From: Helicobacteraceae bacterium
GTDB taxonomy: Bacteria; Campylobacterota; Campylobacteria; Campylobacterales; Sulfurimonadaceae
DNA length: 40,915 nt
Direction of reading: 5' to 3'
Assembly: GCA_027066325.1 (NCBI GenBank)
Contig: JAMONY010000007.1
Coordinates: forward strand, 1-40,915
The notes under the pieces are model-generated. The model did not search any database. It saw only the letters and a list, made by a program, of their open reading frames with translations, and was not told where the DNA came from. The position numbers were made by a program, and so were the translations under genes. How positions within the stretch are numbered: the first letter of the stretch is position 1; the number at the start of each line of letters is the position of its first letter. Positions 1-40,915 of the stretch are shown here, piece by piece.

Positions 1-336
1 AATGCTATCTTTCCAGTTGGACTTATCGCAGCGGTGCCTACAGTAAGCCCAGCTTTTTTGATCACGCCTACTGGTTTTGGTACGGTGTATGAGTTTTATC
101 AGGTTGTAGATGGTGCGGTGGGTGTTAGATTGATAAATAGAGACCTTATGATGGGTATAGGATATCGACCTTGGATAGGCGATGTTTTAGATGCCGATAG
201 GCTTTTACTAGAAGATGTCACAACATTTACAATGCAAAAAGCTGGTGACATTATCAAGATACAGATCTGTGTTGAGAACAATAACTTTTTAGGTGAAGGG
301 AGATACTCAGTATGCAAAGAAAAAGTCGTATTTTAA
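1..336 (+). CDS. C-terminal part of a prepilin-like protein (5' end outside window)
   Basis: The frame is open from the first base and stops at 334-336, so only the last 111 residues are present; the GTG at 34 is internal to the open frame and is not a convincing start. The visible part has a Cys pair near its end (ICVE and SVCK, 16 residues apart), which resembles the disulphide-closed C-terminal loop of minor type IV prepilins or pseudopilins. It overlaps the following gene, which has a clear prepilin leader, by 25 bases, so the two were probably translated together as pilus or secretion pseudopilins. The N-terminal leader that would prove this lies outside the window. The functional call is inference from context and from the Cys spacing. 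Confidence 0.6.
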   Translation, partial: NAIFPVGLIAAVPTVSPAFLITPTGFGTVYEFYQVVDGAVGVRLINRDLMMGIGYRPWIGDVLDADRLLLEDVTTFTMQKAGDIIKIQICVENNNFLGEGRYSVCKEKVVF

Positions 337-827
337 ATAGGGGCGGTTTTGCTATGGTAGCAGCTGTCTTTTTGCTCATCCTTATCGCTTCGCTACTACT
401 TCAGATGCTCTCTTCAACCGCTAAAAGTTCGCAGCAGAACATCAACACATACCTTAGTGAGCAAGCAGTACTGTTAGCATATGGGGCAACAGAGGATGCT
501 ATACTAACTATATCTGCAACTGATCCTAATGCTGGTTGTATTCAGAATACGGTTCGTACTTATCCAGAAAATAATCCTATTTTTAACATAACAACAACTA
601 TAAGATATATCTGGGCAAACAATACTGCCTTAGCAATCAACACACCAACAGGTGCTGGTTGCAGTAACTATATCGCTGATACTGCGGGAGTACAACCAGA
701 AAATGAGCTTGTAAGCGCGATTAGTAGCGGTGCGGCCATGATAGATGTGAGAGTCGTTTCCAATAATGCTAATCTACAATTAACTGAAAATATAGTATTT
801 TTTAAGAGAACTCTGCAGAAGCTATAG
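312..827 (+). CDS. minor type IV prepilin / pseudopilin
   Basis: A 171-residue protein with a short basic leader, a Gly at position 12-13, then FAMVAAVFLLILIASLLL. This is the class III (prepilin peptidase) layout: positively charged leader, cleavage after Gly before Phe, and a hydrophobic helix of about 20 residues. The usual Glu at mature position 5 is absent (Ala there), as in some PilX/GspK-type minor pilins. The C-terminal two thirds contain Cys residues in GCIQN and GCSNY that could pair. A GAAGGGAG ribosome site precedes ATG 312. It overlaps the upstream prepilin-like gene by 25 bases and shares one base with recG. It should be processed by PilD and sit in the inner membrane or pilus tip; the partner pilT is 15 kb away. 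The prepilin class is clear, the exact subunit is not. Confidence 0.75.
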   Translation: MQRKSRILNRGGFAMVAAVFLLILIASLLLQMLSSTAKSSQQNINTYLSEQAVLLAYGATEDAILTISATDPNAGCIQNTVRTYPENNPIFNITTTIRYIWANNTALAINTPTGAGCSNYIADTAGVQPENELVSAISSGAAMIDVRVVSNNANLQLTENIVFFKRTLQKL

Positions 828-2620
828 TGCATCTAAGTGTAGAAGATAGTACTAAGTTTAAACGGCTCAAGATCAAAGAGCCTCTTGAGCTTGCTATCTT
901 GGCTCCACATAAGTACGAAGATAGGCGGTTGAAAAACTCTATAGAGCTAGATAGAGATCAGGCTATAGATGTGAGCATTAAAAGCATACACAAAGGAGCT
1001 ACTCTAACAACCATAGAGCTCTACTCTCACAATTTAGAGATCGATCTAGAGGCTCTGCTGTTTAATCCAAAACCTTATATGTTACGAAGTTTTGTTGTTG
1101 GATCTAGAGCAATCTACTATGGGCGTATTGGTTTGACATATGGCAAGTACCAGATAGCTCACCCTCAACTACTAAAAGAGCACGGCTCTATAGTTGCAAA
1201 ATATAAGAGTGCGCTTAGATCAGATGCTCTAAGTAGATTGATAAAAAAGCATATAACTAGAGAGTATCTCAATCTTGAGAAGTTGCCATCTAAGATTGTA
1301 GATACTCTGTTAAATATCCATTTTGCACTATCTATGCCTTCAGATGAGCACACTTCAGATGAGCTCTATGCGCTCAAATACACAGAACTTTTTATCTATC
1401 TAAGAGCACTTAAGAGAAGTAGGCGGTATTATGATGCTGTAGCACTAAACTCACCTTGGAGAGAGTGGGCGAAGAGACTACCTTTTAAGCTAACAGATGA
1501 ACAGTTAAGTACTATAGTACAGATAGAGCAAGATCTAAGTAGATCTGTAGCAGCAAAAAGGATGGTAGTTGGTGATGTGGGCTCTGGTAAGACGATGGTG
1601 ATGTTGGCATCTGCCTTGATGGCTCAGCCACATAGAAGCATCATCTTAGCACCAACTACACTTCTAGCCAATCAGCTCTATGAGGAGGCACAAACATATC
1701 TGATAGATCTTAAGATCACCCTTGTAACCTCAAAAAGCTCTAAAAATAGCTCACTACAGAGCTCAGATCTCATCATAGGTACACATGCTCTACTATATAA
1801 AGAGCTACCTCAAACAGCACTTATTATGGTAGATGAACAGCACCGTTTTGGAACAGCTCAGCGCAATAAACTCAACACTCTTGTGAGTGATGGATCTTTA
1901 AGAGCACACTATCTGCAGTTTTCTGCCACACCCATACCGCGAACACAAGCCATGATAGACTCTGCATACATAGATGTAAGCCTTATAACTACAACGCCAT
2001 TTCAGAGAGATATAGAGACATCTATCATACACAGATCAGACTTTACAGCTCTTTTGAAACATATAGAGATTGAGATCTCACAGCATAGACAGGTGCTCTT
2101 GATCTATCCGCTTGTAGATGCTAGTGATGCTCTAGAGTACATGAGCTTAAATGAGGCGGCAGAGTTTTGGCAGAGTAGATTTAAGCATGTACATATCACA
2201 CACGGCAAAGATAGAGACAAGGAGCAGGTTTTAGAGGAGTTTAGAGATAGTGGAGAGCTACTACTAGCTACAACAGTTGTTGAAGTGGGTATATCTCTAC
2301 CTAGACTCTCTACAGTTGTCATAGTGGGTGCTGAGCGGTTAGGCTTGGCAACTCTTCATCAGTTGCGCGGGCGAGTAAGTAGAAATGGATTAAAAGGCTA
2401 CTGTTATCTTTATACTAACCTCAAGCAGAGTAGCAGATTAGAGGAGTTTGTAAAGACTAAAAGCGGTTTTGATATAGCTACGCTAGATCTGCGCTATAGA
2501 CAGAGTGGAGACATAGTGGGCGGTAGCATACAGAGCGGTAAAAAGTTCTTATGGGCAGATTTGAGTGAAGATGAGCAGATAGTAGCATCACTCCTTGAGC
2601 GAATCAAGGGTATCGCGTAA
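827..2620 (+). CDS. recG: ATP-dependent DNA helicase RecG
   Basis: RecG remodels stalled replication forks and branch-migrates Holliday junctions. The 597-residue protein shows the superfamily 2 motifs in order: Walker A GDVGSGKT near residue 248, DEQHRFG near 335 (the RecG/Mfd variant of the DEAD box), SATPIPRT near 365 and GRVSRNGLKG near the C-terminal end of helicase domain 2. E. coli RecG is near 690 residues; the shorter N-terminal wedge region fits Campylobacterota versions. The start is GTG 827, which shares its G with the TAG of the prepilin gene. The last 33 bases overlap the convergent small gene on the other strand. Confident. Confidence 0.95.
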   Translation: MHLSVEDSTKFKRLKIKEPLELAILAPHKYEDRRLKNSIELDRDQAIDVSIKSIHKGATLTTIELYSHNLEIDLEALLFNPKPYMLRSFVVGSRAIYYGRIGLTYGKYQIAHPQLLKEHGSIVAKYKSALRSDALSRLIKKHITREYLNLEKLPSKIVDTLLNIHFALSMPSDEHTSDELYALKYTELFIYLRALKRSRRYYDAVALNSPWREWAKRLPFKLTDEQLSTIVQIEQDLSRSVAAKRMVVGDVGSGKTMVMLASALMAQPHRSIILAPTTLLANQLYEEAQTYLIDLKITLVTSKSSKNSSLQSSDLIIGTHALLYKELPQTALIMVDEQHRFGTAQRNKLNTLVSDGSLRAHYLQFSATPIPRTQAMIDSAYIDVSLITTTPFQRDIETSIIHRSDFTALLKHIEIEISQHRQVLLIYPLVDASDALEYMSLNEAAEFWQSRFKHVHITHGKDRDKEQVLEEFRDSGELLLATTVVEVGISLPRLSTVVIVGAERLGLATLHQLRGRVSRNGLKGYCYLYTNLKQSSRLEEFVKTKSGFDIATLDLRYRQSGDIVGGSIQSGKKFLWADLSEDEQIVASLLERIKGIA

Positions 2621-2806
2621 CTTGGTGTCTAACTCAAAGAGCTCTTCTGTACGCTTAAGGTAAGCACTCAAGAGTACTTTTACATCGTTATCAGACTCTA
2701 GTAGAAAATCCTCTCTTATCTTCGACTCTATAAAGTCTGCAGATCTATCTTCAAGGTTGACTGTAAAGTTGATACGATTTATACGAAGCGTAATCTTTCT
2801 TGTCAT
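2588..2806 (-). CDS. small conserved-looking protein of unknown function
   Basis: A 72-residue protein: a beta-like N-terminus (KITLRINRINFTVNLE) followed by two amphipathic helices rich in Glu, Asp, Lys and Leu. The short strand pair plus helical tail is loosely reminiscent of ZapA, and the next gene upstream on the same strand is a ZapB-sized coiled coil, but this is a shape argument only. It is the second gene of a two-gene unit, 7 bases after the coiled-coil gene, and overlaps the end of convergent recG by 33 bases. No catalytic motif, signal peptide or membrane segment is seen. I do not recognise the family with certainty. Confidence 0.6.
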   Translation of the reverse strand: MTRKITLRINRINFTVNLEDRSADFIESKIREDFLLESDNDVKVLLSAYLKRTEELFELDTKLRDTLDSLKE

Positions 2807-2813
2807 GCTCTAT

Positions 2814-3053
2814 TTAACCTAAGATACTCTCTATTTTACTAACAATCTGCTCAATCTCTTGATCTTTAGCTTCTATATCGGACTCTAGGGTGTCGATCTT
2901 ATTGACATATGTCTCATTTTGAGCTTTAAGTGTTACGATATCTTCTCTCAACAGCTCTACCTCTTCTCTAGATCTTTGTAGATCTGCTACCAATGCAGAG
3001 ACTTTGCTGCCTAACTTGTCCAATACATTGGTTGTTGGTTCGCTATTAAACAT
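2814..3053 (-). CDS. small coiled-coil protein (ZapB-like size and shape)
   Basis: A 79-residue protein that is almost entirely heptad-like from about residue 15 on (VSALVADLQRSREEVELL, then further Leu/Ile/Val spaced by 3-4). It has no membrane segment, Cys or enzyme motif. A strong AAGGAGAT ribosome site lies 8 bases before ATG 3053. The promoter is the left half of the inverted repeat at 3078-3120, shared with divergent uvrB. It resembles in size the cell-division factor ZapB or other short bacterial coiled coils. The function is not recognised; a role in division or DNA-damage response is speculation from its sharing a control region with uvrB. Confidence 0.65.
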   Translation of the reverse strand: MFNSEPTTNVLDKLGSKVSALVADLQRSREEVELLREDIVTLKAQNETYVNKIDTLESDIEAKDQEIEQIVSKIESILG

Positions 3054-3077
3054 CGATCTATCTCCTTAAGTTATTGT

Positions 3078-3120
3078 TTGATGCAATTTTATCATAAATA
3101 GTGTGATAAAATTGCATCAA
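3078..3120. promoter_or_regulatory. perfect 17-bp inverted repeat holding two divergent -10 boxes
   Basis: TTGATGCAATTTTATCA (3078-3094) and its exact reverse complement (3104-3120) flank a 9-base spacer. Each arm contains TAAAAT: on the plus strand at 3107-3112, on the minus strand at 3091-3086. The plus-strand box is 8 bases from the uvrB ATG, whose A is the last base of the repeat, so the transcript is probably leaderless. The minus-strand box lies ahead of the coiled-coil gene, leaving a leader of about 25 bases with a ribosome site. The symmetry is far longer than needed for two -10 boxes and may also be a dimeric repressor site. Confidence 0.75.
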
Positions 3121-5096
3121 TGAAAAAAAGATTTGAATTGGTATCAAAATATAAGAGTGCAGGCGATCAACCAGAGGCTATAAAAAGTCTTACAAAAAGC
3201 ATACTAAGCGGCAATACTTATCAGACACTAGAGGGTGTAACTGGTAGTGGTAAAACTTTTACTATGGCAAATATCATAGAGAAGACTCAGCTTCCAACAA
3301 TCATCATGACACACAACAAAACTTTAGCAGCTCAGCTCTATAGTGAGTTTAAGTCTTTTTTCCCAAATAACAAGGTTGAGTACTTCATAAGTTACTATGA
3401 CTACTATCAGCCCGAAGCGTATATACCGCGCCAAGATCTGTTTATAGAAAAAGATAGCTCTATCAATGATGAGCTTGAGAGATTGCGCCTATCTACAACT
3501 GCTAACCTGTTGAGTTATGATGATGTCATAGTTGTAGCCTCTGTATCTGCTAACTACGGTCTTGGTGATCCAGAGGAGTACGCTAACATGGTGCAGGTAT
3601 TGGAAGTTGGTGCAAATATAGATCAAAAACAGCTTCTTTTAAGATTGGTAGATATGGGCTATAGTAGAAACGACAACTACTTTGATGGCGGACATTTTAG
3701 AGTAAGTGGTGATGTTGTAGATATCTACCCTCCATACCTTGAAGATGAGGCGGTAAGGATAGAGTTTTTTGGTGATGATATCGAGAGTATCTACACATTT
3801 GAAGTTGTGGCAAATAAAAAGCTAGAGAGTAAGCAGAAAGTGACTATCTATGCTACTAGTCAATTTAGTGTTGGTAAAGAGAGACTCTCTATTGCCATAA
3901 AGCGAATTGAAGATGAGCTAGGAGAGAGACTAGATGAGCTTTTAAAAGCAGACAAGATAGTAGAGGCTCAAAGATTGCGTCAACGAACAGAGTTTGATCT
4001 TGAGATGTTACAGAGTGTGGGTATGTGTAAAGGGATAGAGAACTATTCACGGCATCTTACAGATAAGAAGCCAGGTGAGGCTCCATATACACTACTAGAC
4101 TACTTTAACACAAAACATGATGAGTATCTAATCATAGTAGATGAGTCACATGTCTCACTTCCACAATTTCGAGGTATGTTTGCGGGAGACAGAAGTCGTA
4201 AAGAGGTCTTAGTAGAGCACGGCTTTAGACTTCCAAGCGCACTTGATAATCGCCCTTTAAAAGATCATGAGTTTATAAAAAAAGCTCCACACTATCTCTT
4301 TGTTTCAGCCACACCAGCTACTCTTGAGTTAGAGATGAGTGCAGTAAAAGCAGAGCAGATTATCCGTCCAACTGGGTTGTTGGATCCTATCATAAACATT
4401 GAGCCATCAGATAATCAGGTAGAAGATCTATATGATGAGATTCAAAAAACAGTAGCTCTTGGTGATAGAGTTCTTGTAACAACGCTCACTAAAAAGATGG
4501 CAGAGTCATTGACACAGTACTTAGCAGATCTTGGTGTGCGCATACAGTATTTACACTCAGACATAGATGCCATAGAGCGCAATCAGATCATAAGATCACT
4601 TCGTCGTGGAGACTTTGATGTGCTTGTTGGTATCAACCTACTTAGAGAGGGATTAGATCTACCAGAGGTAAGCTTTGTGGCTATTTTAGATGCAGACAAA
4701 GAGGGATTTTTACGCTCAGAGACAGCACTTGTGCAGACCATAGGCAGAGCGGCTAGAAATGAGCACGGCAGAGTGATACTCTATGCCAACAAGATAACGG
4801 GCTCTATGAAGCGCGCTATAGATATAACCAACCATAGACGAGAGCTACAGATTGAGCACAATAAAAAATATAACATTACACCTAAGACGGTAAGTAGAGT
4901 TTTAGATAGTGATCTTAAAGTAGAAGATCATGGCGAGTTGTATAGAAAAACTAAAAAGATGGATAAGCTACCAGCCGCAGAGAGACAGAAGATCTTAAAA
5001 GAGCTAAATGCTAGAATGAAGCAGGCTGCTAAGATGTTGGAGTTTGAAGAGGCAGCACGGCTTAGAGATGAGATAGCAAAAATCAAAAAGCTCTAA
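3120..5096 (+). CDS. uvrB: UvrABC system protein B
   Basis: UvrB is the damage-verifying helicase-like subunit of nucleotide excision repair; it is loaded by UvrA and recruits UvrC. The 658-residue length is normal. Visible features are Walker A GVTGSGKT (residues 39-46), the beta-hairpin [12 protein letters not shown] (about 92-103) that clamps [12 protein letters not shown] near 339, helicase motif VI in QTIGRAARN, and a C-terminal UVR motif in the last 30 residues ([14 protein letters not shown]) that binds UvrC. ATG 3120 has no ribosome site and lies 8 bases downstream of a TAAAAT box, so it is likely translated from a leaderless mRNA. It is monocistronic-looking; rpe follows with its own promoter. 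Confidence 0.97.
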
Positions 5097-5104
5097 TGAA
5101 AAAG

Positions 5105-5114
5105 TGGTTATAAT
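5105..5114 (+). promoter_or_regulatory. -10 promoter box for rpe
   Basis: A perfect TATAAT at 5109-5114 preceded by TGGT lies in the 43 bases between uvrB and rpe; no convincing -35 is seen. It gives a short leader with an AAAAGG ribosome site before ATG 5140. Confidence 0.6.
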
Positions 5115-5139
5115 CTATCTTAAAAAAAGGTGTTGATTG

Positions 5140-5793
5140 ATGCTTGTAGCTCCTAGTATACTCTCTGCTGACTTTGGGAAGTTGGGTGATGAGGTTAGAG
5201 CCATCTGTGAGGCTGGTTGTGACGCTGTTCATGTAGATGTGATGGATGGGCATTTTGTGCCAAATATGACCATGGGACCTGTGGTAGTTAGTGCAGTTGC
5301 TGCTGCGGCTACCGCACCTCTTGATATACATCTTATGGTTGAGAACAACACTTTTTTTGTAGATCTTTTTGCACCCCTTAAACCACGATACATATCGTTT
5401 CACATAGAAGAGGAGAGGCATCCTCATAGATTAGCACAGTACATCAAGAGCAGAGGCATATCTCCAGCTATAGTGCTTAACCCTCACACACCACCACAAG
5501 CCATAGAGTTACTCTTGCCATATGTTGATATGGTGCTTGTTATGAGTGTCAATCCAGGCTTTGCTGCTCAGAGCTTTATAGATGTTTATGATAAGATTAA
5601 AGTGTTGAAGAGGATGATAGAAGAGGTAAATCCAGAATGTCTCATAGAGGTAGATGGCGGAGTAAATGATCAAAACATAGCCTCTTTGGCTAAAGTGGGT
5701 GTAGATATGTGTGTGGCAGGCAGTTTTGTTTTTAAGCATAAAGATGGCTACAGAAGCGCTATAGAGTCACTAAAGAGTGCTTGTGAGAGTTAA
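5140..5793 (+). CDS. rpe: ribulose-phosphate 3-epimerase
   Basis: Rpe interconverts ribulose 5-phosphate and xylulose 5-phosphate in the non-oxidative pentose phosphate pathway. The 217-residue TIM barrel shows the family signature from the N-terminus: APSILSADFG, the metal-binding HVDVMDGHFVPN, HLMVEN, the phosphate loop MSVNPGFAAQSF and EVDGGVN. ATG 5140 is chosen over the in-frame TTG at 5137 because MLVAPSILSADF is the usual start and AAAAGG is well spaced. It overlaps trpF by 11 bases. Transaldolase, which works in the same pathway, is encoded at 15 kb. Confidence 0.96.
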   Translation: MLVAPSILSADFGKLGDEVRAICEAGCDAVHVDVMDGHFVPNMTMGPVVVSAVAAAATAPLDIHLMVENNTFFVDLFAPLKPRYISFHIEEERHPHRLAQYIKSRGISPAIVLNPHTPPQAIELLLPYVDMVLVMSVNPGFAAQSFIDVYDKIKVLKRMIEEVNPECLIEVDGGVNDQNIASLAKVGVDMCVAGSFVFKHKDGYRSAIESLKSACES

Positions 5794-6373
5794 GATATGT
5801 GGTATAACTTCACTCAAAGATGCACTTAGCGCGGTTGAGAGTGGAGCAGATGCGTTGGGGTTTGTCTTTTATGAGAAGTCACCACGATATATAGATCCAG
5901 ATCTTGCTAAAGAGATAACAGATCTTCTACCACCATTTGTTCAAAGAGTAGGGCTATTTGTAGATGTTGATGCAGCTCACATAGATAGGGTGTGTAAGGA
6001 GTCTGGCATGACACTAGCACAGATCCATTTTGAAGCGTCTAAAGCTCTATACGATACTCTTAAAACACCATACCTTAGAGTAGTTCGTGCTAAGATAGCT
6101 AGTGATGTTGCAAGACATGCGGACTCATATAAGATCGTAGATGCCTATTGTGCAGAGTATGGTGGAGTTGGCAAGAGACTCAATCTTGACTGGTTTAAGG
6201 GTGTAGATTGCTCTAAGATTATCTTAGCAGGCGGGCTTGATCTAGACAATCTTAAAGAGGCAGCAGAGTTTGGTTTTTATGCGCTTGATGTTAGTAGTGG
6301 AGTAGAGATAGCAAAAGGTGTTAAAGATAGTGCTAAAGTGAAGAGTTTTATAAGTAGAGCAAAGGCGTGTTAG
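5783..6373 (+). CDS. trpF: phosphoribosylanthranilate isomerase
   Basis: TrpF performs the Amadori rearrangement of N-(5-phosphoribosyl)anthranilate in tryptophan biosynthesis. About 196 residues, a normal monofunctional size. Motifs: RVKICGIT at the start with the catalytic Cys, GADALGFVFYEKSPRYI, QRVGLFVD, LAGGLDLDNL and ALDVSSGVE with the conserved Asp and phosphate-binding loop. The GTG at 5783 gives the typical MRVKICGI start and lies inside the end of rpe; an in-frame GTG two codons earlier (5777) is the alternative. It is separated from the other trp genes, apart from trpS elsewhere in the window. It overlaps the exonuclease gene by 7 bases. Confidence 0.95.
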   Translation: MRVKICGITSLKDALSAVESGADALGFVFYEKSPRYIDPDLAKEITDLLPPFVQRVGLFVDVDAAHIDRVCKESGMTLAQIHFEASKALYDTLKTPYLRVVRAKIASDVARHADSYKIVDAYCAEYGGVGKRLNLDWFKGVDCSKIILAGGLDLDNLKEAAEFGFYALDVSSGVEIAKGVKDSAKVKSFISRAKAC

Positions 6374-7143
6374 AGTACAAAGATCTACCGCAAAACTTAT
6401 GTAATGGCATCTATACAGATGAGCTAACCGCGCTCTATAAACAAGACGCACTCTTAACATTGGAGCTACTTAGTGCGCAGGGTCTGCAGATGGTTAAGAA
6501 AGATGCTCTATATCTGCCTGCTAATTGTTTAGAGTCTATAAGTCAGAGTAGATTTTGTATTGTTGACATAGAGACTAATGGCTCAAAAACATCTACTCAT
6601 CAGATCATAGAGATAGGTGCTGTTAGAGTGGAGGGGCTTAAGGTTGTAGATAGGTATGAATCTTTTGTAAAGTGCAGTAAGATTTCGCCACATATTACAC
6701 AGATTACAGGCATAAGCACAGATGATACGGAAAATGCTCCATCTATGCAGGATGTTATGAGTGAATTTAGACTTTTTTTAGGATCTGATCTATTTGTAGG
6801 ACATGATGTAAAGTTTGATTATAGCTTTATATCTGCTATGATGTTAAGATCTTCATTACCACCTCTTCTAAACCTAAGACTATGTACTATAGCCCTAGCT
6901 GAGCGCACCATAAGCTCTTACAGGTACGGTCTATTGTATCTAAACCAGTCTCTAAATCTACATCAAGATGCCATACACCACCGTGCACTATCAGATGCTC
7001 TAACAACTGCGGAGTTATTTAAAAAGATAGTTCAAAATCTACCTCAAGATATCTATAGTGTAGCGGAGTTGTTGGAGTTTAGTGCAAGTGCCTCACGACT
7101 AAAACGACCAAAATTTGCTCATCTAGAAGAAGATAGCCAATAA
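6367..7143 (+). CDS. DnaQ-family 3'-5' exonuclease
   Basis: A 258-residue protein with an N-terminal extension of about 55 residues, then a DEDDh exonuclease domain: ExoI VDIETNG (catalytic Asp and Glu), ExoII HDVKFD and ExoIII HHRALSDA with the His-x4-Asp pair. This is the fold of the DNA polymerase III epsilon subunit and of RNase T-like enzymes. It may be the proofreading epsilon or a paralogue; Campylobacterota carry dnaQ-like genes of this type. It starts with GTG 6367 inside the end of trpF, so it is translationally coupled, and ybeY follows after 19 bases with a promoter of its own. Domain certain, exact role unsure. Confidence 0.88.
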   Translation: MLEYKDLPQNLCNGIYTDELTALYKQDALLTLELLSAQGLQMVKKDALYLPANCLESISQSRFCIVDIETNGSKTSTHQIIEIGAVRVEGLKVVDRYESFVKCSKISPHITQITGISTDDTENAPSMQDVMSEFRLFLGSDLFVGHDVKFDYSFISAMMLRSSLPPLLNLRLCTIALAERTISSYRYGLLYLNQSLNLHQDAIHHRALSDALTTAELFKKIVQNLPQDIYSVAELLEFSASASRLKRPKFAHLEEDSQ

Positions 7144-7149
7144 TTTAGA

Positions 7150-7155
7150 TAAAAT
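7150..7155 (+). promoter_or_regulatory. -10 box for a probably leaderless ybeY transcript
   Basis: TAAAAT at 7150-7155, in the context GATAAAATTGC, ends 8 bases before ATG 7163, and no ribosome site is present in between. The same GATAAAATTGC string forms the uvrB promoter arm at 3105-3115. Confidence 0.5.
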
Positions 7156-7162
7156 TGCGTTT

Positions 7163-7579
7163 ATGATTGATATAGACAATAGAGCAGAGCTTGATGTATC
7201 GTTTAGTATGATTAAGAAGATTGCTACAGATATGAGTAGTAAAGAGATAGAACTTTTAATCTGCAATAAAGAGCAGATGCGCTCTATCAATACTGCCCAA
7301 AGAGGTATAGATAGTGCTACTGATGTGCTGAGCTTTCCGTATGAGTCATCACCTCTTGCACCTTTAGGCTCTATTGTGATATGTGCTGATTATGTGAGAA
7401 GTGTTGCATCAGATCTTGGACATAGAGCAGATGATGAGGTAGCTATACTTTTTATACACGGAGTACTGCATCTATTGGGGTTTGATCATGAGAGTGATAG
7501 TGGGCAGATGCACACTAAGGAGCTAGAGCTCATACGCAGATACAACCTACCGCTTAGTCTGATAGATAGAGCAAATTAG
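7163..7579 (+). CDS. ybeY: endoribonuclease YbeY (16S rRNA maturation)
   Basis: YbeY is a zinc endoribonuclease for 16S rRNA 3' maturation and ribosome quality control. The 138-residue protein carries the zinc signature HGVLHLLGFDHESD (H-x3-H-x5-H) near residue 94-107, and upstream the DVLSFPYE motif typical of the family. It starts at ATG 7163, 8 bases after a -10 box, without a ribosome site. The antiporter gene follows after 9 bases with an AGAGGAT-type site, so the two are likely co-transcribed. Confidence 0.95.
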   Translation: MIDIDNRAELDVSFSMIKKIATDMSSKEIELLICNKEQMRSINTAQRGIDSATDVLSFPYESSPLAPLGSIVICADYVRSVASDLGHRADDEVAILFIHGVLHLLGFDHESDSGQMHTKELELIRRYNLPLSLIDRAN

Positions 7580-7588
7580 AGGATTGAT

Positions 7589-8515
7589 ATGGAATTTATA
7601 ATATTTATAGTAGCCATGGGTGCGCTTATATATGGTGCTGATTTTATCATAAAAGAGTCTGAGCGCATAGCTCTGCATTTTAATATATCTCACTTTGTCA
7701 TAGGCGCAACACTGATAGGTTTTGGTACATCATTGCCTGAGATGGCAGCCTCTATGATGGCAAGCTCACAGGGCAAAAGCGATATGGCAGTTGCCAATGT
7801 TGTAGGTAGTGTTATTTTTAATATCACACTCGTTTTAGGGTTTGTGTTTATACTCTCTAAATCTTTAAAGCCTAAAAGAGATCTATTTGGTAAAGATAGT
7901 GCGTGGGTAGTTGTGCCCGTAGTTGTATTTTTGCTTGTAAGTTATGATGGTGTGATTGGGCGTGTTGATGGTTTTATATTTCTTTTTATGATGGTAGCTT
8001 ATCTGCTCTATCTGTTTGGTGCAGACAAAGATGATATAGCAGGTGAGATAGATGAGAGCCTCATAGGTGCAAAATTTGCTTGGGGCAAGAGTGTAGTGCT
8101 ATTACTTATTGGGTTTGCTTTGACTATAGGTGGGGCACATTTTGTAGTTGAGAGCGGGAGTGAGATAGCTAGATCATTTGGTGTGAGCGAGTGGATTATA
8201 GGGCTTCTTCTTATCTCACTTGGTACATCGCTACCAGAGCTAGTAGTCTCACTAGTTGCTCTTAAAAAAGGCAGTGCTGATCTAAGTATAGGTAACATCA
8301 TAGGTTCTAATGTGGCAAATTTTGCGATGGTCTTAGGTGGAGCATCACTCATAGCTCCGCTATCGATGAGTAGTGAGGGCGGTTTTGATATCCTTTTGAT
8401 GGTAGCAGCATCTTTAACACTACTCTTTATCTTGGCAAATCGCCTCTACAATCGTGCTGGAGGCATACTGTTATTTATGTTGCTAGCCATATTTTTACAG
8501 AACGCCTTAGCCTAA
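7589..8515 (+). CDS. calcium/sodium antiporter of the CaCA family (YrbG-like)
   Basis: A 308-residue integral membrane protein with about ten hydrophobic segments and the two inverted alpha repeats of cation/Ca2+ exchangers. The first is GFGTSLPEMAASM around residue 45-60 followed by VVGSVIFN; the second is SLGTSLPELVVSL around residue 210 followed by IIGSNVAN. The Glu in each GTSLPE binds the cation. The acidic loop KDDIAGEIDESL lies between the halves. It presumably exchanges Na+ (or H+) for Ca2+ across the inner membrane. It is the last gene of the run begun at rpe; the tetR promoter starts 3 bases after its stop. Confidence 0.92.
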   Translation: MEFIIFIVAMGALIYGADFIIKESERIALHFNISHFVIGATLIGFGTSLPEMAASMMASSQGKSDMAVANVVGSVIFNITLVLGFVFILSKSLKPKRDLFGKDSAWVVVPVVVFLLVSYDGVIGRVDGFIFLFMMVAYLLYLFGADKDDIAGEIDESLIGAKFAWGKSVVLLLIGFALTIGGAHFVVESGSEIARSFGVSEWIIGLLLISLGTSLPELVVSLVALKKGSADLSIGNIIGSNVANFAMVLGGASLIAPLSMSSEGGFDILLMVAASLTLLFILANRLYNRAGGILLFMLLAIFLQNALA

Positions 8516-8518
8516 CTA

Positions 8519-8547
8519 TTGACTTATGTACCAGATGGTACTATAAT
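8519..8547 (+). promoter_or_regulatory. sigma70-type promoter of tetR with an operator filling the spacer
   Basis: TTGACT (8519-8524), a 17-base spacer and TATAAT (8542-8547) form a near-consensus promoter. The spacer ends in the palindrome GTACC-AGAT-GGTAC (8528-8541), which would block RNA polymerase when bound. The -10 ends 6 bases before ATG 8554, so the transcript is probably leaderless. The same palindrome recurs at 9164-9177, implying that the encoded TetR protein binds both and represses itself. Confidence 0.75.
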
Positions 8548-8553
8548 ACATCT

Positions 8554-9144
8554 ATGAAAAATAGCATAGGTAGACCAAGATCATTTAATGAGCAAGAGGT
8601 TCTTCAAAAGGCTATGGAGTATTTTTGGGAACATGGATATGATAGGTCTTCACTAAGCGTACTTCTAAATGCTATGGGTATTAAAAAAAGCAGTTTTTAT
8701 CAGACATTTCAGAGTAAAGAGCATCTATTTCGTCTCTGTTTAGAGCTATATACCAAGATGGGTAGTGAGTATCTGGCTACTTTGGTTGATGAGAAGGGAG
8801 AGAAGGGTGTTCTTCTCTATATTGTCTACTCAACCATGGAGGAGTTGCGCCATACAGGTAGAGCTAAAGGGTGTTTGCTGATGAACTCTGGAAGTGAGTG
8901 TTATATAAGTCATCCACACTTTAACGAGCTTATACACTATGAGTTTACAGTATTTCAGAAACTTTTTCGCAAACTGATAGATGAAGCTCAAAAAAAAGGT
9001 GATATAAAAAATCAGACTTCATCAAGAGTGCTCGGTAGTATCTATCAGAGTCTAATAAATGGGCTTGTTCAGATGATACAAGTTGGTGCTCAAACAGAGG
9101 AGCTAGAAGCTGTTGTAAAACACATAGAGGATCTTTTAGAGTAG
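8554..9144 (+). CDS. TetR/AcrR-family transcriptional repressor
   Basis: A 196-residue protein with the TetR N-terminal DNA-binding domain: GRPRSFNEQEVLQKAMEYF, then the helix-turn-helix through SSLSVLLNAMGIKKSSFYQTF (residues 27-48), followed by an all-helical ligand-binding domain. The region KGCLLMNSGSE resembles the AcrR/NemR-type subgroup that senses electrophiles or small organic compounds; two Cys (residues around 62 and 109) could be reactive, but this is inference. The gene starts 6 bases after a perfect -10 box overlapped by a palindrome, so autorepression is likely. Its probable target is the AhpD-like gene 101 bases downstream, which has the same palindrome. Confidence 0.9.
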   Translation: MKNSIGRPRSFNEQEVLQKAMEYFWEHGYDRSSLSVLLNAMGIKKSSFYQTFQSKEHLFRLCLELYTKMGSEYLATLVDEKGEKGVLLYIVYSTMEELRHTGRAKGCLLMNSGSECYISHPHFNELIHYEFTVFQKLFRKLIDEAQKKGDIKNQTSSRVLGSIYQSLINGLVQMIQVGAQTEELEAVVKHIEDLLE

Positions 9145-9163
9145 TTTTTTTATGTTTATTTTA

Positions 9164-9177
9164 GTACCGATTGGTAC
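9164..9177 (+). promoter_or_regulatory. second copy of the TetR-type operator
   Basis: GTACC-GATT-GGTAC, a palindrome with the same 5-bp arms and 4-bp spacer as that in the tetR promoter at 8528-8541. It lies 69 bases ahead of the AhpD-like gene. I see no clear -10/-35 pair around it. A nearly ideal but orphan Shine-Dalgarno AAAGGAGGT follows at 9180-9188 with no good start codon at the proper distance. Confidence 0.65.
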
Positions 9178-9245
9178 AGAAAGGAGGTTAATTTTAGTTC
9201 AAGGTGTGCAGAGGCACTAATAGATTTATTGTATGAAGGAATAAG

Positions 9246-9842
9246 ATGAAAATATTGAGAAAAGTAACATTGATAGCGGCTCTATCTTCAACTCTATTGG
9301 CTACAAGTGTGGCGCTAATTGAGACTGTATCGGTCAAGGACGCTACTGGTGATGTGGCAAAAGTTTACAGCGAGATGAATGCATCTTGGAAAATGGTACC
9401 AAATGCTATGAAGCTCTATTCGAACAATCCTGAGATATTAAGACATAAGTGGGACTCATTTAAGCTTAATGATAAATATGAGAGCATTGATGCTAAATTG
9501 CAATCTATGATTAGAATGCTAATCTCTGTAAATCATGAGTGCAACTACTGCATAGGTTTTAATGAAGGATTTTTGATCAATGTGCTTAAAGTTCCAGCAG
9601 CAGATGTGATGGCGATGAAGAAAGATCCATCTCTAGCTCCACTAAACAGAAAACAAAAAGCCCTCTTACTCTTTGTTTTAAAAGCTACTGAGAAGTCAAA
9701 AAGTGTAACATCAGCAGATATATCAGAGCTTAAAAAATTAGGCTGGAGTGATGCAGAGATATTTTTTGCAACCAACTATGCAGCCCAGATGGTAGCTAGT
9801 GATATACTTCTAAATGCCTTTAAGGTAGAGATAGACTATTAG
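9246..9842 (+). CDS. exported AhpD-like (carboxymuconolactone decarboxylase fold) protein
   Basis: A 198-residue protein with an N-terminal signal-like segment (KVTLIAALSSTLLATSVA) followed by an alkylhydroperoxidase D-like domain. The core HECNYCIGFNEG gives E98, C99 and C102, but the His normally four residues after the second Cys in AhpD (C-x2-C-x3-H) is Asn106. The CxxC suggests thiol-disulphide or peroxide chemistry; the signal suggests periplasmic location, unusual because most family members are cytoplasmic. An AAGGA site precedes ATG 9246. A TetR-type palindrome upstream matches the one controlling tetR, so it is probably derepressed by the same inducer. Its stop overlaps the convergent der stop by 3-4 bases. 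The substrate is unknown. Confidence 0.8.
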   Translation: MKILRKVTLIAALSSTLLATSVALIETVSVKDATGDVAKVYSEMNASWKMVPNAMKLYSNNPEILRHKWDSFKLNDKYESIDAKLQSMIRMLISVNHECNYCIGFNEGFLINVLKVPAADVMAMKKDPSLAPLNRKQKALLLFVLKATEKSKSVTSADISELKKLGWSDAEIFFATNYAAQMVASDILLNAFKVEIDY

Positions 9843-11257
9843 GTGTCTATCTCACCTCTCTTTTTGGCTTTGAAGAGAATAGGTGTTCCTTCAAAGTCAA
9901 ATGACTCTCTTAGCTGATTTGTTAAGTAGCGTCTATAGGTAAAGTGCAGACCTTTTGGTTTGTTCATAATGAGTGCTATCTGTGGAGGTCTTGTAGCGTA
10001 CTGAGTAGCGTAGTAGATGCGTATCATCTGCCCATTCATAGATGGCAGGTTGTGTTTGCGCATCGCAAATTTTAGTCTATCATTAAGCTTGGATGTTGTG
10101 ATACGCTGAGAGTAAGCACGGTTGACTTTATCTATGAGTTCAAAGAGTCTGTGTACTCTTTTATTTGTAAGCGCTGAGATGGTTATAAGTGGTGCATAGT
10201 GTAGAAATTTGAAACGGTGACGAATCTCATCTTCTATCTTTTTGTACTCACTTCTATCTACTAGGTCCCACTTGTTGAGCACAATAATACAAGCTAGTCT
10301 ATTGTCATCAATGAGACCAGCTATCTTCTCGTCTAGTTCGCGAAATGGCTCTGAAGCATCTAGTATAAGAAGTGCCATGTTAGATCTATCTAGCTGGATT
10401 TTTGTGCGATATAGAGCATACTTTTCAATACCCTCAATCTTGCCGCGTCGCCTAATCCCTGCCGTATCTATAAAAGTAATAGTACCATCGTTATGCTCTA
10501 TAGTCTCATCTATAGGGTCTATGGTAGTGCCAGCAACTGAGCTAACTACTGAACGCTCATGCCCTAGCAGAGCATTTAGAAGTGAGCTTTTACCAACATT
10601 GACGCGACCTATGATCGCTATATTGATATGATTGTCATCTTCAGTCTGTTCGCGCATATTGTCATTTTCATCAAAAATTGACTCATCTTCATCATCAAAA
10701 TTTTCTAAAAATAGGTCAAAATCACCACTATCTTCTTGAGTATTATCTATATCTGGTGTCTGAGGTGTAGAGTCAGGTAGTTTTGCTGCTATCCACTCAA
10801 GGAGTGGATTGATTGAGCGGTTGTGTGAGACTGAGATACCAAAGATATCTTTGGCACCAAACTCATAAAACTCCCACACTTTTGTTAGCATACCATCGTT
10901 GTCTATTTTGTTTATGACAAGAGCTACACTCTTGCCAAGCGATTCAAGCTCATAAAATATCCTCTTGTCTTCATCTTCTGGAATGCTTTTGCCATCAACC
11001 ATATAGATGATGATATCTGCCTCTTTAGCTGCTTTTAGTGACATCTGTCTCACTTTATCAAACAGCTCATTTCCAGCATCAAGTCCACCAGTATCGATCA
11101 GCTCTACCTCTTTATCTAAGATAGTAGCAGTTCTAAACTTGATATCTCTTGTTGTGCCTGAGACCTCTGAGGTGATGGCATCACGCTCTTTTAATAGACG
11201 GTTAAAAAATGAGCTTTTGCCGACATTTGGACGACCGATAATTGCTAGTTTTTTCAT
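9839..11257 (-). CDS. der: ribosome assembly GTPase Der (EngA)
   Basis: Der is the double-GTPase needed for 50S subunit maturation. The 472-residue protein has GTPase domain 1 (GRPNVGKSS at 8-16, DTGGLD, NKID), a long acidic linker, GTPase domain 2 (GRVNVGKSS near 217-225, DTAGIRRRGK, NKWD) and the C-terminal KH-like domain with GTPILFKAKKR near the end. ATG 11257 is chosen over the TTG one codon earlier, which makes the start KKLAIIGRPNVG typical. The ATG overlaps the hemJ TGA (TGATG), implying translational coupling. The linker (about residues 161-210) is strongly Asp/Glu rich. Confidence 0.97.
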   Translation of the reverse strand: MKKLAIIGRPNVGKSSFFNRLLKERDAITSEVSGTTRDIKFRTATILDKEVELIDTGGLDAGNELFDKVRQMSLKAAKEADIIIYMVDGKSIPEDEDKRIFYELESLGKSVALVINKIDNDGMLTKVWEFYEFGAKDIFGISVSHNRSINPLLEWIAAKLPDSTPQTPDIDNTQEDSGDFDLFLENFDDEDESIFDENDNMREQTEDDNHINIAIIGRVNVGKSSLLNALLGHERSVVSSVAGTTIDPIDETIEHNDGTITFIDTAGIRRRGKIEGIEKYALYRTKIQLDRSNMALLILDASEPFRELDEKIAGLIDDNRLACIIVLNKWDLVDRSEYKKIEDEIRHRFKFLHYAPLITISALTNKRVHRLFELIDKVNRAYSQRITTSKLNDRLKFAMRKHNLPSMNGQMIRIYYATQYATRPPQIALIMNKPKGLHFTYRRYLTNQLRESFDFEGTPILFKAKKRGEIDT

Positions 11258-11685
11258 CAAAATGGCTTAACTATCACCATAATGACGATAACTATGAGTA
11301 AAATAGTTGGTACCTCATTGTAGTATCTGAAAAATTTGCTACTTTTAGTGCATCTATCTTCTAGTAGCTGTTTTCTAAAGTGCCCTAGTGAGAAGTGGTA
11401 CGCTACAAGAAGTGCTACAAGTGTCAGTTTGAGGTGTAGCCATCCGCCCGTACCAAATAGTCCGCTATTTTGCATTAGAAGTGAAGCACCAGAGAGAAGT
11501 GTAAGCCATAGAGCAGGCACGCCTATATATTTGTATAGCTTCTCTTCTTGAACTTTTACTACTCCGATAAAGCCACTATTGTCCCTATTTTCTACATGGT
11601 AGATAAACAGTCTTGGCAGATAAAACAGCATCGCCATCCAACTTACAAAGCTCACTATGTGTAGAGCTACAATCCATTCGTACAT
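11257..11685 (-). CDS. hemJ: protoporphyrinogen IX oxidase HemJ
   Basis: HemJ is the membrane-bound, haem-containing enzyme that oxidises protoporphyrinogen IX in haem synthesis of many Gram-negatives. The 142-residue protein has four hydrophobic segments and the family hallmarks: His9 in ALHIVSFVSWMAMLFYLPR, H30 in LFIYHVE, W and K in GGWLHLKL, and the C-terminal RYYNEVPTILLI. AAAGGG precedes ATG 11685. It follows the outer-membrane protein gene by 9 bases and is coupled to der by a TGATG overlap. The haem product supports cytochromes such as the one encoded at 35 kb. Confidence 0.93.
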   Translation of the reverse strand: MYEWIVALHIVSFVSWMAMLFYLPRLFIYHVENRDNSGFIGVVKVQEEKLYKYIGVPALWLTLLSGASLLMQNSGLFGTGGWLHLKLTLVALLVAYHFSLGHFRKQLLEDRCTKSSKFFRYYNEVPTILLIVIVIMVIVKPF

Positions 11686-11694
11686 ATAAACCCT

Positions 11695-12303
11695 TTAAAA
11701 ATCTCTCTCTATATAAAACATGTTATAGTTGGAGCCACCTCGTTTAACACCATTGATAAGCCCATAAGCTCCAGAACGGTGTTTGAGTGCGTAACCCACA
11801 TAAGTTCTGTTAAGCAGATTGTAACCAATAAGCTCACCGATATCAAGATCTAGCGATATCTCAAGGTAGTTTAGCGCATAGGAGTTGTTATCATTCTCAC
11901 TTTGTGCTTCTAACTCCTCTACATAAGGTATATTTGAAGCATAAGAGATACCATCACCTAAGCCTATGCGAAACATATATAAGTGATAGTATAGCTTAAG
12001 ATACAGTGTCATCTCATGAAAATCATCTCTATACCCATTTTCAAGAAATCTATTGACACCACCTTTGAGCCAGAGCTGTAGCCCATAAAAATTACTATCA
12101 ATCAACATACCACCCTCTACGCCTACAACTGCTGTGTTGGATGGGTGTGCAGATGGTTGCATCGAGATAATTTCACCTAGATCATTCTGATCTGATTTGC
12201 CATAAGCTATGCGTAGTGAGAACTCATCTTGAGCTATTGCTGGTAGTGTGATTAGTAGAAGTGTAATGCAGAAGCGCGCAAAGTTGCCGCTCCCTCTTAG
12301 CAA
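11695..12303 (-). CDS. outer-membrane beta-barrel protein, possibly PagL-like lipid A deacylase
   Basis: A 202-residue protein with a signal peptide (FCITLLLITLPAIA, cleavage before QDEF) and alternating hydrophobic/polar strands through to a C-terminal Phe, the mark of an outer-membrane barrel. The segment YALKHRSGAYGLINGVKRGG has a His-x-Ser-Gly arrangement like the His-x-Ser catalytic pair of PagL 3-O-deacylases, with a Glu near the C-terminus (YIERDF) that could complete a triad. The only practical start is TTG 12303, immediately after the hpf TAA. It sits between hpf and hemJ in one run. Barrel: fairly sure; deacylase: tentative, since PagL proteins are usually slightly shorter and the His-x-Ser-Asn form is more common. 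Confidence 0.7.
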   Translation of the reverse strand: MLRGSGNFARFCITLLLITLPAIAQDEFSLRIAYGKSDQNDLGEIISMQPSAHPSNTAVVGVEGGMLIDSNFYGLQLWLKGGVNRFLENGYRDDFHEMTLYLKLYYHLYMFRIGLGDGISYASNIPYVEELEAQSENDNNSYALNYLEISLDLDIGELIGYNLLNRTYVGYALKHRSGAYGLINGVKRGGSNYNMFYIERDF

Positions 12304-12636
12304 TTAGGCCTCCTCAGCTAGTTCTAGGTTTTTTAATCCTTTGCCACGATGTGATTTGATCTTATCATGAAGTCTTCTTAGTGCCTTGTTGGCACGATCT
12401 ATGGCTATATCTATAGCAGCTTCAAGGCTTTGGTCATTTTGTTGAATAACAACTGGAGATTGATGTGCTATGTGGATGTCAAACTCAATTGAGACATCTT
12501 TTTTCTCTTTAGCGATGGTAGCATTGATAGTTGTTATATCTAGATTGTACTTCATAAATTGTGCTTTAGCTGTATCTATATGTGTGCGAATCCTATCTGT
12601 TAGGACGATATCTTTAGTTCTTATTGGTGTGTTCAT
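12304..12636 (-). CDS. hpf: ribosome hibernation promoting factor (short HPF/RaiA family)
   Basis: HPF binds the 30S subunit and helps form inactive 100S ribosomes in stationary phase or starvation. The 110-residue protein has the S30EA/YfiA beta-alpha-beta-beta-beta-alpha pattern: IRTKDIVLTDRIRTHID, SIEFDIHIAHQSPVVI, and the helical DIAIDRANKALRRLHDKIKSH, then a short tail without the long-form dimerisation domain. AAAGGAT precedes ATG 12636 and an extended -10 lies about 36 bases further upstream. It leads the run hpf, outer-membrane protein, hemJ, der. Confidence 0.92.
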   Translation of the reverse strand: MNTPIRTKDIVLTDRIRTHIDTAKAQFMKYNLDITTINATIAKEKKDVSIEFDIHIAHQSPVVIQQNDQSLEAAIDIAIDRANKALRRLHDKIKSHRGKGLKNLELAEEA

Positions 12637-12672
12637 AGTGTATCCTTTGGTTAAAATTAATGTAATAGTAGT

Positions 12673-12681
12673 AGTATACCA
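12673..12681 (-). promoter_or_regulatory. extended -10 promoter for hpf
   Basis: On the minus strand TGgTATACT is read from 12681 to 12673: an extended -10 with the TGn element, about 36 bases before the hpf ATG. No clear -35 is visible, as is common in this phylum. Confidence 0.55.
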
Positions 12682-12750
12682 ACAATTTATTTAATAGCAC
12701 AACTAAAATCTTGCTCTATATTGATCTATGTTAGATATTTGATGATATTT

Positions 12751-13941
12751 TTATAAGTAGCGTTTCAAAATCCATCGATAATAGACAGCAGCTACCATAA
12801 ATCCAACCCCTATGAGCAGGGCTATAGACTCTAAAGAGTAGCTCAATGAAGCAAGAACTCCAATACCCAGTGATGTAAGAGCCGCACTGATTAAAAATAG
12901 CATGTCATTGTATGCTATGACTCTACCATAATATTTTTCATCAATATTGTGTTGTAGTAGTGTGTATGTGTATGACCATAAAATAGTAGTAAAAAACCCA
13001 ACCAGTACGCTAGCTAAAAGAGATAGATAGAAGTTGCTCATAACAGCTGCCCAGATCCATATACAGATAGCTTGCATCGTAAAGAGTAGTATAACTCTGC
13101 GGTTATTTATCCAGCCTCCAAGAAGTATTGGACCCATCATGAGCCCAAATGCTCTAGCAGCATGCATCAGTCCAAGCGCTAAAGGTATGGCTATGATGTG
13201 TGAGTAGTATTGATCTACCATCAGAGCTACTAGAGCATCAAACGCACTCAGTCCTACAAAAGCATGCAAAAACATAAGATGTAACGCAAGTGGATTACCT
13301 TTTATGTAAATAAAAGCATCTCTCATAGTCTCTAGTAGAGTCTGTGTGCTTTTTGTGACAATAACTTTAAATTCTGTTTTATATAGCAGGTAGAGACAGA
13401 TCACAAACAGAGCCGCATCCAGTATAAACGCTATTTTAACCCCCATCAAAAAGACAACTACCCCACTTACGCCCATACCAGCTGTATATGCTGTAGACCA
13501 GATGATAGAGTGTATCTCATTGGCTTGTTGGAGCTTTTTGCCACTTACTATCTTTGGTAGCAGAGACATCTGGGCAGAGAAGTAGAAGCTAGCAGCTCCC
13601 ATACGGATAAACACAAGTATAAATAGAAGCCATATGTGAGATAGATTGTCTACTAAAAGCAGTAGAGTTGTTGCTACTATCTCGATAGCAAGAAGTGTTA
13701 GCATGAGTCGTTTTGGCTGAACTCTATCTATGATAGATCCAGAAAATGGTGCCTGAATGACTCCAGCTATAAAGTGTAGTGATGCCACAGTAGCCACAAT
13801 CAGTGCGGATACGCTCAGTTGTAGTAGAAGTGTATATATAGCCACGCTACTAAACCAAGCTGCAAAATATGAGATAGATTGGATAATCGAGAGCCTTTTT
13901 AATAGAGGTTCAGATTTTAATAGTTCAATATACTGTTTCAT
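12751..13941 (-). CDS. MFS transporter
   Basis: A 396-residue protein with about twelve hydrophobic segments, consistent with a major facilitator superfamily exporter. The loop between helices 2 and 3 holds PFSGSIIDRVQPKRLML, the MFS motif A region (G-x3-D-R-x-[K/R]-R-K-like). It resembles the enterobactin-exporter-type group used for drugs or siderophores; the substrate is unknown. ATG 13941 (KQYIELLKSEPLLKRL) is chosen over a far-upstream in-frame start, because it has TTAGGAT nearby and the extra residues would run into the divergent trpS promoter. It is divergent from trpS and followed by the hpf promoter. Confidence 0.88.
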   Translation of the reverse strand: MKQYIELLKSEPLLKRLSIIQSISYFAAWFSSVAIYTLLLQLSVSALIVATVASLHFIAGVIQAPFSGSIIDRVQPKRLMLTLLAIEIVATTLLLLVDNLSHIWLLFILVFIRMGAASFYFSAQMSLLPKIVSGKKLQQANEIHSIIWSTAYTAGMGVSGVVVFLMGVKIAFILDAALFVICLYLLYKTEFKVIVTKSTQTLLETMRDAFIYIKGNPLALHLMFLHAFVGLSAFDALVALMVDQYYSHIIAIPLALGLMHAARAFGLMMGPILLGGWINNRRVILLFTMQAICIWIWAAVMSNFYLSLLASVLVGFFTTILWSYTYTLLQHNIDEKYYGRVIAYNDMLFLISAALTSLGIGVLASLSYSLESIALLIGVGFMVAAVYYRWILKRYL

Positions 13942-13969
13942 AGGCGCAATCCTAACATATATTTTTAGA

Positions 13970-13975
13970 TATAAT
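13970..13975 (+). promoter_or_regulatory. -10 box for trpS in a divergent promoter region
   Basis: TATAAT at 13970-13975 lies about 31 bases ahead of ATG 14007, which has an AAGGATA ribosome site. The 65-base gap also must hold the MFS promoter; on the minus strand the same bases read TTATTATATC, so the two -10 regions overlap and may compete. Confidence 0.6.
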
Positions 13976-14006
13976 AACACCCAATTTTTATGAGGCAAGG
14001 ATACAT

Positions 14007-14966
14007 ATGAGACTACTTACTGGAGTTCAAGCGTCTGGAGACCTACATATAGGCAACTATTTTGGCTCTATTAAGGCGATGGTAGACGCACAAAATAGAG
14101 ATGATGTGTTGATATTTATCGCCAACTACCACGCTATGACAACAGTGCAAGATGGTGATAGGTTGCGCTCTTTAACACGCCAAACAGCCATCGATTTTCT
14201 AAGTCTTGGCATAGATCCAGATAGATCTACTCTGTGGGTTCAGAGTGATGTCAAAGATGTACTGGAGCTCTACTGGATACTATCCTCATACACACCAATG
14301 GGTCTGTTAGAGAGAGCTCATAGCTATAAAGATAAGAGCGCAAAAGGGATTAGTGCTTCTCACTCTCTCTTCTCATACCCTGTCTTGATGGCAGCAGATA
14401 TACTACTTTTTAACTCTGATATTATCCCTGTAGGAAAAGATCAGATCCAACATGTAGAGATAGCACGCGATATAGCCATAAAGTTCAATAACGCTCATGG
14501 AGACATACTGCGTATTCCAGAGTTTAGAGTAGATAGCAGTGTGGCTACGGTACCTGGCATAGATGGTGCTAAAATGAGTAAGAGTTATGGCAATACTATA
14601 AACATATTTGATGAGCCAAAAAAGCGCCTTAAGAGCATCAAAAAGATAGTTACAGAAGTGGTGCCACTTGAGGAGCCAAAAGAGTTTGAAGGGTGTAATG
14701 TCTACAATATAGCCAGACTGTTTTTAGATAAAGAAGAGCTTCGAGACCTTCAAGCTAGATACAAGACGGGTTTAGAAGGTCATGGGCACTTTAAGCTCTA
14801 TTTGGCAGATGTGATAGAGAGCTATTTTGCTCCATTTGTAGAAAAAAGAGAGTACTACCTGAGCCATCTTGATGAGGTAGATGCCATCTTGCACAATGGT
14901 GCAAAAAAGGCCAAAGAGATATCTGCTAAAACCATGCAGAAGGTTAAAGAGGTAGTTGGTATTTAA
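14007..14966 (+). CDS. trpS: tryptophanyl-tRNA synthetase
   Basis: TrpRS charges tRNA-Trp. The 319-residue class I enzyme shows the HIGH variant HIGNYFG (after TGVQASGDL), DQIQHVEIARDIA in the middle and the KMSKS loop GAKMSKSYGN near residue 190. The length is normal for bacterial TrpRS. The start at ATG 14007 gives the usual MRLLTGVQASGDLHIGN opening. It is followed by tal after 42 bases with its own extended -10. Confidence 0.97.
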   Translation: MRLLTGVQASGDLHIGNYFGSIKAMVDAQNRDDVLIFIANYHAMTTVQDGDRLRSLTRQTAIDFLSLGIDPDRSTLWVQSDVKDVLELYWILSSYTPMGLLERAHSYKDKSAKGISASHSLFSYPVLMAADILLFNSDIIPVGKDQIQHVEIARDIAIKFNNAHGDILRIPEFRVDSSVATVPGIDGAKMSKSYGNTINIFDEPKKRLKSIKKIVTEVVPLEEPKEFEGCNVYNIARLFLDKEELRDLQARYKTGLEGHGHFKLYLADVIESYFAPFVEKREYYLSHLDEVDAILHNGAKKAKEISAKTMQKVKEVVGI

Positions 14967-14974
14967 GTAATATC

Positions 14975-14983
14975 TGTTATACT
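14975..14983 (+). promoter_or_regulatory. extended -10 promoter for tal
   Basis: TGtTATACT at 14975-14983, an extended -10 in the 42-base gap after trpS and 25 bases before ATG 15009. The same TGnTATACT appears ahead of hpf. Confidence 0.55.
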
Positions 14984-15008
14984 AATGCAAATTTTATGGA
15001 GTAGGTAG

Positions 15009-15998
15009 ATGAGTAGAGCGATAGATAAGTTCTCTTTATGGGTCGATTTTATTGAGAGAGATTTTATACAAAATGATCTTGCTAAGTTAATTGTAAAACA
15101 TGATCTTGGTGGTGCTACAAGTAATCCTGCAATCTTTAAAGATGCCATATTGAAGTCACTAGCATACAAAGATCAACTAAAAACAGTGGAGCACTTGAGT
15201 GCAAAAGAGAAGTATGAGGCTTTAGCCATTGAAGACATCAGAGCAGCAGCAGATCTATTTAAAGAGATCTATAGACAAAGTGGTAGTAGTGATGGATTTG
15301 TGAGTATTGAGGTAGATCCCATGTTGTGTGATGACGCTAAAGCTACAGTTGATGAAGGCAGAAGACTTTTTAAAGCTATAGACAGAGACAATGTTATGAT
15401 CAAGATACCAGCCACCAAAGCTGGGTTTGAGGCGATGTTTGAGCTCTCAAAATTATCTATCCCCATTAACGCAACTCTGATATTCTCTAAAGAACAAGCT
15501 CTTAGTTGCTTAGACGCATTTAAGCGCGCAAAAGAGCAGAGTGGCAAGAGCGTTAGTAGCGTAATTAGTGTGTTTGTTAGTAGATTTGATAGAAAATTAG
15601 ACCCTATGCTTAAGCAGCACAGCATAGCACCAGCTCTTACTGGTATCTATAATGCATCTGCTATCTATAGTGCGGTCAATAGAGATGGTTTTAGTGAGTG
15701 TAGAGTGCTATTTGCATCAACTGGTGTCAAAGATGATAGTCTTGAGCCATCTTACTACATAGAGGCTCTCTTGGCTGCTCATAGCGTCAACACAGCACCG
15801 CTTCACAGCATAGAGAGTTTTACAGAGAAAAAGAGCATAGATGCTCTATTGCCAATAGACAGCTCTACGATAGAGCAGCACTTTGCTAAACTAAAAGAGG
15901 TTGGTATCGATATGAGAGAGATTGAAGATGAGCTTATGCGTGATGCTACTGCCGCGTTCAAAGTAGCATTTAGACAAATTTTAGATGAATTGGAGTAG
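15009..15998 (+). CDS. tal: transaldolase
   Basis: Transaldolase moves a dihydroxyacetone unit between sugar phosphates in the non-oxidative pentose phosphate pathway, the same pathway as rpe at 5.1 kb. The 329-residue protein has ATSNPAIFKDA near residue 37, the Schiff-base Lys in VMIKIPATKAG near 131, INATLIFS, and SVFVSRFDRKLD. This is the longer type found in Campylobacterota and actinobacteria (about 330-370 residues) rather than the short MipB/TalC form. A GGAG site precedes ATG 15009. pilT begins directly after the stop. Confidence 0.94.
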   Translation: MSRAIDKFSLWVDFIERDFIQNDLAKLIVKHDLGGATSNPAIFKDAILKSLAYKDQLKTVEHLSAKEKYEALAIEDIRAAADLFKEIYRQSGSSDGFVSIEVDPMLCDDAKATVDEGRRLFKAIDRDNVMIKIPATKAGFEAMFELSKLSIPINATLIFSKEQALSCLDAFKRAKEQSGKSVSSVISVFVSRFDRKLDPMLKQHSIAPALTGIYNASAIYSAVNRDGFSECRVLFASTGVKDDSLEPSYYIEALLAAHSVNTAPLHSIESFTEKKSIDALLPIDSSTIEQHFAKLKEVGIDMREIEDELMRDATAAFKVAFRQILDELE

Positions 15999-16001
15999 AT
16001 G

Positions 16002-17207
16002 ATGACACAAGAAGAGATAAAACATTTTAATGTTGATGAGTTGACTTACGAGACACTCAATAAGATGCGTGTATACTTAAAGAGAATGTTAGAAGTTGGG
16101 GGCTCAGACCTACATATCAAGGCGAACTCACTTATTAGAGCTAGAATCAATGGTGAAATTACGCCACTTAGTGGTGATATTTTATCTAAAGAGGATGCTT
16201 TAACATTTGCAAAAGAGCTCTTGAGATCTAGATTTGTTGAGCTTGTTGAGGAGAAAGAGGTTGACCTTGTTTATGTCTATGATGAAAATACAAGATTTAG
16301 GGTCAATATCTTTTTTCAGATGGATGGTGTCTCTGCTGTTTTCCGTGTTATTCCTGTAAAAATTATGTCTATTGATGAGTTGAGATTACCAAAAATAATA
16401 CATAAATTTACTAGAATGGAGCGCGGTATTGTTCTTGTTACAGGTGTAACTGGTTCTGGTAAATCAACCACACTAGCAGCAATTATCAATGAGATAAACT
16501 GGACAAGACGCAAACACATAGTAACCATTGAAGACCCTATAGAGTTTGTTCATAAAGATAGAAAGTGTATCGTTAACCAAAGAAGTGTAGGTCAAGATAC
16601 TAAGAGTTTTTCTAGAGCTTTAAGAGCAGTATTGCGTGAAGATCCAGATATCATACTAGTTGGTGAGATGCGTGATATTGAGACCGTAGAGACTGCACTT
16701 TTAGCAGCAGATTCTGGTCACTTAGTCTTCTCAACTCTACACACACTAGATGCAAAAGAGACCATCAATAGAATAGTATCTATGTTTCCAACTGAAGAGC
16801 AAAATAGAGTTAGAATGACACTAGGTTCAGTACTAGAGGGTGTTGTATCACAGCGTCTTATACCATCTGTAGATGGCAAAAGGGTAGCGGCTTTAGAGGT
16901 TTTGGTTAAGACTCCACGCATTGAGCAACTCATATATGAAGGTCGTGACTCTGAGATAAAAGATGCCATAGAAGAGGGTAAAGAGATATATGGATCTCAA
17001 AGCTTTGATCAAGGTATCTTGGATCTATGGAAAGCAAAAAAGATATCTACAGAGGAGGCGTTTAAGTATGCTACTTCTCCAGCAGACTTAAAGTTAAAAA
17101 TGCAAGGTCTATCAGCACAAATCAATAAAAAAGGCGGCTCTAGTCAAGAGAGCGCTAGTGAGACTAAGTCACAATTTCACGATGATGAGATTTTTGAGAT
17201 CAAGTAG
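16002..17207 (+). CDS. pilT: type IV pilus retraction ATPase PilT
   Basis: PilT is the hexameric cytoplasmic ATPase that depolymerises type IV pili for twitching motility. About 401 residues with an N-terminal PAS-like domain (GGSDLHIKANS, the typical ASDLH motif region), Walker A GVTGSGKSTT near 150, the Asp box EDPIEFVH, Walker B ILVGEMRD near 218, the His box STLHTLDA near 246, and the C-terminal motif ATSPADLKLKM. The C-terminal tail is longer than in E. coli-type PilT and ends in an acidic stretch. ATG 16002 is preferred over ATG 15999 by spacing from GGAG; both are possible. It fits the prepilin genes at the start of the window. Confidence 0.93.
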   Translation: MTQEEIKHFNVDELTYETLNKMRVYLKRMLEVGGSDLHIKANSLIRARINGEITPLSGDILSKEDALTFAKELLRSRFVELVEEKEVDLVYVYDENTRFRVNIFFQMDGVSAVFRVIPVKIMSIDELRLPKIIHKFTRMERGIVLVTGVTGSGKSTTLAAIINEINWTRRKHIVTIEDPIEFVHKDRKCIVNQRSVGQDTKSFSRALRAVLREDPDIILVGEMRDIETVETALLAADSGHLVFSTLHTLDAKETINRIVSMFPTEEQNRVRMTLGSVLEGVVSQRLIPSVDGKRVAALEVLVKTPRIEQLIYEGRDSEIKDAIEEGKEIYGSQSFDQGILDLWKAKKISTEEAFKYATSPADLKLKMQGLSAQINKKGGSSQESASETKSQFHDDEIFEIK

Positions 17208-17224
17208 ATTTAAACATTACACGC

Positions 17225-17230
17225 TATAAT
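17225..17230 (+). promoter_or_regulatory. -10 box for rplY
   Basis: A perfect TATAAT at 17225-17230, 29 bases ahead of ATG 17260 and just after the pilT stop; no clear -35. It probably drives rplY, pth, the LptG/F permease and lysA. Confidence 0.55.
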
Positions 17231-17259
17231 GTCGTCTATTTTTTATGAAGGATCAAAAT

Positions 17260-17796
17260 ATGTTAGAAGGTATCGTTAGAGAGAGTATCGGCAAAAGTTC
17301 AACAAAGGCTCTTCGCCGAGATGGTTATCTAGTTGCAAATGTGTATGGTAAGGGTTTAGAGAATATCCATGCCGCATTTAAGATGAATGAGTTTATACGC
17401 ACAGTGCGCAAGAAGGATACATTGACATTTACTATCAAGCTTGGTAGTAGTGAGCTTGATGTTGTAGTACAATCTTATGAGTCACACCCAGTGAGTGGTA
17501 ACTTGTTGCATGTTGACTTAATGGTTGCACAAAAGGGTGTAGTTACACACTACCATGTCCCTATACAGACACAAGGCACACCTATAGGTCTTAAAAACAA
17601 AGGCATGCTCTATGTAGCAAAAAAACGCCTTAGAGTTAAAGGGGCTATTGAGTCTATTCCTCACAAGATAGAGATAGATATATCAGCTCTTGATCTAGGA
17701 GATTCAGTGCTTATTAGAGATCTAAGTGCAACTGATGGATATAGATTTACAGACTCTGATCGTGTATCAGTGTTAAGTATCATCAAAGCGAAATAG
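17260..17796 (+). CDS. rplY: 50S ribosomal protein L25 (Ctc form)
   Basis: L25 binds 5S rRNA. The 178-residue protein is the long Ctc type: an N-terminal L25 domain (ESIGKSSTKALRRDGYLVANVYGKG) and a C-terminal TL5-like beta domain ending near SVLSIIKAK. ATG 17260 is chosen rather than the in-frame ATG at 17245, because AAGGAT (17248-17253) is then at the right distance and MLEGIVRESIGK is the typical start. Its gene is followed by pth after 2 bases, the common L25-Pth pairing in bacteria. Confidence 0.95.
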   Translation: MLEGIVRESIGKSSTKALRRDGYLVANVYGKGLENIHAAFKMNEFIRTVRKKDTLTFTIKLGSSELDVVVQSYESHPVSGNLLHVDLMVAQKGVVTHYHVPIQTQGTPIGLKNKGMLYVAKKRLRVKGAIESIPHKIEIDISALDLGDSVLIRDLSATDGYRFTDSDRVSVLSIIKAK

Positions 17797-17798
17797 AT

Positions 17799-18350
17799 TT
17801 GTTAGTTGTAGGGCTTGGTAACCCCGGCTCTACATACGAGCAGACTAGACACAACATAGGCTTTATGGTTATTGACGAGCTTCTTCGTCGCCACACTCAC
17901 ACAGAACTTACCAATAGACTCTTTAGAGGCAAGCTCTATAAAACTTCCAATTTTTACCTGCTTAAACCAGACACTTTTATGAATTTGAGTGGCGAATCTG
18001 TAGCGAGCATAGTCTCTTTTTTTAAGATAGAGCATGTGGTTGTTGTACATGATGATCTTGATCTGCCATTTGGAACCATAAAGTTTAAAGTTGGTGGTGG
18101 ACATGGCGGTCATAATGGCTTAAAATCCATAGATCTCAAGATAGGTAAAGAGTATGAGAGAGTGCGCATAGGCATATCACGCCCAGATAGAAGCTCAGAA
18201 GTTAGCAGCTATGTTCTAAGTCCATTTACCCCCTCTCAAACAACCCATCTTAACTCTATCATCACACATGCTTCAGATGCCATAGAGGCTATGAGTAGCG
18301 AAGAGATATCGACTATAGCATCGCGTTTTACAAAAAAAGAGAGCTTATGA
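17799..18350 (+). CDS. pth: peptidyl-tRNA hydrolase
   Basis: Pth cleaves peptidyl-tRNAs released from stalled ribosomes. The 183-residue protein has VVGLGNPGSTYEQTRHNIGF with the catalytic His20 region, FMNLSGESV with the conserved Asn, the catalytic Asp in VVHDDLDLPFG, and GGGHGGHNGLKS. It starts with TTG 17799, two bases after the rplY stop; no ATG or GTG gives the full VVGLGNPG start. It overlaps the next gene by ATGA. Confidence 0.96.
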   Translation: MLVVGLGNPGSTYEQTRHNIGFMVIDELLRRHTHTELTNRLFRGKLYKTSNFYLLKPDTFMNLSGESVASIVSFFKIEHVVVVHDDLDLPFGTIKFKVGGGHGGHNGLKSIDLKIGKEYERVRIGISRPDRSSEVSSYVLSPFTPSQTTHLNSIITHASDAIEAMSSEEISTIASRFTKKESL

Positions 18351-19429
18351 TAGCATTTTGGTATATAACAAAACTCTATCTTAAGTACTTTATTATTATA
18401 CTATCTGCACTCACCTTTTTTATGGTTGGATTTGACTACTTGAGTAACTCAGACAAACTCACTCACTCCGCAAATCTAACTCTTCTATATCTGCTCTATA
18501 AGCTACTATTTGCCATTGATATGATGTTGCCTTTATCGCTTATATTTGCTATGATATCTACTAAAATCCACCTTATAAACTCCAACGCTCTTGTGGCATT
18601 CTACTCACTTGGTCTTAGTAAGATAGATATATTAAGACCATTTGTTGTAGTGTCTGTATCTATTACTCTAGTCTATATAGCCCTACATGCCACACCATTT
18701 GCCAAAGCGGATGAGTACTCTAATAATATCCGCTCAAGTGCATCAATCCTTAAGCCAACATCAAAACTATTTTTCACATATCAAGAGTACTATATCTATT
18801 TTGGAAAGCTATATCCGCTACAAGATAGAGCAGAAGATATCCGTATATTTAAGTTTAAAAATGACTCTTTAACAGAGGTGTTGGTCTCAGATGAGGCGTA
18901 TTATAGGGATGATAGTTGGCATATTAGTAGAGCTAGCTTGCTACATAAACCAGAGATTTTAGCTCTTGATGCGGAGGGCATAGTGTTTACTAATGAGAGC
19001 TCATTAAGGATGCTAGATGGGTTTAAACCAACCATATTAGATCAGGTCTATGAGGGTAAAGTGAACTATACTATTGTAGATGCACTTGAGGCTCTAAGAT
19101 TGCTTAGTCGCGAAAATATCAATGTCGATAAGATTAAAAGTGCACTATATCGCATCTTTGCCTCACCATTTTTTGTTCCAAGTTTGATTGTTATTATGTT
19201 TTTTATGGTGCCTATTAGTTCAAGATTTTTAAATGTAACTCTTTTTAGTTTTGCTGCTATAGTGCTTACTATTGTTGTCTGGTCTATTTTATTTGTATTG
19301 ACAGAGTTGTCAAATAACAAGACAATCTCTAGTGAAATTGGTATACTTCTACCAGCATTTATATTAGTATCAATAGCACTATATGAGTGGTACAAAGAGA
19401 GATATAAACAGAAAAAGGTTAAGACATGA
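18347..19429 (+). CDS. LptF/LptG-family lipopolysaccharide export permease
   Basis: A 360-residue protein of the YjgP/YjgQ family: three N-terminal membrane helices (IIILSALTFFMVGFDYL and following), a central periplasmic beta domain of about 150 residues (DRAEDIRIFKFKNDSL and onward), and three C-terminal helices. With LptB it forms the inner-membrane ABC extractor that pushes LPS to the LptA bridge. Only one of the LptF/LptG pair is present here, so its partner must be elsewhere; I cannot tell which it is, though the N-terminus resembles LptG slightly more. It overlaps pth and lysA by ATGA at each end. Confidence 0.87.
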   Translation: MIAFWYITKLYLKYFIIILSALTFFMVGFDYLSNSDKLTHSANLTLLYLLYKLLFAIDMMLPLSLIFAMISTKIHLINSNALVAFYSLGLSKIDILRPFVVVSVSITLVYIALHATPFAKADEYSNNIRSSASILKPTSKLFFTYQEYYIYFGKLYPLQDRAEDIRIFKFKNDSLTEVLVSDEAYYRDDSWHISRASLLHKPEILALDAEGIVFTNESSLRMLDGFKPTILDQVYEGKVNYTIVDALEALRLLSRENINVDKIKSALYRIFASPFFVPSLIVIMFFMVPISSRFLNVTLFSFAAIVLTIVVWSILFVLTELSNNKTISSEIGILLPAFILVSIALYEWYKERYKQKKVKT

Positions 19430-20637
19430 TAGACTACAATCAGATTGCTCAGAAGTATGGTACACCACTATATCTGTATGATTTTGATCACTTTACAGCT
19501 CAGTATGAGAAGCTAAAAGATGCATTTAGGGCTAGAAAATCTATCTTAGCCTATGCGGTTAAAGCTTCATCAAATCTTAGTATAATTAAACACTTTGCAT
19601 CACTTGGTGCTGGGGCAGATTGTGTATCTATAGGTGAGGTGAGGCGCGCGCTATTAGCGGGTGTCCCAAAGTATAAGATCATCTTTAGTGGAGTTGGCAA
19701 GCGTGATGATGAGATAGCTGAAGCGATTTGTAGTGATATACTCTATATCAATGTTGAGAGTAGCGCGGAGCTAGATCGCATAGAGCTGATAGCTAAGAGA
19801 GTAGATAGATCTGTGAGAATTAGCATTAGAGTCAATCCAAACATAGATCCAAAGACACACCCGTATATCTCAACAGGGTTACATTCCAATAAGTTTGGAG
19901 TTGATTTAGATAGTGCTAAGAGGATGTATATTCAGGCAAATAGTTCTCAACATCTAGAGCCAGTTGGTATACATTTTCATATAGGCTCGCAACTAACTGA
20001 ACTTGAGCCCATAAGAGACTCTGCTATCATAGTTGCAGATCTTGTGCGTTCACTACGCTCTGCTATTGGGCTTGAGCTGAAGTTTTTTGATGTTGGTGGT
20101 GGTCTTGGTGTGCAGTATAGTGATGAGAAGATTATAGATCCAGTGGAGTATGCACAAGCTATTTTATCAACCTTGAGTGGCTTGGATCTAACTATCATAT
20201 GTGAACCAGGGCGTTTTTTGAGTGCTAATGCTGGCTATTTTTTAACAAGAGTGCTCTATGAGAAGAGTAACTCTGATAAGAGATTTATCATAGTTGATGG
20301 CGCGATGAATGATCTATTGCGCCCAAGTCTATATGGTGCATACCATAGCATAACACACTTTAAAGAGGCAGATGAAAAAGTGGGTGTTGCAGATGTTGTA
20401 GGACCTGTATGTGAGAGCGGAGACTTTTTGGCTAAAGATATAGAGTTGCCATATTTTCAACATAATGATCTTATACTTATCAACAGTGCAGGAGCGTATG
20501 GATTTGGCATGAGTAGCAACTACAATACACGCAATAGATGCGCCGAAGTAGCTATAAGTCATGGTAGAGATAGACTTATAAGAAGGCGTGAAAGTTTTGA
20601 TGATCAGATAGCCCTAGAGAGAGAGTTTATCTCCTAA
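19426..20637 (+). CDS. lysA: diaminopimelate decarboxylase
   Basis: LysA makes L-lysine from meso-diaminopimelate with pyridoxal phosphate. The 403-residue fold type III protein shows the PLP Lys in LAYAVKASSN near residue 46, GLHSNKFGVD, HIGSQL, the glycine loop VGGGLGV, EPGRFLSANAG, the catalytic CESGDFLA and GAYGFGMSSNYN near the end. ATG 19426 overlaps the stop of the LPS permease gene. It ends the plus-strand run and converges with the DUF4149 gene across a 15-base gap in which I see no terminator. Confidence 0.97.
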   Translation: MIDYNQIAQKYGTPLYLYDFDHFTAQYEKLKDAFRARKSILAYAVKASSNLSIIKHFASLGAGADCVSIGEVRRALLAGVPKYKIIFSGVGKRDDEIAEAICSDILYINVESSAELDRIELIAKRVDRSVRISIRVNPNIDPKTHPYISTGLHSNKFGVDLDSAKRMYIQANSSQHLEPVGIHFHIGSQLTELEPIRDSAIIVADLVRSLRSAIGLELKFFDVGGGLGVQYSDEKIIDPVEYAQAILSTLSGLDLTIICEPGRFLSANAGYFLTRVLYEKSNSDKRFIIVDGAMNDLLRPSLYGAYHSITHFKEADEKVGVADVVGPVCESGDFLAKDIELPYFQHNDLILINSAGAYGFGMSSNYNTRNRCAEVAISHGRDRLIRRRESFDDQIALEREFIS

Positions 20638-20652
20638 TTTGTCGCGCTGTCT

Positions 20653-21129
20653 CTATCTAAACATAAGCATCATTCTGCGCACAAATAGAGCTATGAGCGC
20701 TACTGCTAAGATCTTGAAGTCTAGTTCACTTGCACTATGAAGTGATGCAAATTCGCTACTTAGCGTTGCTTCCACACCTTGTTGTTGCAGCTCCAATATC
20801 TTTGGGGTGTAGATAGCTGCAAATAGCGCCATGGTTGAGAGTGTTATAAAAGCAGCTATGATAGCGTAGCGGTCGCGTCTCATCATCTTGTACTCATACG
20901 CTTCAAAGATAGCTATCACTAAGATCATAAAGTAGATCCAGTAGCTAAAACGACGAAATATCTCACCCATAAGTATGCCTTCATTGTAGTGATCAAGGTA
21001 TGGTATGGGTAGTATATATTCTGAGTTAAATATCACAGCGGCATTTAGTATACCCAGTGTAAGAACTGCTCCTAGTGTGCTAGCTATTAGTAGCAGATAC
21101 AGTGTGATGATGATCTGTTTTTTCTTCAT
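20653..21129 (-). CDS. DUF4149-type integral membrane protein
   Basis: A 158-residue protein with four hydrophobic segments (first at 8-30, then around 63-78, 90-107 and the C-terminal FKILAVALIALFVRRMMLM). The topology and the AAVIFNSEYILP segment after helix 1 fit the DUF4149/TMEM205-like family, whose function is not known. It is the last gene of the twelve-gene minus-strand run, one base after prmC. Family assignment is moderate; no enzyme motif is seen. Confidence 0.7.
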   Translation of the reverse strand: MKKKQIIITLYLLLIASTLGAVLTLGILNAAVIFNSEYILPIPYLDHYNEGILMGEIFRRFSYWIYFMILVIAIFEAYEYKMMRRDRYAIIAAFITLSTMALFAAIYTPKILELQQQGVEATLSSEFASLHSASELDFKILAVALIALFVRRMMLMFR

Positions 21130-21130
21130 G

Positions 21131-21937
21131 TTACCTCTTTAGTATAAATCCTCTATCAAAGCCTGATAGATCTTTGTAGAACTCTAGCGACTCATATGCT
21201 CTACTATGTAGATACGCTAAAACTTTTGACTTTTGATCATACCCCATCTCACATAGAAACATCTTAATATCTCTACTGTAGAGTAGATCTATAAGCTTAA
21301 ATATGACCTCGTCTCCACTATCTCCACCATATAGCGCACAATCTGGCTCATACGAGAGGTTTGGCTCAAGTGGTGCGTTATTGGCAATGTATGGAGGATT
21401 TGAGATTAGTATATCTATCTCTTCTGGTACGCTATTGAGTAGATCACTCTCTCTTAGGTCTACTTTTAGGTTTGCAGTATTGACTTTAGCTATCTTAAGA
21501 GCATCGGTTGATATATCTACTGCTATGATCTTGGCTTGTGGTAGATTTTTGGATAGTATGGCACTGATAACACCACTACCAACTCCAACTTCACATACGG
21601 TGATAGATCTAGTGTTATCTATCTGCTCTAGTGCTAAGTCTATGAGCAACTCCGTCTCAGGGCGTGGTATAAGTGCACCTTTGGCAATGTAGAATGTTTG
21701 TGAGTAGAAGCTGACTCTATTGGTAATGTACTCTAAGGGTTCATGGGAAGCTCTGCGCTCTACCCACTGCATGAGAGTTTTTTGGTACTCAAGTAGATAA
21801 TTTTGATGTGTGATGATCCAGAGCTGATCGACATCAAAATATGCCATCAAGAGTAACTCTGCCTCTCTTCTTGCAAAGTTAGTTACACCCTCTAGTTTGT
21901 GTGCTATTAGTGATATAAGATCTTGAGTGCTATACAT
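21131..21937 (-). CDS. prmC: release factor glutamine methyltransferase PrmC (HemK)
   Basis: PrmC methylates the Gln of the GGQ motif in RF1 and RF2. The 268-residue protein has a helical N-terminal domain that binds the release factor, then a Rossmann methyltransferase with PRPETELLIDLAL, VCEVGVGSGVIS (SAM loop), and the catalytic ISNPPYI. It overlaps the M48 protease gene by 8 bases. All motifs are intact. Confidence 0.95.
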   Translation of the reverse strand: MYSTQDLISLIAHKLEGVTNFARREAELLLMAYFDVDQLWIITHQNYLLEYQKTLMQWVERRASHEPLEYITNRVSFYSQTFYIAKGALIPRPETELLIDLALEQIDNTRSITVCEVGVGSGVISAILSKNLPQAKIIAVDISTDALKIAKVNTANLKVDLRESDLLNSVPEEIDILISNPPYIANNAPLEPNLSYEPDCALYGGDSGDEVIFKLIDLLYSRDIKMFLCEMGYDQKSKVLAYLHSRAYESLEFYKDLSGFDRGFILKR

Positions 21938-23129
21938 CTACACCTAGTTTTTTGAGTCGCTCCATCACTGGTGGGTGAGTGTAGTAAAATAGTATATAGA
22001 GCTTATGAGATAGCGGAAAAGAGCTATTTTCTGCTACTAGTTTCATAAGAGCTGACGCCAACTGCTCTTTGCTACTAAGTTTGGCGCCCATAGCATCTGC
22101 CTCAAACTCATTGTGTCGACTCACAAGACCCATAAGTGGCATGATAACAAAGCTAGCCACACCCATAAAGAGCATAAATAGTATCATCTTTACAGATGCG
22201 CTCTCACTAAGACCTAAGTGTAAAAATATAGATTGTGGTAGGTTGCCAAAGATAGCTAGCATACTAAAAAGCATCAGACCAACTACAGCTATATTTTTAT
22301 ACAGATCACCGTGGGCAAAATGTCCTAGTTCGTGTCCTAGTACAGCTAAGAGCTCATCTGGAGTTAGTTTTTGTAGTAGTGTATCAAAAAGTACAACTCT
22401 TTTGCTCTTTCCAAGTCCACCAAAATAGGCATTGAGCCTAGCATCTCTCTTGCTAGCATCACTCACATATACACCGCTACTTACAAACCCAGTTTCACTC
22501 ATTAGAGCCTCTATGCGCTGATTGAGCTCACTATCTTCAAGTGGCTTAACTTTGTCAAAAAAGAGAGCTCTTATGGTTGGAAAAAACATATTTAGAGCAA
22601 CAATGACAGCAAAAAGAAAACAGAATGTCCAGAGCCACCAGAGTTGAGTAGAGTCTATGATAACGCTAGCCCCCCATATGACAGCGCCACCCAGTACAAC
22701 CGTAAGAGCAGTTGTTATAAGTGTGTCTTTGATATATAGCTTGATTGTTGAGCGATTGAAGCCAAATTTCTCATCTAGTACAAATTTTTCATATATATTT
22801 AACGGGAGAGTAACAGCACCATTAATCAGTATAAATCCAAGTACAATCACCACACTTTTGTAGGGCTCTGTTAGCTCTATAAAGGCTCCTTCAAGATAGG
22901 CTATGCCACTGCTAATCCAGATCAAAAATAGCAGATATTCAACAATAGAGCCAACCATCGCAAGCCTCTCTTTGGCTATAGCATAGTTGGCAGCCTCAAT
23001 AAACTTTTTGCTATCTAGAAGCACTGCTGGTCTGCTTTTTGCAACACTAATATAGCCTATCTGCATAGCGCTTATGTACAGTTTTACAACTAGATATAGA
23101 GTTACAATGCCTACAAGTATCATCAACAT
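21930..23129 (-). CDS. M48-family CAAX-prenyl-protease-like metallopeptidase (Ste24-like)
   Basis: A 399-residue membrane protein with about seven hydrophobic segments and the zinc motif HELGHFAHGD near residue 266, with a third ligand Glu in EFEADAMGA near 345. This architecture matches Ste24/CAAX protease 1 type M48A enzymes, here probably a membrane-protein quality-control protease like HtpX rather than a prenyl protease, since bacteria do not prenylate. ATG 23129 begins MLMILVGIVTLYLV, 3 bases after the small unknown gene. It sits mid-operon with no obvious functional partner. Confidence 0.9.
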   Translation of the reverse strand: MLMILVGIVTLYLVVKLYISAMQIGYISVAKSRPAVLLDSKKFIEAANYAIAKERLAMVGSIVEYLLFLIWISSGIAYLEGAFIELTEPYKSVVIVLGFILINGAVTLPLNIYEKFVLDEKFGFNRSTIKLYIKDTLITTALTVVLGGAVIWGASVIIDSTQLWWLWTFCFLFAVIVALNMFFPTIRALFFDKVKPLEDSELNQRIEALMSETGFVSSGVYVSDASKRDARLNAYFGGLGKSKRVVLFDTLLQKLTPDELLAVLGHELGHFAHGDLYKNIAVVGLMLFSMLAIFGNLPQSIFLHLGLSESASVKMILFMLFMGVASFVIMPLMGLVSRHNEFEADAMGAKLSSKEQLASALMKLVAENSSFPLSHKLYILFYYTHPPVMERLKKLGVDV

Positions 23130-23132
23130 GAC

Positions 23133-23351
23133 TTAGTCCACCATGTAGAGAAGCTGCTTAAGCTTCTCTTGATTTAGTTTTTTATTCAACTTCATCTGTA
23201 GATCACCATCTGCATCATCTAAGCCAGCTTTGAGTCGTTTAAGCTCTTTTTTTGTCAGCTTCTGCTTTAAGATTACTAGTAGTTCATCTTCATCTTTTAG
23301 TGGTAGTATCAGTTTGTTGATTCTAGCTTTTAACTCATCTGCAATACCCAC
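23133..23351 (-). CDS. small charged helical protein of unknown function
   Basis: About 73 residues if GTG 23351 is the start, just after the thiS stop; an earlier in-frame TTG (23369) inside thiS would add six residues. The sequence is rich in Lys, Leu, Asp and Glu (KQKLTKKELKRLKAGLDD and KLNKKLNQEKLKQLL) and looks all-helical, with no Cys, signal or membrane segment. It lies between thiS and the M48 protease gene. I do not recognise the family. Confidence 0.55.
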   Translation of the reverse strand: MGIADELKARINKLILPLKDEDELLVILKQKLTKKELKRLKAGLDDADGDLQMKLNKKLNQEKLKQLLYMVD

Positions 23352-23352
23352 T

Positions 23353-23553
23353 CTAGCCACCCCCAACAAAATCTAACAGCTCCAACTTGTCACCATCAGC
23401 TAGTCTGCGACTGCTCCACTGATCTTGTTTGACTATCTGAGTGTTGATGGCAGCTGCCATAACTTTGTCTTTTATGTCAAGATCATCTAGTAACTTCTCA
23501 AGAGTGATAGCATCTGCTACCTCTTTTGGTTCTGCATTGATTGTGATGTTCAT
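23353..23553 (-). CDS. thiS: sulfur carrier protein ThiS
   Basis: ThiS carries a C-terminal thiocarboxylate that supplies sulphur for thiazole formation in thiamine synthesis. The 66-residue beta-grasp protein ends in DFVGGG, so the required terminal Gly-Gly is present. The start MNITINAEP is typical, with AGGG upstream. No thiF, thiG or thiH is adjacent; the nearest enzymes are a MidA-like methyltransferase and an unknown, so those thi genes must be elsewhere. Confidence 0.85.
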   Translation of the reverse strand: MNITINAEPKEVADAITLEKLLDDLDIKDKVMAAAINTQIVKQDQWSSRRLADGDKLELLDFVGGG

Positions 23554-23554
23554 C

Positions 23555-24544
23555 CTAACCCTTTCTAAATCTAATCATCTTAAATCTCTCACCTTGAAAC
23601 TCTGGAAGTATCAATCTTTTGACCTTCTCTAGCTCTTGAGTGTAGATCTTATCACCTCTACGCTCTTTTAGTATTTCAAGCAAAGAGATTATACCCATAT
23701 CAACCAGAGCTTTTAGCTGAGTTTTAAACTCTACCATCTCAACACCAGCCTCACTAAAAGCACTCTGAAGATGAGAGAAGTTTACATCATATGTGATATC
23801 ACTTTTTTGAAAGAGCTGTAGATGATCTATCTGCTCATCAAAAAAAGCAAAAACCTCATGCTCTTTGTAGACTCTTATGCTAAAGTCACCTCTTGAGCGC
23901 ATCTGACCATAGTCAAAACTCATAAACTCATAAACTTTAGCAGATTTTGATATATCAATAGCAAACTGTTCATACCCAACTGCTATCTCGCCTCTCTCTA
24001 TGCCAAGAGCTTTGGCACGCTTTAGTAGTTGCTGATCCTCTATGTCAAATAGCACTTTGTGATCTTGAAGTCTAGCAAATTTCTCATTGTGTAATAGCTC
24101 ACAAGTAAATGCATCAAAAATCTCATTGGCTATAAAGAAGCACTCATCAACTCTCATCTGCTCTAGTGAGCTATACTGCAACAGATCTATGGCTTTGCCA
24201 AATGACGCTTCAAAATAGCTCTTCTGTTCAGCACGAAGCTTCTCATATCTCTCTACAACACAAAACTTTAAACTCTTAAGCAGCTCTGGACGAAGTGTAT
24301 AGATAAACTCTATGATATCAGCAAGCAGGTAGCCTCTGTGAGCACCGATCTCACATATGTGAGCATCTGGACTTAAAAACCCCTCATCTATAGTAGAGAT
24401 AATGTGTTGCGCAATAGTACCACCAAAAAATTTTGAGCTACTTACCGCTGTATAGAAATCACCATCTTTACCTATAGGGGCATATGAGCTATAGTAGCCA
24501 CTATCACCATAGAGCCACGCTTGCATATACTCACTAAATCTCAT
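23555..24544 (-). CDS. SAM-dependent methyltransferase of the MidA/NDUFAF7 family
   Basis: A 329-residue protein resembling the DUF185/MidA family: MRFSEYMQAWLYGDSGYYSS start (the family's LxxYM and GYY pattern), DGDFYTAVSSSKFFGG, the SAM loop ICEIGAHRGYL, and FFIANEIFDAF. NDUFAF7 methylates an Arg of complex I NDUFS2 in mitochondria; bacterial homologues are poorly known. The start at 24544 is preferred over an ATG four codons earlier by resemblance to the family, and both overlap the tolC stop. It is shorter than the usual 350-380 residues. Confidence 0.8.
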   Translation of the reverse strand: MRFSEYMQAWLYGDSGYYSSYAPIGKDGDFYTAVSSSKFFGGTIAQHIISTIDEGFLSPDAHICEIGAHRGYLLADIIEFIYTLRPELLKSLKFCVVERYEKLRAEQKSYFEASFGKAIDLLQYSSLEQMRVDECFFIANEIFDAFTCELLHNEKFARLQDHKVLFDIEDQQLLKRAKALGIERGEIAVGYEQFAIDISKSAKVYEFMSFDYGQMRSRGDFSIRVYKEHEVFAFFDEQIDHLQLFQKSDITYDVNFSHLQSAFSEAGVEMVEFKTQLKALVDMGIISLLEILKERRGDKIYTQELEKVKRLILPEFQGERFKMIRFRKG

Positions 24545-25757
24545 CAAATTTCTCATATAACCTTAGAAGCTCTAGCTCTCTATCTAGCTCTAAACTCTGT
24601 TGGTTTAGGAGCTCAATATCTCTTGAATTTTGCATAGTGTGTAGATCATGTACAGTCTTCTCTCCAGCTTCATAGAGCTCTTTTGTATCTTTAAGAAGTG
24701 AGGCGTAGAGCCCTTGTGTCTCTTTTGAGAGCTCTAGTTTAGCATCTACATGTTTAAGACTTAGAGCTACACTCTCATGAAGTGCTTTAAGAGTTCGTTC
24801 TGTATCTTCTATCTGAAGTTTTGACTTTAGATATGCTAGCTCTGTAGCTTCATAGTCTGCATATGAGTTAAAATCTAATGGCATAGAGATATTGAGCCCA
24901 TATTTGTAGTATGTTGTATCTGGTGGGCTTGACTTGATTGCATTGGAACCTGTGAAGAAAAATGACTCTTGAGACTGCCAGTGATAGCTAGCTCTTATGT
25001 TAAAGCTTGGTAGATACTTTGCCATTGTCATGTCGGTAAAGTATCTATCTTGCTCATTTATTTGGCGTGCTAGTTTGATATCTATTGAGTCTGATGTGAG
25101 GTGGTCTAGCTCTATCATCTGAAGTTTTGGCGGCTCTATATGTTTGTAGTCTGCATCACTAATTTTGGTAAATGAGCTTAAGAGTAACTCTTTTGAGTTC
25201 TCTATATCTAACAGCGCAGACTTGAGGCTATTGAGCTCTAGTGCTGCACTATTTAAGAAGCCAGAGTCTAGCTGTCCGCTTAGATATAGCTCTCTTTTTT
25301 GCTCTAGATTGATCTTGGCATTTTTGATGCGTAGGTTTTGAGTTGCTATAGATATATCTGCTTGTCTAATCTTAATAAGCAGCTCTATAGCACTCTTCTC
25401 TAAAGAGCGCTGTTGCTGTTTTAGTGAGAGTTCACCAGCTACCCTTGCAGCATCAGCATAGTTGATAGCGTAGTAGATACCTCCACTTTGAAAGATAGGT
25501 TGATCTAGTGATATAGATGCGCTCTGCTGTTTAGTCTGTGGCGCACCATTTTCGTTGTATGGATTTTGATAGTTTAAGTTGTAGCGCAACACTATAGGTT
25601 TAATCCAAGATCTACTAAGCTTTTTGCTCTCTTGCTCTAGTTTCTGATCCTCTAGTTCAAATGTTTTTAGCTTAATCTGTGAGAGATAGTTTGACTCTGC
25701 ATAAGAGGCGCTACTAAAGAGCAGACAGAGCAGACTCAAGACGCTTAAAGCCTTCAT
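24534..25757 (-). CDS. TolC-family outer-membrane efflux/secretion protein
   Basis: A 407-residue protein with a signal peptide (LSVLSLLCLLFSSASYA), then two long coiled-coil halves and a repeated pattern: strands SWIKPIVLRYNLNYQ and later YLPSFNIRASYHWQS, typical TolC barrel strands, with the helices between them. No partner membrane-fusion or RND/ABC gene is adjacent, so it may work with pumps elsewhere. A strong AAGGAGGAG site precedes ATG 25757, which lies 44 bases inside argD; the in-frame TTG one codon earlier is not preferred. It overlaps the methyltransferase start by 11 bases. Confidence 0.85.
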   Translation of the reverse strand: MKALSVLSLLCLLFSSASYAESNYLSQIKLKTFELEDQKLEQESKKLSRSWIKPIVLRYNLNYQNPYNENGAPQTKQQSASISLDQPIFQSGGIYYAINYADAARVAGELSLKQQQRSLEKSAIELLIKIRQADISIATQNLRIKNAKINLEQKRELYLSGQLDSGFLNSAALELNSLKSALLDIENSKELLLSSFTKISDADYKHIEPPKLQMIELDHLTSDSIDIKLARQINEQDRYFTDMTMAKYLPSFNIRASYHWQSQESFFFTGSNAIKSSPPDTTYYKYGLNISMPLDFNSYADYEATELAYLKSKLQIEDTERTLKALHESVALSLKHVDAKLELSKETQGLYASLLKDTKELYEAGEKTVHDLHTMQNSRDIELLNQQSLELDRELELLRLYEKFDEI

Positions 25758-26901
25758 CAATCTCCTCCTTTGTTATGGTGAGTGGTGGTAAGAAACGCAG
25801 AGTATTTCTACCAGCCTTTAATACCAATACTCTATATTTAATGGCATTTGCAATGATATCTGATAGTGTTTTAGCGTCTCTAACTCTAACCCCTCTCATC
25901 AATCCAAAACCTAGATGTTCTACAAATAGATCACTATGTTTTTGATACATGTTGTGAACTTTCTGCTCAAAGTAGATAGATATCTCATCAAGCAAACCGC
26001 TCTGTTTGTATCTCTCTAGCTCATCAAGAACAGCGATAGCAACACTACTACTAAGGTAGTTGCCACCAAAAGTAGAGCCGTGATCACCATGACCTAAGAC
26101 GCTACTTTTTGATGTCATAACCACACCTATTGGCACGCCACCACCAAGACCTTTTGCAAGAGTTACTATGTCTGGTGTGATATCATAAAGCTGTGAAGCT
26201 AAAAATTCTCCTGTGCGATAGACTCCAGTCTGAACTTCATCTATAATGAGTAGAATATCTTTTGATTTTAGAAGTAGCTCTAAGGCTTTTACTTGTGCAC
26301 GATCAAGTGGTTGTACTCCGCCTTCACCTTGAACAAGCTCTATCATAACTGCTACTGTGTGATCATCTAGCAGCTCCTCTATCTCATCTATATCTTTAGC
26401 GTACACAAATCCGTCTGGAAATGGACCAAAATAGTTGTGCATTGAGCTCTGCGCTGTTGCTTTTAGTGTCGATATAGTGCGCCCATGAAATGAGTTTTCT
26501 AGTGTAATAACTTTATATCTTTTTGCTCTACCTTCAACTTCACCATACTTTCTAGCTATCTTAATGGCACCTTCATTTGCCTCTGCTCCACTATTGGCAA
26601 AGAAGCACTTCATACTGTAGCCACTAAGCTCTACTATCTTTTTAGCACACTCTGATTGTGGTGGTATGTGGTATAGGTTGGAGGTGTGTAGTAACTTTGA
26701 TGCTTGTAAGCAGATAGTATCTTTTATGATACTAGAGCCGTGACCTAGACTAGCTACACCTATACCGGAGCTAAAGTCTATAAACTCTTCACCATCAACA
26801 CTTAGTAGTTTTGCACCAGATCCACTCTCAAACGCAAGATCTACTCTTGCGTATGTCGGTAGTACAAACTCCATCTCTTTTTCTCTAATTTTTTCTAACA
26901 T
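25714..26901 (-). CDS. argD: acetylornithine aminotransferase
   Basis: ArgD transaminates N-acetylornithine and N-succinyl-DAP, feeding arginine and, through DAP, lysine (lysA is at 19.4 kb). The 395-residue class III aminotransferase shows VDFSSGIGV-like FIDFSSGIGVASLGHG, NSGAEANEGAIKIARK, the PLP-site DEVQTGVYRTG and TLAKGLGGGVPIG with the Schiff-base Lys, then GDHGSTFGGN. Start ATG 26901 overlaps the upstream gene by 7 bases, and the 3' end overlaps tolC by 44 bases. Confidence 0.95.
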   Translation of the reverse strand: MLEKIREKEMEFVLPTYARVDLAFESGSGAKLLSVDGEEFIDFSSGIGVASLGHGSSIIKDTICLQASKLLHTSNLYHIPPQSECAKKIVELSGYSMKCFFANSGAEANEGAIKIARKYGEVEGRAKRYKVITLENSFHGRTISTLKATAQSSMHNYFGPFPDGFVYAKDIDEIEELLDDHTVAVMIELVQGEGGVQPLDRAQVKALELLLKSKDILLIIDEVQTGVYRTGEFLASQLYDITPDIVTLAKGLGGGVPIGVVMTSKSSVLGHGDHGSTFGGNYLSSSVAIAVLDELERYKQSGLLDEISIYFEQKVHNMYQKHSDLFVEHLGFGLMRGVRVRDAKTLSDIIANAIKYRVLVLKAGRNTLRFLPPLTITKEEIDEGFKRLESALSAL

Positions 26902-27647
26902 AGTTCAACCTTTACTTTGGGCTCAAATCTTCTATTTGAGTAGATTAAAATTGAGCCCTCTTTTACTCTATCGTCAAGTTTTAGCTCTGCTTCAAATGTA
27001 TTGCCTAAGGAGCTTATGCGTAATTTTTCACTATCTTTAAATCCGCAACTACTATGCATATATACTACCTGAGGCTCACTATCTTCTGTGTATGTGGTGT
27101 GTGTTATAAGAGAGTATCCACTCTCAAAATCTATATCACACTCAATCTCATCTAAGAACTCTTGTTTGAGATGTTGGGGGTGTATGCTACATCTGTTACC
27201 AAGAAGTGTGGCTAGTGCACCAATAGCAGAGTTTGTATCGTCTCCATGTTCGTATTGTGCCACACTATTGCCAACCACAATAGCAACCTTATGGTTTTTA
27301 AATAACTCTAACACCGCACCTATGTCACCAAGTGAAGAGCCTATCTGATCTAGTGTGGCTTTTATCCTGACAGTCTGTGTAAGTTCGTAGTACTCATCAC
27401 TCTCATCAGTTGTCTCATTGAGCTCTTCAATCATAATAAATCTAGCCAGAAGTATGGCAAAATATAGATCTGATGATGGTTTGATCTGTATATGTCTATA
27501 GGCAGACTGTGCTAGTGTAGTCTTAATAGGATCTATCACTATCACCTTCTTTGACTTTAGATCATTGATGATAGAGATAGAGTTTTGATGTATGCCATAG
27601 CCCCATATAAGTACGGCATCTGCGCTATCTAATTGTGGCCAGACCAT
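26895..27647 (-). CDS. short molybdopterin-oxidoreductase-like protein lacking the catalytic N-terminus
   Basis: About 250 residues. The N-terminal part VWPQLDSADAVLIWG, VIVIDPIKTTLAQSA, HIQIKPSSDLYFAILLAR and the later VAIVVGNSVAQYEHGDDTN match the MGD-binding Rossmann region of DMSO-reductase-family proteins such as NuoG/FdhG-like subunits. Those are normally 700-900 residues and begin with a [4Fe-4S] Cys motif, which is missing here. ATG 27647 is preferred because AAAGAGG lies 9 bases upstream; a TTG at 27671 overlapping oadB is the alternative. It may be a gene remnant, or a small derived protein; the frame is intact with no internal stop, so I do not call it a pseudogene. Homology is moderate confidence. 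Confidence 0.65.
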   Translation of the reverse strand: MVWPQLDSADAVLIWGYGIHQNSISIINDLKSKKVIVIDPIKTTLAQSAYRHIQIKPSSDLYFAILLARFIMIEELNETTDESDEYYELTQTVRIKATLDQIGSSLGDIGAVLELFKNHKVAIVVGNSVAQYEHGDDTNSAIGALATLLGNRCSIHPQHLKQEFLDEIECDIDFESGYSLITHTTYTEDSEPQVVYMHSSCGFKDSEKLRISSLGNTFEAELKLDDRVKEGSILIYSNRRFEPKVKVELC

Positions 27648-27663
27648 ATCGGAGTGCCTCTTT

Positions 27664-28977
27664 TTAAGCAAAGAAGCTTATCATAACCCCAGCTGCTACT
27701 GCAGAGCCTATAACACCAGCAACATTTGGTCCCATAGCGTGCATAATGAGCATGTTTGATCTATCATACTCCATGCCAACTTTGTTAGATACCCTAGCTG
27801 CCATAGGAACAGCAGAAACTCCAGCAGAGCCTATGAGAGGATTGGTTTTTGCTCCAGGAAACATGTTCATAATTTTTGCCATGATTACTCCAGCAGCGGT
27901 ACCTATAGAGAACGCTATAAGTCCAAGTGCTAGTATACCAAGCGTATCTGTTACTAAAAACTGATCAGCTGCCATTCTGGAGCCTACGCCAAGACCTAAA
28001 AATATGGTCACTATATTGATAAGGGCATTTTGCAAAGTATCCGATAGTCTATCAACAACACCAGACTCTTTTAAGAAGTTACCAAATACAAAAGCACCTA
28101 TTAGTGGAGTAGCTTCTGGTAGCACCAAGATGGCTAGTATCAGTACAAGTAGAGGAAAAAGTAACTTCTCAAGCCTACTTACATGGCGTAAAGTTGTCAT
28201 CTTGATCTTTCTCTCTGCATCGGTCGTGAGTGCTCTCATGATAGGTGGTTGGATTATAGGAACAAGAGCCATATATGAGTATGAAGCAACTGCAATGGCA
28301 CCCAAGAGCTCTGGTGCTAGCTTAGTGGCTATAAAGATAGATGTTGGTCCATCTGCACCGCCAATGATTGAGATAGCGGCAGCTTGTTGTAGTGTAAAGT
28401 CAAATATATCTGTATATTGCGATAGCGCAACTGCGCCAACTAAGGTTGCAAAGATACCAAATTGAGCTGCACCACCAAGAAGAGCTGTTTTTGGATTTGA
28501 GAGCAGAGGTCCAAAGTCTGTCATGGCACCAACACCCATAAATATAAGTATAGGAAATAGCTCATTTGCCAAACCAGCCTCATAGATAATACCTAAAAAT
28601 CCGTGTGCTCCTGAGATATCTGCAATGGGGATGTTGGCAAGTACTCCACCAAAGCCTATGGGTAGTAGTAGAAGTGGCTCAAAGCCTTTGGCGATAGCTA
28701 GATAAAAGAGTAGAAAACAGATCATGATCATGATAAGTCTACCTATGCCTTTGTGAAAATCACTCATCTTCTGCCCAGTTGCACTAAGCTCATCTGGATC
28801 TGGATATATGAGAGCATAGAGCCCTGTCGATTTGACAAAATTGCCAAGCATGTGTGCTACAGAAGTTGGCTCATATGCCTGCTCTTGAGCCTGTGTCGAC
28901 TCAGCTGTGTTGGCACTAGCATTAAGAGATATGCTTAGCGCAAGAAGCAGGAAAATTTTTACTAAAATGGCTCTCAT
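27664..28977 (-). CDS. oadB: sodium-pumping oxaloacetate decarboxylase, beta subunit
   Basis: OadB is the membrane subunit that couples decarboxylation of the carboxybiotin intermediate to Na+ export. The 437-residue protein has an N-terminal signal-like helix, about nine to eleven hydrophobic segments, and the conserved Na+ site region [15 protein letters not shown] (Asp) and [13 protein letters not shown] (Asp). The order here, oadG-oadA-oadB, fits a complete decarboxylase complex. The gene starts 3 bases after oadA. Oxaloacetate decarboxylase or the related malonate/glutaconyl-CoA enzymes share this subunit, but the alpha partner indicates oxaloacetate. Confidence 0.95.
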
Positions 28978-28980
28978 AGC

Positions 28981-30765
28981 TTAGCCTAACACTGCTACTA
29001 GCTGACCTTCAACGACCTTGTCGTTGACATTTACATTGATCGATTTAATCACACCTCCGCGTGGCGCAACAACATCTATCTCCATTTTCATGGACTCTAA
29101 GATTAGTATCTTGTCTCCCTCTTGTACACTTTGACCTGGATTTGCAACTATCTTCCAGACACTACCTGGAAGAAGAGCCTTAATCTCTGTCTCATTTTCA
29201 CTAACAGGTGCAAAGCTCTCACCATCAACAGCATTGACCGTTATCTCAGCATCACCTTCAGCTACCTGAACACTAAATTTTTGACCATCTACAACAACTG
29301 TATAATTTCCTGAACCCATACTTTTGCTCTCCTCATCTTTCATAGTTGATAATTTTCGTACATTTATCTCCGCATTGCCTTTTAAAAATTCAACACCTTT
29401 CTCATCACAAGCACAAGCTATAAAGAGGTTCTCTTCAGTAACCTCAAGAGCTTCATCTTCTAGCCGTTTTGTCCAAAATGCAACACTTTTGCGCTCATCT
29501 TGATCTGCTAGATCTATCGCCTTTTGAGTTGTAGGCTCAAGATCTAGCTTTTGGGATGCGATCTTGACAATCTCTGGATCTGGCGGTACTGGTGTTGTAC
29601 CAAAGTAGCCAAGTACCATCTTGCCGTATCCTGGTGCAATTGCATTCCACTCTCCTTGCATCACATTGTTAAGTGCTTGTTGGAAGTAGAACTGCGATAC
29701 AGGCGTGACTGATGTACCATACCCACCCTTTTCAACAACAACTCTCATAGCCTTAATAACATCTGGAAAACGGCTCAATATGTCGTTATCACGCATCATT
29801 TGTGTGTTGGCGGTAAGAGCCCCTCCTGGCATCGGAGAGAATGGTATAAGTGGTGAGACCATGGTCGCTTCTGGTGGTACAAAGTAGTCACTTAGACAAT
29901 CTTCAAGCACCTCTTCATAAGTTAGAACATCTTCTAGTTGCAGTCCACCTAAATCATAAGGTTGACCTTTTACGGCATGTAACATTGTTAGGATATCTGG
30001 TTGAGATGTACCTCCAGATACTGGTGAAGCTGCCATATCTATGCCATCTATACCCGCCTCTAGTGCTGCTAGGTAACACGCTACTGAGACTCCAGCTGTC
30101 TCATGTGTATGTAGGCGCAGATGTGTCCCTTCTGGCACAAGTTTTCTAGCCATCTTGATAGTCTCATATACTTTTGATGGAGCTGATGTGCCTGATGCAT
30201 CTTTAAAGCAGATAGAGTCATACTCTATTTCGCTATCTAAAATATCGCGCAAGACTCTCTCATAAAACTTAACATCATGTGCGCCTTTACAACCTGGAGG
30301 TAACTCCATCATTGTGACTACCGCTTCATGTTTTAGCCCATGTTTTTTGATACACTCTGCTGAGTATTTTAGATTTTCTATGTCATTTAGCGCATCAAAG
30401 TTGCGTATAGTTGTTGTGCCATGTTTCTTAAATAGCTTTGCATGAAGATCTACAAACTCTCTACTACCTGTGTCTAACATAACTGTATTTACGCCGCGTG
30501 ATAGTGTCTGTAGATTTGCATCTTTACCTACTACCTCTCTAAATCTATCCATCATATCAAATGCATTCTCATTTAGATAGAAAAATAGACTTTGAAACCG
30601 TGCACCACCACCAAATTCAAAGTGTGTTATGCCAGCTTTGCAAGCTGCTTCAACAGCTGGAAAAAAGTCATCCATAAGAACACGCCCACCAAAAACAGAC
30701 TGAAATCCATCTCTAAATGTGGTGTCCATAATATCTATATATTTTGATTTTTGATTTTTTGCCAC
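28981..30765 (-). CDS. oadA: oxaloacetate decarboxylase alpha subunit (or pyruvate carboxylase B-type)
   Basis: OadA transfers the carboxyl group of oxaloacetate to biotin. The 594-residue protein has a carboxyltransferase TIM barrel beginning MDTTFRDGFQSVFGG with the metal-binding Asp, HTHETAGVSV with the two metal His, GIDGIDMAASPVSGGTSQP, and a C-terminal biotinyl domain with Lys in LESMKMEID. The biotin motif is ESMKM rather than the common EAMKM, an accepted variant. It lies between oadG and oadB. The same fold serves pyruvate carboxylase B; the oadG and oadB neighbours support decarboxylase. Confidence 0.95.
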   Translation of the reverse strand: MAKNQKSKYIDIMDTTFRDGFQSVFGGRVLMDDFFPAVEAACKAGITHFEFGGGARFQSLFFYLNENAFDMMDRFREVVGKDANLQTLSRGVNTVMLDTGSREFVDLHAKLFKKHGTTTIRNFDALNDIENLKYSAECIKKHGLKHEAVVTMMELPPGCKGAHDVKFYERVLRDILDSEIEYDSICFKDASGTSAPSKVYETIKMARKLVPEGTHLRLHTHETAGVSVACYLAALEAGIDGIDMAASPVSGGTSQPDILTMLHAVKGQPYDLGGLQLEDVLTYEEVLEDCLSDYFVPPEATMVSPLIPFSPMPGGALTANTQMMRDNDILSRFPDVIKAMRVVVEKGGYGTSVTPVSQFYFQQALNNVMQGEWNAIAPGYGKMVLGYFGTTPVPPDPEIVKIASQKLDLEPTTQKAIDLADQDERKSVAFWTKRLEDEALEVTEENLFIACACDEKGVEFLKGNAEINVRKLSTMKDEESKSMGSGNYTVVVDGQKFSVQVAEGDAEITVNAVDGESFAPVSENETEIKALLPGSVWKIVANPGQSVQEGDKILILESMKMEIDVVAPRGGVIKSINVNVNDKVVEGQLVAVLG

Positions 30766-30767
30766 AT

Positions 30768-30998
30768 CTAACCTCTCTTGTTGTGATGAATTGCGCCAGC
30801 TATGGCTGCTACTTTTTTGAGCTGTTCTGCCCTACTGGACTCTTTTGGTATGGTAGCCTGATTTGGCTCTGGAAAATAGCGGTTTATTGCTCTGGACATA
30901 AGATTCATGCAGATTACAAGTAGTACAAGGAAAGTAAAGACAATCCCCATACCGACCATCATAAATTTTAGACCCTCTACAACAAGGTTCACTTCCAT
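30768..30998 (-). CDS. oadG: oxaloacetate decarboxylase gamma subunit
   Basis: OadG is the small membrane subunit that assembles the complex and helps bind zinc. The 76-residue protein has one long membrane helix (FMMVGMGIVFTFLVLLVICMNLM), the canonical GMGIVF motif, a short linker and a basic C-terminal tail (AIAGAIHHNKRG) containing paired His. It is first in the run and has an AAAGGTG site and a TATAAT box about 20 bases upstream. It overlaps nothing and is separated from oadA by 2 bases. Confidence 0.9.
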   Translation of the reverse strand: MEVNLVVEGLKFMMVGMGIVFTFLVLLVICMNLMSRAINRYFPEPNQATIPKESSRAEQLKKVAAIAGAIHHNKRG

Positions 30999-31017
30999 AT
31001 CAACACCTTTTATGTAA

Positions 31018-31023
31018 ATTATA
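31018..31023 (-). promoter_or_regulatory. -10 box for the oad-led twelve-gene run
   Basis: TATAAT on the minus strand at 31023-31018, about 20 bases ahead of the oadG ATG. The divergent 198-base region to the diguanylate cyclase gene holds nothing else I can identify beyond a weak TAGAAT near 31157. Confidence 0.5.
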
Positions 31024-31196
31024 AGAGATATGATATAGCAAAACCCTTAAGAAAGAGGTGAGGTTTGGATAAAAGTGGCAAACTCTTTAAAATATGCTAC
31101 TAACTTAAACACTATCTGCTGCCATTTAGTTAAATATCTTTTAAGTACAATACCTATAGAATGTTATTGAGAGTGAATTTGTAAAAAAGGTTCTTA

Positions 31197-33038
31197 ATGC
31201 GCAAACCTATAGTGTTGATTGTTGATGAAAATAAGATCACATCTTCTATTTTAAAGCGCATGCTTATCCCTTATACCTATGCTACCACTACCGCAACTGA
31301 TCCAGATGAAGGGGTGCGACTTTTCAATAAGTATCATCCAGATATTGTGTTATCTGATGTTATCATAGGTGGTGTTGAATCTTTTGAGATGCTCAAGCAG
31401 ATGAGGCAGATCAATAGCAACATCAGTATTGCAGTATTTGCTAACTTTAAAAAGAGCGATATATTGGCAAGAGCAATCGGCTCTGGTATCGATCAATTTT
31501 TTCCAAAACCATTTGATGTTGAGCAGGTAAGAGTTGTTGTAGAGCACATGTGTGCTAATGTTCAAAAACAGAAACAGACTCTACTAGAGCTAAAAAGACA
31601 GCAAAATATGTTAAATGTTATTAGCAAGATGGCTGAAAATTTTTTACAACATACAGACTGGCATGTTGCGCTTGGTAAAGAGTTGTTGAGCTTAAAGCAG
31701 ACAGCTAGTATCTCATCAATTTTTGTCTATCAAGATAACTCTACTCAGGCTGCTTCAAAAGCACAGCAGGTCTTAGCACTTCATGCTGATACCAATCTAA
31801 GCATAGATAAAGATATCTACTATCATCAACACTACCTTATGCGCTGGAAAAAGTCTCTTAAAAATGGTGAGTGTTTTAGATGTATTAAGACAAAATGTCA
31901 CCCAACAGAGCAACAACTACTTCGGTCATTTGGTGCAGATGAAGTCTTTTTATTACCTATATTTGTTGATGCAAAATGGTGGGGATTTTTGGGTGTTGCA
32001 GATGTAGATACTCTGCTGCTTACAGCTTCTGATATTAGAATGTTAAAGACTGCAGCATCTATCATAGGGTCTGCCATTAATAACCAAGAGAATATTCAGG
32101 CTCTACAGCTCTCATCATCACTTTTTGAGCATACGGTTGAGGGTGCTGTTGTGACTGATGCTAAAAACAAGATCATCAAAGTCAATCGATCTTTTACAGA
32201 GATTACAGGCTATGAGCCATCTGAAGTGTTAGGTAAAGATCCAAAAATATTTAAATCTGGCAAACATAATGCAGGTTTTTATAAGCGCATGTGGAGAGAG
32301 ATCCACACTAAAGATCACTGGCAAGGAGAGGTGATTAATCGTAAAAAAGATGGCAAGATCTTTTTTGAGTGGTTGCGTATAAATGCTGTTCGAGATGACT
32401 CTGGCAAGATTCAGAGATATATAGCAATATTTTCAGATGTCTCCCATCAAAGACAAGATGTTAGAAAATATGCACACCTTGCAACCCATGACTACCTTAC
32501 AAATCTGCCAAATCGTGTCTTGTTGAGCGATAGACTTGAGCAGGCATTTTTACATGCAAAGAGGTTTGAGAAGAAGATAGCTGTTATATTTTGTGATCTA
32601 GATAACTTTAAACCCATCAATGACACTTATGGACATGATGTTGGTGATGAGTTATTGAAAGGGATAGCTATGCGCTTGAAGAGTAGTTTAAGACAAGAAG
32701 ATACTGTAGCTAGGTATGGTGGTGATGAGTTTGTTGTGCTTATTGATGAGTTTAGCGAAGATATATTTTTACAGACTGTTGTAAACAAGATACTAAGATC
32801 ACTCAAAGAGCCAATCGCCATTAATGGCGTAGCTATACCAGTTAGTATGAGCATAGGAGTGAGCGTCTATCCAGATAGTGCCTCAACAGCAGAGTCTCTG
32901 CTTAAGATGGCAGATAAGGCTATGTATCAAGCTAAAGAGAGAGGTAAAAATAACGCGGTCTTCTATGAGGCAGATGAGGAGCGAGCCATAGATATCACAT
33001 CTTCGAGCAAAATAGAGCTTCCACAACACAATACTTAG
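31197..33038 (+). CDS. response-regulator-coupled diguanylate cyclase (REC-GAF-PAS-GGDEF)
   Basis: Makes c-di-GMP in response to phosphorylation and sensory input. Domains in order: REC (residues 4-120, with acidic D10/E11, phosphoacceptor D54 and K104), a GAF-like domain (140-295) carrying a Cys/His cluster C226-x2-C229-x4-C234-H235, a PAS domain (301-425) with KVNRSFTEITGYEPSEVLG, and a GGDEF domain (425-590) with the intact GGDEF signature at 508-512. An inhibitory I-site RxxD (R499-D502) lies five residues before it, so product feedback is expected. There is no EAL domain. A stretch of A and AAAAAAGG precedes ATG 31197. It is divergent from oadG. Confidence 0.92.
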   Translation: MRKPIVLIVDENKITSSILKRMLIPYTYATTTATDPDEGVRLFNKYHPDIVLSDVIIGGVESFEMLKQMRQINSNISIAVFANFKKSDILARAIGSGIDQFFPKPFDVEQVRVVVEHMCANVQKQKQTLLELKRQQNMLNVISKMAENFLQHTDWHVALGKELLSLKQTASISSIFVYQDNSTQAASKAQQVLALHADTNLSIDKDIYYHQHYLMRWKKSLKNGECFRCIKTKCHPTEQQLLRSFGADEVFLLPIFVDAKWWGFLGVADVDTLLLTASDIRMLKTAASIIGSAINNQENIQALQLSSSLFEHTVEGAVVTDAKNKIIKVNRSFTEITGYEPSEVLGKDPKIFKSGKHNAGFYKRMWREIHTKDHWQGEVINRKKDGKIFFEWLRINAVRDDSGKIQRYIAIFSDVSHQRQDVRKYAHLATHDYLTNLPNRVLLSDRLEQAFLHAKRFEKKIAVIFCDLDNFKPINDTYGHDVGDELLKGIAMRLKSSLRQEDTVARYGGDEFVVLIDEFSEDIFLQTVVNKILRSLKEPIAINGVAIPVSMSIGVSVYPDSASTAESLLKMADKAMYQAKERGKNNAVFYEADEERAIDITSSSKIELPQHNT

Positions 33039-33046
33039 CCATTTTT

Positions 33047-33055
33047 TGCTACAAT
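33047..33055 (+). promoter_or_regulatory. extended -10 promoter for ppa
   Basis: TGcTACAAT at 33047-33055, about 28 bases ahead of ATG 33083. The same TGnTACAAT element appears ahead of the lipoprotein gene at 40.1 kb, and a TACAAT ahead of tlpA. Confidence 0.6.
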
Positions 33056-33082
33056 TACACTTTTAATATTTAGGGAGCATAT

Positions 33083-33604
33083 ATGAATTTAGAAGTGATA
33101 GATTGTGGTAGCAATCCAGATAAAGTAAAAGTAGTAATTGAGATACCATTTGGCTCAAACATTAAGTATGAGATTGAAAAAGAGAGTGGAGCAGTTGTAG
33201 TTGATCGTGTAATGCACTCAGCTATGTACTATCCTGCTAATTATGGCTTTGTCAATAAGACGCTATCGCAAGATGGTGATCCTGCAGATGTGCTTGTGTT
33301 GACAGAGTATCCGCTACAAGCTGGATCTATTATAGACGCAAGACTTGTTGGTGTGTTGATTATGGAAGATGAGAGTGGTATAGATGAGAAGATCTTGGCT
33401 GTTCCTATAAGTAAGATAGATCCAACTTATGATGAGGTTAAAGATATATCTGACATACCAGCACACACGCTAGCAAAGATCAAAAACTTTTTTGAAACAT
33501 ACAAGGCACTTGAGAAGGGAAAATGGGTTAAAGTTAGAGAGTTTCAAGATGCATCTTCTGCGCAAAAGATTTTGCAAGATGCTATAGAGTCATATAAAGA
33601 GTAG
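33083..33604 (+). CDS. ppa: inorganic pyrophosphatase, family I
   Basis: Hydrolyses pyrophosphate and so drives biosynthesis. The 173-residue length is typical. The metal-binding signature DGDPADVLVL and upstream YPANYGFVNKT and IEIPFGSNIKYEIEK are all present, and the C-terminal KWVKVREF region fits. AGGGAGC precedes ATG 33083, with an extended -10 upstream. It is followed at 2 bases by a small membrane gene and is probably co-transcribed through to pyrC. Confidence 0.97.
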   Translation: MNLEVIDCGSNPDKVKVVIEIPFGSNIKYEIEKESGAVVVDRVMHSAMYYPANYGFVNKTLSQDGDPADVLVLTEYPLQAGSIIDARLVGVLIMEDESGIDEKILAVPISKIDPTYDEVKDISDIPAHTLAKIKNFFETYKALEKGKWVKVREFQDASSAQKILQDAIESYKE

Positions 33605-33606
33605 CA

Positions 33607-33903
33607 GTGTTTGGCTCTCTGTATGAGCAAGATGTTGTAGCTATAGTTCTTTTGGGCATAGTAGCAAATTTTGCTTTTTCTATAGCATTTGGTCTTTATA
33701 TGAGTAAAAATATTGGCTTAGAGCAGATGATGCTCTCAAAAGGCAATAAGCAGAACTCTTGGGTGGTGAGTATATCACTACTTCTACCATATATAAAGAT
33801 GTTTATTACGCTATATCGTGTTATAATTTTACAAGTTTATTTTCTCAATACAGGTAGAACACACCAAGAGTATTGGGAATATCTTACAAAAGAGAGTAGG
33901 TAA
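33607..33903 (+). CDS. small membrane protein of unknown function
   Basis: A 98-residue protein with two hydrophobic segments (DVVAIVLLGIVANFAFSIAFGLYM and the later SWVVSISLLLPYIKMFITLYRVIIL) joined by a polar loop. No catalytic motif. It starts with GTG 33607, 2 bases after the ppa stop, and its TAA overlaps the ATG of the next small gene (TAATG), implying coupled translation. I do not recognise the family. Confidence 0.6.
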   Translation: MFGSLYEQDVVAIVLLGIVANFAFSIAFGLYMSKNIGLEQMMLSKGNKQNSWVVSISLLLPYIKMFITLYRVIILQVYFLNTGRTHQEYWEYLTKESR

Positions 33904-34022
33904 TGAATCCAAATAACCCACCACTATCAGGCGATATCAACATCTTAATTTGGGGTGTAACATTTGCTATTTTAGTTGTTATAGCCATGGTTTTAGCATT
34001 TTTAAGTAGAGGCAAGGAGTAG
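33903..34022 (+). CDS. 39-residue single-span membrane peptide
   Basis: Reads MNPNNPPLSGD followed by a hydrophobic span (about INILIWGVTFAILVVIAMVL) and a basic/acidic tail ending FLSRGKE. The start ATG overlaps the TAA of the preceding gene, and an AGTAGG-type site lies just upstream; pyrC begins 3 bases after the stop. One transmembrane helix, no Cys. This is short enough to be missed by gene callers but is supported by tight operon packing on both sides. Function unknown. Confidence 0.65.
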   Translation: MNPNNPPLSGDINILIWGVTFAILVVIAMVLAFLSRGKE

Positions 34023-34025
34023 GTT

Positions 34026-35078
34026 ATGAGAACTCACACACTGATTATGCCACTAGATATGCATCTTCATCTAAGAGATGGTGCTATGCTTGAGGCTATT
34101 GCGCCACTTAGCTCATACAGTTTTAGCGGAGCTGTTATCATGCCAAACTTAGTGCCACCTATCACAAATAAGCAGAGTCTTGAAGCATATAAGAGCCGTA
34201 TCAGGTCGGCTACTAATCGACGCATTAATGATGATGATAGTGATGAGTTTGAGCTTATGGATATGGACTACTTTGAGCCTCTTATGACCCTCTTTTATCA
34301 AAACTACAGTAGAGAGTTTTTAGAAGATATTTGTGATGATATATTTGCTATCAAGCTCTATCCAGCAGGTATCACTACTAACTCTGATGGTGGAGTTGAA
34401 TCATTTGAGATAGAGCAGATGCGAGAGACACTAGAAGCTATGAGTGAGCTCTCAATTCCTCTGTTAGTTCATGGGGAGAGTGATGGTTTTGTTATGGATA
34501 GAGAGGCGGAGTTTATGAGCATCTATGAGATGCTAGCGCTATCGTTCCCAGACCTTAAGATTGTCATGGAGCACATAACTACCAAAGCCGCTGTGCAGAT
34601 GTTAGATAGATATAAAAATCTCTACGCTACCATAACGGTTCACCACTTACTAATTACTCTAGATGATGTTGCAGGTGCTGCTCTTCAACCACATCTATTT
34701 TGTAAGCCTATAGCTAAGCGACCAGAAGATAGAGAGGCGCTTAGAGAGGTGGCTCTAAATGCTCACCCTAAAGTGATGTTTGGCTCTGATTCAGCTCCTC
34801 ATCCACAACATGCCAAAGAGTCTTGTGGCTGTGCTGCTGGTGTATTTACTGCACCTATAGCTCTACAGCTGCTTTGTGAGATATTTGATAGCGAAGATAA
34901 GCTAGATAACCTTCAAGCCTTTGTGAGTGATAATGCTCAGAGCATACATGGACTATGTCCAGAGTTTAAAGAGGTTACACTAAAACAAGAGCCGTTTAAA
35001 GTACCAGAGAGCTATAGTTTAGTTGTGCCTATGTATGCCAATAGGAGCATAGCTTGGAGTATAGAAGATGTGCTTTAG
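34026..35078 (+). CDS. pyrC: dihydroorotase (class II)
   Basis: Closes N-carbamoyl-aspartate to dihydroorotate in pyrimidine synthesis. The 350-residue zinc enzyme shows [11 protein letters not shown] (two metal His), the carboxylated Lys in [36 protein letters not shown] and the catalytic Asp in [13 protein letters not shown]. The start at ATG 34026 is typical. It is the last gene of the plus-strand run and is followed by convergent cytochrome c genes across 19 bases. Confidence 0.97.
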
Positions 35079-35097
35079 AGTGTTTATTTAGTAGCGG

Positions 35098-35430
35098 CTA
35101 CCGGTAGTATAGCCTCTTTTTAATATCAAATTTTTTCATATATAACTCAATATTTACTCTCAGTGTGTCATCATCTAGCCCAATCTCTGTCTTCATTGGA
35201 AATTTTAGAAAAAATTGAGGTGGCATTATAGATGTTGTCTTAGTCGGACTCTTTAGATACCTTAGCATCGCCTCTTCTATGTTTTTTGGCGTTGAGTATT
35301 TTAGTAGATATCTTTTATATATAAGCTCACTCGGAATCTGCTCTTTTTCATGACATGCTAAACAGCTCTTTTGTAGATCTGCAAAAAGAGATACTATCAC
35401 AAATGAGACTATTGTAACTACTTTTACCAT
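35098..35430 (-). CDS. small exported monohaem c-type cytochrome
   Basis: A 110-residue protein with an N-terminal signal (VVTIVSFVIVSLFA) and one haem-binding CLACH motif near residue 23-27 (C-x2-C-H). A candidate axial Met is in IMPPQFFLKFPMK. It shares 7 bases with the end of the histidine kinase gene and is therefore likely co-expressed with the two-component pair. It presumably sits in the periplasm. A similar monohaem gene beside a sensor kinase is known from Campylobacterota, so it may feed a signal or be a regulated target; this is inference. Confidence 0.8.
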   Translation of the reverse strand: MVKVVTIVSFVIVSLFADLQKSCLACHEKEQIPSELIYKRYLLKYSTPKNIEEAMLRYLKSPTKTTSIMPPQFFLKFPMKTEIGLDDDTLRVNIELYMKKFDIKKRLYYR

Positions 35431-36572
35431 CTTATTACCACCTTGGTTCCTTGATTTTGTTGTGAACTTATCTGTAGATCAAAACCGTAGTTTCTAACAA
35501 CATGGTTGACGATATTGAGACCTATGCCAAAACCACCTTCACTTTTGTTAGCTCTTCTAAATCTCTCTAGTATAAAGCCAAGATCTCTCTCATTTATACC
35601 AACTCCACTATCTTCTACAACAAGGGTATTTTGGGTTACTTGTATGTAGAGTTGTCCGCCTACTTTATTGTATTTGATCGCATTTGATATAAGATTGTCA
35701 CACACTCTTAGTGCATCATTTTTATCAATATCTAGAACTATATTTGGTTCTATATCTAGCTTGATCTTTAGCTCTTTTGCTTTTGCCAATACTCTAAAGT
35801 ACTCTATCCGCTCCTCTACCATCAGACCTATCTCTATGGACTCTATGTGGCGATGATAGTTATGATTTAGATTTAGGTATGCTAGATCATCATAGATACG
35901 ACTAAGAGTTTTTGAGGCTATCTCAATTCTTTTTAGCTCTTGAGTATTTTTTAGGTTTTTATCCATAGACTCTATCATTTCAATATTGGTTAAGATAGTG
36001 CTTATTGGGGTGTTTAGCTCATGTGTAGCATCTTGGATAAAATAGTTCATTCTCTCAATAGATTCTCTCATGGGAGCTATAAACAACCCACCCAAAAAAT
36101 AGCCTAAAACAGCAAAAAAGATAGTAGCTATCAACATAAAAATAAGAGTTTTATTCTCTAGGTTAGTGATAGGTTCAAGATCTATATTTTTCACCACTAG
36201 TAGATATGCAGCACCTAAATAGTGAGGCTCAATATCTACAATAGCGTAGATCTTATCTATATCGTCCATAGAGTGTAACTCTACTCTCTCATCTAGTGTG
36301 CCAAATATATACCTCTTATCAAGATCGTATATTGCTGATTCTATCTGCTCTGCTACTGGATAAATTAGTCTATTTGAGTGTGATTGATGCAGCTCTCTTA
36401 GTTGAGACTTGATGTGGCTAGCTTCATAGAGTAGTATATCTTTTTGTTGATCTAGGAGATGCTGTTTTGTAAAGCTATAAAATAGCCATGAAGCTAATGC
36501 AAAAAGCATAAGTGTGGATATTAGATAGATAGATAAAAACCTGATTAAGCTCCTATTTTGACTACTTAACAA
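35424..36572 (-). CDS. membrane sensor histidine kinase
   Basis: A 382-residue kinase with two membrane helices (residues 9-30 and about 145-165) flanking a periplasmic domain of about 110 residues, then HisKA with the phospho-acceptor in DATHELNTPIS and a HATPase with N box DNLISNAIKYNK, G1 DSGVGI and G2 GFGIGL. All catalytic boxes are intact. The start is TTG 36572 overlapping the end of the response regulator gene by 11 bases; no ATG lies near. Its periplasmic domain is rich in Tyr and acidic residues and has no obvious known sensor fold. Confidence 0.92.
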   Translation of the reverse strand: MLSSQNRSLIRFLSIYLISTLMLFALASWLFYSFTKQHLLDQQKDILLYEASHIKSQLRELHQSHSNRLIYPVAEQIESAIYDLDKRYIFGTLDERVELHSMDDIDKIYAIVDIEPHYLGAAYLLVVKNIDLEPITNLENKTLIFMLIATIFFAVLGYFLGGLFIAPMRESIERMNYFIQDATHELNTPISTILTNIEMIESMDKNLKNTQELKRIEIASKTLSRIYDDLAYLNLNHNYHRHIESIEIGLMVEERIEYFRVLAKAKELKIKLDIEPNIVLDIDKNDALRVCDNLISNAIKYNKVGGQLYIQVTQNTLVVEDSGVGINERDLGFILERFRRANKSEGGFGIGLNIVNHVVRNYGFDLQISSQQNQGTKVVIRW

Positions 36573-37224
36573 GACGGTATCCTACATTTTTGACTGTCTC
36601 TATTTTCTCTTTTCCTATCGAAGATCTAAGCTTTTTGATATAGGTGCGAAGTGATCCATTGCTTGGTTCTTGATCGTAGTCCCATAGAGTTTGATATATT
36701 GTATTGTAGTCTAGAAGTTCATTTGGGTGCTGTAGAAATAGAGCTAAAAGTTTTAACTCTTTTGTTTTTAACAAGATCTTTTCACCATCTTTACTAAGAG
36801 TCAGCTCTTTTAGATCAAAAATAATCCCATCTTCTAGCTCTATGTTATCTTGATGTGTATTAAATGAGCGTTTTAGGAGTGATTCAACCCTAACAAGTAG
36901 CTCTTTTAGAGCAAATGGTTTACGGATATAGTCATCACCTCCTACTAAAAATCCTCTCTCTACATCCTCAACACTATTGAGAGAAGTTATAAAAATTGCA
37001 GGCACATTAGAGCTCTTGCGGATCTCTTTTAAGAGATCAAAACCATTACCAAGAGGCACTTTTACATCTAAAAGCAGAAGGTTGATGTGCCGCTCATAGA
37101 AGATATCTTCAGCCATGTTAATATCGTATGCTACATAGACAACATAGTTTTTAAGCTCAAGAAACTGTTTGATGGTATCACTTAGCTGTAGATCATCCTC
37201 AAGTAGTAGTATGCTCTGAATCAT
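36562..37224 (-). CDS. OmpR-family response regulator
   Basis: A 220-residue regulator: receiver domain with the acidic pair in LLLEDDLQ, phosphoacceptor Asp in LLLLDVKVPLG near 53, conserved Thr/Ser in FITSLNS and Lys in IRKPF; then a winged-helix DNA-binding domain (LKTKELKLLALFL and SNGSLRTYIKKLRSSIG, ending VGYRLVK). It is followed by its kinase gene with an 11-base overlap and by a cytochrome gene. An extended -10 lies 26 bases upstream. Confidence 0.94.
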   Translation of the reverse strand: MIQSILLLEDDLQLSDTIKQFLELKNYVVYVAYDINMAEDIFYERHINLLLLDVKVPLGNGFDLLKEIRKSSNVPAIFITSLNSVEDVERGFLVGGDDYIRKPFALKELLVRVESLLKRSFNTHQDNIELEDGIIFDLKELTLSKDGEKILLKTKELKLLALFLQHPNELLDYNTIYQTLWDYDQEPSNGSLRTYIKKLRSSIGKEKIETVKNVGYRLVK

Positions 37225-37230
37225 TTTAAT

Positions 37231-37248
37231 CTCTTTTTGTTAAAAGAG
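37231..37248. repeat. short inverted repeat in the leader of the response regulator gene
   Basis: CTCTTTT (37231-37237) and AAAAGAG (37242-37248) with a 4-base loop, between the -10 box and the ATG of the response regulator. It may be a weak hairpin or operator. It is too AT-rich and lacks a T tail for a convincing terminator. Confidence 0.3.
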
Positions 37249-37249
37249 T

Positions 37250-37258
37250 ATTATAACA
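37250..37258 (-). promoter_or_regulatory. extended -10 promoter for the response regulator gene
   Basis: On the minus strand TGtTATAAT is read from 37258 to 37250, a consensus extended -10 about 26 bases ahead of ATG 37224. It lies in the 52-base gap after apbE, so the two-component genes can be transcribed independently of the DUF3570 cluster. Confidence 0.6.
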
Positions 37259-37276
37259 ACATAAACTTTTTGTGAA

Positions 37277-38101
37277 CTACAGGATAATACATCTATGGGT
37301 ACATTTTAGTTTAGGCTCTATCATGAGGGCTGTAGAGTATACGCCACTCTGTACACAAGTAGGAGAGATGACGGTGACAGATTTTGGTTTTAGCTTTGAG
37401 TCTGTTTTAGAGAGTATGTGTGAGTAGGTTTGCTGCTCTATGTGGTAGTTTCTCTCATAGGATGCCGATGTTGTTAGTGCCTCATCTTCTATCTCAACAT
37501 ACTCAATATGTTTTGATCTATCATCTGGATCTTTGATACCAACTCTAAATGCTCTTGCATCAACCCTTCTTCCAACTGCATAGATATCTCCACCAAAGTT
37601 AATAAGAGCCGATGAGATCTTAGCGCGTCTTATGAGAGTTGCAGCACGATCAACAGCGTGCTCTTTTACAAAACCCCCAAGATCTATCTTTGTAAACTTA
37701 TTGTCAAACATAATCTTATCTCTTTGGATTTTTATGTGTTCACACCCTACAAACTCTAACAATTTAGCTCTGCTACTTTGAAGATCATTGACACTTTTTG
37801 AGATACTATAGAGATCTTTGAGTGTTGCCATTGTGATATCAAAGATACCATCTGTAGCTCTATAGAACTCTAAAGAGCGTCTAAGTATACTTTTGCTTTC
37901 ACGATCTATGTGGTGCTCTAGGCGTGCATTGACTCTATATAGCCATGAGTTTTTATCATAGTAGCTATATTTGTGTTGGAGTCTTTTTGACTCTTTTACA
38001 ATGTCTTGTGCTACCCCATCAGCTCTTGGTTTTGAGATGCTAAATATGCTCAGCTCACACGGCGTATTCATCGCCTCAAATCTATATCTAAATTCTCTCA
38101 T
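37277..38101 (-). CDS. apbE: ApbE-like FMN transferase without a visible signal peptide
   Basis: ApbE family enzymes link FMN from FAD covalently to a Thr/Ser of target proteins. The 274-residue protein begins directly with FRYRFEAMNTPCEL, followed by DGIFDITM, DLGGFVKEHAVDRA, NFGGDIYAVG and TSASYERN, all ApbE signatures. The C-terminal metal region reads SPTCVQSGVYSTALM, where the usual Asp is Gly. The final HILSKTDSK replaces the typical HIIDPRTG. No leader or lipobox is present, whereas most Gram-negative ApbE are exported lipoproteins. The start is ATG 38101, overlapping the DUF3570 stop as TGATG; TTG one codon earlier is not preferred. It is last in the tlpA-DUF4266-DUF3570-apbE operon. 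Confidence 0.85.
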   Translation of the reverse strand: MREFRYRFEAMNTPCELSIFSISKPRADGVAQDIVKESKRLQHKYSYYDKNSWLYRVNARLEHHIDRESKSILRRSLEFYRATDGIFDITMATLKDLYSISKSVNDLQSSRAKLLEFVGCEHIKIQRDKIMFDNKFTKIDLGGFVKEHAVDRAATLIRRAKISSALINFGGDIYAVGRRVDARAFRVGIKDPDDRSKHIEYVEIEDEALTTSASYERNYHIEQQTYSHILSKTDSKLKPKSVTVISPTCVQSGVYSTALMIEPKLKCTHRCIIL

Positions 38102-39336
38102 CAAAATTTATATTTTGCACCAATGGTATAGTATGAAGCATCAAAGATATCTATCTGCTCATAGTAGTTGTAGCCTATGTTAGCACTAAGTGCGCTACTA
38201 AGTTTATACTCCGCACTCAACATAACTCCAAAAGCGCTAAAACTACTCATACGCCTATCACTGCTAGCATGAACCTCTGTGGTAAAAAAGTCCTTTTTGC
38301 CGTTATAAAAATCAGCAGCACTTTGTGTGTAGTACCTCAAACCAGTACCAAGAGTTAGGCTATCGCTAAGCTCATAGTAGAGTTTGGTATCGATGGTGTG
38401 TGAAAATATGCCCCAGTTGTCTTTGTATATACGGTAAGATGTGTTAGATGCTACCGTATTGGTAAGTGCGCTTACATACCCAAGCACAGCCCCATAAGAT
38501 GTTCTTGTATCTGGCTTATTTTCTGCTTTAATGGTAGCTGTATAGCTATTTGATGCTCTATAGTCTCTTACAACATTCATGTATGGGTTACTAAGGTATC
38601 CGCTCTCATTGGCAAAAAACAGTGAAGCTTTAAGCATGGAGTCTGGAGTGAGCAGTTGTGTGTATCCAACCTCTGCGCTTACAACGGTGATATCAAAGCT
38701 CTCACTAGCTCCACTACTACCATCACGACGATCGTCGTCATCATCATCATCATCTCTATCTCTACTAGCCGCACTAGCTCCACTATCGGTGTCTACATAG
38801 TTACTACAAGCATCATTGCCCTTGCAGTAGACTAGTACCTCATTTTGTTGATAAGATGCACCAAATGATATAGATCTATTTTTGCTGTTGTCTAAGAAGT
38901 GAAGATACTGTAGATTGATCTCATCTGATGAGTAGTCTCTCTCGTATGAGCGTGCATAGCCTACGCTTAACTCATCATCTGATACAAACCTAGTTGTTAG
39001 CATAATGGTTGATGCTAAGCGGTTATCATTGTACTCTATATCACCATATCGGACACTCCCAATAGAGGTCTCATCTCTTGATGCAGCAGAGGCTCCTGTA
39101 GAGCTATCATACCAAGTTGGGCTAGCACCACTGATGCTATCTGATACAAATGATGCCTTTAGTGTATAGTCTGCGCCAAAATCTTTACTTACTTCGATAG
39201 ATGGAGACATAACAGTTGTGCGACCGCTATCTTCATCATACTGTATGTACTGCACACTAACATAATCTTCAGCTGCTATGCTACTAGCTATCAAGAGAGC
39301 ACTTGCAGCTACAGATATCTTACTTTTCAATTGCAT
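38101..39336 (-). CDS. DUF3570-family outer-membrane barrel protein with four flavinylation motifs
   Basis: A 411-residue protein with a signal peptide (ISVAASALLIASSIAA, cleavage before EDYVS) and a run of amphipathic strands ending in KYKF, so an outer-membrane beta-barrel. It contains four exact matches to D-x-x-[S/T]-G-A-[S/T]: DSISGAS (residues 66-72), DSSTGAS (77-83), DTDSGAS (182-188) and DGSSGAS (205-211). An eight-Asp run lies at 195-202, between motifs 3 and 4, and a Cys pair (171 and 177) just before motif 3. ATG 39336 has GGAGGAGG upstream, encoded within the DUF4266 tail; TTG 39342 is rejected. With ApbE next in the operon, covalent FMN on this barrel is a strong inference. Confidence 0.82.
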   Translation of the reverse strand: MQLKSKISVAASALLIASSIAAEDYVSVQYIQYDEDSGRTTVMSPSIEVSKDFGADYTLKASFVSDSISGASPTWYDSSTGASAASRDETSIGSVRYGDIEYNDNRLASTIMLTTRFVSDDELSVGYARSYERDYSSDEINLQYLHFLDNSKNRSISFGASYQQNEVLVYCKGNDACSNYVDTDSGASAASRDRDDDDDDDDRRDGSSGASESFDITVVSAEVGYTQLLTPDSMLKASLFFANESGYLSNPYMNVVRDYRASNSYTATIKAENKPDTRTSYGAVLGYVSALTNTVASNTSYRIYKDNWGIFSHTIDTKLYYELSDSLTLGTGLRYYTQSAADFYNGKKDFFTTEVHASSDRRMSSFSAFGVMLSAEYKLSSALSANIGYNYYEQIDIFDASYYTIGAKYKF

Positions 39337-39545
39337 CCACAACCTCCTCCTGCAACTCCACCACCACCTTTAGTTGCCTCTTTTGAGAAGTAGACATGCC
39401 CATCAAACTTACTAAGAAGTGAGTTTGCACATCTATCTTTGAGTGTATCTTTTGAGAAGTTCTCTTTCTCCCATGGCTTTGGTGCAGACATAGGACTACA
39501 TCCAGTAAAAACATAGAGGAGCGATATTAAGATAGAGATCCTCAT
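39327..39545 (-). CDS. DUF4266 small lipoprotein with Gly/Cys C-terminal tail
   Basis: A 72-residue protein: lipoprotein signal MRISILISLLYVFTGC with Cys16 as acylation site, then the DUF4266-type PKPWEKENFSKDTL segment and HVYFSKEATKGGGG, finishing GGGCGCN with Cys69 and Cys71. The tail is the family hallmark; what it binds or bears is unknown. It overlaps tlpA by 4 bases and the DUF3570 gene by 10, and the DNA for its tail also carries the ribosome site of the DUF3570 gene. DUF4266 genes commonly sit next to DUF3570, from memory of genome neighbourhoods. Confidence 0.85.
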   Translation of the reverse strand: MRISILISLLYVFTGCSPMSAPKPWEKENFSKDTLKDRCANSLLSKFDGHVYFSKEATKGGGGVAGGGCGCN

Positions 39546-39994
39546 GGTGTATCAAGCTCTTTAAGATCTTTGGCGATTACCTGCTCTACGCTATTGATAC
39601 TACCGTGCATAGATCTTAGTATGACCCCATCTTTTACATAGTAGATAGATGGTATGCCAACAGGGTTGAACTCTTTGATGATCTCATTATCAGGATCATT
39701 GATGGTGCGAAACGAGATACCCAGTTTTTTTACTAATGCCTCTGTAGCTTTAGGGTTTTTATCTACCCCTACACCTACTATCTCATACCTATCTTTATCT
39801 ATCTCTTTGCTTAGTATCTCTATGTGTGGCAGCTCTTTTTTGCAGCTACTACACCATGCGGCAAAAAAAGCTACTACAGCTATCTTCTCATCTTGCAGAT
39901 TCAACTTCTGTTGAGTCTCTTTATCTATTTTGTCACCTACACCCAGAGCCAATAAGGAGCTAACTAACATAAATATCACTACAGCTATACGCAT
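39542..39994 (-). CDS. exported TlpA/ResA-type thioredoxin
   Basis: A 150-residue protein with an N-terminal signal (VVIFMLVSSLLALG) and a thioredoxin fold: WCSSCKKE active site (C48-x2-C51), a long helix, and the cis-Pro loop VGIPSIYYV. TlpA/ResA-type proteins reduce periplasmic disulphides, often for cytochrome or metalloprotein maturation. Here the neighbours suggest it keeps the Cys of DUF4266 or of the DUF3570 Cys pair reduced. AAGGATG lies before ATG 39994, and it overlaps DUF4266 by 4 bases. It leads the operon. Confidence 0.9.
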   Translation of the reverse strand: MRIAVVIFMLVSSLLALGVGDKIDKETQQKLNLQDEKIAVVAFFAAWCSSCKKELPHIEILSKEIDKDRYEIVGVGVDKNPKATEALVKKLGISFRTINDPDNEIIKEFNPVGIPSIYYVKDGVILRSMHGSINSVEQVIAKDLKELDTP

Positions 39995-40030
39995 CTAATC
40001 ATCCTTCTGATTTAGTCAAATTCAGCGATA

Positions 40031-40036
40031 ATTGTA
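40031..40036 (-). promoter_or_regulatory. -10 box for the tlpA-DUF4266-DUF3570-apbE operon
   Basis: TACAAT on the minus strand at 40036-40031, preceded by TGG, about 36 bases before the tlpA ATG. It lies in a 153-base divergent intergenic region shared with the lipoprotein gene. Confidence 0.5.
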
Positions 40037-40102
40037 CCACATAAATAGCAGTTTTTAAGAGGAGATTTTATAAAAAAAATTCATCAACTCTTCATCTTGA
40101 GT

Positions 40103-40111
40103 TGCTACAAT
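40103..40111 (+). promoter_or_regulatory. extended -10 promoter for the Asp-rich lipoprotein gene
   Basis: TGcTACAAT at 40103-40111, about 36 bases before ATG 40148, which has an AAAAGGA ribosome site. It is the same TGnTACAAT element as ahead of ppa. Confidence 0.55.
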
Positions 40112-40147
40112 CTTACTAATTTAAATAGGAATTAAAAGGATTTTAAT

Positions 40148-40915
40148 ATGAACAAATTTAGAGTATCACTGTTATCTGTTGTAGCAGTAGTTGCGCTTGG
40201 TGGGTGTGGCTCATCAGTATCGGTAGGAAAAGAGGATACGGCTAGTAGTACTGCACTTATTAAGGGCACAGTACCAGGAACTCTTATAGAGGCTTTTTGT
40301 AAAGATGGAAGTTATCACAAAACAGTATCTATTAAAGATGGGAGTACAAAACACCCATTTATGATCACTGTACCCAGAGGTGTTGAGTGTAGTATTGTTA
40401 TGAGTACAAATGAGCAGACTCAAGATAGCATTATCATCACACCAATAGCATTCTCAAATGGAACCAATAGCGGAGCCTTTATAACTCTTGATACCAATAT
40501 CTTAGAGATAGGATATGTAGATCTTAAACTCAATAGAGCAGATATTAATGATACTAACTTAGATAGTGTAGTAGATCAGCCTCTACTTGTAAACATAGAT
40601 AGCGCAGTAGAGGTGAAATTAAACTCTGCTGGCACAATGGATAGAGATGGTGATGGCATCATAGATCTTTTTGAAGATACAGATAGTGACGGTATTGTAA
40701 ACCATTATGATGCAGATGATGATGGAGATGCGATCGCAGATGTAGATGATAATGACAACAACAACGACAATATCCCAGATAATGACTCTGATCAAGATGG
40801 TGTAGAGGATCAGTACGATATAGATGATGACAATAACGGCATAAGAGATAAAGATGAGAAAGATAACAGAAAAGATGATGATCGAGACGATGATGATGAC
40901 GACGATGACGATGAC
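40148..40915 (+). CDS. lipoprotein with calcium-type Asp repeats (3' end outside window)
   Basis: The frame is open from ATG 40148 to the last base, so 256 residues are visible. The N-terminus VVAVVALGGCGSS is a lipobox with Cys20. A middle domain of about 140 residues has two Cys (EAFCKD, GVECS). From about residue 155 there are tandem thrombospondin-type-3/EF-like repeats: DRDGDGIIDLFEDTDSDG, then DADDDGDAIADVDD and further, followed by a nearly pure Asp run at the window edge. Such repeats bind Ca2+. The Asp run is coded by GAT/GAC as in the neighbouring DUF3570 gene. It is divergent from tlpA across 153 bases. Likely cell-surface or periplasmic, tethered; function unknown. Confidence 0.8.
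   Translation, partial: MNKFRVSLLSVVAVVALGGCGSSVSVGKEDTASSTALIKGTVPGTLIEAFCKDGSYHKTVSIKDGSTKHPFMITVPRGVECSIVMSTNEQTQDSIIITPIAFSNGTNSGAFITLDTNILEIGYVDLKLNRADINDTNLDSVVDQPLLVNIDSAVEVKLNSAGTMDRDGDGIIDLFEDTDSDGIVNHYDADDDGDAIADVDDNDNNNDNIPDNDSDQDGVEDQYDIDDDNNGIRDKDEKDNRKDDDRDDDDDDDDDD

Follow-up and report, generated by a model that had tools for sequence, protein, structure and literature searches.

Background

The closest described counterparts of the system analysed here are autorepressing regulators of the TetR family. The AcuR operator of Rhodobacter sphaeroides, TAATAGAC-N6-GTCTATTA, overlaps the promoter of the acuR-acuI-dddL operon, in which the repressor gene comes first; operator mutations lead to constitutive expression, the acuR mRNA is leaderless, acrylate is the inducer, and genes of the AhpD family adjoin some acuR-like genes elsewhere (PMC3017554). 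NemR of Escherichia coli (nemRA-gloA) represses its own gene together with detoxification targets, with read-through to the downstream gene, and its Cys106 was reported to be sufficient for the response to HOCl (PMC3739934). AltR of Pantoea ananatis is a NemR-like, autorepressing TetR that is freed by thiol-reactive compounds through one key conserved cysteine and has inverted-repeat operators, CAATCTAC-N6-GTAGATTG, in its own promoter and inside its allicin-tolerance cluster, which includes ten other genes (PMC13178969). CssR, a TetR stress regulator that contains cysteines, has no redox activity (PMC8176726).

The window, that is, the whole stretch of 40,915 nucleotides of Helicobacteraceae DNA that was analysed, contains a tetR gene followed by an AhpD-like gene. 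An earlier note, made from the sequence alone, had proposed that the two genes share a palindromic operator. The system is best read as a thiol-switch autorepressor of the AcuR/NemR/CifR type whose release would be triggered by electrophiles or quinones and not by peroxide. A published account of this regulon was not found in a literature search, and such switches appear to be little described for this bacterial order in the literature searched.

Promoter, putative operators, and gene layout

The tetR gene (8554-9144, plus strand) encodes a putative repressor of 196 aa with TetR_N and TetR_C_13 domains and a putative thiol switch at Cys107. Its promoter (8519-8547, plus strand) consists of a -35 box, TTGACT, at 8519-8524, a 17-bp spacer, and a -10 box, TATAAT, at 8542-8547 that ends 6 nt ahead of the ATG; the match to consensus is 11/12, which agrees with the near-consensus promoter described in the earlier note. 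The palindrome GTACC-N4-GGTAC, which had been placed at 8528-8541 (GTACCAGATGGTAC) and 9164-9177 (GTACCGATTGGTAC), was located by motif scan at exactly these positions and nowhere else in the window. The number of matches expected from dinucleotide shuffles of the window was 0.01, and none of 100 shuffles contained two. Both palindromes could be extended outward by one base to WGTACC-N4-GGTACW. Putative operator 1 (TGTACCAGATGGTACT, 8527-8542) lies within the promoter spacer and touches the -10 box, and putative operator 2 (AGTACCGATTGGTACA, 9163-9178) is located between the genes, 19 bp past the stop codon of tetR and 83 bp ahead of the ATG of the ahpD-like gene. The latter gene (9246-9842, plus strand) encodes an all-helical CXXC protein of 198 aa with Cys99, Cys102, and a signal-peptide-like N-terminal segment, and terminator-like hairpins (9828-9857, plus strand) are present at its end, ahead of a convergent GTPase gene.

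Neither a terminator nor a recognisable sigma-70 promoter was found between tetR and the AhpD-like gene in the window, which leaves it uncertain what operator 2 does at this locus; in the simplest reading, transcripts from the tetR promoter extend into the AhpD-like gene and operator 2 serves as a second contact. A strong Shine-Dalgarno-like AGGAGG is present at 9182-9187, after the ahpD-side operator, with no gene start behind it; the ATG of the gene comes 55-70 nt later. The same arrangement was seen in L004 and L039 (G006), and in G006 the AGGAGG precedes ATG TAG.

Copies of the palindrome were also sought in the whole 1.69 Mb genome, where exact, one-mismatch, and degenerate copies were inspected. 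The earlier note had proposed such a scan and had regarded many unrelated copies as evidence against a shared operator; only three exact copies were obtained, the single additional one being within the obg coding sequence. There were 17 one-mismatch copies, and those examined were all within coding sequences, as were the other degenerate WGTACY-N4-RGTACW copies that were examined. No intergenic copy beyond the two sites was found among the exact, one-mismatch, and degenerate copies examined. A larger regulon in this genome was therefore rejected; barring highly degenerate operators elsewhere, the regulon would consist of these two sites.

Conservation across orthologous loci

Homologues were sought in 200 family-level, 399 order-level, and 298 phylum-level genomes and in one contig, and orthologous TetR proteins with 34-69% protein identity were identified. 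The palindrome WGTACY-N4-RGTACW or a close variant was present in the 17-18 bp spacer of the tetR promoter at every one of 22 non-redundant loci, and TATAAT-like -10 boxes ended 5-7 nt before the tetR ATG in all 22, so that the tetR message is predicted to be leaderless and to start at the AUG. Between tetR and the next gene, one or two more copies or variants (the variants being judged by eye) were present at 21 of the 22 loci; at L094, where the next gene encodes a nitroreductase, none was seen by eye. Perfect WGTACY-N4-RGTACW matches numbered 23, all of them beside tetR and distributed over 15 loci, whereas the flanks, 138,438 bp in total, contained 0. When the loci were anchored at the -10 box, between-locus identity was 0.53-0.90 over promoter and operator versus 0.26-0.41 upstream of the promoter, the drop to background occurring just upstream of the promoter. 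With both sites conserved in orthologous loci and no other intergenic copies in the genome, these comparisons strongly support the proposal that the two genes share an operator and form a regulon under its own control.

The gene that follows the operator differs among relatives, and the AhpD-like gene can be replaced by one for a short-chain dehydrogenase (SDR), a flavodoxin-fold reductase, or a nitroreductase; in L004, a zinc-type oxidoreductase gene is located upstream of tetR, and in L102 the operator comes ahead of two target genes in succession. Several relatives have, as judged by eye, a hairpin followed by T residues between tetR and the target and then two operators, which suggests a separate target promoter in those loci. 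The two operators before the target gene are often 62-73 bp apart (L082, L087, L088, L091, L099, L102, and L105); the spacing is mostly 62-65 bp, near six helical turns, and binding may be cooperative. In L089 (G183), the post-operator flavodoxin-fold reductase gene (5556-6073) seems to be disrupted by a shift of reading frame close to the start.

With AcuR, the locus shares a TetR repressor gene at the first position of the operon, oxidoreductase genes as neighbours, and a promoter-overlapping inverted repeat with equal half-site spacing (TAGAC-N6-GTCTA in AcuR, TGTAC-N6-GTACA at 8527-8542 here), a layout common to the 22 loci; a message that starts at AUG, as in AcuR, is predicted for it as well. 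Hybrid sites of the form TGTAC-N6-GTCTA were found in several relatives and join the AcuR-type and window-type operators. The differences are that the arm bases are unlike, that a second operator precedes the target here, that neither dddL nor acuI is beside tetR in the window, and that the window TetR scored 57.1 bits with the AcuR equivalog model NF051457, for which the curated cut-off is 247. By score, the window TetR is not an AcuR equivalog, and the system would be a further example of the known AcuR/NemR/CifR-type autorepressing TetR switches.

The TetR-family regulator and its candidate sensor cysteine

Membership of the window protein in the TetR family is indicated by a helix-turn-helix domain above the gathering score (PF00440, TetR_N; 37.2 bits, cut-off 24) and an all-helical C-terminal domain (PF16925, TetR_C_13; 35.3 bits, cut-off 27), and its model (pLDDT 90) matches TetR structures. 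Cys107 was invariant in 13 of 13 aligned divergent TetR proteins, and Cys116 was kept in 12 of the 13. In the alignment to solved structures, the Cys107 column is occupied by Cys in CifR of Pseudomonas aeruginosa (6nsn), by Ser in the CifR C107S mutant (6nsm), and by the GCL-motif cysteine of NemR (4yze), whose chain number is 108 and which equals NemR Cys106 assuming a two-residue tag. Among named regulators with a solved structure, CifR is nearest in sequence (E 4.9e-16; 27-28% in the fold alignment) and differs in controlling an epoxide hydrolase. NemR has the same TetR fold (TM 0.81), and its autorepression, detoxification targets, and read-through are predicted for the window system as well; it differs in its low identity (~18%), in its targets (NemA and GloA), and in other NemR-implicated cysteines that are not matched in the window TetR. 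AltR resembles the predicted window system in its single key cysteine and in having operators both in its own promoter and inside its cluster, and is different in operator sequence and in the genes controlled.

The alignment and the partner genes point to Cys107 as a putative thiol switch for electrophile, quinone, or related thiol stress. A GC cysteine may also be structural or may line the pocket of a non-covalent ligand. The earlier note had offered peroxide or electrophiles as inducers; the invariant Cys107 and the swapped partner genes favour a thiol or electrophile signal and make peroxide the less likely of the two.

The AhpD-like protein

The AhpD-like protein scored under the cut-off of the Pfam CMD family and reached 62 bits with TIGR01926, for which the cut-off is 81.8. 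Its model (pLDDT 88) has an AhpD-superfamily fold that matches 6k40, 2prr, and 3c1l, the top match being 6k40, an AhpD-like protein of D. radiodurans (TM 0.78); a D. radiodurans mutant without that protein is sensitive to H2O2 (PMC8945050). The all-helical AhpD fold and the CXXC motif, with Cys99 and Cys102 invariant among aligned relatives, are shared with AhpD and with the peroxidase-related family TIGR01926. Besides its sub-cut-off score, however, the window protein differs from both in its signal-peptide-like N-terminus and in having Ser87 and Asn106 where 3c1l has the AhpD motif Glu, located 12 residues ahead of the first Cys, and the motif His, located 4 residues past the second. All 12 aligned sequences lack Glu and His at these two columns. 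As a name, AhpD therefore refers to the fold and the CXXC motif rather than to an established peroxidase, and an AhpD annotation here need not mean a peroxidase. The AhpD-like protein, whose thiols had prompted the earlier note's guess at the inducer, lacks two AhpD motif residues and is not the best evidence for a thiol or electrophile signal.

The first 19 residues of the protein are disordered in the model and were judged by eye to be signal-peptide-like. This segment (9246-9310 in the window) has counterparts in a few relatives (L004, at 3847; L100; L101), and most AhpD-like relatives lack it, their sequence beginning directly with the AhpD domain. It would be unusual for a CXXC protein of this kind to be exported, as the putative signal peptide hints. 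It is a doubtful but conceivable suggestion that the exported protein is a new periplasmic enzyme for detoxification of quinones or electrophiles, e.g. a thiol-based reductase, controlled by a cytoplasmic sensor of the AcuR/NemR type that has had its operators and targets reshuffled across the bacterial order.

Proposed mechanism and alternative explanations

What the sequence shows directly is the two sites and their conservation, the geometry of the promoter, and the invariance of Cys107; DNA binding and repression, read-through, initiation at the AUG, the chemistry at the cysteine, and the type of inducer are inferred, and it is likely that they combine as follows. A TetR dimer would bind WGTACY-N4-RGTACW as a repressor. 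At operator 1 it would fill the spacer and touch the -10 box, blocking RNA polymerase at its own strong promoter, and at operator 2 it would further repress the AhpD-like gene, for which read-through transcription initiated at the tetR promoter is the probable main source of mRNA. Transcription of tetR itself probably begins at the AUG, and such a leaderless message would yield little repressor. A reactive electrophile or quinone-like compound would modify Cys107 in the ligand domain, the modified dimer would dissociate from its operators, and synthesis of the CXXC protein and of new repressor would follow until the chemical is removed. For a hitherto uncharacterised regulator, the analysis provides a clearly defined, conserved operator and regulon, and it predicts a leaderless autorepressor that senses through one specific cysteine. 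Because relatives exchange the partner gene while keeping the operator, the class of inducer becomes testable.

A different account retains the operator and autorepression and assumes an ordinary small-molecule ligand that is bound non-covalently and is degraded or carried by the AhpD-like protein. Non-covalent ligand binding is known for many TetR_C domains, acrylate is the inducer of AcuR, the nearest model in promoter layout, and CssR shows that cysteines in a TetR stress regulator need not be redox-active. Acrylate is itself an electrophile, however, and the retention of Cys107 (13/13) and Cys116 (12/13) in divergent relatives, the alignment of Cys107 with characterised reactive cysteines, and partner genes typical of electrophile or quinone stress argue for the thiol switch, so that an ordinary ligand is unlikely, with a small but appreciable chance of being correct. 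If instead the TetR sensed peroxides and the AhpD-like protein were an alkyl hydroperoxidase, the AhpD fold and the H2O2 sensitivity of the D. radiodurans mutant would be accounted for. The substitutions by Ser87 and Asn106, with neither motif residue in the 12 aligned relatives, and the related loci in which the same regulator and operator accompany SDR, flavodoxin-fold, or nitroreductase genes fit peroxide poorly, and a peroxide-responsive regulon is considered improbable.

It could also be supposed that the palindromes are not operators at all and represent chance occurrences, RNA hairpins, or recombination sites, since restriction-like words of the GGTACC type can recur and one-mismatch copies are present in coding sequences. 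Chance was ruled out by the shuffles and by phylogenetic footprinting, position and sequence being kept in distant relatives whose flanks are at background identity; an RNA element was rejected since no Rfam match was found in the window, and the motif is absent from TetR/AhpD modules with an unrelated regulator. A non-operator origin is accordingly given almost no weight, and the autorepressing thiol switch is the reading adopted.

Control module with an unrelated TetR

A second module, recovered by the same search from the same family of genomes, combines an AhpD-like gene with a TetR that is ~20% identical to the window TetR. The palindrome was absent from 18 of 18 loci of this module that were read, although these loci partly overlap and represent fewer than 18 separate modules. 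The motif thus follows the regulator, and its interpretation as a property of AhpD-like genes was rejected. In the second module, the unrelated TetR gene is divergent from the AhpD-like gene (L017, L009, L012, L013, L053, and others), and in L092 (G061) an isochorismatase-like gene comes after the second-module genes.
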